This document shows positions 1 through 64,000 of a stretch of 64,000 nucleotides of DNA, piece by piece. The translations under genes were made by a program, and so were the position numbers. Numbering within the stretch: the first letter of the stretch is position 1; the number at the start of each line of letters is the position of its first letter. The stretch covers positions 4,206,501 to 4,270,500 of the forward strand of contig NZ_CP058214.1 in NCBI RefSeq assembly GCF_015482775.1. Reading direction: 5' to 3'. The notes below the pieces were generated by a model that made no database searches, had not been told where the DNA came from, and worked only from the letters and a program-made list of their open reading frames with translations. Origin of the DNA: Kaustia mangrovi. GTDB lineage: Bacteria > Pseudomonadota > Alphaproteobacteria > Rhizobiales > Im1.

Positions 1-71
1 ATCGTGCACCCCCGAGGGAGACGAGCCCCGCCCCGATGTCCGTATCCGCCTCCGCTGGCGCGGAAGCTCAT
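1..71 (-). CDS. Possible 5' end of a gene running off the window
   Basis: On the minus strand an ATG at 71 opens a frame of 23 codons that stays open to the window edge (it begins MSFRASGGGYGHRGG). The AT-rich stretch just upstream (about 72-95) could hold a promoter. In related genomes a peptidase of the M23 family often lies beside the DUF455 and bcp genes, but nothing in these 23 residues proves that. It may be a chance open frame. Confidence 0.25.
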   Translation of the reverse strand, partial: MSFRASGGGYGHRGGARLPRGCT

Positions 72-137
72 GGTTAACACTTATACAAGCGGCAGAAGGG
101 CTTGTCACCCGTATGCGGTCTGCCTCGGAGCGCCGGG

Positions 138-977
138 TCAGGTGGGCGACATCACCCCGACGAGGGGTTTGTAGAAACCCGGCACGAGGCCGGCCTCGGC
201 GCGGGCGCGGTCGTTGAAGGGCGGCTTGATCCGGCCCTTGAAATGGCGCTGCACGAGGCGCTGGAACTCGGGCTCCGGCGGCAGCCCCTCGCGGGCGCAC
301 AGGAACCGGAACCACTTCACGCCGAAGGCCACATGGGTTTTCTCGTCGCGATAGATAATCTCAAGAATTCCGGCCGTTTCCGCATCCCCCGCCTCGTGCA
401 TCCGGTCGATCATGGAGGGCGTGACGTCGAGCCCGCGCGCTTCCAGCACCATCGGCACGATGGCGACCCGGGCGAGCAGTGAGTGGCCGGTATCCTGCGC
501 GGTCTGCCACAGCCCGTCATGGGCGGGCAGGTCGCCATAGGCGCCGCCGAGCTCCGCGAGCCGCCGGTCGAGGAGGGCGAAATGCCGCGCCTCCTCCGCG
601 CCGACGCGCACCCAGTCGTCGAGGAAGGAGTGCGGCATGGGCGCATCGAAGAAGCGCGCGATGAGGTCCCAGGTGAGATCCACCGCATTGAGCTCGATAT
701 GGGCGAGCGCGTGGACCATGGCGAACCGGCCGCGCCCGCCCGATGTGGAGCGCTTCGGCATGTCCCGCGGCGCAAGGAGCTCGGGCCGGTCGGGGCGCCC
801 GGGCCGGTCGGGCAGGGACGGCATGCCGGCGCGCACGCCCCGCGACAGCCGCCTGGCGCGCCAGGCCTTGGCGGCCTCGCGGGCCAGGCGGACCTTCTCC
901 GCCGGCTCCGCGGCCTCCACGACGAGGCGGGCAGCCTCGGCGAGCGAGCGCGGCGCAGTCGGGCCGTCTGCCGCCAT
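138..977 (-). CDS. Ferritin-like DUF455 family protein
   Basis: A 279-residue protein of the DUF455 (COG2833) ferritin-like family, whose function is not established; members are thought to bind a metal pair in a four-helix bundle. The carboxylate and histidine ligand candidates are visible as EEARHFALLDRRL near residue 145 and RDEKTHVAFG near residue 220. The upstream gene ends at 983 and a GTG at 986 overlaps its stop by four bases, so a start three codons upstream with translational coupling is an alternative; I chose the ATG. It is probably co-transcribed with the peroxiredoxin gene, which would suit a role in oxidative or iron stress, but this is inference. Confidence 0.85.
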   Translation of the reverse strand: MAADGPTAPRSLAEAARLVVEAAEPAEKVRLAREAAKAWRARRLSRGVRAGMPSLPDRPGRPDRPELLAPRDMPKRSTSGGRGRFAMVHALAHIELNAVDLTWDLIARFFDAPMPHSFLDDWVRVGAEEARHFALLDRRLAELGGAYGDLPAHDGLWQTAQDTGHSLLARVAIVPMVLEARGLDVTPSMIDRMHEAGDAETAGILEIIYRDEKTHVAFGVKWFRFLCAREGLPPEPEFQRLVQRHFKGRIKPPFNDRARAEAGLVPGFYKPLVGVMSPT

Positions 978-982
978 GGCGG

Positions 983-1453
983 TCACCCGAGCGCCCTTGC
1001 CGCCTCGAGCACCTCCTCGGCATGGCCGGCAACCTTCACCTTGCGCCAGATGCGCGCGATCCGCCCGTCGCGGCCGATCAGGAAGGTCGACCGGTCGATG
1101 CCCATATATTTGCGCCCGTACATGCTCTTCTCGACCCATACGCCATAGGCCTCGATCGCGGCGCGGTTCTCGTCGGAGGCCAGCGTGACGGCGAGCGCGT
1201 GCTTGGCCTTGAACTTGTCGTGCCTGGCGACGGAATCGGCGGAAATGCCGATGATGTCCGTCTCCGCCTCGTCGAAGGCACCCTTGAGGCCGGTGAAGGC
1301 GATGGCCTCCTTCGTGCACCCGCTGGTGTCGTCCTTCGGGTAGAAATAGACGACGGCCTTGCGGCCCTTCACGGCGGACAGCGAGGCGTTGCCGCCACTG
1401 TCCGTCGGCAGCGAGAAATCCGGCGCCATGTCGCCTTCCTTCAGTGTGCTCAT
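983..1453 (-). CDS. bcp: Thioredoxin-dependent peroxiredoxin, BCP/PrxQ type, single cysteine
   Basis: A 156-residue cytoplasmic thiol peroxidase that reduces hydrogen peroxide and organic peroxides. The AhpC/TSA fold is seen from GDMAPDFSLP to the end. The peroxidatic cysteine is Cys46 in DDTSGCTKEA. The E. coli enzyme has a resolving cysteine five residues further on (GCTxxAC); here it is missing, and Cys46 is the only cysteine in the chain, so this must work as a 1-Cys enzyme with an external thiol partner. A purine-rich AAAGGATG lies upstream of the chosen ATG; an in-frame ATG 24 bases earlier lacks such a site. It sits directly upstream of the DUF455 gene. Confidence 0.93.
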   Translation of the reverse strand: MSTLKEGDMAPDFSLPTDSGGNASLSAVKGRKAVVYFYPKDDTSGCTKEAIAFTGLKGAFDEAETDIIGISADSVARHDKFKAKHALAVTLASDENRAAIEAYGVWVEKSMYGRKYMGIDRSTFLIGRDGRIARIWRKVKVAGHAEEVLEAARALG

Positions 1454-1696
1454 GGTTTGGTCATCCTTTCGTCCCAATTTTGGTGAAATGAGCGGTTTTG
1501 GGGCATGCCGAGTTGTGTTGGCGCAAAGCGGATGTACACTGATCTCTCAGATTCTGAACGAGGATCGGTGTCGGTTATCCGAACAGGGCCCTGAATCACC
1601 ATGGAGTTTGGCCCGGCCGTTTCGCCCGGTGCAAGAGGTATCCGGGGTGGAGGGGCCGTTCGGGCGGTCGTACGCCTGTCATAGACCTTTGCGGAT

Positions 1697-4600
1697 TTGC
1701 GTAGAAAGCTGACGAGGCTGGGGTTGTTTTCGCTGGGCGGCGTGCTGCTGCTGGCCGGTGTGCTTGCGCTCGCCATCCTGTGGCGGCTGTCCATGGGGCC
1801 GATCTCGCTCGGTTTCATGAGCGGCCCGGTGGAGCAGATCGTCAATGCCGGGCTGAGCGGCATGCGCGTGGAGTTCAGCGACGTCGTCGTCGAACGCGAG
1901 GACGGCAACGGGCCGCCGACAGTGCGTTTCCGCCATGTCCGGCTGGTCGACGAGGGCAACCGGCTCATTGCACGAGCGCCCCGAGCGACCGTCGAGATCG
2001 ACGGCGCGAAGCTTCTGCGTGGGCGAGTCGTGCCGCGCCAGTTCGACCTGATCGGTCCTCATATCCTCGTGCGCCGCACCCTGTCGGGCGGTATCGAGCT
2101 CGGCTTCGGCGAGCCGTCGAACCCTCCCGACACCGCGGATATCTCCGGCAAGGCCGACAAGGATATCTCCGCAGAGACCGCGCAGGGCAGCGCCTTCCTG
2201 GAAAGCGGCCAGGGGATGATGGCGTTTCTCGAGCGCGAAATGCTCGCCAAGGATCGCGGCGGCGCGGCGGCACTCAATGCCATCACGGTCAGCGATGCCT
2301 CCGTTTCGCTCTATGACGAGACCAACCAGTCGATCTGGTATGCGCCGAAGGTCAATCTCGATTTCGGGCGCACGCCGGACGGGCTGACGCTGGATGCCGA
2401 TGCCGAGGTCGCCAGCGGCAAGGACAGCTGGCGCCTCGATCTCCGGGCGGACTACCGGGGCGACACACAGACCATGTCGGTCACGGCGCGTGTGCACGAT
2501 TTCGTTCCGGCCTATGCCGCGGCCCAGGTCTTCGCCCTGTCGGAGCTCGGCGAGGTGCGGCTGCCGCTCTCGGGCGAGGCCCATCTGGATCTTGCCGAGG
2601 ACGGCAGCATCACCAGGGCGGATGCGGTGTTCACCGCCTCGGCGGGCTATGTCGGCTTCCCGAGTTTCATCTCCAAGCCGATTCTGGTGGACGAGGGCAC
2701 GCTGCGCCTGTCCTACGAGCCGGAGACCCGTGAGATCGTCATCGGCAAGTCCGCGATCTATATCGGCGGCTCGCAGGCCGCGCTCACGGGCCGGCTGTCA
2801 CCCGATTACGGCGAGACCGGGCGGCTGCTCGGCACGCGCGTGGCACTGCATGCCCGCGATGTGAGCCTGGACACGGACGGCGAGGTGACCGGCGCACTGG
2901 CCATCGACCGGGTGGATTTCGAGGGGTATGCGTCGGTCGAGGACAACCGCCTCGACGTCGACGATCTGGTGATCCTCGCCGGCAATGCCGGCATCCGGAT
3001 GCGCGGCAGCTTCTCCGAGGGCGAGGAGGCGATCGGCATCCGGCTTGCCGGGCGCATCCGCGACCTGCCCATCGACACGATGAAGAAGCTGTGGCCGCCG
3101 ATCCTCGCGCCGGGCGCGCGCGAGTGGATCTCGGAGAATGTCCTGACGGGCGTCATTCCGACCGGCGATTTCAGTGTCGACATGCCGCCGAAGGTTCTCG
3201 CCCGGGCGCTTAACGACAAGGCGATTCCCGACCGGCACGCCAATTTCGACTTCACCCTGTCCGACGTCACGACGCGCTATTTCGACGACTTCCCCGTGAT
3301 TATCGGTGCGGCCGGCGGGGGAACCCTGCAGGGCAACAGCTTCGATCTCTCGCTGAAGAGCGGCTCCGTCACCGTGCCGTCGGGCAAGAAGATCGAGTTC
3401 GTCTCGGGGGATATGCGTATCGACGATCTCGTCACCCACGGGACCGTAGCGGAGGTCAATGTCACGACCAAGGGGCCGGTCAGCGGGTTCCTGGAGCTGA
3501 TCGATCTCGAACCGCTCAGATATGTGAGCGAGGCGGGCTTCGACATGGATCGTCTCACCGGCGCGGCGGAAGTGTCGATGGCGCTCCAGCTGCCGCTCCT
3601 GCGCGACATCCCGGCCGAGCGCCTGTCGATCAAGGCCCAGACGACCATCAAGGAGATCAACTTCACCGGCATCGCCGACGACATGGAAATCGACGGCGGT
3701 ACCCTGGAGGTGGAGGTGACCGATGAGGGCCTGACGGGCGCTGGCGACGTCACGCTGAACGGCGTGCCCGTTCGTCTGGAGCTGAGCTCGTCCTTCAAGG
3801 ACGACGGTCCCGACGAGCGCCGTGTCGTGGCGAGGGCCACGCTCAGCGACAAGGACCGTGTCCGGCTCGGCACCGATATCAACGATTTCGTGAAAGGTCC
3901 GGTTCCGGTCACGCTGACCGCGGATATCAGCAAGGGCGATGTGGAGAGCGCGCATCTGGCCGCCGATCTCTCGCGCGCACAGCTCCGCATCGAGGCGATC
4001 CGGTGGCTGCGCCCGCCGATCAAGGGGACCAAGGCGACGCTCGATCTCGACTTCCGCAAGGATGGCGGCATCGGGATCCGCAATGCGGTGATCACGGGCA
4101 AGGACCTGAATGTCAGGGGGACGATGGTGCTGAACAAGGCGGGCGACATCGTGTCCGCCTCGCTGCCGACGGCACAGCTCGGCCCGGATTACGACATGAC
4201 GGTCAAGGCGAGCCGCCGCAGCGCGAATGTTCTCGGCGTCTCGGTCGGCGGTCGGTCCTTCGATGCGCGGCCCATGATCCATGCCATGTTCGGCAAGTCG
4301 GATACGGCAAAGGACCATCTGGGCACCGTCGCGGTCGATGCGAGCCTGTCCACCATTCGCGGCTATCGCGGCTCGCGGCTCGACAGGGCCAAGGTCTCCG
4401 CGGAAATCCGCAATGGCGGCATCGTGCGCATGGAGGTGAATGGCCAGCACGGCGACGGCTCGCAGGTCGCGCTGTCCGTCCGCCCGAAGACGAACGGCAC
4501 ACGGGCCCTCAAGCTCACCAGCCGCAATGGCGGGGCGACCCTGCGGGCGGCCGATCTCTATTCCAACATCAGGGGCGGGAACCTCTCCTTCACCGCCGAT

Positions 4601-5179
4601 CTCGGCGCTCCCGGCCAGTCGGCCCTGCGCGACGGACGCTTACGCATCCGGAACTTCCAGGTGCGCGACGAGCCGGCGCTCATCCGGTTCGACGAGCGCG
4701 GCGGGGCGCAGCGCACGAGGTCCAACAGCGGAAGCTGGAGCTTCACCAATCTCACCGTCCCCTTCTCCCTCGACGGCCAGTATGTGCGCATCGGCGATGC
4801 GCTCCTTCAGGGGCCGACCATCGGGGCGTCCGCCAAGGGGCTGATCAACAAGGACAATGGCGCGCTCGACATTTCCGGAACGATCATTCCGGCCTATGCT
4901 CTCAACTCGCTGCTGAGCTCGGTCCCGATCCTCGGCGAGGTGCTGATGGGCGGCAAGGGGCAGGGTATCTTCGGCGTGACCTTCGCGCTGCGCGGCACCA
5001 TGTCGGACCCGGAGATGGTGTTCAATCCGGTCTCCGCCCTCGCGCCGGGTTTCCTGCGCAAGCTCTTCGAGTTCGGCACGGGCGACGGCGGCGCGTCCGG
5101 CTCGGGCTCCGGGTCCGGCCGCGATGGCGGCAAGCGCAAGGAGCCCGAGATCGACATGCCGAGGGCCCTCAACCGATAG
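1697..5179 (+). CDS. Large AsmA/YhdP-like envelope protein (DUF3971)
   Basis: A 1160-residue protein with one N-terminal membrane anchor (about residues 8-30) followed by a very long periplasmic region rich in beta strands. The architecture matches the YhdP/AsmA-like family (DUF3971 with an AsmA-like C-terminal region), members of which help carry phospholipids or maintain the outer membrane barrier. The C-terminal part NFQVRDEPALIRF and the later VPFSLDGQYVRIGDA to IPILGEV-like block is typical of the family. The tail is Gly/Ser rich, then KRKEPEID. The frame has a stop at 1682, and the only start ahead of the membrane anchor is TTG at 1697, with no good ribosome site. Function is by family, not shown here. 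Confidence 0.85.
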   Translation: MRRKLTRLGLFSLGGVLLLAGVLALAILWRLSMGPISLGFMSGPVEQIVNAGLSGMRVEFSDVVVEREDGNGPPTVRFRHVRLVDEGNRLIARAPRATVEIDGAKLLRGRVVPRQFDLIGPHILVRRTLSGGIELGFGEPSNPPDTADISGKADKDISAETAQGSAFLESGQGMMAFLEREMLAKDRGGAAALNAITVSDASVSLYDETNQSIWYAPKVNLDFGRTPDGLTLDADAEVASGKDSWRLDLRADYRGDTQTMSVTARVHDFVPAYAAAQVFALSELGEVRLPLSGEAHLDLAEDGSITRADAVFTASAGYVGFPSFISKPILVDEGTLRLSYEPETREIVIGKSAIYIGGSQAALTGRLSPDYGETGRLLGTRVALHARDVSLDTDGEVTGALAIDRVDFEGYASVEDNRLDVDDLVILAGNAGIRMRGSFSEGEEAIGIRLAGRIRDLPIDTMKKLWPPILAPGAREWISENVLTGVIPTGDFSVDMPPKVLARALNDKAIPDRHANFDFTLSDVTTRYFDDFPVIIGAAGGGTLQGNSFDLSLKSGSVTVPSGKKIEFVSGDMRIDDLVTHGTVAEVNVTTKGPVSGFLELIDLEPLRYVSEAGFDMDRLTGAAEVSMALQLPLLRDIPAERLSIKAQTTIKEINFTGIADDMEIDGGTLEVEVTDEGLTGAGDVTLNGVPVRLELSSSFKDDGPDERRVVARATLSDKDRVRLGTDINDFVKGPVPVTLTADISKGDVESAHLAADLSRAQLRIEAIRWLRPPIKGTKATLDLDFRKDGGIGIRNAVITGKDLNVRGTMVLNKAGDIVSASLPTAQLGPDYDMTVKASRRSANVLGVSVGGRSFDARPMIHAMFGKSDTAKDHLGTVAVDASLSTIRGYRGSRLDRAKVSAEIRNGGIVRMEVNGQHGDGSQVALSVRPKTNGTRALKLTSRNGGATLRAADLYSNIRGGNLSFTADLGAPGQSALRDGRLRIRNFQVRDEPALIRFDERGGAQRTRSNSGSWSFTNLTVPFSLDGQYVRIGDALLQGPTIGASAKGLINKDNGALDISGTIIPAYALNSLLSSVPILGEVLMGGKGQGIFGVTFALRGTMSDPEMVFNPVSALAPGFLRKLFEFGTGDGGASGSGSGSGRDGGKRKEPEIDMPRALNR

Positions 5180-5242
5180 GCCGGGCCGGTCCCGCCCGAC
5201 CGGACGAGAGCCTGGAGCGCATCGCGGTTAGGTTGAAACAGA

Positions 5243-5313
5243 CCGCTCATCCCGGCGAAAGCCGGGATCTTCTGCAACACGCCTGAGATCCCGGCTTTCG
5301 CCGGGATGAGCGG
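5243..5313. repeat. Perfect 28-bp inverted repeat of a dispersed palindromic family
   Basis: Two 28-base arms (5243-5270 and 5286-5313) are exact reverse complements around a 15-base loop. Each arm contains its own small hairpin of the form CCCGGCGAAAGCCGGG. Shorter outer repeats (GGTTGAA near 5231 and TTCAACC near 5324) flank it. It lies between two convergent genes and could also stop transcription. Relatives lie at 7909, 12287 and 41264. Confidence 0.85.
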
Positions 5314-5348
5314 GAGGAAATGCCGATTCAACCTGTCCGCAAGCCGCT

Positions 5349-6608
5349 TTAGCTCGGCCGGATGAGCGCGTGCTTCTTCTTGCCCATGGACAGCTTCACC
5401 ACGCCGTCGCCGGTGAGGTCGTCACCGGTGAGGGCGCGTTTCGGGTCCGCGACGGCGACGTCGTTGATGCGCACGGCGCCGCCGGAGACGGCCCGGCGGG
5501 CCTCGCCGTTTGAGGAGGCAAGGCCCGCGCGCACCATGGCGGTGAGCAGGCCGAGCCCTGCCTCGAACTCGCCGCTCCCGATCTCGACGGTCGGCAGCCC
5601 CTCGCCGAACTGGCCTTCCTCGAAGGTGCGCCGCGCGGTCTCCGCGGCCTCCTCGGCCGCCTGGCGGCCATGGAGGAGGGCTGTGGTCTCGGTGGCCAAC
5701 ACCTTCTTGGCGTCGTTGAGCTCCTGGCCCTCGAGCGCGGCAAGGCGCGCGATCTCGTCGAGGGGCAGCTCGGTGAAGAGCTTCAGGAAGCGGCCGACAT
5801 CGCCGTCCTCGGTATTGCGCCAGTACTGCCAGTAGTCATAGGGCTTGAGCATATCGGCATTGAGCCACACCGCGCCGGAGGCGGTCTTGCCCATCTTGGC
5901 GCCGGACGAGGTGGTCAAGAGCGGCGAGGTGAGCGCGAACAGCTCCACCTCCTCCATGCGCCGGCCGAGATCGATACCGTTGACGATATTGCCCCACTGG
6001 TCGGAGCCGCCCATCTGCAGCCGGCAGCCGTGGCGGCGGTAGAGCTCCACGAAATCGTAGGCCTGGAGCAGCATGTAGTTGAACTCCAGGAAGGACAGCG
6101 ACTGGTCGCGCTCGAGCCGGCTCTTGACCGCCTCGAAGGAGAGCATGCGGTTGACGGAGAAATGGCGCCCGACATCGCGCAGGAACTCCACGTAGTTGAG
6201 GCCGAGCAGCCAGTCGGCATTGTCGATCATCACGGCATCGCTGGCGCCGTCGCCGAAGGTGAGGAAGCGGTCGAAGACGCGCCGGATCCCTTCCTTGTTC
6301 TGCTCGATCATCTCTGTCGACAGGAGCGGGCGCGCCTCGTCGCGGAAGCTCGGATCGCCGATCTGCGTCGTGCCGCCGCCCATGAGCGTGATCGGCCGGT
6401 GTCCGGCCTTCTGCAGCCAGCGCAGCATCATGATCTGCACGAGCGAGCCGACATGCAGCGAGCGCGCCGTGCAGTCAAAGCCGATATAGGCGGTCACGGT
6501 CCCCGTCCGCGCGAGCTCGTCCAGCGCCTCCATGTCGGAGCACTGGTGGATGAAGCCGCGTTCCTGGAGAACGTGGAGGAAATCGGATTTGAAACTGGTC
6601 ATGCTCAT
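5349..6608 (-). CDS. tyrS: Tyrosine--tRNA ligase
   Basis: A 419-residue class I aminoacyl-tRNA synthetase that charges tRNA-Tyr. The ATP-binding HIGH signature appears as HVGS (residues 52-55) and KMSKS as KMGKT (238-242). The tyrosine site ([20 protein letters not shown]) and the C-terminal S4 RNA-binding domain (about 350-415, [13 protein letters not shown]) are present. The length is normal. ATG at 6608 or at 6602 may start translation; neither has a strong ribosome site. It faces away from anmK, an arrangement common in alphaproteobacteria. Confidence 0.96.
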
Positions 6609-6758
6609 GCCAAGCTGTATCTTGATGTTGGTTGGGTTGTCGGCCCGCCAGCGGCGGCCCTGTTCCGTGCAGGGCATTCCGGATCTTGGGAGCGATCAAC
6701 GTCTCGGCGCCCGGGCGAGGGTCACCGGACGCAGCTTGATCTAGCACAGCGTTGTGAA

Positions 6759-7868
6759 ATGGCAAATGTGACAGCCGCGCTCGGCCTGATGAGCGGCACC
6801 TCCATGGACGGGATCGACATCGCGCTCATCGAGACGGACGGCGAACGCCATGTGGCGCCGGGGCCTTCGGAGACGGTCGATTATACGCCGGGCCTGCGCG
6901 CGCTCTATCGCGAGGTGCTGGATGCCGCGCGCACGCTCGACCGGCGCGAGGACCGCCCGGCGCCGCTGGACGAATTCGAGCGCGAGATCACCGATGCCCA
7001 TATGCGCGCGGTGACCGCGTTCCTGACCCGTCACGGGCTTGCGCCCGGCGATATCGGCGTGATCGGCTTCCACGGCCAGACCGTGCTCCACCGCCCGGAG
7101 AGACGCCTCACCGTGCAACTCGGCGACGGCGCGCGGCTCGCCGACGGGCTCGGCATCCGCGTCGTGAGCGACCTCAGGGCGGCGGATGTCGCCGCGGGCG
7201 GGCAGGGCGCGCCGCTCGTTCCCGTCTACCATTCCGCGCTCGCCGCCGGGCTCGGCAGCGGGCCCAGGGCCTTCCTCAATATCGGTGGCGTGGCGAACCT
7301 GACCTATATCGCCGACGGCGCGCCGCTCGTGGCCTTCGACACAGGGCCCGGCAATGCGCTTCTCGATGACTGGGTGCTCAGGCATCTCGGTACGGATTGC
7401 GACCGCGACGGGGCGCTCGCCCGGTCGGGACATGTGGACGAGGCCCGCCTCGCACGCCTCCTCGACCATGCCTATTTCGAGGCCCCGGCGCCGAAATCCC
7501 TGGACCGCAACGACTTCTCGCTCGATGCGCTGGACGGCCTGTCGCCGCAGGACGGGGCGGCGACGCTGGTCGCCTTCACGAGCGCGGCCGTGGCGCGTGC
7601 CGTCGCGCATCTGCCCGCCGCGCCGGCCTCGTGGGTGGTCTGCGGAGGCGGGCGGCGGAACCCGGCGATCATGGATGCGCTGCGCGACCGTCTCGGTGTG
7701 CCGGTGGAAACGGCCGAGGCCGTCGGGCTCGATGGCGACGCGATCGAGGCGGAGGCCTTCGCCTATATGGCCGTGCGCCGGCTTGCGAACCTCGCCATCA
7801 CATTTCCCTCGACGACCGGCGTCGCCGAACCGCTGACGGGCGGCGTCATCCACGAGCCCGCGCGGTAG
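6759..7868 (+). CDS. anmK: Anhydro-N-acetylmuramic acid kinase
   Basis: A 369-residue cytoplasmic kinase that cleaves and phosphorylates 1,6-anhydro-N-acetylmuramic acid to MurNAc-6-phosphate in peptidoglycan recycling. The family signature GLMSGTSMDGIDIAL is at the N-terminus (about 9-23), followed by GFHGQTVLH, the FLNIGGVANLT block, the FDTGPGNALLD motif and the glycine-rich CGGGRRNP near residue 300. The length is normal. The start ATG at 6759 lies 150 bases from the divergent tyrS start, so the two share a promoter region. Confidence 0.95.
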   Translation: MANVTAALGLMSGTSMDGIDIALIETDGERHVAPGPSETVDYTPGLRALYREVLDAARTLDRREDRPAPLDEFEREITDAHMRAVTAFLTRHGLAPGDIGVIGFHGQTVLHRPERRLTVQLGDGARLADGLGIRVVSDLRAADVAAGGQGAPLVPVYHSALAAGLGSGPRAFLNIGGVANLTYIADGAPLVAFDTGPGNALLDDWVLRHLGTDCDRDGALARSGHVDEARLARLLDHAYFEAPAPKSLDRNDFSLDALDGLSPQDGAATLVAFTSAAVARAVAHLPAAPASWVVCGGGRRNPAIMDALRDRLGVPVETAEAVGLDGDAIEAEAFAYMAVRRLANLAITFPSTTGVAEPLTGGVIHEPAR

Positions 7869-7908
7869 GGGGCTCCAGAAACGGGCGGGACGGTCCGGGG
7901 GCTGTGGG

Positions 7909-8022
7909 CTCCCGCCTTCGCGGGAGCGAGCGAAGGAAACAAGCCTTTTCCCTTACCGCTCATGCCCGCGAAGGCGGGCATCCATCCTGCTGATTCTGCA
8001 CGGGAGTCCCGCTTGCGCGGGA
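7909..8022. repeat. Cluster of three small palindromes
   Basis: Three hairpins of one family follow each other: 7909-7926 (arms of 7 around CTTC), 7962-7981 (arms of 8 around GAAG) and 8007-8022 (arms of 6 around TTGC). They share the core CCCGC-n4-GCGGG with the elements at 5243, 12287 and 41264. They lie between the convergent anmK and hydrolase genes. There is no T-run, so termination is possible but not shown. Confidence 0.75.
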
Positions 8023-8055
8023 ATGACGGGCAAGGGGGCGGGCGCCCCGGCCCGT

Positions 8056-8709
8056 TCAGGCGGCCTCTTCCTCGGCGAGCCGGCGGTCGAGATAGTCCTC
8101 CACGACCGTCATGAGATCTTCGGCCTTGTCCTCGAAGAAATGGTTGGCGCCGGCGATCGTCTGATGCTCGATGACGATGCCCTTCTGCGTCTTCAGCCGG
8201 CTGACCAGGCTGGTGACGTGCTCCGGCGGTGTCACGCTGTCCTTGTCGCCATTGACGAACAGGCCCGAGGCCGGGCAGGGGGCGAGGAAGGAGAAGTCGT
8301 AATGGTTCGCCATGGGGGCGACGGAGATGAAGCCGGCGATCTCGGGCCGGCGCATCAGGAGCTGCATGGAGATCCACGAGCCGAAGGAGAAGCCGGCGAT
8401 CCAGCACGAGCGCGCGTCGCGGTTGAGGCTCTGCGCCCAGTCGAGCGCGGCGGCGGCGTCCGACAGCTCGCCCGCACCATTGTCGTAGATGCCCTGGCTG
8501 CGGCCCACGCCGCGGAAATTGAACCGCAGGACGGAGAAGCCGCGCTTCTGGAACATGTAGTAGAGGGCATGCACGATGGGGTTGTTCATCGTGCCGCCGA
8601 ACTGGGGATGGGGATGCAGGATGATCGCCACGGGCGAGGTGGACGATTCATTGTGGTGATAGCGGCCTTCAATGCGGCCCGCGGGGCCATTGAAAATCAC
8701 TTCCGGCAT
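8056..8709 (-). CDS. Alpha/beta hydrolase (COG2945 type)
   Basis: A 217-residue cytoplasmic alpha/beta hydrolase of the small family often labelled predicted hydrolase COG2945; the substrate is unknown. The oxyanion region is LHPHPQFGGTMNN (residues 31-43). The nucleophile is Ser108 in GFSFGS, the acid is probably Asp157 in NGDKDSVTP, and the base is His190 in GANHFF. All three are in family order, so it should be active. It is transcribed away from the iron-sulfur operon, and its promoter would lie in the shared intergenic region. Confidence 0.88.
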   Translation of the reverse strand: MPEVIFNGPAGRIEGRYHHNESSTSPVAIILHPHPQFGGTMNNPIVHALYYMFQKRGFSVLRFNFRGVGRSQGIYDNGAGELSDAAAALDWAQSLNRDARSCWIAGFSFGSWISMQLLMRRPEIAGFISVAPMANHYDFSFLAPCPASGLFVNGDKDSVTPPEHVTSLVSRLKTQKGIVIEHQTIAGANHFFEDKAEDLMTVVEDYLDRRLAEEEAA

Positions 8710-8837
8710 TGGGTCCTCGAAACCTTAGAGATCATACGCATCCAGCGCGCCGTCCGGCGCCGTCGTCGGGCTGTTCCCGCGGTGGGAGCAGTCGCAGCCG
8801 TAGTATGGACTTTCAGACTGTGAAATCGGCATTCCGA

Positions 8838-8870
8838 TTTGTTGACTCTCCCAGTCGGGTATTTTATATC
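8838..8870 (+). promoter_or_regulatory. suf operon promoter with overlapping IscR-type box
   Basis: Positions 8838-8862 match the type 1 IscR box (ATASYYGACT, five bases, AGTCRRSTAT) at nearly every defined position: GTTGACT, CTCCC, AGTCGGGTAT. The same DNA holds a sigma-70-like promoter: TTGACT at 8842-8847, a 17-base spacer and TATATC at 8865-8870. The box covers the -35 element and spacer, so a bound regulator would block RNA polymerase. This gives a leader of roughly 150 bases before the regulator gene at 9031. The box is seen directly; repression is inferred. Confidence 0.8.
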
Positions 8871-9030
8871 CACCTTAGAATTATTCAATTTTGGTGCTGC
8901 CGTAGCCGCGGAGCCGACGTCGCAGGGCCGATGGACGTCATATCACAGTCGCGGCGGTATTTTGCAAGCCTTCTCATCGAGTTTTGGCGCGCAGCGGACT
9001 TGCATCGCGGTCTTGAGACAGGATTGAGAG

Positions 9031-9507
9031 ATGAAACTCAGCACTCGTGGACGATATGCCGTGATGGCCATGGCCGATATCGCCCATTACTCGAAGGGCG
9101 AGCCTGTCACGCTGGCCGACATTGCCGACCGGCAGGATATCTCCCAGGCCTATCTGGAGCAGTTGTTCGTCAAGCTCCGGCGCTGCGGGCTCGTGGAGAG
9201 CGCGCGCGGGCCGGGCGGTGGCTACAAGCTGGCGCACGAGGCGGGCGATATCCGGATCTCCGACATCGTGCTCGCCGTCGACGAGCCCCTGAAGGTGACG
9301 CGCTGCGAGGACAGCTCCCCCATCGGTTGCCTGAACGGCTCGCGCTGCCTGACCCACGATCTGTGGGAGGAGCTCGGCCGCCAGATCCACGTCTTCCTGG
9401 CTTCCGTCAGCCTGGACGATGTCGTCCACAAGCGTGTGCTTGGGCGCGCGGTGCCGGTGGGGCCCAGCCCCGCCGAGGCACCTGTCGAGCGCGAGCCGGC
9501 CTGTTGA
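9031..9507 (+). CDS. iscR: Rrf2-family iron-sulfur regulator, IscR-like
   Basis: A 158-residue winged-helix transcription factor that senses iron-sulfur status and, by position and by the box at 8838, probably represses its own operon. The helix-turn-helix runs from about residue 28 to 62 (DRQDISQAYLEQLFVKLRR) with the wing GPGGGYKLA. The cluster cysteines are Cys92, Cys100 and Cys106 with His109 close by, the 3-Cys pattern of IscR with slightly different spacing (8 and 6). That makes it IscR-like rather than the one-cysteine type. AGGATTGAGAG precedes the ATG. Confidence 0.9.
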   Translation: MKLSTRGRYAVMAMADIAHYSKGEPVTLADIADRQDISQAYLEQLFVKLRRCGLVESARGPGGGYKLAHEAGDIRISDIVLAVDEPLKVTRCEDSSPIGCLNGSRCLTHDLWEELGRQIHVFLASVSLDDVVHKRVLGRAVPVGPSPAEAPVEREPAC

Positions 9508-9560
9508 GGGCCGAACCCGGACACCCTTTCTGGACGATATCGAGCGAAGACCACCGACCG

Positions 9561-10703
9561 ATGAGCGATATGCGCGCATATCTCGATCATAACGCCACCG
9601 CGCCCATGCGGCCGGAAGCGGTGGAGGCGGTGTCCGGCCTGCTGGGTGTCGCCGGCAACGCCTCCTCCGTGCACGAGGAGGGGCGGCGGGCGCGCAAGGT
9701 CGTGGAGGCGGCCCGCGAGACCGTCGCGGGCCTTGTCGGCGCGCGCGCCGATATGGTGACCTTCACCTCCGGCGGCACGGAAGCGAACGCCCTGGCGATC
9801 GCGGGCGCCGTCGGCGCCGGGCTCGCGAGCCGGCTCGTCGTATCCGCGGTCGAGCATCCAAGCGTGCTCGAGGCGGCCCGCGCGATGGGCGTGCCTTGCG
9901 TGGAGGTGCCGGTTCACGCGACGGGCGTCATCGATCTGGATTCGCTGGACGCCGCGCTGTCGTCCGGCGACGGCCCGGCGCTCGTCTCCGTCATGGCGGC
10001 GAATAACGAGACCGGCGCCATACAGCCCCTGAGCGAGGTGGTCGAGATTGCGCGCGCCCACGACGCACTCGTCCATTGCGACGCGGTGCAGGCGGCGGGA
10101 CGGATGCGGCTCGCCTGGCCGGTTCTCGGCGTCGACATGCTCACCCTGTCCGCCCACAAGCTCGGCGGCCCGCAGGGGGTAGGCGCGCTCGTCGCCCGCG
10201 ACGGGCTCGACCTGAAGCCCCTGCTGCCCGGCGGCGGGCAGGAGAGGCGCCGGCGTGCCGGCACGGAGAATGTGGCGGGCATTGCGGGGTTTGCAGCCGC
10301 TGTTGCCGGTGCCATATCGGACATGGACCGCATGGGCTGGATTGCCGGCGCGCGCGACGGGCTGGAGGCCGCGATCCGGGAAGAGGCCCCGGCCGCCCAT
10401 ATCTTTTCCGCCGGGACGGACAGGCTCGCGAACACCTGCTGTTTCGCGGTGGACGGTCTCGGGGCGGACATGCTGCTGATCGCCTTCGATCTGGAGGGCG
10501 TCGCGGTGAGCTCGGGGTCGGCCTGCTCGTCGGGCAAGGTCGGCCGCTCCCACGTCCTTCAGGCGATGGGCGCCGGCGAGGAACTGATCGGCGGTGCCAT
10601 CCGGGTGAGCCTCGGATGGTCCACGACACAAGACGACATCGACCGTTTCGCGACGGCGTGGCGGCGCATTGCCAGGCGCAATGGCGCGCAGGCCGCGGCC
10701 TGA
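9561..10703 (+). CDS. Cysteine desulfurase, IscS/NifS type
   Basis: A 380-residue PLP enzyme that takes sulfur from cysteine and passes it on as persulfide. His99 (VEHP) stacks on the cofactor, Lys200 in SAHKLGGPQG binds it, and Cys322 in SSGSACSSGKV is the persulfide carrier in the long flexible loop typical of group I enzymes. A second desulfurase, SufS, is encoded 3.8 kb downstream in the same operon. The start is ATG at 9561; the region between the regulator stop and this ATG is about 53 bases. It may be a specialised sulfur donor for SufBCD or for other acceptors. Confidence 0.93.
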   Translation: MSDMRAYLDHNATAPMRPEAVEAVSGLLGVAGNASSVHEEGRRARKVVEAARETVAGLVGARADMVTFTSGGTEANALAIAGAVGAGLASRLVVSAVEHPSVLEAARAMGVPCVEVPVHATGVIDLDSLDAALSSGDGPALVSVMAANNETGAIQPLSEVVEIARAHDALVHCDAVQAAGRMRLAWPVLGVDMLTLSAHKLGGPQGVGALVARDGLDLKPLLPGGGQERRRRAGTENVAGIAGFAAAVAGAISDMDRMGWIAGARDGLEAAIREEAPAAHIFSAGTDRLANTCCFAVDGLGADMLLIAFDLEGVAVSSGSACSSGKVGRSHVLQAMGAGEELIGGAIRVSLGWSTTQDDIDRFATAWRRIARRNGAQAAA

Positions 10704-10769
10704 GACGGACGGCAAAGGAAACATCGAGAGAACGGGCAATGAACCCGATCGTTGCAAGTGAGGACAGGC

Positions 10770-12239
10770 ATGGCTGATCTGGAGACAATCGAAAAGGTCA
10801 AGTCGATCGATGTCGACAAGTACAAATACGGCTTCACGACCCAGATCGAGTCGGACAAGGCGCCGAAGGGCCTGAACGAGGACATCGTCCGGTTCATCTC
10901 CGAGAAGAAGGGCGAGCCGGAGTGGATGCTCGAATGGCGCCTCGACGCCTATCGGCGCTGGAAGACCATGGAGGAGCCGAGCTGGGCGCGCGTCTCCTAC
11001 CCGCCGATCGATTTCCAGGACCTCTATTATTATTCCGCGCCGAAATCGCAGGGCTCCGGCCCGAAGAGCCTGGACGAGGTCGATCCGGAGCTTCTGGCGA
11101 CCTATGAGAAGCTCGGCATCCCGCTGAAGGAGCAGGAGGTGCTCGCGGGCGTGGAGGGGGCGAAGGTTGCCGTCGACGCGGTGTTCGACAGCGTGTCCGT
11201 GGTGACGACCTTCAAGGAGGAGCTCGCCAAGGCGGGCGTCATCTTCTGCTCGATCTCGGAGGCCATGCGCGAGCACCCGGAACTCGTGAAGAAGTATCTG
11301 GGCTCGGTGGTGCCGAAGTCGGACAACTACTTCGCCGCGCTCAATTCCGCGGTGTTCTCCGACGGGTCCTTCGTCTATGTGCCGGAGGGCGTGCGCTGCC
11401 CGATGGAGCTGTCGACCTATTTCCGCATCAACGAGGAGCAGACCGGCCAGTTCGAGCGCACGCTGATCATCGCTGACAAGGGCGCCTACGTGTCCTATCT
11501 GGAGGGCTGCACCGCGCCGATGCGCGACGAGAACCAGCTTCACGCCGCGGTGGTCGAGCTCATCGCGCTCGACGATGCGGAGATCAAGTACTCCACCGTG
11601 CAGAACTGGTATCCCGGCGACGCGGACGGCAAGGGCGGCGTCTACAACTTCGTCACCAAGCGCGGCGACTGCCGGGGCGCGAACTCCAAGATCTCCTGGA
11701 CGCAGGTGGAGACGGGCTCCGCGATCACCTGGAAATATCCGAGTTGCCTGCTTCGCGGCGACAACAGCCGGGGCGAGTTCTACTCGATCGCCATCTCCAA
11801 CGGCCATCAGCAGATCGATTCCGGCACCAAGATGATCCATCTGGGCCGCAACACCTCCAGCCGGATCATCTCCAAGGGCATTTCGGCGGGCCAGTCGTCC
11901 AACACCTATCGCGGGCTCGTCTCCGCGCATCCGAAGGCGGCGAACGCGCGCAACTTCACCCAGTGCGATTCACTGCTCATCGGCAATGAGTGCGGCGCGC
12001 ACACCGTGCCCTATATCGAGGCGAAGAACACCTCCGCCCAGTTCGAGCACGAGGCGACCACCTCGAAGATCTCCGACGACCAGCTCTTCTACTGCATGGC
12101 GCGCGGGCTCAACGAGGAGGAGGCGGTGGCGCTGATCGTCAACGGCTTCGTGCGCGATGTCATCCAGCAACTGCCCATGGAGTTCATGGCCGAGACGCAG
12201 AAGCTCATCGGCATCAGCCTGGAGGGCAGCGTGGGCTGA
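10770..12239 (+). CDS. sufB: Fe-S cluster assembly scaffold SufB
   Basis: A 489-residue subunit of the SufBC2D scaffold on which new iron-sulfur clusters are built in the cytoplasm. The sequence is highly typical: the N-terminal [18 protein letters not shown], the middle [19 protein letters not shown], the beta-helix core with [19 protein letters not shown], and the C-terminal [19 protein letters not shown] with the GARGL-like NEEEAV segment. AGGACAGGC lies ahead of the ATG. It is followed by a 171-base gap holding a palindromic repeat, then sufC. Confidence 0.97.
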
Positions 12240-12286
12240 CGAATAGCGACGCGGAACAAGTATCGGATGCGATCCACCGTTCTCCG

Positions 12287-12328
12287 GTCATCCCCGCCCC
12301 TGTGGGTCCTCGCTTTCGCGGGGATGAC
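12287..12328. repeat. Palindromic repeat inside the suf operon
   Basis: Arms GTCATCCCCGC (12287-12297) and GCGGGGATGAC (12318-12328) are exact reverse complements. This is the same family as the elements at 5243 and 41264, here inserted between sufB and sufC. In an mRNA it would fold to a strong hairpin and might shield the upstream message or lower downstream expression. Confidence 0.8.
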
Positions 12329-12410
12329 GAATGGACGTCCGGGGATGGCGAATGGATATCCCGGGAGTGACGAAGGCAGAAATGCTTTCAGGAATTATGG
12401 GAACTGAAGA

Positions 12411-13163
12411 ATGCTCGAGATCAAGAATCTGCATGTCGAGGTCGACGGCCAGGAGATCCTCAAGGGGATCGACCTCACGGTCGAGCCGGGCGAGGTGCAT
12501 GCCATCATGGGGCCGAACGGCTCCGGCAAATCGACGCTCGCCTATGTGCTGGCGGGCCGCGACGGCTATGAGGTGACCGGCGGCTCGATCGCCTTCCGGG
12601 GCGAGGACGTTCTGGAGATGGGACCGGACGAGCGCGCCGCGCTCGGCCTGTTCCTGGCCTTCCAGTACCCCATCGAGATTCCGGGCGTGGCGCTCATGAC
12701 CCTGCTCAAGACGGCGCTCAACGCCCAGCGCAAGGCGCGCGGCGAGGACGAGCTGTCGACGCCGGACTTCATGCGCCTCGTGCGCGAGAAGGCGGGCGAG
12801 CTGAACGTGTCGCAGGAGATGCTCAAGCGCCCGGTCAATGTGGGCTTTTCCGGCGGCGAGAAGAAGCGCGCGGAAATCCTCCAGATGGCCGTTCTGCAGC
12901 CCTGGCTGTGCGTGCTGGACGAGACCGATTCCGGGCTCGACATCGACGCGCTGAAGGTGGTGGCCGACGGCGTGAACGCGCTCAGGGGGCCGGAGCGGTC
13001 CATGGTCGTGATCACGCACTATCAGCGCCTGCTCAACTACATCGTGCCCGACAAGGTGCACGTGCTCTCCGCCGGCCGGATCGTGCGCTCCGGCGGCAAG
13101 GAGCTGGCGCTCGAGCTGGAGGAGAGCGGCTACGCCATCTATCAGGACGAAGCGGCCGCCTAA
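12411..13163 (+). CDS. sufC: Fe-S assembly ATPase SufC
   Basis: A 250-residue ABC-type ATPase that drives conformational change in the SufB-SufD scaffold; despite the fold it is soluble and not a transporter. Walker A is GPNGSGKST (about 34-42), the signature is FSGGEKKR (about 142-149), and Walker B runs LCVLDETDSGLDID. The His switch is in VITHYQRL. The length is normal. It starts 171 bases after sufB, so the palindrome at 12287 lies in its leader. Confidence 0.97.
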   Translation: MLEIKNLHVEVDGQEILKGIDLTVEPGEVHAIMGPNGSGKSTLAYVLAGRDGYEVTGGSIAFRGEDVLEMGPDERAALGLFLAFQYPIEIPGVALMTLLKTALNAQRKARGEDELSTPDFMRLVREKAGELNVSQEMLKRPVNVGFSGGEKKRAEILQMAVLQPWLCVLDETDSGLDIDALKVVADGVNALRGPERSMVVITHYQRLLNYIVPDKVHVLSAGRIVRSGGKELALELEESGYAIYQDEAAA

Positions 13164-13190
13164 GGAAGACCTGGAAGGGTACGACGAGCA

Positions 13191-14528
13191 ATGAACGTCG
13201 CAGTACAGAAGACCAAGGCGGAAGCAGCCTTCATCGACGCCTATGCCACGCGCAGGGACGCGCTGCCGCATGCCGGCTGGCTGGAGCCCAAGCGCGAGGC
13301 GGCGTTCGAATCCTTCTCCGCCCACGGCCTGCCCAACCGGCGGGTCGAGGAATGGAAATGGACCGATCTGCGCCGCCATCTGAACGAGGCCTATCCGCCG
13401 CTCGTCGCCGCCGAGCCGGAGGCGGGCGCGGTCGAGACCCTGCTGGCGCGGGACCCGTTCGCGCAGATCGGGCGCAAGCGCCTGGTCTTCGTCGATGGCC
13501 GGTTCGATGCGGGCCTCTCCGACGCCCAGGATCTCGACGGCGTGGAGGTCCACGCCCTGAGCGATGTCATGGCCGATCCGCCGTCCTGGGCGCGCGAGAT
13601 CCTCGGCAACCTGTTCGGCGCCGGACGCGATCCGGTCGCGGAGCTCAATACCGTGTTCCTCGCCGACGGGGCGCTTGTGCGCATTGCCGACGGCGCGGAG
13701 ATCGCGACGCCGCTGGCGCTGGTCTTCGTGAATGCCGGCACCGCGCCGCGCATGACGGCTGTGCGCAATGTCGTCGCGGTGGGCGCGGGCGCGCGCGCCA
13801 CGATCCTGGAAACCCATCTGGGCTCCGGCCCTTATCTCGCCGACATCGTCACCGAGACGGTGGTCGGCAAGGGTGCGGAGCTTGAGCGCGTGCGCGTGCA
13901 GGCCGACGATACCGAGGCGGTCCAGCTCTCCAACGCCCATATCGAGCTGGAGGCCGACGCCGTCCTGCGCGACGTCACGCTCACCATGGGCGGGCGCCTC
14001 ACGCGCAACCAGCTTTTCGTGAAGTATCGCGGCGAGGGGGCCGATGCCCATATTGCCGGCTCCTATCTCCTCGCCGGCAACCAGCATTGCGACACCACCA
14101 TGGTGGTGAACCACGCCGTGCCGTCGTGCCAGAGCCGCGAGCTCTTCAAATGCGTGATGGACGACACCGCCCACGGCGTGTTCCAGGGCAAGATCATGGT
14201 CGCCCCGGAGGCGCAGAAGACCGATGGCAAGCAGCAGAGCCACGGGCTTCTCCTGTCGGAGCGCGCGGAGTTCGACTCAAAGCCCGAGCTGGAGATCTTC
14301 GCCGACGACGTCGCCTGCGGGCACGGCGCCACGTCGGGCGCGCTCGACGACCGGCTGATCTTCTATCTGCGCGCGCGCGGCATTCCCGAGGCGCAGGCGA
14401 AGTCCCTGCTCATCGCCGCCTTCGTTCGCGAGGCATTCGACGATATCGCCCATGAGGGCGCGCGCGATGTGCTGGCCGGCCTGGCAGAGGGCTGGCTGGC
14501 GGAGCGCAAGGGAGGGATCGATGGCTGA
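13191..14528 (+). CDS. sufD: Fe-S assembly protein SufD
   Basis: A 445-residue SufD, the partner of SufB in the scaffold. The N-terminal helical part includes GLPNRRVEEWKWTDLRRHL, a family hallmark, and the C-terminal beta-helix includes GGRLTRNQLFV, DTTMVVNHAVPSCQSRELFK and CGHGATSGALDDRLIFYLRARGI. The last motif contains the conserved Cys and His region. Its stop lies eight bases inside sufS, so the two are translated together. Confidence 0.96.
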   Translation: MNVAVQKTKAEAAFIDAYATRRDALPHAGWLEPKREAAFESFSAHGLPNRRVEEWKWTDLRRHLNEAYPPLVAAEPEAGAVETLLARDPFAQIGRKRLVFVDGRFDAGLSDAQDLDGVEVHALSDVMADPPSWAREILGNLFGAGRDPVAELNTVFLADGALVRIADGAEIATPLALVFVNAGTAPRMTAVRNVVAVGAGARATILETHLGSGPYLADIVTETVVGKGAELERVRVQADDTEAVQLSNAHIELEADAVLRDVTLTMGGRLTRNQLFVKYRGEGADAHIAGSYLLAGNQHCDTTMVVNHAVPSCQSRELFKCVMDDTAHGVFQGKIMVAPEAQKTDGKQQSHGLLLSERAEFDSKPELEIFADDVACGHGATSGALDDRLIFYLRARGIPEAQAKSLLIAAFVREAFDDIAHEGARDVLAGLAEGWLAERKGGIDG

Positions 14529-15783
14529 TGCCGGCCTGAAGCCTGCGGCCCCGGAGGCGGCGGGCGGCTTCGATGTGGAGCGCATCCGCGAGGATTTCCC
14601 GATCCTGAAGCGGACCGTCTACGACAAGCCGCTCACCTATCTCGACAACGCGGCCTCCGCCCAGAAGCCGAAGGCGGTGATCGAGGCGGTGCGCAAGGCC
14701 TATGAGGAGGAATACGCGAATGTCCATCGCGGCCTGCATTTCCTCTCCAACCTCGCCACGCAGAACTACGAGGATGCGCGCGAGACGGTGCGCCGCTTCC
14801 TCAACGCGCCCTCGACCGACGAGATCATCTTCACCCGCAACACCACCGAGGCGATCAACCTGGTCGCCCAGAGCTTCGGCGGGATGGTGATCGGGGAGGG
14901 CGACGAGATCGTGCTCTCCCTGCTCGAGCACCATTCCAACATCGTGCCCTGGCACTTCCATCGCGAGCGGCGCGGCGCGGTGCTCAAATGGGTGCCGGTG
15001 AACGAGGCCGGCGAGTTCCTGCTGGAGGAATACGAGAAACTGCTCGGCCCCCGCGTGAAGATGGTGGCGGTGACGCACATGTCGAACGCCATCGGCACCA
15101 TCACGCCGATCCGGGAAATCATCCGGCTGGCGCATGAGCGCGGCATTCCGGTGCTGGTCGACGGCAGCCAGAGCGCGGTGCATCTCCCGGTCGACGTGCA
15201 GGAGCTCGACTGCGACTTCTATATCTTCACCGGCCACAAGGTCTACGGACCCTCCGGCATCGGCGCGCTCTATGCCAAGCGCGAGCATCTCGACCGCATG
15301 CCCCCCTATCAGGGCGGCGGCGAGATGATCGAGGACGTCACCCCCGACCGCGTCACCTATGCGGAGCCGCCGCACCGGTTCGAGGCGGGAACGCCGGCCA
15401 TCGTCCAGGCCATTGGACTGGGCGCCGCGCTCGACTACATGATGGGTGTGGGCCGCGAGAACATCGCCGCGCACGAGGCCGACCTCAAGGCCTATGCGCT
15501 GGAGCGGCTGCGCGAGATCAATTCGCTGCGCGTCTTCGGTGCGCCGCGCGAGCGGGGCGCGATCATCTCCTTCGAGATGGAGGGCGCCCATGCCCACGAC
15601 ATCTCGACGGTGATCGACCGGCATGGCGTGGCGGTGCGCGCCGGCACCCATTGCGCGCAGCCCCTGCTGGAGCATTTCGGCGTGACCTCGACCTGCCGGG
15701 CATCCTTTGCCATGTACAATACGAGGGAAGAGGTCGACCGGCTGGCCGAGGCGCTGAAGGCGGCGGCACGGTTCTTTGCCTGA
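14521..15783 (+). CDS. sufS: Cysteine desulfurase SufS
   Basis: A 420-residue group II cysteine desulfurase that feeds sulfur to the SUF scaffold. PLP is bound by Lys240 in FTGHKVYGP; the catalytic cysteine is Cys378 in VRAGTHCAQP, in the short loop typical of SufS and unlike the long loop of the IscS-type enzyme upstream. No SufE or SufU partner gene is seen next to it. The ATG at 14521 overlaps the end of sufD. Confidence 0.96.
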   Translation: MADAGLKPAAPEAAGGFDVERIREDFPILKRTVYDKPLTYLDNAASAQKPKAVIEAVRKAYEEEYANVHRGLHFLSNLATQNYEDARETVRRFLNAPSTDEIIFTRNTTEAINLVAQSFGGMVIGEGDEIVLSLLEHHSNIVPWHFHRERRGAVLKWVPVNEAGEFLLEEYEKLLGPRVKMVAVTHMSNAIGTITPIREIIRLAHERGIPVLVDGSQSAVHLPVDVQELDCDFYIFTGHKVYGPSGIGALYAKREHLDRMPPYQGGGEMIEDVTPDRVTYAEPPHRFEAGTPAIVQAIGLGAALDYMMGVGRENIAAHEADLKAYALERLREINSLRVFGAPRERGAIISFEMEGAHAHDISTVIDRHGVAVRAGTHCAQPLLEHFGVTSTCRASFAMYNTREEVDRLAEALKAAARFFA

Positions 15784-15809
15784 GCGCGACGAGGAGAGCG
15801 AGGAGCACG

Positions 15810-16202
15810 ATGAGCGAGCAACGTGACATCATGGCACCGGATGCCGGAACGGCGCCCGAACCGCCGGAGCCCGCGAGCGCGATCCCGGAGGCCGAGCTCA
15901 ACCGGCTGACCGATGACATCGTCGCGGCGCTGAAGACCGTCTACGACCCGGAGATCCCGGTCGACATCTACGAGCTCGGCCTGATCTACAAGGTCGATAT
16001 CGACGACGACCGGATGGTGGCGATCGACATGACGCTGACCGCGCCGGGCTGCCCGGTGGCCGGCGAGATGCCGGGCTGGGTGGAGGATGCGGTCTCCACC
16101 GTGGATGGCGTGAGCGGGGCGACCGTCAATCTGGTCTTCGATCCGCCATGGGACCCGAGCCGCATGTCGGACGAGGCCAAGGTCGCGCTCAACATGTGGT
16201 GA
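15810..16202 (+). CDS. sufT: SUF system maturation factor SufT (MIP18/DUF59)
   Basis: A 130-residue protein of the MIP18/DUF59 family, usually named SufT when linked to suf genes; it helps mature iron-sulfur proteins under high demand. The core DIVAALKTVYDPEIPVDIYELGLIY and LTAPGCPVAGEMPGWV carry the family signature, with the conserved cysteine in the second. A variable N-terminal arm of about 30 residues is rich in Pro, Glu and Ala. A GAGGAG site lies ahead of the ATG. Confidence 0.93.
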   Translation: MSEQRDIMAPDAGTAPEPPEPASAIPEAELNRLTDDIVAALKTVYDPEIPVDIYELGLIYKVDIDDDRMVAIDMTLTAPGCPVAGEMPGWVEDAVSTVDGVSGATVNLVFDPPWDPSRMSDEAKVALNMW

Positions 16203-16310
16203 GCGGGGGCGAAAGGGCCTCCCGGCATGCGGGTTGTGCCCTTGCATGCCCGCCACGGCACGCCAGATAATGAGCGAACGCACAGAGCTTTAGCGAGACG
16301 AGAGCCGGAG

Positions 16311-16700
16311 ATGACTGCACGCATTCGTCCCAAGCCCAAGGTAATGAACCTCACCGATGCGGCCGCCGCGCGCATTCGCGAGCTGATGTCCAAGGCCGAC
16401 CGTCCCGTCGCGGGCCTGCGCGTCGGGGTGAAGAAGGGCGGCTGCGCCGGCATGGAATACACGATGGACTATGTCGACGAGGCCGACCCGCGCGACGAGG
16501 TGGTCGAGGACAAGGGCGTGACCCTGCTGATCGATCCCGCTGCGATCCTGTTCCTGCTCGGCACCGAGATGGATTTCGAGGTTGGCAAGCTGTCCTCGGG
16601 CTTCGTGTTCAACAATCCCAACCAGACATCGGCCTGCGGCTGCGGCGAGTCCGTGGCGATCACGCCGGCCAGTGCCGACGGCTTCCCCGGCACGGCCTGA
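16311..16700 (+). CDS. sufA: A-type iron-sulfur carrier SufA/ErpA-like
   Basis: A 129-residue HesB-type (A-type) carrier that moves clusters from the scaffold to target proteins. The three cluster cysteines are in KKGGCAGMEY and in the C-terminal CGCGES, the standard arrangement. An N-terminal arm of about ten basic residues precedes the domain. It is the last gene of the operon; a hairpin at 16772 follows. Confidence 0.93.
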   Translation: MTARIRPKPKVMNLTDAAAARIRELMSKADRPVAGLRVGVKKGGCAGMEYTMDYVDEADPRDEVVEDKGVTLLIDPAAILFLLGTEMDFEVGKLSSGFVFNNPNQTSACGCGESVAITPASADGFPGTA

Positions 16701-16771
16701 CCTTCGATGCCGGGCCTCAGGGGCCCAGCGCATTTCACGGAAAATGGACGCGGCGTCCGGCCGAGAGCAGG

Positions 16772-16791
16772 CTGCGTCCGGTTGGACGCAG
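16772..16791. terminator. Hairpin between convergent sufA and helicase genes
   Basis: Arms CTGCGTCC and GGACGCAG are exact reverse complements around GGTT. It lies between two converging genes and is the natural stop for both, but no clear T-run follows. A similar sequence (GTGTCCGATTGGGCGCAC) is inside the hairpin at 25301. Confidence 0.5.
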
Positions 16792-16862
16792 GTGAGTTGC
16801 TCTGACACTTTGAGAGCGACCGACTTTTCTGCACTCGGATGGCCCCCCGAGTGCTGGTCGAT

Positions 16863-18308
<1,446 letters not shown>

Positions 18309-18414
18309 GCGTGGTGCGGCTTAACCGGTTTGCAGGGGCGCCGGTTTATCGGTGACGGGCTCTCGTTAGCCACAAGAGCCCACGGCGCGCGAGCCATGGA
18401 TCGAATTTGAGGGA

Positions 18415-18442
18415 AACATAGATATTCTGCGCCATTTGTCAA
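18415..18442 (-). promoter_or_regulatory. Sigma-70-type promoter of the helicase gene
   Basis: Read on the minus strand, TTGACA (18442-18437) and TATGTT (18420-18415) are separated by 16 bases. Transcription would start near 18408, giving a leader of about 100 bases before the ATG at 18308. The stretch is AT-rich compared with its surroundings. Confidence 0.6.
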
Positions 18443-18544
18443 TTTTTCCTTCGCATCTGCACCATCGAATTGCAAAGAACGGTCGTCGCACCCCCGGCGC
18501 GGTCGCGCTGCCGGGGGTGGTGCGGCCACCATGGGCGGTCTCCG

Positions 18545-19324
18545 TCAGCCGGCGGCCTTGGGCTGGAGATCGTCCCCCTCGGCCTTGGCAATGGGGGGCG
18601 GGGGCATGGGAGACCTGGCATCGTCGGTGTCGAACTGGAGGGCATCGGCCAGGATGAAACGATCGACGAGGCCGGCAAGAACCGCGCCTGCGAGCGGAGC
18701 CGCCCAGAAGACCCAGAGCTGTTGTAGGGCCCAGTCCTCGGCGAAGACGACAGTGGCCGTCGAGCGCGCCGGATTGACCGAGGTGCCCGTGATCGGCAGC
18801 GTCCACAGATGCACCGCGGCGAGGGCGAGCCCGGCAGCGACAGGGGCGGCGAAGGCCGGGCTATCGTCGTGCGAGGCACCGAGCACGGCCAGCACGAAGA
18901 TCGCCGTGGCCACCATTTCCGTGATCGCCGCGCCCTGGAGCCCGTAGCCTGCGGGCGAATGGTTGCCGTAGCCATTGGAGGCGAAAGCCGCCGCCTCGAA
19001 GCCCGGAATGGACATGAAGACAGCAAAGAGCATGGCGGTCGCGAGCAGGGCGCCGACGAGCTGGGCGGCCACATAGCCCGCAAGCCATTGCGGGCTCAGC
19101 CGGCCTGCGACCCAGGCTCCGAAGCTGACGGCGGGATTGAAATGCGCGCCCGATATGCAGCCGAATGCGGACGACATGGCGAGCATGGTCAGTCCGGCGG
19201 CCAGGCTGATGCCGACAATGCCGGCGCTCAGACCGGGAAATGTCGATGCGCCGACGAGTGTGCCGCAAATGACGGATACAAGGGCAAAACTGCCAATGGC
19301 TTCGGCCAGCAATCTCTTCTGCAT
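18545..19324 (-). CDS. aqpZ: Aquaporin (MIP family)
   Basis: A 259-residue channel protein with six membrane spans and two NPA half-helices, seen as HFNPAVS (about 60) and SVNPARS (about 187). The residues around the pore (His after the fifth span region, LWTLPITG) resemble water channels of the AqpZ type more than glycerol channels, but selectivity was not tested. The C-terminal tail after residue 230 is hydrophilic and variable. The promoter probably lies in the AT-rich part of the gap at 19380-19440. Confidence 0.88.
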   Translation of the reverse strand: MQKRLLAEAIGSFALVSVICGTLVGASTFPGLSAGIVGISLAAGLTMLAMSSAFGCISGAHFNPAVSFGAWVAGRLSPQWLAGYVAAQLVGALLATAMLFAVFMSIPGFEAAAFASNGYGNHSPAGYGLQGAAITEMVATAIFVLAVLGASHDDSPAFAAPVAAGLALAAVHLWTLPITGTSVNPARSTATVVFAEDWALQQLWVFWAAPLAGAVLAGLVDRFILADALQFDTDDARSPMPPPPIAKAEGDDLQPKAAG

Positions 19325-19799
19325 GACGTCTCCTGATCCTTCGGGCCGGCATCCGGTGTGCCGTCCGCCCCCCTTCGTTCATGGAGATCGTATTTTTATA
19401 CACTCTCATAGATTGTTTCAAATATAATAACACGCAAAAGGATGCTTTGCGATCCGGACAGCCGGGCGAAACGAAAGGGCCCCGCCGGAACCTGTGTCCG
19501 CGCGGGGCCTGTCTGGTGCATTGCGCTGTCCGACGGGATCGCCGGACTGATCGGGCGTTTCCATATCGCCCCGGACAACCGGGACATGGAAACGTCAGCA
19601 TTCATTGTTGGATTGTCAGTCGGATCTCGCCGTCTTCACCCCCGGCCGGCAAGCCGAGGTCCCGAAGACGGCGCCGGTCGCTTCGGCGGCATCATTTTCC
19701 TAGACCTCGTTGCTGGTGTTGTCATGCCTCCAATGGTGACTCCGACCGGACGGTGCCGTCAAATCACAAGTCGGGAGCGTCCATCCCTGACGGGGCCTG
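19325..19799. other. 475-base gap without a convincing gene
   Basis: The part near the aquaporin is AT-rich and on the minus strand reads TTGAAA, 17 bases, TAAAAA (about 19420-19392), a possible aquaporin promoter. A 10-bp inverted repeat (19628-19637 and 19664-19673, CGCCGTCTTC/GAAGACGGCG) lies in the other half. Open frames here have no family features and I take them as chance. Confidence 0.5.
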
Positions 19800-20489
19800 T
19801 CAGTTCGACATCCCCTCGCGCGGTGCAGGCAGGCCGGTCACCGTGCCGTCCGGCATGAGCTGGAGGTCTCCGGCGTCCGCCATCCGGTCGTCGAGGCCAT
19901 AGAGGAAGCACGGCGTGTCCTCGGCGCGCTCCTGCTCGTTGCAGGCCGAAAGCGCCTCTCGCGCGGCCTCCCCCGGGCTCGCCGCGTCCCAGGCCCTGGC
20001 CCATGCGCCGCCGAGATTCATCGCGAAGGCCTTGTGCCGGCGCTTCGCACGATAGCCCTGCAGGGCGCGCCATGTGTCGACCCCCGGATTGAGGTCGGCG
20101 AGCGGCAGGGGCTGGCGTGTCTGGGTCGGATCGATCCGGAAGATCTGGGCATATTGCAGGGCAGGGTCGAGCATGGTGCCGTTCACGTCGACGATGATGC
20201 AGCGGTTGCGCGGATCGCGGATGCCGGCATCGCAGGACTGGAGCGCGCTACGCACGGCCACCGTCAGGCTCGCCAGCCCGCTTTCGGAGGCGAACCGCCC
20301 GCCGGCGCTCGCCGCGAAGGCCTTGTCGCCCGGTTCGCTGCGATAGCGTTCGAGCGCGGAGAGCTGCTGCTCGCTGAGATCGAAGACGGGCCGGTCGGCG
20401 GCGCGTGCCGCAGCGGCCATGGCGAGACCGGCAGCCATGACGGCGAATACGATGACCGCACGGCTGATCGCCCGGCGAGCGAGGACCAT
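19800..20489 (-). CDS. Secreted protein with two tandem copies of an unknown domain
   Basis: A 229-residue protein with a signal peptide (cleavage likely after AAARA, about residue 30). The mature chain holds two related units, about 44-108 and 140-205. Both have a pattern of ALxxYR, KAFA, GGxxA, then A(V/L)xxAL..C and a second Cys followed by hydrophobics (CIIVDVNG and CFLYGLDD). The two cysteines in each unit probably form a disulfide. I do not recognise the family. The adjacent genes give no functional clue. Confidence 0.75.
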   Translation of the reverse strand: MVLARRAISRAVIVFAVMAAGLAMAAAARAADRPVFDLSEQQLSALERYRSEPGDKAFAASAGGRFASESGLASLTVAVRSALQSCDAGIRDPRNRCIIVDVNGTMLDPALQYAQIFRIDPTQTRQPLPLADLNPGVDTWRALQGYRAKRRHKAFAMNLGGAWARAWDAASPGEAAREALSACNEQERAEDTPCFLYGLDDRMADAGDLQLMPDGTVTGLPAPREGMSN

Positions 20490-20713
20490 AGGTCATTCTC
20501 CCCTGATGTATATGTCGCCCCCTGCGCCCGGCCGATTGCCTCTTCGGCTCCCCGGTCCGCATGTGCGGAGAATGACGCAGTCCGGGGCATGCTGGCAACA
20601 GGGATTGTGGAGGAATTGTGGCAAGCGCCGCTCAGGCGACCTATCTGAAGGGAAAACGGGGCAGGGGCAGCCGGCCGGCGGAGACGCACGGCCGCTCATG
20701 GAGGAGACAAGCC

Positions 20714-21268
20714 ATGGTGACGAAGACGGCGGACATTTGCGATTTCGGATGGCGGGCACCGGATTTCCGCCTGCCGGCGACGGACGGGAAGGTCTACACG
20801 CTCGACCATGTGCGCGGCGAACGCGGTACGCTGATCGTCTTCATCTGCAATCACTGTCCCTATGTGAAGGCGATCGTCGACCGGCTGGTGCGCGATGCCC
20901 GCGACCTGGCCGACCACGGCGTGGCAACCGCTGCGATCTGCTCCAATGACGGGGAGACCTATCCGCAGGACTCCTTCGACAACATGGTCCATTTCGCCGT
21001 CGAGCACGGCTTCACCTTCCCCTATCTCCACGACGAGAGCCAGGAGGTGGCACGGGCCTATGAGGCTGTGTGCACGCCCGACTTCTTCGGCTTCGATGCC
21101 GATCTCGGGCTCCAGTATCGCGGGCGCCTCGACGAATCCCGCGCCGTCCCCGTGCCCGATGCGCGCCGCGAGCTCTACGAGGCCATGGTCCAGGTCGCAC
21201 AGACGGGGCAGGGGCCGCGCGACCAGACGGCGTCCATGGGCTGCTCGATCAAGTGGAAGATGAGCTGA
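20714..21268 (+). CDS. Thioredoxin-fold protein (AhpC/TSA-like)
   Basis: A 184-residue thioredoxin-like protein in the redoxin group. The active site is CNHCPYVKAI near residue 45, with the CxxC pair conserved in this family; the flanking VFICNHCPYV and CTPDFFGFD are its hallmarks. There is no signal peptide, so it is cytoplasmic. It probably reduces a disulfide or peroxide, but the substrate is unknown. GAGGAGACAA precedes the ATG. Confidence 0.88.
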   Translation: MVTKTADICDFGWRAPDFRLPATDGKVYTLDHVRGERGTLIVFICNHCPYVKAIVDRLVRDARDLADHGVATAAICSNDGETYPQDSFDNMVHFAVEHGFTFPYLHDESQEVARAYEAVCTPDFFGFDADLGLQYRGRLDESRAVPVPDARRELYEAMVQVAQTGQGPRDQTASMGCSIKWKMS

Positions 21269-21334
21269 AGCGCAAAGGCGTGGACGGCGGATGGGCCGGT
21301 CCGGCCCACTGGAGTTCTTTCCGCTGAGGCGGCT

Positions 21335-21405
21335 CCGGCCCGCTCCCCACCCGACCACCCATGAGATCATACTGCCGTGGGTGGCCGGGTGGGGGAGCGG
21401 GCCGG
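21335..21405. repeat. Long inverted repeat between convergent genes
   Basis: Arms 21335-21361 and 21378-21405 pair over 27 bases with one mismatch and one extra G, around a 16-base loop. It sits in the 301-base gap between the thioredoxin-like gene and phoX and probably stops transcription from one or both sides. I see nothing else in the gap except the palindrome at 21462. Confidence 0.7.
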
Positions 21406-21461
21406 TGCAGAGACACTCGGACAGAAAAAAGCCCTATCCGATTCATCGCGCGGGCCTTTTC

Positions 21462-21490
21462 CGCCGGCGCCCCTCGCGAGGGCGCCGGCG
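21462..21490. terminator. GC-rich palindrome near the 3' end of phoX
   Basis: CGCCGGCGCCC and GGGCGCCGGCG meet across CTCGCGAG, nearly perfect apart from one bulged C. On the minus strand it follows the phoX stop at 21570 by 80 bases and could terminate that transcript. The A-rich stretch at 21424-21430 reads as T-rich on the minus strand but is 30 bases further on. Confidence 0.45.
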
Positions 21491-21569
21491 GACCCGGTTT
21501 CTCAAGCGCTCGCGCCAACCGATTCTGCCGACTCGATAAATCCCCGGCCGATGAGCGCGCGCAGCCGTC

Positions 21570-23612
21570 TCAGTCCTTCGCGATCCGGCCGCCGCCGGTC
21601 TTGCGGATCGCAAGCACGGAGGGGCGCGGCGGCATGCCGGGCTCGAAGTCGGGCCAGCGGGTTGCGGGATTCTCGAAGGTGGAGGCGCGGGCGAAGGGCG
21701 CATAGTCCTTCGTGCCGTCGGTGGCGGGGTGCTGCACGGCGACGAACAGCGTCTCGCCGTCGGGCGCGAAATAGGGCCCGCACATCTCCGCGCCCACCGG
21801 GCAGCGGAAGAACATCCTCGACAGGCCGCGCGCATCGCCCTCGGTGTCGACCGCATAGAGGCCGTCGGCCTTGCCGGTCTTGGGCCAGCTTCCGCCCTGG
21901 TCGGTGGAGATCCACAGGCGCCCGTCGGCGTCGACGGCGGCATTGTCGGGCGAGGCGAACCAGCCGCTGTCGCTGGTCGCCGGGTTCCAGACCGCGCCGA
22001 TCTCGGCCACGCGCGGATCGCCGCAGGTCACCAGGATGTCCCAGGCGAAGGTCTCCGCGGCGTGGTCGCCGCCGGGCGGGGTGAGCTCGACCACATGGCC
22101 GAAGGCGTTCGGCCCGCGCGGATTGGCGGCGTCCGTCGCGTCCGCCTTGCGCTTGGTGTTGTTGGTGAGCATCACATAGACCCGGTCGGTCGCCGGGTTC
22201 GGCTGGACGTCCTCCGGCCGGTCCATGGGCGTGGCGCCCAGGAGGTCGGCGGCAAGCCGGGTGTCGATCAGGACGTCGGCCTGGCTCTCGAAGCCGTTCT
22301 CCGGCGTCAGCGGCCCCTCGCCGAAGACGAGCGGCAGCCACTCCATCGAGCCGTCCTCGCCGAAGCGGGCGACCGACAGCGTGCCGTCCGACAGGAGCGC
22401 CATGTTGTGCGCCTTGTCGCCCTCGCGATAGGCCTCGCGCGAGACGAAGCGGTAGAGATAGTCGAAGCGGGCATCGTCGCCCATATAGACGACCACCCGG
22501 CCGTCGCTGTTGAGGATGGTCTCCGCGCCCTCGTGGCGGAACCGGCCGAGCGCGGTGTGCTTGACCGGCGTGGAGCCCGGATCGTTGGGGTCGATCTCCA
22601 CGACCCAGCCGAACCGGTTCGGCTCGTTCGGCTCCTTGTCCACGTTGAACCGGTCGTGGAAGCGGCCCCAGGCATACCAGCCGCCGGGCACCGCATAGCG
22701 CTCGTAGCTCTTCTGCTGGTCGCCGCCCAGCCCCTTGGTCAGGCGCTTGCCCTCGGCATCCTTCTCGTCGGTCCAGAAATAGCCGTGGAAGTTCTCCTCC
22801 GCGGCGAGATAGGTGCCCCAGGGGGTGTGCCCGCCGGCGCAGTTGTTGAGCGTGCCCATCACGCGCTTGCCGGTCCGGTCGGCGCTCGTCTTCAGCCGCG
22901 CATGGCCGGCGGCCGGGCCGTCGACGGCCATCTCGGTGCTGAGCGGGCTGATGCGGCGGTTGAATCGCGATGTGAGCACCGGCGTCCAAGTGCCGTTCTC
23001 AAGGGCGATTTCCACGATGCTCACCCCATGGGCGGCCATCTCGATGTCGACCAGCTCTGCGGTCATGCCGGCGAAATCGACCTTGTCCTGCCGGCCGAGC
23101 CCGGGGAACATCACCTCCTCGTTGGTGTATTCGTGGTTCACGCAGATGAGGCCGCGCGTGCCGGTATCGTCGAGCGGCAGGAAGGCGACATAGTCGTTGT
23201 TGTAGCCGAACTGGCGAAGCTGGGCCTCCGCCGACTGGTTCGCCGGGTCGAAGGCGGGGGCGTCGGCGAAGATCGGGTCACCCCAGCGCAGAAGGATCGC
23301 CGCGTCGTATCCGCGCGCCACATGGTGCGTCTCGTCGACGCCGGCATCGATCTCGGCGAAGTCGAAGCTGGAGACCGGCGCTGCGGCCTTCGCCGTCGGC
23401 GCGGTCAGCGCGGAGGTGCCGAACAGCGCGCCGATGGCGCTCACGGCCAGCGTCGATTTCAGGACGTCGCGGCGGGCGAAGCGGCGCCCGATCACATCGC
23501 CCAGCGTGCGGTCGAGATGGGGGTTGGCTGGCTGATCGTCCGAGGCCTCGAAGGCTTCTGCCTTGTTGCAGTACCCGTCGTCGGCGACGATGCGCTTGCT
23601 GTGGTCGTTCAT
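21570..23612 (-). CDS. PhoX-family phosphatase with Tat signal
   Basis: A 680-residue periplasmic phosphatase of the PhoX/DUF839 family, calcium and iron dependent in characterised members, releasing phosphate from organic esters. The twin-arginine leader is RRFARRDVLKSTLAVSAIGA (about 43-62). Family blocks include ICVNHEYTNEE, NNCAGGHTPWGTYLAAEENFHGYFW, and RFRHEGAE. I chose the ATG at 23612 because AGGAG lies eight bases upstream; a GTG at 23621 is possible. A weak half Pho box lies upstream, so control by phosphate is plausible but unproven. Confidence 0.9.
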   Translation of the reverse strand: MNDHSKRIVADDGYCNKAEAFEASDDQPANPHLDRTLGDVIGRRFARRDVLKSTLAVSAIGALFGTSALTAPTAKAAAPVSSFDFAEIDAGVDETHHVARGYDAAILLRWGDPIFADAPAFDPANQSAEAQLRQFGYNNDYVAFLPLDDTGTRGLICVNHEYTNEEVMFPGLGRQDKVDFAGMTAELVDIEMAAHGVSIVEIALENGTWTPVLTSRFNRRISPLSTEMAVDGPAAGHARLKTSADRTGKRVMGTLNNCAGGHTPWGTYLAAEENFHGYFWTDEKDAEGKRLTKGLGGDQQKSYERYAVPGGWYAWGRFHDRFNVDKEPNEPNRFGWVVEIDPNDPGSTPVKHTALGRFRHEGAETILNSDGRVVVYMGDDARFDYLYRFVSREAYREGDKAHNMALLSDGTLSVARFGEDGSMEWLPLVFGEGPLTPENGFESQADVLIDTRLAADLLGATPMDRPEDVQPNPATDRVYVMLTNNTKRKADATDAANPRGPNAFGHVVELTPPGGDHAAETFAWDILVTCGDPRVAEIGAVWNPATSDSGWFASPDNAAVDADGRLWISTDQGGSWPKTGKADGLYAVDTEGDARGLSRMFFRCPVGAEMCGPYFAPDGETLFVAVQHPATDGTKDYAPFARASTFENPATRWPDFEPGMPPRPSVLAIRKTGGGRIAKD

Positions 23613-23695
23613 CACTTGCACTCCTGATGTGGGCGGCCTTCGCCCACCGTGTCACGCGGTCCGTTCCGTGTGACGCACGCAAGTGCCATGCTATT

Positions 23696-23713
23696 GCGAA
23701 GCTTCGATGACAG
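23696..23713 (-). promoter_or_regulatory. Possible half Pho box upstream of phoX
   Basis: On the minus strand the sequence begins CTGTCAT, an exact half-site of the PhoB box, followed four bases on by GCTTCGC, which matches the second half-site poorly (3 of 7). It is 84 bases from the phoX start. Taken alone this is weak evidence for PhoB control. Confidence 0.25.
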
Positions 23714-23813
23714 CGCGTCCTCGACTCCGGCGCGAGCGTCCCTCTACAATATGCGATAGTATGGCCCTGAAGGCGGTGGCCGGGGGCACGGCGGGAGCAC
23801 GGGAGACGACGAG

Positions 23814-24374
23814 ATGCGCGCCGCATTGCAGATCTCACGGGTGGAGACACCGGCGCTCGTCCTGCGCGAGATCAGGGCGCGCGACGCGCGCTCGTTTGCC
23901 GCCTACATGCTGAGCAAGGACTATCAGAGCCATATCGCGGTGCGTTACGCCTCGCCGGCGGATGTGCAGGGCTTCGTCGCGCGCAGCCTGCGCCGGCAGA
24001 TGAGCCCGAACCGCTCCCTCTACCATCTGGCCGCCGAACTCAAGGCGACCGGCCATGTGATCGGCGATGCCTTCCTCCAGCTCAACCGGCCCCGTTCGGC
24101 GGAGATCGGCTGGGGCGTCCACCCCGATCTGTGGAATCGCGGTTTCGCCACCGAGATCGGCCGCGCCATGCTCGCCATCGGCTTCGAGCGGCTGGGCTGC
24201 TCCAGGCTCTGGGCCAAGGCCTTTGCGGAAAACGCCGCTTCGATCCGCGTCATGGAGAAGATCGGCATGCGCCGCGAGCGCTTCGCGCGCGACCAGTATG
24301 TCGGCAATGGCATCCGCACGGATGTCTATGTCTACGCCATGACGCTGGAGGACTATTTCGACGCCCCCTATTGA
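23814..24374 (+). CDS. GNAT acetyltransferase, RimJ/RimL type
   Basis: A 186-residue N-acetyltransferase of the GNAT fold. The acetyl-CoA loop is GWGVHPDLWNRGFATEIGRAML (about 100-121), and the C-terminal NAASIRVMEKIGMRRE is typical of the RimJ/RimL group, which acetylates protein N-termini or small amines. The substrate cannot be read from the sequence. It is followed by a 105-base gap, then the TauE-like gene. Confidence 0.85.
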   Translation: MRAALQISRVETPALVLREIRARDARSFAAYMLSKDYQSHIAVRYASPADVQGFVARSLRRQMSPNRSLYHLAAELKATGHVIGDAFLQLNRPRSAEIGWGVHPDLWNRGFATEIGRAMLAIGFERLGCSRLWAKAFAENAASIRVMEKIGMRRERFARDQYVGNGIRTDVYVYAMTLEDYFDAPY

Positions 24375-24479
24375 GGCGCGGACGTATTCCCTCCATCCTG
24401 CCGGCGGCCACAAGGTGCGGTTCGGTGGCCGCCCTCTCTCCGTTCTCTCGTCCTTCCTTCCTGAGGCATCGCGGCTTCC

Positions 24480-25244
24480 ATGGATCTCACGACCCTCGCC
24501 ATCCTGCTCGTGGCCGGCACGGTCGGCGGCGCCATCAACGCGGTCGCGGGCGGGGCGACCTTCTTCACCTTCCCCGCGCTGCTGAGTATCGGCCTGCCGC
24601 CGGTGACGGCGAACGCCTCCAACGCCGTGGCGCTGTGGCCGGGCCATGCCGCGGCGGTGCCCGCCTATCGCCGCGAGATCGCGAAGGCCCGGCACGGCCT
24701 CGTCTGGCGCGGGCTCGTGGCGCTCGCCGGCGGGGCGATCGGCGCCCAGCTCCTGCTGGCCACCGGCAACCGGCTGTTCGAGGCACTGATACCGTGGCTG
24801 CTGCTCGCCGCCACGCTGCTCTTCGCCTTCGGGCCGCGCCTGTCGCGCATCGTCGGGTCGGCGCAGGCGCGCAAGGCGGGCAGGGGCCTTGTCCTCGGTC
24901 TTGCCGTGGAATTCGCCTTCGCGGTCTATGGCGGTTATTTCGGGGCGGGGCTCGGCGTGCTCCTGATGGCCTGCCTGTCGCTGCTCGGCCATGACGACCT
25001 GCACGAGGCCAACGCACTGAAGAACCTGCTCGCCACGCTCGTGACGGCGGCCTCCGTGGCGAGCTTCGTGCTGGCCGGCGTCATCGCCTGGCCGGAAACG
25101 CTGGTGATGATCGGCGGGGCGATCTTCGGCGGCTATTTCGGCGCCCGCGCCGCGCGCAGCGTCGCGCCGGGCATCCTGCGCGCCATCATCATCGGCGTCG
25201 GCCTCATGATGAGCGGCTACTACTTCGTCGCCGTCTCGGTGTGA
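24480..25244 (+). CDS. TauE/SafE-family membrane exporter
   Basis: A 254-residue inner-membrane protein of the TauE/SafE (DUF81) family with about seven or eight spans. Family signatures are VGGAINAVAGGATFFTFPAL near the N-terminus and the matching half GGYFGAGLGVLLMACLSLLG near residue 145. Members export sulfite or related anions, but the substrate here is not known. The length is normal. It converges on moaA; a hairpin lies between them. Confidence 0.88.
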   Translation: MDLTTLAILLVAGTVGGAINAVAGGATFFTFPALLSIGLPPVTANASNAVALWPGHAAAVPAYRREIAKARHGLVWRGLVALAGGAIGAQLLLATGNRLFEALIPWLLLAATLLFAFGPRLSRIVGSAQARKAGRGLVLGLAVEFAFAVYGGYFGAGLGVLLMACLSLLGHDDLHEANALKNLLATLVTAASVASFVLAGVIAWPETLVMIGGAIFGGYFGARAARSVAPGILRAIIIGVGLMMSGYYFVAVSV

Positions 25245-25300
25245 GGCCTGTCGGGCGGGAATGACGGGGGAGAAGACGCCGTCCGGCCGGATGGCGCCCG

Positions 25301-25340
25301 GGAGCGGCGTGTGTCCGATTGGGCGCACATAAGCCGCTCC
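25301..25340. terminator. Hairpin between convergent exporter and moaA genes
   Basis: Outer arms GGAGCGGC (25301-25308) and GCCGCTCC (25333-25340) are exact reverse complements and enclose an imperfect inner stem GTGTGTCC/GGGCGCAC. The moaA stop is 12 bases away. Likely a two-way terminator; no T-run. Confidence 0.5.
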
Positions 25341-25351
25341 AACCGTCGAAT

Positions 25352-26410
25352 CTAGCCGCCGGTCACCGACATGTGGCGCGAGAGCGATGGCCTGTTGTGG
25401 CGGCGGTCGATGATGAAGTCGTGGCCCTTGGGCTTGCGGGCGATGGCCTCCTCGATGGCGTCGTGGAGGGGGCCGTTCGACTCCGAGGCCCGCAGGGGCG
25501 CGCGAAGATCGGCGGCATCCTCCTGGCCGAGACACATGAAGAGCGTGCCCGTGCAGGTCAGCCGCACGCGATTGCAGGATTCGCAGAAATTGTGGGTCAG
25601 CGGCGTGATGAAGCCGAGCCGGCCGCCGGTCTCCGCGACCTGGACATATCGCGCGGGCCCGCCGGTCTTGTAGGGGATGTCCTCCAGCGTCCAGCGCTCC
25701 TTCAGCCGTGCGCGCACCATGGAGAGCGGTAGATACTGCTCGGTGCGGTCGCCGTCGATCTCGCCGAGCGGCATGGTCTCGATGAGGGTCAGGTCCATGC
25801 CGTTGTCGTGGCACCAGACCATCATGTCCTCGATCTCGTCCTCGTTCACGCCCTTGAGCGCGACGGTGTTGATCTTGATCTTGAGGCCGGCGTCGCGCGC
25901 GGCCCGGATGCCCTCCATCACCTTGGCGATGTCGCCCCAGCGCGTGATCGTACGGAACATGTCGGGGTCGCGCGTGTCGAGCGAGACATTCACCCGGCGC
26001 ACGCCGCAGTCATAGAGCTCGCCGGCGAACCGGGCGAGCTGGCTGCCATTGGTGGTGAGCGTCAGCTCGTCCAGCGCGCCAGTATCGAGATGGCGCGAGA
26101 GCAGGCGGAACAGCGTCATGATGTTCTTGCGCACGAGCGGCTCGCCGCCGGTGATCCGGAGCTTGCGTACCCCCCTCTCCACGAAGGCCGAGCACACCCG
26201 GTCGAGCTCCTCCAGCGTGAGGATCTCGCGCTTGGGCAGGAACGTCATGTTCTCCGCCATGCAGTAGAGGCAGCGGAAATCGCAGCGGTCCGTCACCGAG
26301 ACGCGCAAATAGGTGATCGCGCGATGGAACGGGTCGACCAGCGGCGACCGCGGCTCAACGCGATCGAATGTCGCCTCGCGCTCCATATCGTCCTGAACCC
26401 GTGTTGCCAC
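25352..26410 (-). CDS. moaA: GTP 3',8-cyclase MoaA
   Basis: A 352-residue radical SAM enzyme that starts molybdenum cofactor synthesis by converting GTP to 3',8-cH2GTP. The N-terminal cluster is Cys43, Cys47 and Cys50 in [10 protein letters not shown]; the second cluster is held by [11 protein letters not shown] and a later Cys in LFMCLG. It ends in the GG needed for activity. The GTG at 26410 has GAGGA nine bases upstream; ATGs at 26437, 26443 or 26482 would add 9-24 residues. Placement beside a formate dehydrogenase operon suits a shared need for the cofactor. Confidence 0.93.
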
Positions 26411-26779
26411 CTTGCTGAGTCCTCGAGAAAAGGGCATGGCCATCGATGCCACGGCCGGCAGCCTGACATTAGTTGCGTCCATTATCAATCTAGGACGTCC
26501 GGTGCGGATCGCACCGCCAGTTCCACATGATGGAATGACCGGCCGGTCTGTGCCGTCCGGCGCTCGTCGCGCTTGATGCGGGGCATGTCGGCAAGTTACT
26601 CTAATTCTAAGGAGGAGTGTTGCCCCCGTCGCCGTCAACTGCGATTGCGTGTGGGAGTCGAGACGCACGAAGAAGCCCCGAAGAGCAAGCGTGCGGACAA
26701 GACGATGGACCCCGGCGCAGGCGGAAGACGCAAGAAGATCGGAACCTTGTGACAGGCGAGGGCCGCGCGCGAAGACCGC
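26411..26779. promoter_or_regulatory. Divergent control region between moaA and the formate dehydrogenase operon
   Basis: This 369-base gap has two adjoining palindromes: TTCCA-CATGA-TGGAA (26521-26535) and GACCGGCCGGTC (26537-26548). A weak promoter toward the right reads TTGATG (26573) and TACTCT (26597) with 18 bases between. A very strong ribosome-site sequence, TAAGGAGGAG, at 26608-26617 is followed by no recognisable gene; a weak 72-codon frame starting TTG at 26620 lacks family features. No open frame here is convincing. Confidence 0.45.
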
Positions 26780-27400
26780 ATGGCTATTGGGATGGCTGCC
26801 ACAGTGCAGGGAGGGGCATGGGAGGTCGCCGCTGAGGAACGCCTCAGGGCGGATCTCTATCGCATGTTCGCCCATTTCCTGAGGAAACCGCCGGATGACG
26901 GCGATCTGCGCATGGCCGCGGGGCTTGGCGGCGGAGATACCGCGCTCGGCGAGAAGCTTGCCGCCTTCGCGCATCTGGCGGAGACGGTCACCGCAGCCGA
27001 CGCCGCGCGCGAATATCACGAGCTCTTCATCGGCATGGGGCGCGGCGAGCTGCTGCCCTACGCCTCCTACTATCTCACCGGGTTCCTGCACGAGAAGCCG
27101 CTGGCGAAGCTGCGCACCGACATGGGCGAGCTCGGCATTGCGCGCCGCAGCGACGTGAAGGAGCCGGAGGACCATATCGCCGCGCTGAGCGAGATGATGG
27201 CGGGGCTGATCGACGGCGCGTTCGCGGAGCCGGCCGGGCTCGATGTCCAGAAGCGCTTCTTCGCCCGGCATCTGGAGCCGTGGGCGGCGCATTTCTTCAA
27301 GGATCTGGAGCAGGCGAAAAGCTCTGTCCTCTATGCGCCGCTCGGCGGGGCGGGCGCGGCCTTCATGGCGATAGAGCAGGCAGCCTTCGAGATGGTTTGA
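26780..27400 (+). CDS. TorD/DmsD-type molybdoenzyme chaperone
   Basis: A 206-residue all-helical chaperone of the TorD family. Such proteins bind the twin-arginine leader or the apo-catalytic subunit and hold it until the molybdenum cofactor is in place. Visible family features are the N-terminal [19 protein letters not shown], the motif [25 protein letters not shown] with the conserved LPYASYY, and [13 protein letters not shown]. It is the first gene of the formate dehydrogenase operon and very probably serves FdhA downstream. Start could also be the ATG four codons later. Confidence 0.9.
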
Positions 27401-27470
27401 GCGGCCGGAGGGCGAGGGGCCCTCTGGCTTTGAGACTTGGCGGGGGACGGCAGGAAAGGGAGTGTAGGCA

Positions 27471-27665
27471 ATGTCCGACAAAGACGGGAAGGTGCGCGCC
27501 GGCCGGCGCGACTTCATGAAGCTTGCGGGCCTGTCGGCGGTCACCGGCGGCACGTTCGCCGCCCTCGGGCAGGAGCCCGCGGAGGCGGCCGCGGCACCGC
27601 AGGAGGCGGGCAGCTATCGCGAGAGCGAGCATATCCGCACCTATTACCGTACGGCCCGGTTCTGA
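27471..27665 (+). CDS. Formate dehydrogenase region Tat-leader small protein
   Basis: A 64-residue protein with a twin-arginine signal ([17 protein letters not shown], about 11-27) and a short mature part of about 30 residues ending [13 protein letters not shown]. It fits the family called formate dehydrogenase region TAT target (TIGR02811), of unknown role, always found just upstream of fdhA. It may be an accessory subunit, an assembly factor, or a carrier for export. Not enough sequence is present to show function. Confidence 0.85.
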
Positions 27666-27773
27666 GACGGCCGGGGCGCGACGGCACATCCGGGGGCGCC
27701 GATTTGAAGTGTACCCACGTTTCTTCCGGCATGCGCGTGGCGGCCGGCGGGAACTTCAGGGAGGAACGTTGAG

Positions 27774-30668
27774 ATGCTGAGGAAGAAGACCGAAGGGATC
27801 GCGAGCACGTCCCGTCTGGCCTCCGTACTGGCGGATGTGACGGGCGGCGCCATAGACCGGCGCACCTTCCTGAGGCGATCGGGGCTGGCGGTCGGCGGTC
27901 TCACCGCGGCTGCGGGCCTGAAGGCCGGCATGGTCGGCCGGGCGGAGGCGGCGGAGACCTCCAGCGGCGATGCGGCGGAGATGAGGAAATCCGTTTGCAC
28001 CCATTGCTCGGTCGGCTGCACGGTGATGGCGGAGGTCACCAACGGCGTCTGGATCGGCCAGGAACCCGGCTGGGACAGCCCGTTCAATCTCGGTTCCCAC
28101 TGCGCCAAGGGCGCTGCGGTGCGCGAGCATGCCCATGGCGAGCGGCGCCTCAAATATCCCATGAAGCTGGTCGACGGCCAGTGGACCCGGGTGTCGTGGG
28201 ACGAGGCGATCAACGAGGTCGGCGACAAGCTTCTGGAGATCCGGGAGTCGTCCGGCCCCGATTCGGTCTACTGGCTGGGGTCGGCCAAGCACTCCAACGA
28301 GCAGGCCTATCTGTTCCGGAAATTCGCCGCCTTCTGGGGATCGAACAATGTCGATCACCAGGCGCGTATCTGTCATTCCACCACGGTCTCGGGCGTCGCG
28401 AACACCTGGGGCTACGGCGCGATGACCAATTCCTACAACGACATCCACAATTCGCGCTGCATCTTCCTGATCGGCGGCAATCCGGCGGAGGCCCATCCGG
28501 TCTCGCTGATGCACCTGCTCAAGGCGAAGGAGGAGAACAACGCCGATCTGATCGTCTGCGATCCGCGCTTCACGCGCACGGCCGCGCACGCCACCGAATA
28601 TGTGCGCTTCCGTCCGGGCGCCGACGTCGCGATGGTCTGGGGCCTGCTCTGGCACATCTTCGAGAATGGCTGGGAGGACAGGGAGTTCATCCGCCAGCGC
28701 GTCTGGGGCATGGACCATATCAGGGCCGAGGTCGCCAAGTGGACGCCCGACGAGGTGGAGAAGGTGACCGGCGTTCCCGAATCCCAGATGAAGCGGGTCG
28801 CGCGCAAGCTCGCCACCAACAAGCCGGGCACGGTGATCTGGTGCATGGGCGGCACGCAGCACACCAACGGCAACAACAATACGCGGGCCTACTGCGTGCT
28901 CCAGCTCGCGCTCGGCAATATGGGCACCGCCGGCGGCGGCACGAATATCTTCCGCGGCCACGACAACGTGCAGGGTGCGACCGACCTCGGCGTGCTGTGC
29001 CACACGCTGCCCGGCTATTACGGCCTGTCGGCGGGGGCATGGAAGCACTGGTCGCGCGTGTGGGACGTCGACTATGAGTATCTGAAGGGGCGGTTTGCCT
29101 CCGAGGAGCTCATGGGGGAGTCCGGCATTCCGGTCAGCCGCTGGTTCGACGGCGTGCTGGAGGCCAAGGACAATATGGACCAGCCGGACAATGTCCGCGC
29201 CATGGTCTTCTGGGGCCACGCGCCGAATTCGCAGACCCGCCTGCCCGACATGAAGAAGGCCATGGAGAAGCTCGACCTCCTCGTGGTGGTCGATCCCTAT
29301 CCGACCTTCTCCGCGGTCATGCAGGACCGCACCGACGGGGTCTATCTCCTTCCCGCCGCCACGCAGTTCGAGACCTCCGGCTCGGTGACCGCGTCGAACC
29401 GCTCGCTGCAATGGCGCGAGAAGGTGGTGGAGCCGCTGTTCGAGTCGCTGCCCGATCACACCATCATGTACAAGTTCGCCGGAAAGTTCGGCTTTGCCGA
29501 CGACATGTTCAAGAACATCGCGGTGGAGAACGACGAGCCCCTGGTGGAGGACATCACGCGGGAGTTCAACCGCGGCATGTGGACGATCGGCTATACCGGC
29601 CAGTCGCCGGAGCGGCTGAAGAAGCACATGGCGAACCAGCACACCTTCGACCGCACCACGCTTCTGGCCAATGGCGGCCCGTGCGACGGCGACTATTACG
29701 GCCTGCCGTGGCCGAGCTGGGGCACGCCGGAGATGAACCACCCGGGCACGCCGATCCTCTACGACACCTCCAAGCCGGTGGCTGAGGGCGGCCTGACCTT
29801 CCGGGCGCGCTTCGGCGTGAAGGCGCCCGACGAATGGGGCGGCGAGAACCTGCTCGCGGAAGGCTCCTATTCTGAAGGCTCCGAGCTCGAGGACGGCTAT
29901 CCGGAATTCACCTACGGCATGCTGAAGAAGCTCGGCTGGGATGTCGACCTGACGGGCGACGAGCGCACGGCCATCGAGACAATCGGCGGCGACGCGCCCG
30001 ACAAGGTGAACTGGAAGACGGACCTGTCCGGTGGCATCCAGCGTGTCGCCATCGCCCATGGCGCGGCCCCCTTCGGCAACGCCAAGGCGCGCTGCGTGGT
30101 GTGGACCTTCCCGGACCCGGTGCCCTTGCACCGCGAGCCGCTCTACACCCCGCGCAGGGACCTCCTGCCGAAATACGCCACCTATTCGGACCGCAGGATG
30201 TACCGCCTGCCGATCCGGTATGCCTCGATCCAGGAGACCGATTACTCCAAGGACTACCCGATGATACTGACCTCGGGGCGGCTGGTGGAGTATGAGGGCG
30301 GCGGCGACGAGACGCGGTCGAACCCGTGGCTCGCCGAGCTCCAGCAGCACATGTTCGTCGAGGTCAATCCCCGCGATGCCAACAATATCGGCATCAGGGA
30401 CGGCGAGATGGTCTGGGTGGAAGGCGCGGAGAAGGCCCGCGTGAAGGTCATGGCCATGGTGACGGAGCGGGTCGGCGAGGGCGTCGCCTTCATGCCGTTC
30501 CACTTCGCCGGCTGGTACCAGGGCGAGGACCGGCGGCACAAATATCCCAAGGGCGCCGACCCCTATGTGATCGGCGAGGCGTCCAACACGGCGCAGACCT
30601 ACGGCTATGACTCGGTGACCAACATGCAGGAAACCAAGGTCACCCTCTGCAAGATCGAGAAAGTGTAA
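27774..30668 (+). CDS. Periplasmic formate dehydrogenase, catalytic alpha subunit
   Basis: A 964-residue molybdenum or tungsten bis-MGD enzyme oxidising formate to carbon dioxide. A twin-arginine leader (RRTFLRRSGLAVGG, about 29-42) sends it to the periplasm with its cofactor already inserted. The first 4Fe-4S cluster is bound by Cys75, Cys78, Cys82 and Cys110. The active-site metal ligand is Cys200, next to His201 (ARICHSTT), so it is a cysteine enzyme rather than a selenocysteine one. The C-terminal pterin-binding domain (LTSGRLVEYEGGGDETRSN) is complete. GGAGG precedes the ATG. The TorD gene upstream and moaA nearby support maturation. Confidence 0.95.
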   Translation: MLRKKTEGIASTSRLASVLADVTGGAIDRRTFLRRSGLAVGGLTAAAGLKAGMVGRAEAAETSSGDAAEMRKSVCTHCSVGCTVMAEVTNGVWIGQEPGWDSPFNLGSHCAKGAAVREHAHGERRLKYPMKLVDGQWTRVSWDEAINEVGDKLLEIRESSGPDSVYWLGSAKHSNEQAYLFRKFAAFWGSNNVDHQARICHSTTVSGVANTWGYGAMTNSYNDIHNSRCIFLIGGNPAEAHPVSLMHLLKAKEENNADLIVCDPRFTRTAAHATEYVRFRPGADVAMVWGLLWHIFENGWEDREFIRQRVWGMDHIRAEVAKWTPDEVEKVTGVPESQMKRVARKLATNKPGTVIWCMGGTQHTNGNNNTRAYCVLQLALGNMGTAGGGTNIFRGHDNVQGATDLGVLCHTLPGYYGLSAGAWKHWSRVWDVDYEYLKGRFASEELMGESGIPVSRWFDGVLEAKDNMDQPDNVRAMVFWGHAPNSQTRLPDMKKAMEKLDLLVVVDPYPTFSAVMQDRTDGVYLLPAATQFETSGSVTASNRSLQWREKVVEPLFESLPDHTIMYKFAGKFGFADDMFKNIAVENDEPLVEDITREFNRGMWTIGYTGQSPERLKKHMANQHTFDRTTLLANGGPCDGDYYGLPWPSWGTPEMNHPGTPILYDTSKPVAEGGLTFRARFGVKAPDEWGGENLLAEGSYSEGSELEDGYPEFTYGMLKKLGWDVDLTGDERTAIETIGGDAPDKVNWKTDLSGGIQRVAIAHGAAPFGNAKARCVVWTFPDPVPLHREPLYTPRRDLLPKYATYSDRRMYRLPIRYASIQETDYSKDYPMILTSGRLVEYEGGGDETRSNPWLAELQQHMFVEVNPRDANNIGIRDGEMVWVEGAEKARVKVMAMVTERVGEGVAFMPFHFAGWYQGEDRRHKYPKGADPYVIGEASNTAQTYGYDSVTNMQETKVTLCKIEKV

Positions 30669-30679
30669 GGAGGCACACC

Positions 30680-31273
30680 ATGGCGAGGATGAAGTTCCTG
30701 TGTGATGCCGACCGTTGCATCGAATGCAATGCGTGTGTCACCGCCTGCAAGAACGAGAACGAGGTGCCCTGGGGCATCAACCGGCGCCGGGTCGTCACCA
30801 TCAATGACGGCAAGCCCGGCGAGCGCTCGATCTCGGTGGCCTGCATGCACTGCTCCGACGCGCCGTGCATCGCCGTCTGCCCGGTCGACTGCATCTACCA
30901 GACCGATGTCGGCGTGGTGCTGCACAACAAGGATCTGTGCATCGGCTGCGGCTACTGCTTCTATGCCTGCCCGTTCGGCGCGCCGCAGTTCCCGCAGGTC
31001 GGCAATTTCGGCACCCGCGGCAAGATGGACAAGTGCACCTTCTGCAATGGCGGCCCCGAGCCCGACAATTCCGAGGCGGAGTTCAAGAAATACGGCCGCA
31101 ACCGGCTCGCGGAGGGCAAGCTGCCGCTGTGTGCGGAGATGTGCTCGACCAAGGCGCTGCTCGCCGGCGACGGCGACATCGTGGCCGATATCTACCGCGA
31201 GCGCGTCGTCGCGCGCGGTTTCGGCTCCGGTGCCTGGGGCTGGGGCAAGGCCTATCCGGGCCAGCCGTCCTGA
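30680..31273 (+). CDS. Formate dehydrogenase beta subunit (four 4Fe-4S clusters)
   Basis: A 197-residue iron-sulfur electron-transfer subunit that carries electrons from FdhA to the cytochrome b subunit. Sixteen ligand cysteines are grouped as CIECNACVTACKNE (about 13-26), CMHCSDAPCIAVCP (about 55-68), CIGCGYCFYACPFG and the pair CTFC with CAEMC. No export signal of its own is seen, so it presumably travels with FdhA through Tat. AGGAGG precedes the ATG, 11 bases after the fdhA stop. Confidence 0.94.
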   Translation: MARMKFLCDADRCIECNACVTACKNENEVPWGINRRRVVTINDGKPGERSISVACMHCSDAPCIAVCPVDCIYQTDVGVVLHNKDLCIGCGYCFYACPFGAPQFPQVGNFGTRGKMDKCTFCNGGPEPDNSEAEFKKYGRNRLAEGKLPLCAEMCSTKALLAGDGDIVADIYRERVVARGFGSGAWGWGKAYPGQPS

Positions 31274-31282
31274 CCGAACGCA

Positions 31283-31319
31283 CCGAAGGGGGCGGCAGGC
31301 GCCCTGCCGCCCCCTTCGG
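31283..31319 (+). repeat. Perfect 17-bp hairpin between fdhB and the lipoprotein gene
   Basis: Arms 31283-31299 and 31303-31319 are exact reverse complements around CGC, with a stem almost entirely G and C. No T-run follows, and the next gene starts 42 bases later, so it is more likely a partial terminator, an mRNA stabiliser or a processing site that sets subunit ratios than a full stop. It lies just after the iron-sulfur subunit gene. Confidence 0.7.
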
Positions 31320-31361
31320 CCATGCCGTATCGAGGCCAATCGACGAGACGGGACATTGGGA

Positions 31362-31565
31362 ATGGTATCTGCGCGCGCACTCACTGCGGCGGCCCTGATC
31401 GCGGCCCTCGGGCTGTCGGTCGCGGGATGCCGGGAGGCCGAGCTCGACAAGACGGTCTCGATAGAGAAGGGACACTATACGGGCCCGAGGAACCCGCCGC
31501 TGAGCGAGGCGACGCTCGACGAGCTCCGCCAGCGCCAGAAGCTGCAGAGCTCCTCCAGCCTTTGA
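31362..31565 (+). CDS. Small lipoprotein of the formate dehydrogenase operon
   Basis: A 67-residue protein with a signal peptide and a lipobox, LSVAGC, giving lipid attachment at Cys23. The mature part of about 44 residues (REAELDKTVSIEKGHY onward) is charged and short. No family is recognised. Its place between the beta and gamma subunit genes suggests a role in anchoring or assembling the complex at the periplasmic side of the membrane. The ATG at 31362 has GGGA just upstream. Confidence 0.65.
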   Translation: MVSARALTAAALIAALGLSVAGCREAELDKTVSIEKGHYTGPRNPPLSEATLDELRQRQKLQSSSSL

Positions 31566-31594
31566 CGGGGGCGAGACGGAAAGGGACGGGTGCC

Positions 31595-32767
31595 ATGACA
31601 GCCAGACGACCGGTTCCGGACACGGCCCGCGGGCGAGGCCTCCGGGCCATGCTCGCCATCCTGTTCTGCATGATCTGCCTCGCTGCGCCGGGTGCCGCCA
31701 TGGCGCAGGCGGTGGTGCCGCCCGACGATGCCTCGCCCTCCGCCGGCCCGCCGGGCGGCGGCGTGCCGACGGAGTCGCTGGGGGCGAGCTCGGATGCGGA
31801 TATGTGGCGGGCGGTCCGCCAGGGCGTGGAAGGGCAGGTCTCCATCCCCGACAAGCAGGCGGGTGTCCTGATCCAGTCCGACGGCGAGGTCTGGCGCGTC
31901 GTGCGCAACGGGCCCGTCACCTTCTATGGCGGCATGGCGGTGATCGGCATCGTGCTGCTTCTTGCGCTCTTCTTCCTGATCCGCGGCCGGGTCCGGGTCG
32001 AGGCCGGTCTCGCCGGCGTCACCATCAGCCGGTTCAACGGGCTTGAGCGCTTCTCCCACTGGCTGACCGCCGTCTCCTTCCTGATCCTCGCCTTCACCGG
32101 GCTGAACGTGATGTTCGGGCGCTATCTGCTCAAGCCGCTGATCGGCGCGCAGGCCTTCGCCGACATCACGCTCGCCGGCAAGTTCCTGCACAACTATGTC
32201 GCCTTCGCCTTCATGGCCGGTCTCGTGCTCGTGCTCGTCCTGTGGATCAAGGACAATATCCCGAACCGGTACGATCTCGTCTGGATCGGCAAGGCGGGCG
32301 GCATGCTCTCGCGCGGCACCCATCCGCCGGCGAAGAAGTTCAATGCCGGCCAGAAGGTCATCTTCTGGCTCGTCGTGCTCGGCGGGCTGTCGGTGAGCCT
32401 GTCCGGCATCTCGCTCCTGTTCCCGTTCCAGACGGCGTTCTTCTCCAAGACCTTCGAGGCCGTCAACCTGCTCGGCTTCGATCTGCCGGCCAACCTCACC
32501 GCCATGCAGGAGATGCAGCTCTCGCAGGTGTGGCACGGCGTGGTCGCCCTGTTCCTCGTCATCGTCATCATCGCGCATATCTATATCGGCACGATCGGCA
32601 TGGAGGGCGCCTTCGACGCGATGGGCTCGGGCCGGGTCGATCTCAACTGGGCGCGCGAGCACCATTCGATCTGGGTGGAGGAGCTGGAGCGCAAGGGTGC
32701 GCTCGATCCGCGCCCGGCCGAGGACGCGGAGACGGCCGAGACAGCGAAGCCGCAGGCGGCGAGCTAG
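31595..32767 (+). CDS. Formate dehydrogenase gamma subunit (cytochrome b)
   Basis: A 390-residue membrane subunit of the FdnI/cytochrome b561 type that takes electrons from the beta subunit and passes them to quinone. A signal peptide (about 1-38) and a periplasmic segment of about 70 residues precede one further span at about 107-127. Then come four core spans with likely haem histidines in RFSHWLTA, FLHNYVAF, QVWHGVV and AHIYIGT. The C-terminal tail is Glu/Ala rich. It completes an FdhABC-type periplasmic enzyme. Confidence 0.9.
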   Translation: MTARRPVPDTARGRGLRAMLAILFCMICLAAPGAAMAQAVVPPDDASPSAGPPGGGVPTESLGASSDADMWRAVRQGVEGQVSIPDKQAGVLIQSDGEVWRVVRNGPVTFYGGMAVIGIVLLLALFFLIRGRVRVEAGLAGVTISRFNGLERFSHWLTAVSFLILAFTGLNVMFGRYLLKPLIGAQAFADITLAGKFLHNYVAFAFMAGLVLVLVLWIKDNIPNRYDLVWIGKAGGMLSRGTHPPAKKFNAGQKVIFWLVVLGGLSVSLSGISLLFPFQTAFFSKTFEAVNLLGFDLPANLTAMQEMQLSQVWHGVVALFLVIVIIAHIYIGTIGMEGAFDAMGSGRVDLNWAREHHSIWVEELERKGALDPRPAEDAETAETAKPQAAS

Positions 32768-32830
32768 CACGGGTCCGGAACGGTTTCCATGCGCTCCGGG
32801 CAGGCGAATTGCCGGAGACGGGCCTGAACC

Positions 32831-34219
32831 ATGGCAAGGTGTCGGGAGCACCGGCCCATCGGGGTCGTGATCGTCGGGCTTTGCGCGGCAGCCGCCATAG
32901 CCGTCGTGGCGTGCGCGGGCACGGCAGCGCGTGCCGGCGAGCCGCTCGACGGCCATGGCGGGCCGGTCGGCGATATCGCCATATCCGGCCGGTTCGCCCT
33001 GACGGCGAGCTTCGACTATTCGCTCATCCACTGGCTGCTCGAGCCGGAGCCGATGGCGCTCGCGCGCCTGATCGGCCACGAGGCAGGGGTCAATGCGGGC
33101 GCCTTCGTGCCCGGCGGCAAGCGGGCCGTGTCGGGCGGGGACGACGGGCTGGTGGCGGTCTGGTCGCTTGAGCGCGGCACGCTCGCGGCGAGGCTGGAGG
33201 GCCATCGCGGACGGGTCGTCGACATCGCCGTCTCGCCCGATGGCCGCCATGCGGCGTCTGCCGGCTGGGACGGAACGGCGCGGCTCTGGAGCCTCCAGAC
33301 GTTGGCCCTCCATGCCGTGCTCAAGGGCCACACCGACCATGTCAACGCCGTCGCCTTCCAGCCAGACGGCGCCCGGCTCTACACCGCCGGCGCCGATGGC
33401 ACGATCCGGGCCTGGCGGGTGCGCGACGGCACCGCGCTCAGCACCGTCCACGATCATGGATGGGGCGTGAACGCGCTGGCCGTGCTGCCCGGCGACCGGG
33501 GCCTCGCCTTCGCGGCGACGGACGGCACGGTCGCGGTCGTCGATCCGGACACCGGCACGCTCACGCACGAATTCGCCGGCGCGGAGCGGCCTGTCCTCGC
33601 GCTGGCTGTCTCGCCGGACGGCACGCGCCTGGCGGCGGGCGGGGCGGACGGGTCTATCCGGGTCTGGTCCCTGCCGGACTGGAAACTCGTGCGCGAGGGC
33701 TGGCAGGCCGGCGGGCCCGTCTGGTCGCTGGCCTTCGCAGCCGACGGGGAAAGCCTCTATCATGGCGGCATGGACGCCCGCACCTTTCACTGGGACATGA
33801 CGGGCCCGGAAGTCGCCGGGACCGCCGCGCCGCGGGACGGGGCCCCGGTGGTGGCGGCCGACCCCGGCGAGCGCCAGTTCGCCCGTCATTGTGCCATATG
33901 CCACACGCTCACGCCGTCCGGCGGCAATCGTGCCGGACCGACGCTCTACCGCCTGTTCGGCCGGCGCGCGGGATCGCTTCCTGACTATCCCTATTCCCCG
34001 GCGCTCGATTCCTCGGATATCGTGTGGACGGAGGAGACCGTCGAGCGCCTGTTCGCGGAGGGGCCGCACAAGGTGGTGCCGGGCAGCAAGATGCCGCTGC
34101 AGCGCATGGGCGACCCCGTGGCGCGCCGCGCGCTTGTCGGTTACCTGAAACGCATGACGGACGGGCCGGCGGGCCCGTCCCGCAGCACTTCGCCATCGCT
34201 GGGAGAGCCGGCGCGCTGA
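32831..34219 (+). CDS. WD40-propeller fused to a c-type cytochrome
   Basis: A 462-residue exported protein. A signal peptide or membrane anchor covers about 1-36, then seven WD40-like blades run from about 38 to 325 (GHRGRVVDIAVSPDG, GHTDHVNAVAFQPDG and similar repeats), then one c-type cytochrome domain. Haem is attached at Cys354, Cys357 and His358 (CAICH); Met421 in GSKMPLQRM is the likely distal ligand. The overall shape fits a periplasmic electron carrier tied to a binding platform. It follows fdhC by 63 bases. An electron outlet or redox partner for the formate dehydrogenase is inferred, not shown. Confidence 0.85.
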   Translation: MARCREHRPIGVVIVGLCAAAAIAVVACAGTAARAGEPLDGHGGPVGDIAISGRFALTASFDYSLIHWLLEPEPMALARLIGHEAGVNAGAFVPGGKRAVSGGDDGLVAVWSLERGTLAARLEGHRGRVVDIAVSPDGRHAASAGWDGTARLWSLQTLALHAVLKGHTDHVNAVAFQPDGARLYTAGADGTIRAWRVRDGTALSTVHDHGWGVNALAVLPGDRGLAFAATDGTVAVVDPDTGTLTHEFAGAERPVLALAVSPDGTRLAAGGADGSIRVWSLPDWKLVREGWQAGGPVWSLAFAADGESLYHGGMDARTFHWDMTGPEVAGTAAPRDGAPVVAADPGERQFARHCAICHTLTPSGGNRAGPTLYRLFGRRAGSLPDYPYSPALDSSDIVWTEETVERLFAEGPHKVVPGSKMPLQRMGDPVARRALVGYLKRMTDGPAGPSRSTSPSLGEPAR

Positions 34220-34240
34220 TGCGAGCATGGAGACAGAGGC

Positions 34241-34366
34241 ATGAAGGCGTTTCTCATGAGTTTACTGGCGGTCGCGGTCGTCTCGCTGGTCGCCCTCTAT
34301 ACGCTGGAGGAGCTGGGCTGGACGTCGCAATCCGTCTACTCCAGCCAGTCCGTCAGGCTCGACTGA
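34241..34366 (+). CDS. 41-residue single-span membrane protein
   Basis: A short frame starting MKAFLMSLLAVAVVSLV and ending SSQSVRLD, preceded by GGAGACAGAGGC. One hydrophobic helix covers about residues 3-20; the rest (TLEELGWTSQSVYSSQSVRLD) would lie in the periplasm. It lies between the cytochrome and protease genes with almost no gap. Small proteins ending in a (S/A)VRLD-like tail occur beside formate dehydrogenase genes in related bacteria, as I recall. Too short for standard gene finders. Confidence 0.65.
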   Translation: MKAFLMSLLAVAVVSLVALYTLEELGWTSQSVYSSQSVRLD

Positions 34367-34374
34367 CACACGGC

Positions 34375-35355
34375 ATGGCGATCCCCGTGCGCCACGTCGC
34401 GATGGCCTCGGCCGTCGCCGCAAGTCTCATGCTGCCAACCGGCGCGGCCCTGGCCGACAAGGCCGGCGGGCGGCCGTCCTCCGCCGTCATCCGCACGGCC
34501 ATGGAAAGCGTGGTGAGCGTCCTGCCGGACTGGCCGCGCAAGGAGGAGGGGGGAGACGAGCCGGAAGGCTCCGGCGTGGTGATCCTCGACGGCCACCAGA
34601 TCATCACGGCGGGCCATGTGATCGGGGCGGCGGAGACCATGCGTGTGCGCACCGACGATGGGGATATCCTGCGCGCCCGCCTCGTGGGGACGGACGAGGC
34701 GACCGACCTCTCGCTTCTGCGGGTCGGTCGGGCGCTCAGGCCGATCGCCTTTGCCGGCGAGCCCGAGCTGGGCGATCCGGTCTGCGCCATCGGCAACGTC
34801 TTCGGGCTCGGGCTGTCGGTGAGCTGCGGAATGGTCTCCGCCGTCCATCGCGCGGGCGTCGGCTTCAACGCCATCGAGGATTTCATCCAGACCGACGCGG
34901 CTGTCAATCCGGGCGCGTCCGGCGGGGCGCTGATCGATGCGAGCGGACGGCTTGCCGGCGTGCTGTCGGCGATCTTCACCAAGAGCATGGACGCCAATAT
35001 CGGCGTCAATTTCGCCGTGTCGTCGCCGCTGGCGGAAAAGGTCGCCAGGGCGCTCGCCGCCAGAGGGCATGTCCGGTGGAAGCCCCTGGGCGCCATTCTC
35101 GCCGCTTCGCCACCGCCGGGGGAGACCGGCCGGCAGCTTGTGGAGGTCGTGAGGGTTGTGCCCAACAGCCCCGCCGGGGTTGCGGGGTTGAAGCGGGGCG
35201 ATAAGATCGTGCACATGGGGAAACGCCGCGTCATGGCGCCGGCCGATGTGACAAGCGCCTATGTGAGCGCGAAATCCGGCGACGTGTTGCGCATCACGAT
35301 CGAACGCGCGGGTGCCGAGCGCGAACTATTGCTCGTCGTTCCGGACCAGCCGTGA
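34375..35355 (+). CDS. Periplasmic trypsin-like serine protease with PDZ domain
   Basis: A 326-residue DegP/DegS-like protease. A signal peptide (about 1-27) is followed by an S1C domain with the triad His81 (ITAGHVIG), Asp111 (ATDLSLL) and Ser182 (NPGASGGAL), then one PDZ domain (about 232-325). The serine motif is GASGG where the classical one is GNSGG. It is shorter than DegP, with one PDZ. It begins eight bases after the 41-residue gene. A task in quality control or processing of the formate dehydrogenase parts is inferred from position. Confidence 0.88.
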   Translation: MAIPVRHVAMASAVAASLMLPTGAALADKAGGRPSSAVIRTAMESVVSVLPDWPRKEEGGDEPEGSGVVILDGHQIITAGHVIGAAETMRVRTDDGDILRARLVGTDEATDLSLLRVGRALRPIAFAGEPELGDPVCAIGNVFGLGLSVSCGMVSAVHRAGVGFNAIEDFIQTDAAVNPGASGGALIDASGRLAGVLSAIFTKSMDANIGVNFAVSSPLAEKVARALAARGHVRWKPLGAILAASPPPGETGRQLVEVVRVVPNSPAGVAGLKRGDKIVHMGKRRVMAPADVTSAYVSAKSGDVLRITIERAGAERELLLVVPDQP

Positions 35356-35396
35356 CGCCTGGACGGTCCGGGAGGTCATCATGTCAGGAGGCCATC

Positions 35397-35594
35397 ATGG
35401 ATGAAGACAAGTTCAACATGTCCCTGCGCAAGTTCCTCAAGCAGGTCGGCGTGACCTCGCAGCGCGAGATCGAGGACGCCGTCCGCAAGGCCGGCAAGAC
35501 GCAGGGCAAGGTGCCCGTCAAGGTCGTCCTCACCAGCGAGGCGGTGGGCCTGACCCACGTGGTCGAGGGCGAGATCGATCTGGGCGGAACGTGA
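35397..35594 (+). CDS. Small DUF6494-like protein
   Basis: A 65-residue cytoplasmic protein, MDEDKFNMSLRKFLKQVGV to the end, with a helical N-terminal half and a strand-rich C-terminal half. It matches what I remember as the DUF6494 family of uncharacterised alphaproteobacterial proteins; the number should be checked. AGGAGG precedes the chosen ATG, and an in-frame upstream region has no such site. It opens a group of tightly packed genes that follow the protease. Confidence 0.75.
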   Translation: MDEDKFNMSLRKFLKQVGVTSQREIEDAVRKAGKTQGKVPVKVVLTSEAVGLTHVVEGEIDLGGT

Positions 35595-35622
35595 CCTCCG
35601 CCGGCCAGGTCTGACGGTCGCG

Positions 35623-36369
35623 ATGGACCAGCGGGACCCGACCTTTCCACCGCTCATGTCCGGCCGCGTCGCGGTCGACCCGCCGGACCCCTTCGCCTGC
35701 GCGAAGGACGCCGCCGCGCGCGGCGAGGCCTCGGCGGGCGAGGTCTTCTGGCTGCCTGACCGGGATCGGGTGAGGCTTGCCGTGGTGCTCGAGCCCGACG
35801 TGCCGGCCGAACGCGCGGTGCAGATGCAGTTCGCCATGATGGTCGCCGCGGGCGACGCGCTGGGCGCTGCGGGGCCGCCGGAGATGGCGGTCCATTACCG
35901 CTGGCCGGGCGTCATCGCGGTCAACGGTGCCGTGGCCGGCGAGGTGCGTCTCGCCCTGCCGGACGATGCGGGGACCGGCGACGTGCCGCGCTGGCTCGTG
36001 GTGGCGCTCGACCTGGCGCTGGCGCGCCCGGAGGGGGCGCCCGAGCCCGGCGAGGAGGCCGGCCGCACGACGCTTCGCGACGAGGGGCTCGGCGATATCG
36101 GTCCCAGTGCGCTCATCGAATCGCTCTGCCGCCATTTCCTGGTGTGGATCCATCTGTGGACCGATGACGGCTTCCGGCCCGTTCACGATGCCTGGATGGC
36201 GCGGCTCGAGGGCGGCGGCGGGGACACGGAGGCGGCCGCGGACGGTGCGAGAGGCCGCGCCATGGGGCTGGAGGAGGACGGGAGCCTTCTGCTGCGCACG
36301 GAGGAGGGCATGCGGGCCTGCGCCTTCATGGACCATGTCGAGCGGGTGGCCGGCGAGGGGGCGTCGTGA
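35623..36369 (+). CDS. Biotin/lipoate-ligase-like protein with altered active-site motif
   Basis: A 248-residue protein resembling the BPL/LplA/LipB fold with a C-terminal DUF4444 part. The segment that in biotin ligases reads K-WPND appears here as HYRWPGVIAVNGAVAGEVRL, where the catalytic lysine and the ND are not kept, and the N-terminal GRGRRGR motif is absent. So it may bind a cofactor or a protein without ligating, or use other residues. It overlaps the next gene by four bases. A role in formate dehydrogenase assembly is inferred. Confidence 0.75.
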   Translation: MDQRDPTFPPLMSGRVAVDPPDPFACAKDAAARGEASAGEVFWLPDRDRVRLAVVLEPDVPAERAVQMQFAMMVAAGDALGAAGPPEMAVHYRWPGVIAVNGAVAGEVRLALPDDAGTGDVPRWLVVALDLALARPEGAPEPGEEAGRTTLRDEGLGDIGPSALIESLCRHFLVWIHLWTDDGFRPVHDAWMARLEGGGGDTEAAADGARGRAMGLEEDGSLLLRTEEGMRACAFMDHVERVAGEGAS

Positions 36370-36851
36370 AGTTCCTGCGCGTCATCCGCTTCGACCGGTC
36401 GGACGACCATGTCTTCGCCCGGGCCGCGGAGCCCGACGAGTGGGCGGTGTCCGGCGCCTTCTCCTTCATTGCCCTTCGCCCATCGGATATCGTCGGCAAG
36501 ACCCGTCAGGCCTTCGTGAACGGCTTTCTCGGCCTGCCGAGCTTCGGCCGGTCGACCTTCGCCGTCATCGCGGAGATGGGGGATGCGGAGCGCGGCCTCG
36601 TGGAAGGCTGGCTTGCCGACCATGCGCTTGCCGAGCACGGCGCGCCCGACCGCGCGGCGGCGCTTGCCGCGGCGCGCGACGAGATCGCCTTCGTGGCCGG
36701 TCTGTGCGAGGAAAAGCCGATCAACACCGTTCTCGCCGTTCACCGGCATCTGGACGACGAGGGCGCGATCCGCGAGGCCTTCCGGGAAATCGCTCCGCCG
36801 GGCGAGCCGCGCCATGCCCGCATCTGGGACATCGCCGATGACGATACCTGA
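36366..36851 (+). CDS. DUF6505-like protein
   Basis: A 161-residue protein starting MKFLRVIRFDRSDDHVFARAAEPDEW, begun by GTG overlapping the previous stop by four bases. It has no signal peptide, membrane span or cysteine cluster beyond one Cys near residue 119. It matches what I recall as DUF6505, with no known function. The tight overlaps on both sides mean it is made with the ligase-like protein and the following DUF6352-like protein. Confidence 0.7.
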   Translation: MKFLRVIRFDRSDDHVFARAAEPDEWAVSGAFSFIALRPSDIVGKTRQAFVNGFLGLPSFGRSTFAVIAEMGDAERGLVEGWLADHALAEHGAPDRAAALAAARDEIAFVAGLCEEKPINTVLAVHRHLDDEGAIREAFREIAPPGEPRHARIWDIADDDT

Positions 36852-37857
36852 CTTCTGGCTGAGTTCGGGCTTCCATCTTCTCGAGCGCAACGAGCGGGGC
36901 GAGCTCGCGGTCACGCCCGCTTTTGTCGGGGCCTATCTCGCCCGGCCGGAAATGGCGCCGGTCGCGGAATCCTGCCCGGAGGAGGTCGCGCTCCATGCGG
37001 GCCTCGAGGCGGATCCGCTGTCGGCGGTGCCGGAGGCGCGTCTCGCCGCGCTCGCCGACGAGGATGTCCGCGACAATTACCGGATCTTCCTGGGGTTCCG
37101 CGACCTGCTCGTGCGGGCCGGTACGCTGGAGGCGGCCTATATGACGATCCTGCGGGGCGCGCCGGTGCCCGTGCCGCCGCTCTTCGTCGACCAGATCGTC
37201 CATGCGGTCCTGCGCAACATCCTCGACGATTGCTCCGATCCGCTGCGCCTGCGCGCCGCGGAGCTGTTCTTCCGCGACCAGCGCGTCTCCACCGACGAGG
37301 GGCGCGTCATTCTCGCCGACGAGGAGACGGTGGAGATGTATGCCCGCACGGGCGGCTTCGGCGGCCTCGGCCAGTTGCTGGCGGAGGCGGGCACGGCGCC
37401 GCGCGCGGTCGATCTCGACGTTCTGGGCGAGGACAACAAGGCCATCTACTGGGCGCGCTCCGACCGGTTCGACACCGCCATCGACATTCGCTTCACCCAG
37501 CCCGCGCTCGACGCCTTCGCCCGCGTGATGGAGGCCTGGATCGGCCATTTCCTCAAGCTGCGCGTGCGCATCCAGCCCGTCCAGCGCATCGACGACGAGG
37601 CGTGGCGCTGGCATATCGGGCTCGACGCGGAAGCCTCGCGCATCCTGAACGCGCTCTATCGCGGGACGCCGCTCGGCGAGAGCGACATGGAGCAGATCAT
37701 CGCGCTGTTCCGGATGGAGGTGCGTGACCGCGACGCGATCATGGAGGAGATGCGCGGCCGGCCGATCTATCTCGCGCTCGCCAAGGAACAGGCCGGGACG
37801 CTCAAGATGAAACCGCAGAACCTGCTCGCCAACCTGCCGCTCATGGCGGAGGTGTGA
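36838..37857 (+). CDS. DUF6352-like protein
   Basis: A 339-residue cytoplasmic protein starting MTIPDFWLSSGFHLLERNERG. It is mostly helical by composition, with conserved-looking blocks FFRDQRVSTDEGRVILADEE and DVLGEDNKAIYWARSDRFDT. It matches what I recall as DUF6352, of unknown function. The gene overlaps the previous one by 14 bases. Association with formate dehydrogenase loci is the only clue to its role. Confidence 0.75.
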   Translation: MTIPDFWLSSGFHLLERNERGELAVTPAFVGAYLARPEMAPVAESCPEEVALHAGLEADPLSAVPEARLAALADEDVRDNYRIFLGFRDLLVRAGTLEAAYMTILRGAPVPVPPLFVDQIVHAVLRNILDDCSDPLRLRAAELFFRDQRVSTDEGRVILADEETVEMYARTGGFGGLGQLLAEAGTAPRAVDLDVLGEDNKAIYWARSDRFDTAIDIRFTQPALDAFARVMEAWIGHFLKLRVRIQPVQRIDDEAWRWHIGLDAEASRILNALYRGTPLGESDMEQIIALFRMEVRDRDAIMEEMRGRPIYLALAKEQAGTLKMKPQNLLANLPLMAEV

Positions 37858-37862
37858 GGGCC

Positions 37863-38180
37863 ATGGGCGCGCGCGGCCGGCACTCCGTCCTCGACCGGTG
37901 GCCCGCCCGTGCGCTGGCCGCCGCGGTGGTGCTCGCATGCCTGGCCGCCATGGCCTATATCGCCCGCGACCGCCTGTTCCCGTCCTCGCGGGATGCCGCC
38001 GGCGAGGGGCTCAATCCGGACTTCGTGGCCTGCCGCGACCAGCGGCTCGGCGAGGTGCGGCAGATGCGCGAGGACGGCCTCATCACCGCCGACCAGCTCG
38101 AGACCTTCACCGCCCGCGCCATCGGCTATTGCGCGGACCGGTTCCCGCCGGATGCCCGGGGGCCGGTGCAGCAGGGCTGA
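37863..38180 (+). CDS. Small single-span protein closing the operon
   Basis: A 105-residue protein with one N-terminal membrane helix (about 17-35, ALAAAVVLACLAAMAYIA) and a soluble part of about 65 residues with two cysteines (VACRDQRLG and GYCADRF) that could form a disulfide in the periplasm. I chose the ATG at 37863, which has GGAGG upstream; a GTG at 37854 overlaps the previous stop. I do not recognise the family. Confidence 0.6.
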   Translation: MGARGRHSVLDRWPARALAAAVVLACLAAMAYIARDRLFPSSRDAAGEGLNPDFVACRDQRLGEVRQMREDGLITADQLETFTARAIGYCADRFPPDARGPVQQG

Positions 38181-38198
38181 TGAGAGAAACCTCGCCGA

Positions 38199-38537
38199 TC
38201 AGGATTGCGCGCGCTTCGGACCGTAGAAGATCACCCAGACCTTGAAATCGTCGGTGAAGGTCTCGAAGCGGTGCGGCATGTGGGCGGGCACGTAGAGCAG
38301 GTCGCCCGGGCCGAAGTCCACGAGGTCCTCGCCCCGGCTGAAGGTGCCCGTGCCGTCCGCGACGATATAGAGCTCGTCGCGGTCGTGCGGCGTCTGCCGG
38401 TCGGTGCCGACCGGGGCGTAGAGCTCCACCGTGACGTCGTCTCCCCGGTCGAGGACCACATGGAACGGCGTGTCCGGCGCGAGGCGGGAGAAAGCCTCCG
38501 CCACCGTCGTCTTCAGCATGGGCTTGTCGTTCGGCAT
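38199..38537 (-). CDS. Cupin-domain protein
   Basis: A 112-residue single-domain cupin. The metal-binding motifs are visible: TPHDRDELYIVADGTGTF (His and Glu ligands near residues 50-55) and PGDLLYVPAHMPHRFE (His near 86-90). It is likely a small metal-dependent enzyme or sensor; the substrate is unknown. A GTG at 38546 overlaps the preceding gene's stop by four bases, so it is coupled to the PPOX gene and a start three codons earlier is possible. Confidence 0.85.
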   Translation of the reverse strand: MPNDKPMLKTTVAEAFSRLAPDTPFHVVLDRGDDVTVELYAPVGTDRQTPHDRDELYIVADGTGTFSRGEDLVDFGPGDLLYVPAHMPHRFETFTDDFKVWVIFYGPKRAQS

Positions 38538-38542
38538 GGCGG

Positions 38543-39211
38543 TCACCCCATCTTGAAATCGCGCACGGCGTCCGGCACCTCCAGGCCGTCGAGCAGGCGC
38601 GGGCAGGGGATGGGGGCGAGCGTCTGCGTCCTGAAGGGCAGCACGCCGGCCCAGACCGGGTCGCCGTAATCCTCCTCGTCGTCGACCGGCGGGCCGGTGC
38701 GGATCTTGGCGGAGGCCTCGTCGAGCGGCATGGAGAGCACGGTGGTGGCCTTGATCTCCTGATCGGTCATGGCGCGCATCTGCGCGATCCGGCCGGGCAG
38801 GAGTCCCTCCATGAAGCGGTCGAGATGGCGCGCCTTGTCCTCCGGCGCGACCGGCTCGGCGGTGCCGTAGACGACGACGGAGCGATAGTTGGCGGAGTGG
38901 TGAAAGGCGGAGCGCGCAAGGACCAGCCCGTCGAAGATCGTGACCGTCAGGCAGACCGGCGCGCCCGCGGCGGCGCGCAGCATGCGGCTCGCCGAGGAGC
39001 CGTGCCAGTAGACCCGGTCGCCCTCGCGCCACTGGATCGTCGGCAGGACGGCGGGCTTGCCGTCGACCGAGAAGCCGATATGGCACAGCGGCATGGCGTC
39101 GAGGATCGCGTCGATGGTCGCGCGGTCGTAATGGCCGCGCTCATGGGCCCGCCTGAGCCGGGTGCGGTCGGTCGGGGCGTGCGCTCTTTCGGCGGTCGCG
39201 GTGTCGGTCAT
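38543..39211 (-). CDS. Pyridoxamine 5'-phosphate oxidase-family flavoprotein
   Basis: A 222-residue protein with the split-barrel FMN fold. Signature regions are LDAMPLCHIGFSVDGKPAVLPT and YWHGSSASRMLRA near residues 45-85. It may bind FMN, haem or F420; it is not the classic PdxH. It is transcribed away from a MocR regulator, and the pair shares the operator at 39261. GGAGACAGG lies ahead of the ATG. Confidence 0.87.
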   Translation of the reverse strand: MTDTATAERAHAPTDRTRLRRAHERGHYDRATIDAILDAMPLCHIGFSVDGKPAVLPTIQWREGDRVYWHGSSASRMLRAAAGAPVCLTVTIFDGLVLARSAFHHSANYRSVVVYGTAEPVAPEDKARHLDRFMEGLLPGRIAQMRAMTDQEIKATTVLSMPLDEASAKIRTGPPVDDEEDYGDPVWAGVLPFRTQTLAPIPCPRLLDGLEVPDAVRDFKMG

Positions 39212-39260
39212 GGGCCTGTCTCCAGAAAGAGAATTGTGTCGCCCCGTGGATTGCCCTTTA

Positions 39261-39284
39261 ATTGGACTTGTTAAAAGGTCCAAT
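39261..39284. promoter_or_regulatory. Inverted repeat between the PPOX and MocR genes
   Basis: ATTGGAC and GTCCAAT are exact reverse complements around ten AT-rich bases, six bases before the MocR start codon and 50 bases before the PPOX start. MocR-type regulators often bind sites with TGGAC halves, so this is a good operator candidate for control of both directions. Confidence 0.6.
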
Positions 39285-39290
39285 TTTTCG

Positions 39291-40775
39291 ATGTCAAAGC
39301 AGTCCAATATTGCGCCCGGCGGCCCACCCCCCGATGCCGCGCTTCTGGCCCTGTCGATCGATGCGTCGGCAACCGAGCCGGCCTATGTCCAGATCTATGC
39401 GGGCATCCGCGATCTGATCCTGTCGGGCCGGATCGCGCAGGGCGCGCGCCTGCCCGCCAGCCGCACGCTCGCTGCCGAGCTGGGCGTGGCGCGGGCGACG
39501 GCGGTCGCCGCCTATGACCAGCTTGCCGGCGAGGGCTATATCGAGGGGCGGCGCGGCTCCGGCATGTATGTGGCGCCGTTCCTGCCCGAGCATCTCATGC
39601 TCGTGCGCCCGGCCGCGGGCAATCGCTGGAGCGGCGGGGCAGACGGTGCCGCCGCGCCGGCCGAGCTGCGCGGCACGCGCCCCATCGTGCCGTTCCGCAT
39701 CGGGCCCGATCCGCGCCTGTTTCCCCATGCCGACTGGGCGCGCCTCCTCCAGGAGAGCTGGCGGGACGGCGGCGCCCCGTGGGACGGGATGCCGGACCCG
39801 TTCGGCCATATGCGCCTGCGCGCCGCCATCGCCGACCATCTCGCGGCCTGGCGCGGCATCGCCGCGACGCCCGACGAGATCGTCGTGACCGCCGGCACGG
39901 CCGATGCGCTCGATATCGTCATCCGCACGCTGATGGCGCCGGGCGAGACCGTGTGGATGGAGGATCCCGGGCACGCTCCGCTGCGCGCCGCCGTCGAGGC
40001 TCACGGGCTGCAACCGCACGCGGTGCCCGTCGACCGGGAGGGGTTCGACCTCGACCGGGCGACCGCCGGCGGCGGGTCGGCGCGCGCCGTCATCGTCACG
40101 CCCTCGCGGCAGTTTCCGTTGGGCCATACCATGCCGCTGGCGCGCCGGCTCGCCATGATCGAATGGGCGAGCCAGACGGAAAGCTGGATCGTGGAGGACG
40201 ACTATGACAGCGAGTTCCGCTATTCGGGCCGGCCGCTGGCCGCCCTCGCCAGCCTGGACGAGACCGGCCGCGTGATCTATCTGGGCTCGTTCTCCAAGAT
40301 CTTCTCCTCCAGCCTCCGGCTCGGCTTCATCGTCGCGCCCCGGACCCTCGCGGACGCCTTCCGGCGCACGCTGGAGCGGTTCGGCATGCGCGCCTCCCTG
40401 GTCGCCCAGCCCGCACTTGCCGCCTTCATGGAGACGGGACGCTTCGCGCGCCATCTCCGGCGCCTGCGCCGCACCTATCAGAAGCGCCAGGCCGCACTCA
40501 TGACCGCACTCGCCGAGGAGTTCGACGGCCTGCTCGCCGCCGAGCCGCAGGGCGCAGGCATGCACCTGACCGTCGATATCGACCCGGCGCTCCGGCGCCG
40601 CATGGACGACCGGGAGATTTCCGCGCGGGCACGCGAAGCCGGCATCGAGGTGCCGGCCCTGTCGGCCAGCTTCCATGGGCCCGCCTCCCGGCAGGGCCTG
40701 CTCATGGGGTTTGCGGCCTTCGACGAGGACGAGCTTCGCCATGGCGCAGATCGCCTCAAGGCGGCCTTGTGGTGA
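39291..40775 (+). CDS. MocR-type GntR/aminotransferase regulator
   Basis: A 494-residue transcription factor of the MocR subfamily: a GntR winged helix (about 31-95, PASRTLAAELGVARATAVAAYDQLAGEGY) joined to a class I aminotransferase fold (about 130-490). The PLP lysine is in YLGSFSKIFSSSLRLGF. Such proteins sense PLP or an amino compound. The divergent PPOX gene and the repeat at 39261 suggest that it controls that gene and the cupin gene. The start ATG is 291 bases past the AT-rich operator by position 39291. Confidence 0.9.
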   Translation: MSKQSNIAPGGPPPDAALLALSIDASATEPAYVQIYAGIRDLILSGRIAQGARLPASRTLAAELGVARATAVAAYDQLAGEGYIEGRRGSGMYVAPFLPEHLMLVRPAAGNRWSGGADGAAAPAELRGTRPIVPFRIGPDPRLFPHADWARLLQESWRDGGAPWDGMPDPFGHMRLRAAIADHLAAWRGIAATPDEIVVTAGTADALDIVIRTLMAPGETVWMEDPGHAPLRAAVEAHGLQPHAVPVDREGFDLDRATAGGGSARAVIVTPSRQFPLGHTMPLARRLAMIEWASQTESWIVEDDYDSEFRYSGRPLAALASLDETGRVIYLGSFSKIFSSSLRLGFIVAPRTLADAFRRTLERFGMRASLVAQPALAAFMETGRFARHLRRLRRTYQKRQAALMTALAEEFDGLLAAEPQGAGMHLTVDIDPALRRRMDDREISARAREAGIEVPALSASFHGPASRQGLLMGFAAFDEDELRHGADRLKAALW

Positions 40776-41050
40776 TGCAAGGAGGTCACAGCTTTGGAAA
40801 ATCAATCGGTTGTGCGCGGATAGCTATTGTCCGGGCCGTGGATTCACATAGGCTGTGCGTCGGCGCTAGGCTCCCGATTCGCCTCCATTGAGCGAGGCGA
40901 CGGGGATCGGGAGCGAAAGCGAAGCAGACGAGGGGGAGCCCTGTCAGTCGCTCCGTGCGGGCATCGTGGACATCAAACGTTGTCGGGGTAGGTTACGGAA
41001 GACGAACGAAACAGGGCCCAAAGCGGGGAATGCCCAACATGACCGGGGCA

Positions 41051-41114
41051 GGCCCGCAAAACGAAAGAAGCCGGAGCCCGCGGGGGGTCTCCGGCTTCGT
41101 TCGTTTTGCGGGCC
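41051..41114. repeat. 26-bp inverted repeat with one mismatch
   Basis: Arms 41051-41076 and 41089-41114 pair at 25 of 26 positions around a 12-base GC-rich loop. The stem includes GCAAAACGAA and the matching TTCGTTTTGC. Located between convergent genes, it is long for a terminator and could be a remnant of a small mobile repeat. Confidence 0.8.
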
Positions 41115-41263
41115 CCGCCCGGCTTCGGTGTGAGCAGTGCCGGCATGGGGTAGCGCCGGCATCTCGGCAATGAACTCCGGAATGGTCCCCGGACTTGTTG
41201 CCCCGAGGCGCTGCTGCCCGCGCAGGTGCCCGTTTCCAATGCGTGAAGCCCGGCCCCTCTCGT

Positions 41264-41335
41264 CGTCATTCCCGCGAAAGCGGGAAACCACAAGCAATAT
41301 CAGAGATATGGACCCCCGCTTCCGCGGGGATGACG
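41264..41335. repeat. Dispersed palindromic element
   Basis: Outer CGTCAT (41264-41269) and ATGACG (41330-41335) enclose two small hairpins, TTCCCGC-GAAA-GCGGGAA (41269-41286) and CCCCGC-TTCC-GCGGGG (41314-41329). This is the same composite design as the element at 5243. Confidence 0.8.
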
Positions 41336-41377
41336 GACCGCAGATGCCGTATGCGGAACGAGCGGCCGATTGACCAG

Positions 41378-41411
41378 ACCTGCGCTCAGGTGGGGACACC
41401 TGAGCGCAGGT
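41378..41411. terminator. Hairpin at the 3' end of glnA
   Basis: Arms of 15 bases (41378-41392 and 41397-41411) are exact reverse complements around GGGA. It begins 12 bases beyond the glnA stop on the minus strand and is the natural end of the glnBA transcript. No T-run is present. Confidence 0.65.
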
Positions 41412-41422
41412 CGATCCTGCCG

Positions 41423-42841
41423 TCAGACCGAGTAGTACATGTCGAACTCGACCGGATGCGGCGTCATCTTGAAGCGCTCGTCCTCCTCGCGCTTCAGCGC
41501 GATATAGGCGTCGATCTGGTCGTCGGAGAACACGCCGCCCTTGGTCAGGAAGGCGCGGTCGGCGTCCAGGTTGTCGAGCGCCTCGGTGAGGCTCGAGGAG
41601 ACATGCGGGATGTCCTTCAGCTCCTCCGGCGGCAGGTCGTAGAGGTCCTTGTCCATGGCCTCGCCCGGATGGAGCTTGTTCTGGATGCCGTCGACGCCGG
41701 CCATCAGCATGGCGGCGAAGGCCAGATAGGGATTGGCGGACGGATCCGGGAACCGCACCTCGAGCCGCTTGGCCTTCGGCGACGTGGTGTGCGGAATGCG
41801 GCAGGAGGCCGACCGGTTGCGCGACGAATAGGCGAGCAGGACCGGCGCCTCGTAGCCCGGCACCAGACGCTTGTAGGAGTTGGTGATCGGGTTGGTGAAG
41901 GCGTTCAGCGCGCGCGCATGCTTGATGATGCCGCCGATGAAGAACAGGCACTCCTCCGACAGGTCCGCATACTGGTTGCCGGCAAAGTTCGGCTTGCCGT
42001 CCTTCCACAGCGAGAAGTGGCAGTGCATGCCCGAGCCGTTGTCGCCGAAGACCGGCTTCGGCATGAAGGTGGCCGACTTGCCGTAGGCGTGGGCGACATT
42101 GTGCACCACGTACTTGTAGATCTGCATCTTGTCGGCCATCACGGTCAGCGGCGCGAACTTCACGCCGAGCTCGTGCTGGGCGGCGCCGACCTCATGGTGA
42201 TGCTTCTCCGTCTCCACGCCCATCTCCGCCATGACGGAGAGCATCTCGGAGCGGATGTCCTGGCAGGAATCCACCGGATTGACCGGGAAGTAGCCGCCCT
42301 TCATGCGCGGGCGGTGGCCGAGATTGCCCATCTCGTACTCGGTGCCCGTATTGCTCGGAAGCTCCGTGGAGTCGACCTGGAAGCCGGTATTGTAGGGGTC
42401 GGTGTTGAAGCGGACATCGTCGAAGATGAAGAACTCCGCCTCGGGGCCCACGAAGACCGTGTCGCCGATCTGGGTCTGCTTGAGATAGGCCTCCGCGTTC
42501 TTCGCGGTCATGCGCGGGTCGCGGGTATAGGCCTCGCCGGTCGACGGCTCGAGCACGTCGCAGAACAGCCCGAGCGTCGACTGGGCGTAGAACGGGTCGA
42601 GATGCGCGCTCGCCGGATCGGGCATCAGCATCATGTCGGACTCGTTGATCGCCTTCCAGCCCTGGATGGAGGAGCCGTCGAAGGCGACGCCGTCGGCGAA
42701 CATGTCCTCGTCGACGATCGCGACGTCCATGGTGACGTGCTGCAGCTTGCCGCGCGGGTCCGTGAACCGGAGATCCACGAACTTGACGTCCTTGTCCTTG
42801 ATCAGGGCAAGGACGGACTCTGCGGAATGCTCGTTAGCCAT
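41423..42841 (-). CDS. glnA: Glutamine synthetase, type I
   Basis: A 472-residue GSI enzyme making glutamine from glutamate, ammonia and ATP as a dodecamer. Signatures are [31 protein letters not shown] and the C-terminal NRSASCRIP. The adenylylation site is Tyr401 in [10 protein letters not shown], so activity can be switched by GlnE. It follows glnB by 83 bases on the same strand, as in other alphaproteobacteria, and shares its nitrogen control. Confidence 0.97.
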
Positions 42842-42924
42842 TTCTGGTTTTCCCTGCTATTGGCGTGAGAGTTGGTGTTTGGAAAAGGGTCGAAGGGGCT
42901 CGGCGAGGTGTCGCGGGGGCCGGG

Positions 42925-43302
<378 letters not shown>

Positions 43303-43351
43303 TCACGCGGACAGACGGTCCCATTGCCCGCGAACGGGCTGCCCGTCCCTA

Positions 43352-43368
43352 TGCAGCCCTCGTGCCAA
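43352..43368 (-). promoter_or_regulatory. Sigma-54 promoter of glnBA
   Basis: On the minus strand TTGGCACGAGGGCTGCA matches the sigma-54 -24/-12 pattern TGGCACG, four bases, TTGC at all but one position (C in place of the first T of TTGC). It lies about 90 bases ahead of the glnB start, giving a leader of near 78 bases. An upstream NtrC site is expected; I did not find a clear one. Confidence 0.8.
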
Positions 43369-43631
43369 ACCCGTTCCAGATAAATAATCCATTCATATCA
43401 GTGTCTTATATACACTCGTGCCGGTGGGCCGGAATTGCAGGGAAATCATTGCCCAAATTTTACTCTTCTTGCTGCATGCAAAAAGGGCAGACTGCCTCGA
43501 TCCTGTGCACAGGATGAAGTCTGACAGCCCCCGGCCGCGCCGTCCATAGCCCTGACGCGTAGCGCGGCGGGAGAATCCGTGTCTATAGTCGGCCCGGAAC
43601 GGCCGTCCGACAAAGGGGGAAGACCGGCTTC

Positions 43632-45136
43632 ATGATGACGCAGGCGCTGGAGCTTCTGACCACCGCGGAAATGTACGAGGCCGACCGGCTCGCCATGGAC
43701 GGGGGCATTGCGGGCATCGCGCTCATGGAGAAGGCGGGGCGCGGCGTCGCCGGAGCCATCGCGATGCGTTTCGCGCCGGTGCCGGTCCTCGTCCTGTGCG
43801 GGCCGGGGAACAATGGCGGCGACGGCTTCGTGGTGGCGCGGCTGCTCAAGGAGGAGGGCTGGCCGGTGACGCTGGCCCTGCTCGGCGAGCGCGCGCGGCT
43901 CAAGGGCGACGCCGCGGAGATGGCCGCGCGCTGGCAGGGCCCGGTGCTGCCGCTTGCCGAGGCACGCCCCGAAGAGGCGGGCCTGGTGGTCGATGCGGTG
44001 TTCGGCGCGGGGCTTGCCCGCCCGCTTGAGGGCGCGCCGCGCGAGATGATCGAGCGCGTGGCCCGGGCCGGCTGCCCGGTCGTCGCCGTGGACGTGCCGA
44101 GCGGGGTCGACGGCGATACCGGACGCGTGCTCGGCGCCGCGGCACCCGCCACCCTCACGGTCACCTTCTTCAGGCGCAAGCCCGGCCATCTGCTCTATCC
44201 GGGCCGGGGGCTGTGCGGGGAGACCGTCACCGTCGATATCGGGACGCCGGAGGCCGTGCTCGACACCATCCGCCCGAAGGCGGCGGCGAACGGGCCGGCG
44301 CTGTGGGTGTCGCGCTTTCCCGTTCCGGCCGCTGAGGGCCACAAATACGGGCGCGGCCATGCGGTCGTCGCCTCGGGTGGCCCGTGGGCGACGGGGGCGG
44401 CCCGGCTCGCCGCGCGCGGCGCGCTGCGCATCGGGGCGGGGCTCGTGACGGTCGCCTCGCCGCCCGACGCGCTCGCCGTCAACGCCGCCCATCTCACCGC
44501 GATCATGCTGACGGAGGCGGGCGACAGGCCGGCGCTGGCCCGCTTCCTGTCCGACCGCAGGCACAATGCCGCGCTGATCGGGCCGGGGGCCGGCGTCGAC
44601 GGGACGACCCGGGAACGGCGCGACGCCATCCTGGAAAGCGGCGCGGCGGCGGTGCTCGACGCCGATGCGCTGACCGTTTCCGCCCGCGATCCGCAGGAGC
44701 TCTTCGCCGCCATCGCCCTGCGACCCGGGCGGCCCGTGGCGCTCACCCCCATGAGGGCGAGTTCGCCCGGCTGTTCCCGGATCTCGGGGCGGAGGCCGGC
44801 TCGAAGACCGAGCGTGCCCGCGAGGCCGCCCGCCGGTCCGGCGCCGTCATCGTGCTCAAGGGACCCGATACGGTGATCGCCGCCCCCGACGGGCGCGCGG
44901 CGATCAACGCCAATGCGCCGGCCGATCTCGCGACGGCGGGCTCCGGCGACGTGCTCGGCGGCCTGATCCTCGGCCTCCTGGCGCAGGGGATGCCCGCCTT
45001 CGAGGCCGCCGCCGCCGCGGTGTGGTGCCATGGGGCCGCCGGTCAGCACGCCGGCGCCGGGCTCATCGCGGAGGACCTTCCCGAAGCGATCCCCGCGGTG
45101 CTCGCGGAGCTCAGGCGCGAGATTTCCGGGCCTTGA
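43632..45136 (+). pseudogene. nnr: NAD(P)H-hydrate repair enzyme, frameshifted
   Basis: The bifunctional Nnr protein repairs NADHX and NADPHX: the N-terminal half is the epimerase (NNGGDGFVVARLL, VPSGVDGDTG) and the C-terminal half the ADP-dependent dehydratase ([17 protein letters not shown]). Reading is in one frame from 43632 to about 44750, then continues in the next. At 44746-44750 five C residues stand where ACC CCC CAT would need six to read ALTPHEGEF. So the gene is broken by one missing base, or this is a sequencing error in a C run. The epimerase half could still be made with a foreign tail. The remaining 3' end overlaps the convergent transporter gene by 26 bases. Confidence 0.85.
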
Positions 45137-46094
45137 CGGGGGCGGGTGCGCCTGCCCGTTCAGGCCTCGCCCCGCGCGGGCTCACCATGGCGACGCCGAC
45201 CGCCGCGACCGCCATGCCCGCCCAGGCGAGCGGCGGCATGGCCTCGTCCAGCAGAACCCAGGCGAGGAGCGCCGCCGTCGGCGGCACCAGATAGAAGAGG
45301 GCGGAGACGCGCGAGGCCTCGCCGCGGCGGATCATGGCGAGCAGCAGCGTGATGGCGACCAGCGAGTTGCCGATCACCAGATAGGCGAGCGCGGCCACCA
45401 GCTCCGGCGACCAGGAGACGGCGGCCGTGCCGAAGGCGAGGGCGAGCGGCAGGGTGGTGACGAGGCCCGCCGCGTACTGGATCACATTGGCGGCCACGGG
45501 GTGCTGGGTCCGCCCGAAGCGCTTCTCGTAGAGCGTGGCGAAGGTCATGCCGAGCAGCGCGCCGAGCGCGCAGACGAGGCCCGCGACGGATGTCGTCTCC
45601 ACCGAGGACCGGCCCAGAATGACGATCACCGCGCCGGTGAAGCCGAGCGCGAAGCCGATCCAGCGCTTCAGCCCGATCACCTCGCCGACGAGCGCCGGGG
45701 CGAGGAGCGCCACCAGCACCGGCTGGAGCGATACGACCAGCGCCACCGTGCCCGCGGAGGTGCCGAGCGCGAAGGCCACATAGCACAGCCCGAAATAGAC
45801 CGTCTGGATCAATACGCCGACCACCGCGATGTGGAGCCATTCGACCGCCCGGGACGGCCAGTCGGGCCTGAGCCACAGGACGAGCGGGGCGAGCACCGCG
45901 AGAACCAGCCCGTAGCGCATCGTCAGGAAGAGCAGCGGGTCGGCATGGGCGGTGCCGATCTTGGCGACCGGGAAGCCGAGCGACCACAGGAGCAGGAAGA
46001 GGACCGGGCTCAGGCGCACGAGCCAGCCATTCGCCTCGTCCGCCCCGGCGGCCTCGCCGGAACGCGCGGTGCGGGCCGTTGTCTCGCTGGTCAT
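45111..46094 (-). CDS. DMT-superfamily transporter (EamA)
   Basis: A 327-residue inner-membrane transporter with ten spans in two EamA halves (about 27-160 and 175-310). The pattern [14 protein letters not shown] and, in the second half, [24 protein letters not shown]-like end is typical of this large family of amino acid, metabolite or drug exporters. Substrate unknown. It faces away from a LysR gene, which probably controls it. GAGGAGACG lies ahead of the ATG. Confidence 0.87.
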
Positions 46095-46243
46095 GGCGGA
46101 CGTCTCCTCGTTCCCGGCCTGTCGCCGGGCGCATGCGGTGTGTCGGGATGGCGGGCATGCCGGAACCGGACTTCTTCCCATGTCAGGCAATCGGTCCGGT
46201 GGCAACCCCATGTGGCTTGCGGAGATGTGACTTGTGGAGACGA

Positions 46244-46262
46244 TAAGGTCTCTATAGCCTTA
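46244..46262. promoter_or_regulatory. Possible LysR-type operator
   Basis: TAAGG and CCTTA are exact reverse complements with nine bases between, a dyad of the general T-n11-A kind bound by LysR regulators. It is 47 bases before the LysR start and 150 bases before the transporter start. Confidence 0.45.
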
Positions 46263-46308
46263 AGTCACGTTACTGATACAGATTGTTGATATAAGCATTG
46301 CTGATATC

Positions 46309-47232
46309 ATGAATGTCACACAGTTGCGCGCCCTCGTCGCCGTCGCCGATACGGGCAGCATCACCCATGCCGCCGAGCGGATCGGGCTCACCCAGTCGGG
46401 CGCGAGCCAGGCCCTCTCCGCGCTGGAGGACCATCTCGCCGTGCGCCTCGTCATGCGCGGGCGCCGGGGCGTGACGCTGACCCGTGTGGGCGAGGGCGTG
46501 GCAGCCCGGGCGCGCGAGGCTCTGGCCGCGCTCGACGCCATTCGCCGGACTGCCGACGGCGCGCGCGGGCTCGAGACGGGCCGCATCAGGCTGGCGAGCG
46601 TCCCCTCCGTCTTCGCCACGCTCCTGCCGCCGCTTCTGCAGCGTTTCCATGCCCGCCATCCGGGAATCGAGGTGGTGGCGCTGGAGGCGACGGACCGGGA
46701 GGTCGCCGCCCTGCTGGAGGCCGGCACGGCCGATATCGGCGTCGTGGCCGGCCCCGCGACGCCCGGCCGGACCGTCGTGCCGCTCCATCGCGACGAGTGG
46801 GTCGCGGTCGTGCCGGCCGGCCACGCCCTTGTGCGCGGCGGGGCGGCGGGCATTCCCCTGGCCGCGCTGGCGAGGGAGCCCTTCGTCGTCGCCACCGGCG
46901 GCTGCTCGACCCATGCCCGCACCGTCGCCCGGCAGGCGGGTCTCGAGCTCGCCGACATCCGCGTGGAGGTGCATGACTGGACGAGCGCGCTGGCCCTGGT
47001 GCGCGAGGGGCTCGGCGTTTCCCTCGTGCCCGCCCTCAACCTCCCCGACGACCGGCGGGGCCTGCGCGTCCTGCCGCTCGCCGAGCCGGTTCACCGCGAT
47101 CTCTCGCTCGAGGTCTCCCCAGACAGCGCCGGCTCGGCGATCGTGCTCGCATTTCTCGACACGGCCGTTACAATCGGCGCCGGAAACCCTCCCAGACCGG
47201 ACATGCACAGCGCAGAGACATGGACACCATAA
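46309..47232 (+). CDS. LysR-family transcriptional regulator
   Basis: A 307-residue regulator: N-terminal winged helix (about 1-65, LRALVAVADTGSITHAAERIGLTQSGASQALSALE) and a periplasmic-binding-like effector domain (about 90-295). It is divergent from the DMT transporter and likely regulates it in response to a small effector. Its stop overlaps the next gene by 13 bases. Confidence 0.9.
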   Translation: MNVTQLRALVAVADTGSITHAAERIGLTQSGASQALSALEDHLAVRLVMRGRRGVTLTRVGEGVAARAREALAALDAIRRTADGARGLETGRIRLASVPSVFATLLPPLLQRFHARHPGIEVVALEATDREVAALLEAGTADIGVVAGPATPGRTVVPLHRDEWVAVVPAGHALVRGGAAGIPLAALAREPFVVATGGCSTHARTVARQAGLELADIRVEVHDWTSALALVREGLGVSLVPALNLPDDRRGLRVLPLAEPVHRDLSLEVSPDSAGSAIVLAFLDTAVTIGAGNPPRPDMHSAETWTP

Positions 47233-47720
47233 GGCCCGCGGAAGAAGGCGACCTCGCGGATCTGGTCGCGCTCTACAATCATTACGTGGCCAACACGGCC
47301 ATCACCTTCGATATCGAACCCTGTACGGTGGAGACGCGGCGGCCCTGGTTCGACCAGTTCGCGCCCTCCGGCCGCTACCGGCTTCTCGTGCTCGAGAACG
47401 ATGGCGGCGAGCTTGTGGGCTATGCCTCGAGCGCTCCGCTCAAGCCGAAGCGGGCCTATGAGACATCGGTGGAGACCACGATCTATCTGGCGCCCTCGGC
47501 GGGCGGCGGCGGCCGGGGCACGCGGCTCTATGGCGCGTTGCTGGAGGCGCTGGAGGCGGAGGACGTCCACCGCGCCTATGGCGTGATCGCCCTGCCGAAC
47601 GCGGCGTCCGTCCGCCTTCACGAGAAGCTCGGCTTCCGCCCGCTCATGGTGCTCGACGAGGTGGGCCGCAAGTTCGGCCGCTATGTCAGCGTGCAGTGGT
47701 TCGAGCGCGCGGTCGGCTGA
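47220..47720 (+). CDS. GNAT acetyltransferase, phosphinothricin-acetyltransferase type
   Basis: A 166-residue GNAT enzyme. The N-terminal IRPAEEGDLADLVALYNHYVANTAITFD and the CoA loop AGGGGRGTRLYGALLEALE (about 97-116) are typical of the phosphinothricin N-acetyltransferase group. The likely substrates are amino-acid-like amines; this cannot be fixed from sequence. Start overlaps the LysR stop by 13 bases. Confidence 0.87.
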   Translation: MDTIRPAEEGDLADLVALYNHYVANTAITFDIEPCTVETRRPWFDQFAPSGRYRLLVLENDGGELVGYASSAPLKPKRAYETSVETTIYLAPSAGGGGRGTRLYGALLEALEAEDVHRAYGVIALPNAASVRLHEKLGFRPLMVLDEVGRKFGRYVSVQWFERAVG

Positions 47721-47780
47721 CGCCGGAGCGTTCCGCAACTGTCGGCCTGGCCCATCCAATTCGCAGGGACGAGGAGAACG

Positions 47781-48410
47781 ATGAACGATATCGACCCGGC
47801 ATCCATCGTGGAGAGCGAGGCCGAGCTCGACGAGCTCTACGGGGCGCCGAGCCCGGCCTCGAAGATCAAGGAGGCGACCCGCATCGTTCCCGAATACCGC
47901 GCCCTGATCGAGGCCTCGCCCTTCGCGGTGCTGGCGACCTCGGGGCCGGGCGGGCTCGACTGCTCGCCGCGCGGCGATGCGCCGGGCTTCGTCAGGGTCA
48001 AGGACGACAGGACGCTGCTCCTGCCCGACCGGCGCGGCAACAACCGGATCGATTCGCTGCGCAATATCGTCCACGATCCGCGCGTGGCGCTGCTGTTCCT
48101 CGTCCCCGGCCTCGGCGAGACGCTCCGCGTGAACGGCCGGGCGCGGCTGACGCGGGACGCGGCGCTGTGCGACAGCCTCGCCCATCAGGGCCGGGCGCCG
48201 AAGCTCGTGATCGAGATCGCGGTGGAGACCGTCTTCTTCCAGTGTGCGCGCGCGATCATGCGCTCCAGCCTCTGGGACCCCACGCGCCATGTGGCGCGCG
48301 GCGATCTGCCGACCGCCGGCCAGATGCTCAAGGCGACGAGCGCGGGCGAGGCGGGCGGCGACGACTATGACCGCGACCTCGACCGGCGGATGAAGGCCGG
48401 GCTCTATTGA
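47781..48410 (+). CDS. PPOX-type flavoprotein
   Basis: A 209-residue pyridoxamine 5'-phosphate oxidase-family protein of the FMN-dependent group resembling MSMEG_1061. The core DYRALIEASPFAVLATSGPGGLDCSPRGD-like region (about 41-70) and LLLPDRRGNNRIDSLRNI fit. The function is unknown. It stands about 60 bases after the acetyltransferase; co-transcription is possible. Confidence 0.82.
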   Translation: MNDIDPASIVESEAELDELYGAPSPASKIKEATRIVPEYRALIEASPFAVLATSGPGGLDCSPRGDAPGFVRVKDDRTLLLPDRRGNNRIDSLRNIVHDPRVALLFLVPGLGETLRVNGRARLTRDAALCDSLAHQGRAPKLVIEIAVETVFFQCARAIMRSSLWDPTRHVARGDLPTAGQMLKATSAGEAGGDDYDRDLDRRMKAGLY

Positions 48411-48593
48411 GGGCCGAAAGGGCGGCAATTTCTGCACGCCGGGCTTTTCATGGCCGCTTTTCTGTGCTGTATCGCGCGGGAACCGCATTTGCCGGTCGGC
48501 GATGGCGGCTGTTTTTCCGCTCTGGCGCCCGGAAAAGCCCTTGTGCTATAGAAGCGCCCGAAATGCGCGGAGCCCGGGCTTGAACGAGCTTCG

Positions 48594-48679
48594 GCGGGCG
48601 TGGTGGAACTGGTAGACACGCGAGGTTTAGGTCCTCGTGGGCTTTGCCCTTGGGGGTTCGAGTCCCTCCGCCCGCACCA
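48594..48679 (+). tRNA. tRNA-Leu (UAG)
   Basis: An 86-base tRNA with a long variable arm, as in class II leucine tRNAs. The acceptor stem pairs GCGGGCG with CGCCCGC; CCA is encoded. The anticodon loop TTTAGGT is held by CGAGG/CCTCG, giving anticodon TAG, which reads CUA. It lies in the 390-base gap between the PPOX gene and tig. Confidence 0.95.
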
Positions 48680-48802
48680 GTTCGGCCGCCGCCCTCCAGG
48701 GCACGATACGGGGCTGCGGTGCGACCGGCGCTGACGGCAAAGTGAAAACCACAGGACGCCGCCTCGACGGGGGTGGCGCCAGATCAAGGAATTGGTGACG
48801 AC

Positions 48803-50371
48803 ATGCAGGTGACCGAGACCCGGAACGAGGGCCTGAAGCGCGAGCTCAAGGTCGTTGTGGGGGCGGATGAGCTGGAGAACCAGCTCGTCGACCGGCTCAA
48901 CGAGCTCAAAGGCCAGGTCAGGCTTCGCGGCTTCCGCCCCGGAAAGGTGCCGGTGGCCCATTTGCGCAAGGTCTACGGCCGCTCTGTCATGGCCGAGGTC
49001 GTCCAGAAGGCGGTCGACGAGACGAGCCAGCAGGCGCTGACCGAGCGCGAGGAGCAGCCCGCCTACCAGCCCGAGATCTCCCTCACCGAGGACGAGAAGG
49101 AGATCGAGCAGGTCATGGAGGGCAAGGCCGATCTCGCCTTCACCATGGCGTTCGAGGTGGTCCCGCCCTTCGATATCGCCGATCTGTCCGGGCTCAAGCT
49201 GGAGAAGCCGGTCGCCGAGGTCGGCGACGACCAGATCGCCGACGCCCTCCAGCGCATCGCCCAGCAGTATCGCGACTTCGCCCCGCGCGACGCCAAGGAG
49301 AAGGCCGAGGACGGCGACCGCGTGACCATCGACTTCGTGGGCCGCATCGACGGCGAGGCCTTCGAGGGCGGCAGCGCGGAGGATGTGCCGCTTGAGCTCG
49401 GCTCCAACAGTTTCATTCCGGGCTTCGAGGAGCAGCTCGTCGGCGCCAAGGCGGGCGAGGAGCGCGAGGTCAAGGTCACCTTTCCCGCCGATTACGGCGC
49501 GGAGCACCTGGCCGGCAAGGATGCCGTCTTCGCGGTGACCGTGAAGGAGGTCGCCGCCCCGCAGGAGGGCGAGCCCGACGACGAGTTCGCCAAGAAGCTG
49601 GGCATGGACAGCCTCGATGCGCTGAAGGAGCGCATCCGCGAGCAGATCGCCTCGGAGCACGAGGGCGCCTCCAAGGCCAAGATGAAGCGCCAGCTTCTCG
49701 ACCGCCTGGACGAGATGCACACCTTCGATCTGCCGGAGAAGCTGGTCGACGGAGAGTTCGAGCAGATCTGGCATGCGCTCACCCATGAGATGGAGCACGA
49801 GGGCAAGAGCTTCGAGGACGAGGGCACGACCGAGGAGGAGGCGCGCAAGGAGTACCGCGCCATCGCGGAGCGCCGCGTCCGCCTCGGCCTGGTGCTCGGC
49901 CGCATCGGCGAGGAGGCCGGCGTGACGATCGGCGACGAGGAGCTGCAGGGCGCGCTGATCGAGCGCGCGCGGCAGTTCCCCGGCCAGGAACGCCAGGTGT
50001 TCGACTATTACCGCAACAATCCGCAGGCCATGATGGAGCTGCGCGGGCCCCTGTTCGAGCAGAAGGCCGTCGACACCATCATCGAGAAGGCCGACGTCAC
50101 GGAGACGCCGGTGAGCCGCGAGGAGCTGTTCGCCGATCCCGACGAGGAGGCGGAGGCCGAGAAGTCGAAGGCGAAGAAGGCCGCGGCCAAGAAGCCGGCC
50201 GCCAAGAAGGCGTCCAAGGCCAAGGCCGACGACGGCGGCAAGGACGAGGGCGAGGCGAAGGCCAAGCCCGCCGCGAAGGCGGAGGCCAAGACCGCTTCCA
50301 AGACCGCCAAGAAGCCCGCTGCCAAGAAGACCGCTGCCAAGGGCAAGGCCGACACGGCGTCCAAGGACTGA
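48803..50371 (+). CDS. tig: Trigger factor
   Basis: A 522-residue ribosome-bound chaperone with peptidyl-prolyl isomerase activity. The ribosome-docking signature is GFRPGKVPVAHLRK (about 43-56), the FKBP domain lies at about 155-245, and the C-terminal arms run to about 430. A further tail of about 80 residues is rich in Lys, Ala and Glu (KKAAAKKPAAKKASKAK) and resembles histone H1. E. coli Tig is 432 residues, so the tail is an extension. It is the first gene of the tig-clpP-clpX-lon region. Confidence 0.95.
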   Translation: MQVTETRNEGLKRELKVVVGADELENQLVDRLNELKGQVRLRGFRPGKVPVAHLRKVYGRSVMAEVVQKAVDETSQQALTEREEQPAYQPEISLTEDEKEIEQVMEGKADLAFTMAFEVVPPFDIADLSGLKLEKPVAEVGDDQIADALQRIAQQYRDFAPRDAKEKAEDGDRVTIDFVGRIDGEAFEGGSAEDVPLELGSNSFIPGFEEQLVGAKAGEEREVKVTFPADYGAEHLAGKDAVFAVTVKEVAAPQEGEPDDEFAKKLGMDSLDALKERIREQIASEHEGASKAKMKRQLLDRLDEMHTFDLPEKLVDGEFEQIWHALTHEMEHEGKSFEDEGTTEEEARKEYRAIAERRVRLGLVLGRIGEEAGVTIGDEELQGALIERARQFPGQERQVFDYYRNNPQAMMELRGPLFEQKAVDTIIEKADVTETPVSREELFADPDEEAEAEKSKAKKAAAKKPAAKKASKAKADDGGKDEGEAKAKPAAKAEAKTASKTAKKPAAKKTAAKGKADTASKD

Positions 50372-50452
50372 GGCCGGCTGAGGCAGAAGGACGCGCGTGT
50401 GCTTGCGCCCGGCGGACCGGGTGACTAGATAAGCCGTCGCACGGGACAAGGG

Positions 50453-50479
50453 CCCGGCGGATGCTTGGCGTCCGCCGGG
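50453..50479 (+). terminator. Hairpin between tig and clpP
   Basis: Arms CCCGGCGGA and TCCGCCGGG are exact reverse complements around nine bases, 80 bases after the tig stop. No T-run follows. It may stop or slow transcription between the two genes. Confidence 0.5.
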
Positions 50480-50597
50480 CGAATCGCATTAGGGTCTCCA
50501 GTCCAGCCCCGGGCGGAAGGGCCCGACTTACCGGACAACGAATTTGGCGGGGGAGGGGCGCCATGCCCCCGCACCGAGCCAGCGGAGCACACAAGCC

Positions 50598-51233
50598 ATG
50601 CGCGATCCGATCGACACATATATGAACACCCTCGTGCCGATGGTGGTCGAGCAGACCAATCGGGGCGAGCGCGCCTACGACATCTATTCCCGCTTGCTCA
50701 AGGAACGGATCATCTTCGTCACCGGCGGTATCGAGGACAACATGGCCTCGCTCATCACCGCCCAGCTCCTGTTCCTGGAATCGGAGAACCCGAAGAAAGA
50801 GATCGCCATGTACATCAACTCGCCGGGCGGCGTGGTGACGTCCGGCCTGGCGGTCTACGATACCATGCAGTTCATCCGGCCCGCGGTGTCGACCACCTGC
50901 ATCGGCCAGGCGGCGTCCATGGGCTCGCTGCTGCTGACGGCCGGCGAGAAGGGCATGCGGTTCGCGCTCTCCAATGCGCGCATCATGCTGCACCAGCCCT
51001 CCGGCGGTTTCCAGGGACAGGCCTCCGACATCGAGCGCCACGCGGAGGACATCGTCAAGGTCAAGCGCCGGCTGGAGGAAATCTATATGCGCCATACCGG
51101 CCAGGAGCGCGAGGTCGTGGAGAAGACGCTCGACCGCGACTATTTCATGACCTCGGACGCGGCGAAGGATTTCGGCCTGATCGACAGCGTTCTCGACAAG
51201 CGCCCCGAGCCCAAGGAACAGGACGCGAGTTGA
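50598..51233 (+). CDS. clpP: ATP-dependent Clp protease, proteolytic subunit
   Basis: A 211-residue serine peptidase forming the double heptamer of ClpXP. The triad is Ser107 (GQAASMGS), His132 (LHQPSGG) and Asp181 (DRDYFMT). A short propeptide region precedes [15 protein letters not shown]. The ATG at 50598 gives the family N-terminus [20 protein letters not shown]. It precedes clpX, its partner ATPase. Confidence 0.97.
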
Positions 51234-51294
51234 CCGGAGAGCGGGGCGGTTGCGGCCCCGTATTGGGGCATGGATGCCGGCGGGTGTCGGCGGC

Positions 51295-51330
51295 GGCCGG
51301 GCGGATTAATCAAATCTTGATCCGCCGGCC
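51295..51330 (+). terminator. Hairpin between clpP and clpX
   Basis: GGCCGGGCGG and CCGCCGGCC form the outer stem and ATCAA/TTGAT an inner one. It lies about 60 bases after the clpP stop. CTTGAT inside it, 13 bases before CCATGC, also looks like a sigma-32 (heat-shock) promoter for clpX; both readings may hold. Confidence 0.4.
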
Positions 51331-51501
51331 AATACCATGCTGTGATGCATGAACGCGCGGAGGTCGGAACAGCAGCGCACCGGCCCGTCTGCATCGAGTG
51401 GATATCGCCCGCCGTGGCGTTCCTTTCAGACAGTGGCGACCCGTGACGCGGGCCGCGCTCCCTTGCGAAGGAATGGCTGACGAAGTGGCCAGGGAGATCA
51501 A

Positions 51502-52767
51502 ATGACTGATCGTAACAGGAGCGATTCCAAGAACACGCTATATTGCTCCTTCTGCGGCAAGAGCCAGCACGAGGTGCGCAAGCTCATTGCCGGGCCGACC
51601 GTATTCATCTGCGACGAATGCGTCGAGCTGTGCATGGACATCATCCGCGAGGAGAACAAGTCGTCGCTGGTGAAATCGCGCGACGGCGTGCCCTCGCCGC
51701 AGGAAATCTGCAAGGTGCTCGACGACTACGTGATCGGCCAGGGCCACGCCAAGCGCGTGCTCTCCGTCGCGGTGCACAATCACTACAAGCGCCTCAACCA
51801 TGCGACCAAGTCGCCGGATGTGGAACTGGCGAAGTCGAACATCCTGCTCGTCGGCCCCACGGGCTGCGGCAAGACGCTGCTCGCCCAGACGCTGGCGCGC
51901 ATCCTCGACGTGCCCTTCACCATGGCCGACGCCACGACCCTGACGGAGGCCGGCTATGTGGGCGAGGATGTGGAGAACATCATCCTCAAGCTGCTGCAGT
52001 CGGCCGACTACAATGTCGAGCGCGCCCAGCGCGGCATCGTCTATATCGACGAGGTCGACAAGATCTCGCGCAAGTCGGACAATCCCTCGATCACGCGGGA
52101 CGTCTCCGGCGAGGGCGTGCAGCAGGCGCTCCTGAAGATCATGGAGGGCACCGTCGCCTCCGTGCCGCCGCAGGGCGGGCGCAAGCATCCCCAGCAGGAG
52201 TTCCTGCAGGTCGACACGACCAACATCCTGTTCATCTGCGGCGGCGCCTTCGCCGGGCTGGAGAAGATCATCTCCGGGCGCGGGCAGGGCTCGTCCATCG
52301 GCTTCGCCGCGGAGGTGAAGTCCCTGGAGGACCGGCGCACGGGCGAGATCCTGCGCGGGGTCGAGCCGGAGGATCTCCTGAGCTTCGGGCTCATCCCGGA
52401 GTTCATCGGGCGCCTGCCGGTGATCGCCACGCTGGAGGATCTCGACGAGGATGCGCTGATGCAGATCCTGGTCGAGCCCAAGAACGCGCTGGTCAAACAG
52501 TATCAGCGCCTGTTCGAGATGGAGGATGTGAAGCTCACCTTCGCCGACGAGGCGCTGAGGGCGATCGCGCGCAAGGCGATCGAGCGCAAGACCGGCGCGC
52601 GCGGCCTGAGATCCATCCTGGAGGGCATCCTGCTCGACACCATGTTCGACCTGCCGAGCCTGGAGGGCGTGGAGGAAGCCGTGATCTCCAAGGAGGTGGT
52701 GGAGTGCGAGGCCAAGCCGCTGCTCATCTATACCGAGCGCGCCGACGAGGCCGAAAGCTCCGCTTGA
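51502..52767 (+). CDS. clpX: Clp protease ATP-binding subunit ClpX
   Basis: A 421-residue AAA+ unfoldase that feeds substrates to ClpP. The zinc-binding domain has Cys15, Cys18, Cys37 and Cys40. Walker A is [13 protein letters not shown] (about 117-129), Walker B is [10 protein letters not shown], and the ClpP-binding IGF-type loop and the pore GYVGEDVE are present. Normal length. Confidence 0.97.
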
Positions 52768-52802
52768 CCCTGTTATCGCCCCTTTGCGACGACCGAATCG
52801 TG

Positions 52803-52832
52803 GCCGGCCCGGACAGCGATGTCCGGGCCGGC
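52803..52832 (+). terminator. Hairpin after clpX
   Basis: Arms of 13 bases (52803-52815 and 52820-52832) are exact reverse complements around GCGA, about 36 bases after the clpX stop. A likely terminator separating clpX from lon. The rest of the 375-base gap to lon contains CTTGACG near 52906, part of a possible lon promoter, and no gene. Confidence 0.6.
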
Positions 52833-53142
52833 GCGTTGCCGATTCGCAAGATTGGGGCCTTCGCGGCCGGTCCGGCTGCCATCCGTTCAGCCGGTAAAAC
52901 GGGGCTTGACGAACAGCTTACCCGTCGCCACCTAACGGGTGATGACAAATGGCTGCGCGGGCCGCGAATCTCGCCTATCATCTGGCCATGCAGCATTCCC
53001 GTAACCCGATGAGGATGGCGGCGAGGACTGGCTGGTTTGCCCCAGCTCTCGCCGGCAGGGTGTTGCCTCGGTCCGAAGGGCCGGACGGCACCGGATCGGA
53101 GACCGGGAGGCCGGACCCCCGCCAGCAAGAAGGATACGAGAC

Positions 53143-55581
53143 ATGAGCGAAGGCAATGTCATAACCATGTCGGGATCTGGAGAGGGCTCCGAGCGGTTTC
53201 CCGTCCTGCCCCTGCGCGACATTGTGGTGTTCCCGCATATGATCGTTCCGCTCTTCGTGGGGCGGGACAAGTCGATCCGTGCGCTCGAGGAGGTGATGCG
53301 CGAGGACAAGCGCATCCTGCTCGTTTCGCAGATGAACGCCTCCGACGACGATCCCGAGCCCGACGCGATCTTCACCGTCGGGACCGTCGCGTCCGTGCTG
53401 CAGCTTCTCAAGCTGCCCGACGGCACCGTGAAGGTGCTGGTGGAAGGCAATGAGCGTGCGCGCATCACCGGCTATACCGACCGCACCGACTTCCACGAGG
53501 CCGAGGCGGAGATCATCCCCGACATCGAGGGCGACGTCAGCGAGACCGAGGCGCTCGCCCGCTCGGTGGTGGCGCAGTTCGAGACCTATGTGAAGCTCAA
53601 CAAGAAGGTCCCGCCGGAGGTGATCTCCACGGTCACCCAGATCGACGACTATTCCAAGCTCGCCGATACGGTGGCCGCGCATCTGGCGGTCAAGATCTCC
53701 GACAAGCAGGACCTGCTCGAGGTCGCCTCCGTCACGGAGCGGCTGGAGCGCGTCTACGGCCTGATGGAGGGCGAGATCTCCGTCCTTCAGGTGGAGAAGC
53801 GCATCCGCAGCCGCGTCAAGCGCCAGATGGAGAAGACCCAGCGCGAGTACTATCTGAATGAGCAGATGAAGGCCATTCAGAAGGAGCTCGGCGACGGCGA
53901 CGAGCGCGACGAGCTCAACGAGCTCGAGGAACGTATCAAGAAGACCAAGCTGTCGAAGGAGGCCCGCGAGAAGGCCGAGGCGGAGATGAAGAAGCTCCGC
54001 CAGATGAGCCCCATGTCGGCGGAAGCCACCGTCGTGCGCAACTATCTCGACTGGCTGCTCGGCATTCCCTGGGGCGCCAAGAGCCGGGTGAAGAAGGATC
54101 TCGGCTATGCCGAGACGGTTCTCGACACCGACCATTACGGCCTTGAGAAGGTCAAGGAACGGATCGTGGAGTATCTGGCCGTCCAGCAGCGCACCAACAC
54201 GCTCAAGGGCCCGATCCTGTGCCTCGTCGGCCCGCCCGGCGTCGGCAAGACCTCGCTCGGCCGTTCCATCGCCAGGGCGACGGGGCGCGAGTTCGTGCGC
54301 CTGTCGCTCGGCGGCGTGCGCGACGAGGCGGAGATCCGCGGCCACCGGCGGACCTATATCGGCTCCATGCCGGGCAAGGTCATCCAGTCCATGCGCAAGG
54401 CCAAGAAGGCCAATCCGCTGTTCCTCCTCGACGAGGTGGACAAGATGGGCATGGATTTCCGCGGCGATCCGTCGTCGGCGCTCCTGGAGGTGCTCGATCC
54501 AGAGCAGAACGCCACCTTCATGGACCACTATCTGGAGGTCGAGTACGACCTCTCCAATGTGATGTTCATCACCACGGCGAATACGCTCAATATTCCGCCC
54601 GCCCTGATGGACCGCATGGAGATCATCCGGATCGCGGGTTACACCGAGGATGAGAAGGTCCAGATCGCGCGGCGCCACCTGCTGCCCAAGTCCGTGAAGA
54701 CCCACGGGCTCAAGGAGGGCGAGTTCGAGCTCACCGACGAGGCTCTGGTCGAGGTCATCAGGCGGTATACGCGCGAGGCCGGCGTCCGGAATCTCGAGCG
54801 CGAGCTCTCCACGCTCGCCCGCAAGGTGGTCAAGGAGCTCATCACGTCCAAGCCGGACAAGGTCGAGATCACGAAGGACAATCTCGCCGACTATCTCGGC
54901 GTGCCGAAGTTCCGGTACGGCGAGGCGGAGCGCGAGGACCAGGTCGGCGTGGTCACGGGGCTTGCCTGGACGGAGGTTGGCGGCGAGCTTTTGACCGTCG
55001 AGGCGCTCATGATGTCCGGCAAGGGCAAGATGACCGTCACCGGCAATCTGCGCGACGTGATGAAGGAATCGATCTCCGCGGCAAGCTCCTATGTGCGCTC
55101 GCGCGCGGCCGATTTCGGCATCAAGCCGCCGGTCTTCGACCGCAAGGACATCCATGTCCACGTGCCGGAGGGGGCAACGCCCAAGGACGGGCCGTCCGCG
55201 GGTATCGCCATGGTGGCGGCCATCGTCTCGGTGATGACCGGCATTCCCGTGCGCAAGGACGTGGCCATGACCGGCGAGATCACCTTGCGCGGGCGCGTCC
55301 TGCCGATCGGCGGCCTCAAGGAGAAGCTCCTGGCAGCGCTCAGGGGCGGCATCAAGACGGTGCTGATCCCGGAGGAGAACGCCAAGGACCTGGCCGACAT
55401 TCCGGAGAACGTGAAGAACGGGCTGGAAATCATCCCGGTCGCGCGGATGGGCGAGGTCCTGCGGCATGCGCTGACCAGCATGCCCGAGCCCATCGACTGG
55501 GACGAGGAGCAGGAGGCCAAGGAGGCGGCTCGCGCCGCGGTTGTCGCCGACGAGAGCCAGCCGGGGCTCATCGCCCACTGA
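53143..55581 (+). CDS. lon: ATP-dependent Lon protease
   Basis: An 812-residue AAA+ serine protease that removes damaged and regulatory proteins. The N-terminal LON domain (about 17-215), the AAA module with Walker [12 protein letters not shown] (about 360), and the C-terminal peptidase with the Ser685-Lys728 dyad ([10 protein letters not shown] and GGLKEKLL) are all present. AAGGA lies ahead of the ATG. Normal length. Likely heat-shock controlled. Confidence 0.97.
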
Positions 55582-55844
55582 CCGGTCCCCTTGCGGGCCC
55601 GTGTCAGAGGGGCGCGAATCGGCCTCTTGATTCGAGATTTTTCGCAGAAAACTGCGAGGTCTGCGTGGATGCGCCGGCCTCGCTTTGTTTTTGTCCGCCG
55701 GATAACGCATTGATATACGGGAAGAAAATGCCTGAGGGCTCAAAACCCTTGCTTTTCTGCGGTTTTTGGCATGAGCATGCGCCAACGGTCGCGCCGGATG
55801 GGCGTCCGTTTGGTTGCAATGCGAGTCATTGAAAGGACAGAGCC

Positions 55845-56120
55845 GTGAACAAGAACGAGCTGATTGCGAGCGTGGCTGCCGACGCCAACATGACCAAGGC
55901 GGACGCGGCCGAGGCTGTCGAGGCGACGCTCGATACGATCATTGACGCGCTCAAGAAAGGCGACGAGGTCCGTCTCGTCGGTTTCGGCACCTTCAGCGTG
56001 TCGCAGCGGGCTGCCAGCGAGGGCCGCAACCCCCGCACGGGCGAGACCATCAAGATCCCCGCCTCCAAGGCGCCGAAGTTCAAGGCCGGCAAGGCGTTCA
56101 AGGATGCCGTGAACGGCTGA
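55845..56120 (+). CDS. hupB: DNA-binding protein HU
   Basis: A 91-residue histone-like HU protein that bends DNA and compacts the chromosome. The family signature GFGTFSVSQRAASEGRNPRT (about 47-66) contains the DNA-gripping arm with RNPRTGE. Typical place just after lon. The 263-base gap upstream shows only AT-rich stretches and a small CGCAG-AAAA-CTGCG hairpin at about 55640. Confidence 0.96.
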   Translation: MNKNELIASVAADANMTKADAAEAVEATLDTIIDALKKGDEVRLVGFGTFSVSQRAASEGRNPRTGETIKIPASKAPKFKAGKAFKDAVNG

Positions 56121-56180
56121 TGGGGACGCCGGGTCCGGTCGTCCGCCAGGACGGCGCGGGCTCGAGCCCGATCTATCGGG

Positions 56181-56227
56181 AAAACCCTGTCCTGATCCGG
56201 CGCATGCCGGGTCCGGGCAGGGTTTTT
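56181..56227 (+). terminator. Rho-independent terminator of hupB
   Basis: AAAACCCTG (56181-56189) pairs with CAGGGTTTT (56218-56226), with a nested CCGGC-GCAT-GCCGG hairpin inside, and a run of five T residues (56223-56227) closes it. It lies 60 bases after the hupB stop and is one of the clearest terminators in the window. Confidence 0.8.
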
Positions 56228-56335
56228 CGCATTCGGGGCGCCTGTCTCCGGCTTCGCCTCTTGCCCTCGCGCCGCGCCGCGCGTAAATCACGGGGGCGCC
56301 GGCGCGGGGGGACATTCGCGCTGCCGGCGGGGTGC

Positions 56336-56412
56336 GGGCGGTTAGCTCAGCCGGTTAGAGCACGTGGCTTACATCCACGGGGTCGGGAGTTCGAATCTCT
56401 CACCGCCCACCA
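56336..56412 (+). tRNA. tRNA-Val (UAC)
   Basis: A 77-base tRNA. The acceptor arms GGGCGGT and ACCGCCC pair exactly, CCA is encoded, and the anticodon loop CTTACAT in the CGTGG/CCACG stem gives TAC, reading valine codons. The D-arm motif GTTAGCTCAG and the T-loop GGTTCGAATC-like GAGTTCGAATC are standard. Confidence 0.96.
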
Positions 56413-56472
56413 GCCCTCCGGTGCCGGGCGTGACTCTTTTTCCGCAAGTGTCGCTTTTCGCGCGATCCTCGC

Positions 56473-56501
56473 TTGACTTGGCCAGGGGGGTGTCATACAC
56501 A
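56473..56501 (+). promoter_or_regulatory. Sigma-70-type promoter of tRNA-Asp
   Basis: TTGACT (56473-56478), 17 bases, then TACACA (56496-56501), placed about 50 bases ahead of the tRNA-Asp gene. The -35 element is strong and the -10 fair. Confidence 0.5.
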
Positions 56502-56550
56502 ACGACGCGCCTTGCCGAGGGGCTCCGGAGAGCCCATCTTTATACGGCAT

Positions 56551-56627
56551 GGGGGTGTAGCTCAGTCGGTTAGAGCGCTGGCCTGTCACGCCAGAGGCCG
56601 CGGGTTCGAGTCCCGTCACTCCCGCCA
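56551..56627 (+). tRNA. tRNA-Asp (GUC)
   Basis: A 77-base tRNA with the anticodon loop CTGTCAC in the CTGGC/GCCAG stem, anticodon GTC. The acceptor pair GGGGGTG/CACTCCC has one G-U wobble at position 4. CCA is encoded. The D-arm GTAGCTCAGTCGGTTAGAGC is standard. Confidence 0.96.
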
Positions 56628-56729
56628 TTTTCCTCAGATATTCGCCATCTAGATGCTGTCCGGTCGATGCCCGGCCGGCTCGACGTCCGATCCTGTTTGC
56701 CTGCAGGGCGCGTGTGACTGTAAGGTCCG

Positions 56730-57722
56730 TCAGTCGGACGGGGCCGTCTGCGGCTGGTGGGGGTCCTGTGAAGGGCCGCCGAGCGCAGCTCCGTAGCCGA
56801 GCTGGCGTGCATGGCGCGTATCGGCGAAAAGCATGCCGAGCCAGTTGGCGCCGGTCCCCTCGAACGCGGCGGATATCGTGGCCGCATGGGCCTTGCCGGA
56901 ACTGACATTTTCCCTGAGCAACCTGAATTTTCCGGCCAAGCCCAGACGCTCCGCAATGTCCGACATGGCGACCTCTATGTCCTCGTACCGGAAGAAATAG
57001 ATGTCGCACCAGCCGAGCTGCCTTGAGAGCAGCGTGTCGTCCCGCAGCGACGCCGCGTCCAGATCGACCCCGAAAACCTCCTGGAAATGATCGCCATACC
57101 AGGTGAACGGCATCATCATCGTGGCGAAGAAGGTTCTCACGGTCCGGTCGCAGGCAGGCGATCCGGTGCGGGGCGCGAGGTTGGCGAAGCGCCGCGGGCT
57201 CTCAAGCACCGTATCGATCCCGCCGGCCTCCTCCAGAAGGTCGGCCAGGCAGATGAGCAGCCGGGAAACCGTGCCGAGGATCAACTCGTCCCTGTCCGCC
57301 GCATTGATCCGCCACTGGGCGGCCAGTTCCTCCAGCGAGGGCAGGTAGCCCTTGATGTCCTGCGAGAGCTTCGAGCGGAACCAGTGCAGTGGATTCCGGC
57401 AGGTCGTGATGATGGACAGGCGCCGGCCCGGACGCATCTCCGCCCGGAAGGCGTTCACCTCGCGGGTGATCGCCGCGTTCCTCATAAATTGCTGGACCTT
57501 GTGCTCGTGGAAATAGGCGGACTGCTTCGGGCTCACCAAGAACGGCACGATCTGGCGGAGGTTCTTCTCACCGAGAAAGTGCGACTGCACGGCCGTCACG
57601 CCGTCCAGCGCGTCGAGGGACTGCACGATGGCTGTGCTGCCGACCTTCCCGTACTGATAGACGACGATGTAGTGGCGGCAGGCCATGTGGACGGCGGTTG
57701 GCCTGGTGCTCTTGTCCGGCAT
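56730..57722 (-). CDS. Sulfotransferase-like protein (putative capsular polysaccharide type)
   Basis: A 330-residue protein with features of PAPS-dependent sulfotransferases: the 5' phosphosulfate loop YQYGKVGSTAI (about 20-30) and the 3' phosphate region ITTCRNPLHWFRSKLSQD. It most resembles the family called putative capsular polysaccharide synthesis protein (NKWYS). The acceptor is unknown. It stands alone, next to tRNA-Asp and in front of an AT-rich gap, so it may be a mobile or recently gained gene. Start at ATG 57722 has GAGCGAGG upstream; ATG at 57689 is also possible. Confidence 0.65.
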   Translation of the reverse strand: MPDKSTRPTAVHMACRHYIVVYQYGKVGSTAIVQSLDALDGVTAVQSHFLGEKNLRQIVPFLVSPKQSAYFHEHKVQQFMRNAAITREVNAFRAEMRPGRRLSIITTCRNPLHWFRSKLSQDIKGYLPSLEELAAQWRINAADRDELILGTVSRLLICLADLLEEAGGIDTVLESPRRFANLAPRTGSPACDRTVRTFFATMMMPFTWYGDHFQEVFGVDLDAASLRDDTLLSRQLGWCDIYFFRYEDIEVAMSDIAERLGLAGKFRLLRENVSSGKAHAATISAAFEGTGANWLGMLFADTRHARQLGYGAALGGPSQDPHQPQTAPSD

Positions 57723-58148
57723 TGGGGATGGCCTCGCTCCGGTGAAATCCCTGCCTATGCACGCTCGCGGGCTCGACGAGCGCCCCACCAATCGTTAGGG
57801 GAATGACGCTTTGTTCGCAATAGTTGCAATAATATAAAATGCAAAAATAAGTATGTTTCCTCACAATGAGGGAAGGATGAGGGGGCTGCGATGTGCGCGG
57901 TCATTTGATCGGGCGGGACGTCATTCCCATTTGTGAGGATGGGACAAGACGATATGTCGATCCGCCCCCGCGCGAGTGCGTCGGGTGCGGCGCGACAGTA
58001 TGCGGCAGGAGGGAAGCCGCGGCCATATCGCCGTTCTCCAGCCCGTCGGGCCGTTATGTCCCGGCAAAGGGGTTGCACCCCATTGTGCGGTGCGCTACGA
58101 CGACGCCAACACCCCGCGGGTGGCGGGCCCTGAGCCGGTAATGCACCT
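57723..58148. other. AT-rich gap ahead of the nuo operon
   Basis: This 426-base gap holds an AT-rich stretch at about 57790-57880, unlike the GC-rich surroundings. On the plus strand TTGTTC (57811-57816), 16 bases and TATAAA (57833-57838) may form the nuo promoter, with a long leader of about 300 bases. Short frames here lack coding features. Confidence 0.45.
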
Positions 58149-58514
58149 ATGCTTGAGCTTCTGACAGAATACCTGCCGATTGTGATCTTCATGGGGCTGT
58201 GTCTCGTGATCGGCCTCGCCCTCATGCTGTCGGCCTTCATCATCGCGATCCGCCATCCGGATCCCGCCAAGGTCGCCGCCTATGAGTGCGGTTTCGACGC
58301 CTTCGACGACGCCCGCATGAAGTTCGACATCCGGTTCTATCTGGTGTCGATCCTGTTCATCATCTTCGACCTGGAGGTCGCCTTCCTGTTCCCCTGGGCC
58401 GTTTCGCTGAAGGAGATCGGCGCTTTCGGATTCTGGTCGATGATGGTGTTTCTTGGCGTGCTGACCATCGGCTTCGCCTATGAATGGCGGAAAGGAGCGC
58501 TGGAATGGGATTGA
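58149..58514 (+). CDS. nuoA: NADH dehydrogenase subunit A
   Basis: A 121-residue complex I membrane subunit with three spans. The loop [35 protein letters not shown] is the family hallmark, with AYECGF before it and its conserved Cys at about residue 47. Start of the complex I operon; overlaps nuoB by ten bases. Confidence 0.96.
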
Positions 58515-59056
58515 CGGAAAAGCTGACCATCGGCGGCGGCGACACCGCTCCCGGCGCCACGCAGGATCAGTTCTTCGCCGACGTCTCCAACGAGCTGGCC
58601 GACCGCGGCTTCCTGGTCGCTGCATCGCACGATCTCATCAACTGGGCGCGGACGGGCTCGCTGCACTGGATGACATTCGGGCTGGCCTGCTGCGCGGTGG
58701 AGATGATGCAGGTCGCCATGCCGCGCTATGACTGCGAGCGATTCGGGTTCGCCCCGCGCGCCTCGCCGCGCCAGTCGGATGTGATGATCGTGGCCGGCAC
58801 GCTGTGCAACAAGATGGCGCCGGCGCTCCGGCGGGTCTACGATCAGATGCCGGAGCCGCGCTACGTCATCTCCATGGGCTCCTGCGCCAATGGCGGCGGC
58901 TACTATCACTACTCCTATTCGGTTGTGCGCGGCTGCGACCGGGTCGTTCCCGTCGATATCTACGTGCCGGGCTGCCCGCCGACGGCGGAGGCGCTCCTCT
59001 ACGGAATTCTGCAACTGCAGCGCAAAATCCGCCGCACCGGCACGATCGAGCGCTGA
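58505..59056 (+). CDS. nuoB: NADH dehydrogenase subunit B
   Basis: A 183-residue complex I subunit carrying cluster N2, the last iron-sulfur cluster before quinone. Its cysteines are in [16 protein letters not shown] region, [17 protein letters not shown] and [14 protein letters not shown]. The ATG at 58505 gives the usual short N-terminal arm. It overlaps nuoA by ten bases. Confidence 0.97.
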
Positions 59057-59129
59057 GAAACCGAGCCGGCGCCCCGGTTCCAGGGGGCGCTCACGCCAGG
59101 GATTGTTGAGAACGGACTGACCGACGGCA

Positions 59130-59741
59130 ATGGACGAGACCTTACAGGAGATCGGCGAACACGCCGAGGCCGAGCTCGGCGATCTGGTGCTCAAGCGTGT
59201 CGAGGCCCATGGCGAGCTGACCGTGACCGTGGAGGCCGAACACATTGCGCGGGTTCTCAAGTTCCTGCGCGACGACGCCAATTGCCGCTTCGCGGTGCTC
59301 ATCGACATTTCGGGCGTCGACTATCCGGGGCGCGAGAAGCGCTTCGACGTCGTCTACCACCTTCTGAGCCCCTATCAGAATGCGCGCATCAGGGTGAAGC
59401 TCGAGGTGGGCGAGGACGTCACCGTGCCGAGCGTCTGCGATATCTTCCCGGCGGCGGTCTGGTACGAGCGCGAGGTCTACGACCTCTATGGCGTGCTGTT
59501 CTCCGGCCACCCCGATCTCCGGCGCATCCTCACCGATTACGGCTTCGAGGGCTTCCCGTTGCGCAAGGACTTCCCGCTCACCGGCTATGTGGAGCTGCGC
59601 TACGACAACGAGCAGCGCCGCGTGGTCTACGAGCCGGTCAAGCTGCAGCAGGAATTCCGCACATTCGACTATCTCAGTCCCTGGGAGGGAACCGAATACA
59701 TCCTCCCGGGCGACGAGAAGGCCCAAGAGAACCAGGGCTGA
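59130..59741 (+). CDS. nuoC: NADH dehydrogenase subunit C
   Basis: A 203-residue peripheral-arm subunit. The family signature [14 protein letters not shown] appears as [35 protein letters not shown] (quoted in part). The sequence then runs to [18 protein letters not shown]. It is separate from NuoD here, as in other alphaproteobacteria, and unlike E. coli, where they are fused. The next gene is not nuoD but a GFA-family gene. Confidence 0.96.
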
Positions 59742-59760
59742 GGAAGAGGGACAGGGCGCA

Positions 59761-60192
59761 ATGGACGGCAATGCAAAGTCGGTTCCCGGCCGCTGCCTGT
59801 GCGGCGCGGTGACGTTCACGGCCATGGCGGGCGATCGCGATGTCGGCGTCTGCCACTGTTCCATGTGCCGGCACTGGACGGCGGGCGTCTTCATGGCGCT
59901 CCATTGCGAGGGCGTCACCCTCGACAAGGGCGATGAGCTGGGCGTCTACCGGTCCTCCGACTGGGGGGAGCGGTGTTTCTGCAAGGCGTGCGGCACACCG
60001 CTGTTCTGGCGCATGCACGACGGATCGATGTATGCCGTTTCCGTCAATGCGCTGGATGTCGGCGAGGACCTCAAGCTTGCCAGCGAGATCTTCATCGACG
60101 AGAAGCCCGGTTACTACGCATTCGCCAACGACACCCACAGGATGACCGGTGCCGAGGTGATCGCCATGGTCACCGGCGGTCAGGAAGAATAG
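59761..60192 (+). CDS. GFA-family zinc protein inside the nuo operon
   Basis: A 143-residue protein of the GFA (glutathione-dependent formaldehyde-activating enzyme, CENP-V/GFA) family. The zinc-binding cysteines are visible: Cys12 and Cys14 in GRCLCGAVTF, Cys31, Cys33 and Cys36 in CHCSMCRHW, then CFCKACGTPLFW. It starts 20 bases after nuoC and ends four bases before nuoD, on the same strand, so it must be transcribed with complex I. Its role there is unknown. Confidence 0.9.
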   Translation: MDGNAKSVPGRCLCGAVTFTAMAGDRDVGVCHCSMCRHWTAGVFMALHCEGVTLDKGDELGVYRSSDWGERCFCKACGTPLFWRMHDGSMYAVSVNALDVGEDLKLASEIFIDEKPGYYAFANDTHRMTGAEVIAMVTGGQEE

Positions 60193-60195
60193 TCC

Positions 60196-61386
60196 ATGGC
60201 TGAGGCGCAGATCCGCAATTTCAACATCAATTTCGGGCCGCAGCACCCGGCAGCCCATGGCGTGCTGCGCCTGGTGCTGGAGCTCGACGGCGAGGTCGTC
60301 AAGCGCGTCGATCCGCATATCGGGCTCTTGCATCGCGGCACCGAGAAGCTGATCGAGCACAAGACCTACCTTCAGGCGGTGCCCTATTTCGACCGGCTCG
60401 ACTATGTCGCGCCGATGAACCAGGAGCACGCCTTCGCGCTGGCCACCGAGAGGCTCCTGGAGCTGGAGGTCCCCAAGCGCGGCCAGCTCGTGCGCGTGCT
60501 CTATTCGGAGATCGGCCGGCTGCTCTCCCATCTCCTGAACGTCACGACGCAGGCCATGGATGTCGGCGCGCTCACCCCGCCATTGTGGGGGTTCGAGGAG
60601 CGCGAGAAGCTCATGATCTTCTACGAGCGCGCCTCCGGCTCGCGCATGCATGCCGCCTATGTCCGCCCCGGTGGCGTGACGCGCGACCTGCCGCCGGAGC
60701 TGCTCGACGATATCTTCGCCTTCTGCGAGACGCATCCCAAGGTGCTCGACGACATCGAGGGCCTCTTGACCGACAACCGCATCTTCAAGCAGCGCAATGT
60801 CGACATCGCCAAGCTCTCGCTGGAGGATGCGTTCGCCTGGGGCTTCTCCGGCGTCATGGTGCGCGGCTCGGGCGCGGCCTGGGACCTGCGCAGGGCGCAG
60901 CCCTATGAGTGCTATTCGGAGCTCGATTTCGACATCCCCGTCGGCAAGAACGGCGACTGCTACGACCGCTATCTGGTGCGCATGGAAGAGATGCGCCAGT
61001 CGGTGAAGATCATGAAGCAGTGCCTGGAGAAGCTCGCCTCGCCGGAAGGCCAGGGGCCGGTCTCGGCGGAGGACAACAAGGTGGTGCCGCCGCGCCGCGC
61101 GCAGATGAAGCGCTCCATGGAGTCGCTCATCCACCACTTCAAGCTCTATACGGAAGGCTATCGGGTGCCGGAGGGTGAGGTCTACGCCGCCGTGGAGGCG
61201 CCCAAGGGCGAGTTCGGCGTCTATCTGGTCTCCGACGGCACCAACAAGCCCTATCGGTGCAAGCTTCGCGCGCCGGGTTTCGCGCATCTGCAGGCCATGG
61301 ACTTCCTGTGCGAGGGCCACATGCTTGCGGACGTCGCCGCGATCCTGGGGTCGCTCGATATCGTGTTCGGCGAGGTGGATCGATGA
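60196..61386 (+). CDS. nuoD: NADH dehydrogenase subunit D
   Basis: A 396-residue complex I subunit related to the large subunit of NiFe hydrogenases; it helps form the quinone pocket with NuoB. Key blocks are [19 protein letters not shown] with the conserved His in [24 protein letters not shown], and the C-terminal region DIVFGEVDR. Normal length. Confidence 0.97.
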
Positions 61387-61414
61387 TCGTGACGAAAGGT
61401 CAGGGAGGCGCGTC

Positions 61415-62473
61415 ATGAGTGTCCGCCGCCTCTATGACGAGCAGCCGGAGAGCTTCGCGTTCACGCCGGAGAACCAGGCGTGGGCGAGGGAGCAGATCGC
61501 CAAGTACCCCGACAGGCGGCAGGCCTCCGCGGTGATCTCGCTGCTCTGGCGCGCCCAGGAGCAGGCCGGCGGTTGGCTGCCGGAACCGGCGATCCGCCAC
61601 GTCGCCGACATGCTCTCCATGGCCTATATCCGGGTCTACGAGGTCGCGACCTTCTACACCATGTTCAATCTCGCCCCGGTCGGGCGCTACCATGTGCAGC
61701 TGTGCGGCACGACGCCGTGCTGGCTGCGCGGCGCCGACGACCTGAAGGCGGTGTGCCGCAAGGTGATCGGCGAGCAGAACCGGCCGACCGAGGACGGCAC
61801 CTTCTCGTGGGTCGAGGTGGAGTGCCTCGGCGCCTGCGTGAACGCGCCCATGGTGCAGATCAACAAGGATTATTACGAGGATCTCGACGCGGAGAGCTTC
61901 GAGCGGCTCCTCGCCGACCTCAAGGCCGGCAAGAGCCCGGCGCCGGGCCCCCAGATCGACCGCATCAACTCCGCGCCCGAGGGCGGGCCGCAGACGCTGG
62001 TCGAGCCCGATCTCTACAATGGCAACTACGCCAGGCTGTGGGCGAAGTCGAAGGGCAAGGCGGGCGACGAGGGCGAAGCCAAGGATGCTCCCGCGCCCAA
62101 GGCCGAACCGGCGACGAAGACCGCCCAGGCGACGAAGACCGCGCCGGCCAAGGCGGCGGAAACGGCGTCCGGCGGCGATGACGCGGCCAAGCAGCGCAAG
62201 CCGCGCGGCCTCAAGGCGCCGCGCAAGGCCGGTGCCGACGATCTGAAGCTCATTTCGGGCGTCGGGCCGAAGATCGAGGGATTGCTCAACGATCTCGGCA
62301 TCTACCACTACGACCAGATCGCCAAATGGGGCGAGGAGGAAGTCGCCTGGGTCGACGACTATCTGCGCTTCAAGGGCCGGATCGCCCGCGAGGGCTGGAT
62401 CGGCCAGGCTGAGACGCTGGCGAAGGGCGGGGAGACCGAATTCTCCCGCCGCAAGGCCAAGAAAGGCTCGTGA
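61415..62473 (+). CDS. nuoE: NADH dehydrogenase subunit E with C-terminal helix-hairpin-helix extension
   Basis: A 352-residue protein. The first 170 residues are NuoE, with the 2Fe-2S cluster of Cys97, Cys102, Cys137 and Cys141. The remaining part has an Ala/Lys/Pro-rich linker (about 215-270) and a helix-hairpin-helix-like domain, LKLISGVGPKIEGLLNDLGI (about 285-304). Classical NuoE is about 165 residues. The fused tail is known in several alphaproteobacteria, with unknown use. Confidence 0.93.
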   Translation: MSVRRLYDEQPESFAFTPENQAWAREQIAKYPDRRQASAVISLLWRAQEQAGGWLPEPAIRHVADMLSMAYIRVYEVATFYTMFNLAPVGRYHVQLCGTTPCWLRGADDLKAVCRKVIGEQNRPTEDGTFSWVEVECLGACVNAPMVQINKDYYEDLDAESFERLLADLKAGKSPAPGPQIDRINSAPEGGPQTLVEPDLYNGNYARLWAKSKGKAGDEGEAKDAPAPKAEPATKTAQATKTAPAKAAETASGGDDAAKQRKPRGLKAPRKAGADDLKLISGVGPKIEGLLNDLGIYHYDQIAKWGEEEVAWVDDYLRFKGRIAREGWIGQAETLAKGGETEFSRRKAKKGS

Positions 62474-62484
62474 GGGAGTAGACG

Positions 62485-63783
62485 ATGCTCGCCGACAAGG
62501 ACCGCATCTTCACCAATCTGTACGGGCTGCACGATCCGGGTCTCAAGGGCGCGACCGCGCGCGGCGCCTGGGACGGCACGAAGAAGTTCATCGATCAGGG
62601 CCAGGACTGGGTGATCGAGCAGGTCAAGGGCTCGGGCCTGCGCGGGCGCGGCGGCGCGGGCTTCCCGACCGGCCTCAAATGGTCCTTCATGCCCAAGGAG
62701 GTCGGCGAGCGGCCGCATTATCTGGTGGTCAATGCCGACGAGTCGGAGCCCGGCACCTGCAAGGACCGGGAGATCATGCGGCACGATCCCCATCTCCTGA
62801 TCGAGGGCTGCCTGATCGCCGGTTTCTCCATGCGCGCCCATACGGGCTACATCTATATCCGCGGCGAGTTCATCCGCGAGCGCGAGGCGCTGCAGCGCGC
62901 CATCGACGAGGCCTACGAGGCCAAGCTGATCGGCCCCGGCAACAAGCATGGCTGGGACTTCGACCTCTATGTCCATCACGGCGCGGGCGCCTATATCTGC
63001 GGTGAGGAGACGGCGCTCCTGGAAAGCCTGGAGGGCAAGAAGGGCATGCCGCGGCTGAAGCCGCCGTTCCCGGCCAATGTCGGCCTCTACGGCGCGCCGA
63101 CCACGGTGAACAACGTGGAGTCGATCGCCGTGGTGCCGACCATCCTCAGGCGCGGCGCCTCGTGGTTTTCGGGGCTCGGCCGGCCGAACAACGCCGGCAC
63201 CAAGCTGTTCTGCATTTCCGGCCATGTGAACCGGCCGTGCAATGTGGAAGAGGAGATGGGCATCCCCTTCCGCGAGCTGATCGAGAAGCATGCCGGCGGC
63301 GTGCGCGGCGGCTGGGACAACCTGCTCGCCGTCATCCCGGGCGGCTCCTCGGTGCCGTGCATCCCGGCGGAGACCTGCCGCGACCTGCCGATGGACTTCG
63401 ACTCGCTGAAGGCGGTCAAGTCGGGGCTCGGCACCGCGGCGGTGATCGTCATGGACAAGTCGACCGACATCGTGCGGGCGATCTCGCGCATCTCCTATTT
63501 CTACAAGCACGAATCCTGCGGCCAGTGCACGCCCTGCCGCGAGGGCACGGGCTGGATGTGGCGCGTTCTGGAGCGCATGGCCAGGGGTCAGGCGGAGAAG
63601 AGCGAGATCGACAACCTGCTCGACGTCACCTATCAGGTGGAAGGCCACACGATCTGCGCGCTGGGCGATGCGGCCGCATGGCCCGTCCAGGGGTTGATCC
63701 GCCATTTCCGCGGCGAGATCGAGCGGCGCATCGACGACTATGCGGCCTCCCACGCCGAGGCGGCGCCGGTCGCGGCCGAGTAA
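62485..63783 (+). CDS. nuoF: NADH dehydrogenase subunit F
   Basis: A 432-residue NADH-binding subunit with FMN and cluster N3. The NADH site [14 protein letters not shown] (about 52-65), the FMN region [19 protein letters not shown] and the cluster cysteines in [12 protein letters not shown] with a later Cys in HTICALGD are all present. Normal length. Confidence 0.97.
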
Positions 63784-63857
63784 GTCAAACGGGTGCCGCC
63801 TGACCCTTGCGCCGGCGCAAGGGACGGGAGCGCCGAGAGGAAAACGAAGAGACGGAC

Positions 63858-64000
63858 ATGCCGAAGCTCAAGGTCGACGGCAAGGAGATCGAGGTCGAGG
63901 ACGGGCTCACGCTCTTGCAGGCATGCGAGCTTGCCGGCGCGGAGATCCCGCGCTTCTGCTATCACGAGCGGCTCTCCATCGCCGGCAATTGCCGGATGTG
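63858..64000 (+). CDS. nuoG: NADH dehydrogenase subunit G, 5' part only
   Basis: The first 47 codons of NuoG ([20 protein letters not shown] onward), cut by the window edge. The start of the 2Fe-2S ferredoxin-like domain is seen, with Cys at about 34 (RFCYHERLS) and Cys at 45 (IAGNCRM). The rest of the operon lies outside. Confidence 0.9.

Follow-up and report, generated by a model that had tools for sequence, protein, structure and literature searches.

An FDH3-type formate dehydrogenase locus of Kaustia mangrovi with co-occurring accessory genes of putative role in FdhE-independent maturation

The window, a stretch of 64,000 nucleotides from Kaustia mangrovi (contig NZ_CP058214.1, positions 4,206,501 to 4,270,500), carries at 26780-38180 a run of 14 genes on the + strand, as counted from open reading frames (ORFs) and family matches. 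A preliminary description had given their number as thirteen, its own list likewise adding up to 14; every gene that it named is present on the + strand in this interval, and its domain identities (TorD, alpha, beta and gamma subunits, WD40-cytochrome c, protease, ligase-like, DUF6494, DUF6505 and DUF6352) agree with the Pfam and NCBIfam scores. The genes are as follows:

26780..27400, + strand: TorD/NarJ-type chaperone (PF02613, Nitrate_red_del/TorD, 108.8 bits, cut-off 22.2)
27471..27665, + strand: small Tat-leader protein, formate_TAT-like (TIGR02811, 45.5 bits, just below the cut-off of 48.45)
27774..30668, + strand: FdhA, catalytic subunit (Tat leader RRTFLRR; active-site Cys in RICHS)
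30680..31273, + strand: FdhB, iron-sulfur beta subunit of FDH3 type (NF038355, FDH3_beta, 341.7 bits, cut-off 240; 9vap_B)
31362..31565, + strand: small lipoprotein without family (lipobox LSVAGC, by eye)
31595..32767, + strand: FdhC, cytochrome b gamma subunit with N-terminal extension (TIGR01583, 166 bits, cut-off 115.85; scored region 31589-32764)
32831..34219, + strand: WD40 propeller fused to a c-type cytochrome (CAICH; leader by eye)
34241..34366, + strand: p41, putative 41-residue single-pass membrane microprotein (tail ...SVRLD)
34402..35355, + strand: HtrA/DegP-like protease, trypsin domain and one PDZ (leader by eye; start uncertain within 34375-34402)
35397..35594, + strand: DUF6494 (PF20104, 101.5 bits)
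35623..36369, + strand: putative pseudo-biotin-ligase, FDH-linked subfamily (PF16917, BPL_LplA_LipB_2, 211 bits)
36366..36851, + strand: DUF6505 (PF20115, 172.3 bits)
36838..37857, + strand: DUF6352 (PF19879, 318.8 bits)
37854..38180, + strand: TM108, 108-residue protein without family (one membrane segment, by eye)

The small Tat-leader protein holds the same position in the loci of relatives, and the protease scores above cut-off for PF13365 and PF13180 and below it for the NCBIfam Do-family model. Genes overlap, as had been claimed, by 4 nt (ligase-like/DUF6505), 14 nt (DUF6505/DUF6352) and 4 nt (DUF6352/TM108). The divergent neighbour of the locus is moaA, and a convergent ORF at 38199 encodes a cupin domain. 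Scans returned 1 promoter-like site against 1.0 expected and 8 terminator-like sites against 4.0 expected, neither of which gives operon limits. Among 80 loci from other species, 13 keep the full order from TorD to DUF6352, four with the protease and nine without, and it is also complete in L170 and L171; this count sets aside the lipoprotein and p41, which are undetected or unscored in some loci. Gene order is thus conserved beyond chance, and named plasmids of Sinorhizobium meliloti and Sagittula keep both the order and the overlaps as well.

Judged by sequence, the locus codes for a periplasmic formate dehydrogenase (FDH), FdhABC, of the FDH3 type. The closest solved chain to FdhA is 9vap_A (1401 bits), and the motif RICHS, with cysteine and not selenocysteine in the window, appears in 93 of the 94 FdhA ORFs scoring above 900 bits across loci, the single exception, L047, not showing it. 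The fdh3DABC genes (FDH3) of Methylobacterium extorquens PA1, termed periplasmic in PMC12180729, are comparable in forming a periplasmic FDH with A, B and C genes, and the window's beta subunit passes the FDH3_beta cut-off; the description in the relevant part of that paper differs in making no mention of the ligase-like protein, DUF6505, DUF6352 or p41. A record of Methylobacterium bullatum contains both DUF6352 and DUF6505. The dmsD/torD-fdhGHI operons with DUF3305, DUF3306, fer4 and fdh tat (PMC4464133) likewise join a TorD-family chaperone, a Tat-leader protein and an FDH core in one operon, whereas the ligase-like protein, DUF6505, DUF6352, p41 and the WD40-cytochrome c are unnamed in the portion describing them. 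A 4Fe-4S protein and DUF3305/DUF3306-like frames sit at 0.79 Mb in the K. mangrovi genome, far from the window and so out of sight of the preliminary description, and are a further part of the accessory set. Soluble FDH dominates in Cupriavidus, for which the accessory DUFs are unnamed in the relevant section of PMC11540253.

Three accessory families show a close association with FDH3: DUF6352, DUF6505 and the ligase-like subfamily. Among 190 Alphaproteobacteria genomes, 27 of them FDH3-positive, DUF6352 and/or DUF6505 occurs in 26 of the 27 against 4 of the 163 others, and these four comprise one with FdhA on the same contig (G127), one with a broken frame (G119) and two that are fragmented (G007, G071). 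Taken singly, FDH3 is present in 23 of 26 genomes with DUF6352, 17 of 19 with DUF6505 and 19 of 21 with the ligase subfamily, the last defined by a cut of at least 120 bits that was picked after a score gap had been seen. DUF6505 is absent from 10 of the 27 FDH3 genomes, and DUF6352 from four (G022, G096, G154 and G075). In a sample of 398 genomes across the phylum, which shares some genomes with the first, all 26 genomes with DUF6352 are FDH3-positive against a base rate of 61/398; in six of them, from other classes, FDH3 lies far away or on different contigs. The p-values of these co-occurrences ignore shared ancestry. Conversely, 35 of the 61 FDH3 genomes are without DUF6352, so that FDH3 apparently can mature without it. 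A choice of Cys over Sec was considered as the cause of this absence and rejected, RICHS being common to loci with and without DUF6352.

By proximity alone, which the preliminary description had named as the point that would refute the unit, the association of DUF6352 is borderline, since FDH structural genes fall within the fetched stretch in 37 of 80 DUF6352 loci and in none of the other 43, many of the contigs being short. At the genome scale it is restored: of 36 genomes checked for these 43 loci, 32 carry FDH3. No common alternative partner of unlinked DUF6352 emerged among 26 loci compared, and its neighbours, judged by eye from sequence, are clade-specific and housekeeping-like.

The remaining members are more loosely attached. 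DUF6494 is only partly tied to FDH3, which is found in 19 of its 32 genomes among the 190 and missing from 13. The HtrA/DegP-like protease is local to close relatives, preceding DUF6494 in the window's orientation in 9 of 80 loci, while the small lipoprotein and TM108 occur in 27 and 24, respectively, of 100 loci with FdhA/B/C; all three are narrower in spread than the trio. The WD40-cytochrome c is present in 33 of 80 loci, and a literature search for WD40 paired with FDH returned no match. The accessory unit proposed in the preliminary description therefore stands for DUF6352, DUF6505 and the ligase subfamily, and not as a set of ten equal partners, with DUF6494 partial and the protease local.

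A profile search recovered p41 in 61 of 91 loci with FdhC and in 0 of 57 loci without FDH genes; 52 of the 61 match at E <= 1e-5, and some of the other nine, which score more weakly (L028, for example), may be spurious. A position-based listing gives p41 at 39 of 56 places, one of them (L024) seemingly a false hit and another (L119) having no VRL tail; this listing and the profile supersede a strict text-pattern search that found 2 loci only. The peptide matches no Pfam or NCBIfam family at cut-off, is conserved with a purifying pattern and appears to be a genuine membrane microprotein. CydX is a small single-helix subunit of about 40 residues encoded beside a redox complex, and p41 resembles it in length, in its one predicted membrane helix and in its place beside redox complex genes; it differs in that no sequence-family link was found, and its place in the FDH complex is that of a candidate.

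The ligase-like protein is most readily read as a pseudo-ligase. The GRGRRG-type loop is the ATP/biotin loop of biotin ligases, and the Lys of KWPND is catalytic in them. The residues of the loop (RQxxGRGRRGR) are kept in 0/26 family sequences and present in 10/10 BirA controls, the KWPND Lys in 0/26 against 10/10, and a second Lys in 2/26 family sequences. Across the loci, the window included, 73 ligase-like ORFs (E <= 1e-20) comprise 73 without a GRGR-type loop and 72 without KWPN. Among 13 further or borderline ligase matches, 12 have KWPND, while the remaining one, G071, belongs to the FDH type, in agreement with the subfamily cut. The closest solved chain, 3bfm_A (203.8 bits, a profile match across nearly the whole length), is entitled 'Biotin protein ligase-like protein of unknown function'; the window protein is without the motifs of BirA-type ligases. 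The earlier label 'ligase-like' holds for family membership (BPL_LplA_LipB_2) and not for the ligase motifs.

DUF6352 and DUF6505 have confidently modelled folds that appear to be without a clear match among solved structures, although a missing match is no proof of a new fold, and the comparison yields no clue to function. With whole models only, and no separate domains, the best Foldseek E-values against the PDB are 0.9 for DUF6352 and 0.12 for DUF6505, and the best VIA Z scores 2.9 and 3.7. Against the sequences of solved structures the DUF6352 profile found none at E <= 1, and that of DUF6505 two at chance level; for DUF6505 there is also a marginal, sub-threshold hit to Nitro_FeMo-Co (E 0.15). 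No Cys is invariant among the conserved residues of either family, and these residues point to no particular chemistry. A search of 5.39 million papers found no mention of the three DUF names, which agrees with the earlier description of many accessory genes as uncharacterised.

Dedicated accessory proteins also serve the Tat-exported FDH of Escherichia coli, namely FdhD and FdhE (PMC10609526), and the relevant passage of that review has fdhE systematically associated with periplasmic FDHs. FdhD is encoded by two copies elsewhere in the K. mangrovi genome, whereas FdhE (PF04216) was found neither there nor in any of the 27 FDH3-positive Alphaproteobacteria. FdhE being rare among the 190 genomes (6 carry it), finding none in those with FDH3 is without statistical significance (probability 0.39, shared ancestry ignored), and mutual exclusion of FdhE and FDH3 was rejected as a statistical claim. 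None of the pseudo-ligase, DUF6505 and DUF6352 proteins matches the FdhE family in Pfam.

We consider it rather more likely than not that FdhABC has a dedicated accessory set for FdhE-independent maturation or proofreading, which would work alongside TorD ahead of Tat export. The pseudo-ligase, DUF6505 and DUF6352 have no leader and are therefore presumed to be cytoplasmic; there, together with the TorD-type chaperone, they would assist the assembly or proofreading of FdhA/FdhB as factors dedicated to the FDH3 class, taking on in these genomes the job that FdhE performs for the periplasmic enzymes of E. coli and leaving cofactor sulfuration to FdhD. After export, FdhC would anchor the enzyme, and p41, the lipoprotein and the WD40-cytochrome c may be envelope partners in assembly or as an electron outlet. 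Of the kit for maturation, quality control and electron outlet envisaged in the preliminary description, the association of the trio with FDH3 is retained and the single block of ten is not, its roles being putative. The more specific proposition, of a previously undescribed FdhE-independent system combining a dead biotin-ligase fold, two families without a recognised solved fold and p41 as a real subunit or assembly factor, is put forward tentatively, at a little under even chances.

The same coupling would be expected if the trio were regulators of FDH3, for example in formate or redox sensing of its synthesis or activity, and their chaperone role is itself putative; we regard this as unlikely, because neither a DNA-binding domain nor a known sensor domain is detected in the trio by Pfam or NCBIfam and because overlapping genes inside a structural operon would be more usual for assembly genes. 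A wider role in molybdenum/tungsten supply or in cofactor provision, with FDH3 only incidentally dependent on it, is quite unlikely: moaA adjoins the locus, the S. meliloti cluster has molybdopterin genes, mobA and an ABC transporter at its flanks, and the marginal Nitro_FeMo-Co match points the same way, but such a role predicts the factor in FDH3-free genomes with other Mo/W enzymes, and DUF6352 occurs in no FDH3-free genome of the 398-genome sample, an indirect argument in that the count covered DUF6352 and FDH3 alone. Simple operon inheritance of functionally unrelated neighbours would suit the patchy protease, DUF6494, lipoprotein and TM108; as a general account it is improbable, since co-occurrence with FDH3 persists where DUF6352 is unlinked, which hitchhiking fails to explain. 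An active lipoate/biotin-type ligase, attaching a cofactor to an FDH partner, is a very improbable identity for the ligase-like protein given the loss of its loop and lysines, notwithstanding its Pfam membership, the BirA-like body and C-terminal part retained in alignment, and the annotation of relatives as biotin/lipoate--protein ligase.

Producing metal-dependent FDHs in foreign hosts is a problem under active study, and the title of a 2026 paper (PMC13396061) names alpha-subunit maturation as the major bottleneck for another M. extorquens FDH. Should the trio be required assembly factors, their co-expression would test this directly and might serve as a tool. A further question raised by the data is how proofreading of a Tat-exported FDH proceeds in the absence of FdhE. 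For annotation, two DUF families, a ligase-like subfamily and a hitherto unannotated microprotein gain a functional context.

The formate dehydrogenase (FDH) locus comprises fourteen genes. The preliminary description had rightly reported a same-strand FDH locus, and genes and strand are real, but its count of thirteen does not agree even with its own list, which holds fourteen.

Genes of the FDH locus, in order within window positions 26780-38180, all on the plus strand
Gene 1, +, TorD-type chaperone
Gene 2, +, small Tat-leader protein
Gene 3, +, FdhA, with twin-arginine leader and Cys motif RICHS
Gene 4, +, FdhB, matching the FDH3_beta model
Gene 5, +, lipoprotein
Gene 6, +, FdhC, matching TIGR01583
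Gene 7, +, WD40-cytochrome c
Gene 8, +, p41, a 41-residue peptide
Gene 9, +, HtrA-like protease
Gene 10, +, DUF6494
Gene 11, +, ligase-like protein
Gene 12, +, DUF6505
Gene 13, +, DUF6352
Gene 14 (last), +, TM108, 108 residues with one membrane segment

The last four genes overlap successively by 4, 14 and 4 nt. The upstream neighbour of the locus is a divergent moaA, and downstream stand convergent frames, a cupin and a PNPOx-like gene. A TauE/SafE-type exporter (24480-25244, plus strand) lies upstream of the minus-strand moaA.

The core belongs to an already known type of enzyme, the periplasmic FDH3 type, and is predicted to oxidise formate: FdhB reaches 341.7 bits with the NCBI FDH3_beta model, whose cut-off is 240, and FdhC 166 bits with TIGR01583, whose cut-off is 115.85, FdhA possesses the leader and RICHS motif, and the nearest solved chains are 9vap_A for FdhA (1401 bits) and 9vap_B for FdhB (333.7 bits). 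The genome, a single contig of 4.63 Mb, encodes one FDH3 beta subunit over the cut-off. Two other genomes have second FDH3 copies (loci L040 in G159 and L047 in G184) that are not accompanied by the accessory block within the stretch retrieved, and the RICHS motif was not found in the L047 copy.

We propose that TorD, the ligase-like protein, DUF6505 and DUF6352 would handle FdhA and FdhB in the cytoplasm, before Tat export, that FdhD would supply the sulfurated cofactor, and that FdhC, p41, the lipoprotein and the WD40-cytochrome c would complete the membrane and periplasmic side. The demonstrated parts of this scheme are solely gene content, coupling to FDH3 and loss of ligase motifs. Rival explanations would give the accessory proteins a regulatory role, or one in metal or cofactor supply. 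Since the invariant and nearly invariant columns of DUF6352 and DUF6505 contain no Cys, these alignments do not point to sulfur transfer or Fe-S chemistry carried out by the proteins themselves. Both are probably cytoplasmic, as inspection of the window sequences by eye revealed no leader. Their predicted models are confident (DUF6352, pLDDT 94.8 and pTM 0.91; DUF6505, pLDDT 93.6 and pTM 0.84). Neither has a clear match among solved structures. For DUF6352 the best Foldseek E is 0.9 and the best VIA Z 2.9 (86 residues, 6.4 A); for DUF6505 the corresponding values are 0.12 and 3.7 (61 residues, 3.7 A). This does not prove that the folds are new.

Active ligation by the ligase-like protein is disfavoured. 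In biotin ligases, the RQxxGRGRRGR loop, the Lys of KWPND and a second Lys have catalytic roles. When 26 FDH-linked sequences were aligned with ten BirA proteins of the same class, none of the former had any of the 11 loop residues or the KWPND Lys, and two had the second Lys, whereas all ten BirA proteins retained all three. Across all loci including the window, the loop is missing from 73 of 73 ligase-like ORFs (E <= 1e-20) and KWPN from 72. A solved relative, 3bfm, is labelled a biotin protein ligase-like protein of unknown function. Given these losses, the protein resembles a binding protein built on a catalytically dead ligase fold, hence 'pseudo-ligase'.

Co-occurrence was assessed in 190 Alphaproteobacteria, the window's own genome among them, of which 27 have FDH3_beta over the cut-off. 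DUF6505 exceeds its cut-off in 19, 17 being FDH3-positive (one further match, in G091, fell below and was left out), and DUF6352 occurs in 26, 23 being FDH3-positive. One or both are found in 26 of the 27 FDH3 genomes versus 4 of the 163 others, a sample for which Fisher p-values ignore ancestry. Among the exceptions, the contig concerned in G127 also bears FdhA, TorD and the Tat-leader gene, the frame in G119 is broken, and G007 and G071 are in about 810 and 660 contigs. PF16917 matches (124 genomes at E <= 0.001; 108 over the cut-off) form two groups, one BirA-like and the other the FDH-linked subfamily (>=120 bits), present in 21 genomes, 19 of them FDH3-positive; of 13 further or borderline matches, twelve have BirA's KWPND motif and one, in G071, falls in the FDH-linked subfamily. 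DUF6494 occurs in 32 genomes, just 19 of them FDH3-positive, and its presence in small genomes (1.0-1.6 Mb) without FDH3 (G008, G030, G118, G142, G155, G161) therefore points to some other or additional role. G075 (locus L028) is the sole FDH3 genome in this sample lacking DUF6352 as well as DUF6505; it keeps DUF6494.

Across a partly overlapping phylum sample of 398 genomes, FDH3 occurs in 61 and DUF6352 in 26, all 26 FDH3-positive, while 35 of the 61 FDH3 genomes lack DUF6352; hence, in this sample, DUF6352 implies FDH3, and FDH3 does not everywhere depend on DUF6352. Six of the 26 belong to other classes, and in each DUF6352 is distant from FDH3. In G241 the two are 2.8 Mb apart by contig coordinates, or 1.6 Mb in the opposite direction should the contig be circular; in G412 the separation is about 180 kb and in G440 about 745 kb, and G500, G544 and G569 have them on separate contigs. 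Hitchhiking of the accessory genes is disfavoured for DUF6352. Most mapped other-class loci hold the 4Fe-4S protein, TorD, Tat-leader protein and FdhABC, and lack the DUFs. In L181 (G286, another class of the phylum), DUF6505, pseudo-ligase, 4Fe-4S protein, FDH3 and p41 lie together at about 0-11 kb, and this occurrence outside the class suggests horizontal transfer of the set.

Physical linkage is looser. A DUF6352 alignment, searched against 84,980 species genomes, gave at least 577 relatives; among the best 80 loci we found the pseudo-ligase in 42, DUF6505 in 38, DUF6494 in 35, FdhC in 34, FdhB in 33, FdhA in 30, WD40-cytochrome in 33, another 4Fe-4S protein in 32, Tat-leader in 31, TorD in 28, TM108 in 25, lipoprotein in 14 and protease in 10 (on the other strand in L068). 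In 13 of these 80 the full gene order of the window is kept from TorD to DUF6352, if lipoprotein and p41 are disregarded; the protease is included in L065, L075, L079 and L080 and missing in L082, L089, L095, L097, L103, L105, L108, L124 and L139. FdhA, B or C was seen in 37, so that by proximity DUF6352 is about half unlinked, which speaks against a strict unit. Genome-wide, FDH3 was found in 33 of 37 genomes searched, namely those of L099 and of 36 among the 43 loci lacking FdhA/B/C (32 of 36 when L099 is set aside); L066, L067, L072, L078, L081, L093 and L101 lay outside this search. The four negatives (L070, L094, L102, L137) are all MAG records; L129 and G028 of the class sample very probably represent one genome, the FDH3 position being identical. 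'Elsewhere' is not always far, since TorD and the Tat-leader gene stand at the edge of L132 and FDH3 probably begins just past that stretch. No shared alternative pathway was seen around unlinked DUF6352 copies. In Sinorhizobium meliloti and Sagittula stellata, plasmid annotations place the accessory set beside fdh3B, the former also with molybdopterin genes, mobA and an ABC transporter, the latter without DUF6352 in the stretch shown. On the S. stellata plasmid (L200, 11257-12306), the gene directly ahead of that for the pseudo-ligase encodes an Mrp/NBP35-type ATPase, which might act as a partner in Fe-S delivery.

Peptides of about 40-55 residues with an MK(A)F-like start, one membrane helix and, in most, a VRL-like end recur directly after the WD40-cytochrome gene. 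A profile of 14 sequences, the window's p41 and 13 taken from loci, was searched against 160 loci at E <= 0.005. It matched 61 of 91 loci with FdhC, none of 57 without any of FdhA, FdhB, FdhC and WD40-cytochrome, and none of the other 12. Of the 61 matches, 52 reach E <= 1e-5 and 48 are from non-seed loci; by coarse distances, FdhC or the WD40-cytochrome gene is no more than 600 nt away for 55, and 48 follow downstream with the strand unchanged. Six related sequences gave dN/dS of 0.12-0.41 (11 of 15 pairs with finite dS, which is near saturation), and Pfam/NCBIfam searches with the window p41 and ten relatives returned no family at cut-off. p41 is a conserved coding gene, probably for a small subunit or assembly peptide.

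FdhE is systematically associated with periplasmic FDHs and has a proposed proofreading role, according to a review (PMC10609526). It is absent from this genome and exceeds the cut-off in 6 of the 190 class genomes, none FDH3-positive (a seventh match, in G101, is below cut-off and contains a stop); as mutual exclusion this pattern is not significant (0.39, class sample). The absence of FdhE from all FDH3-positive class genomes suggests that FDH3-type enzymes here are made without it. Two FdhD copies lie elsewhere in the genome. The cluster appears split, since the 4Fe-4S gene that usually stands beside it in relatives is here far off, at 0.79 Mb (L155, G000:C1:790541-792610). Its product shows 55% identity, and its distance to fdhB is 3.4 Mb by contig coordinates or 1.2 Mb in the opposite direction; it is adjoined by DUF3305- and DUF3306-like frames recognized by eye.

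As to novelty, a search by name of 5.39 million papers found no mention of DUF6505, DUF6352 or DUF6494. The 4Fe-4S/DUF3305/DUF3306/TorD/Tat-leader part is already described in PMC4464133. We regard the locus as a whole as belonging to a known kind, in which accessory proteins are dedicated to a particular exported molybdenum enzyme.
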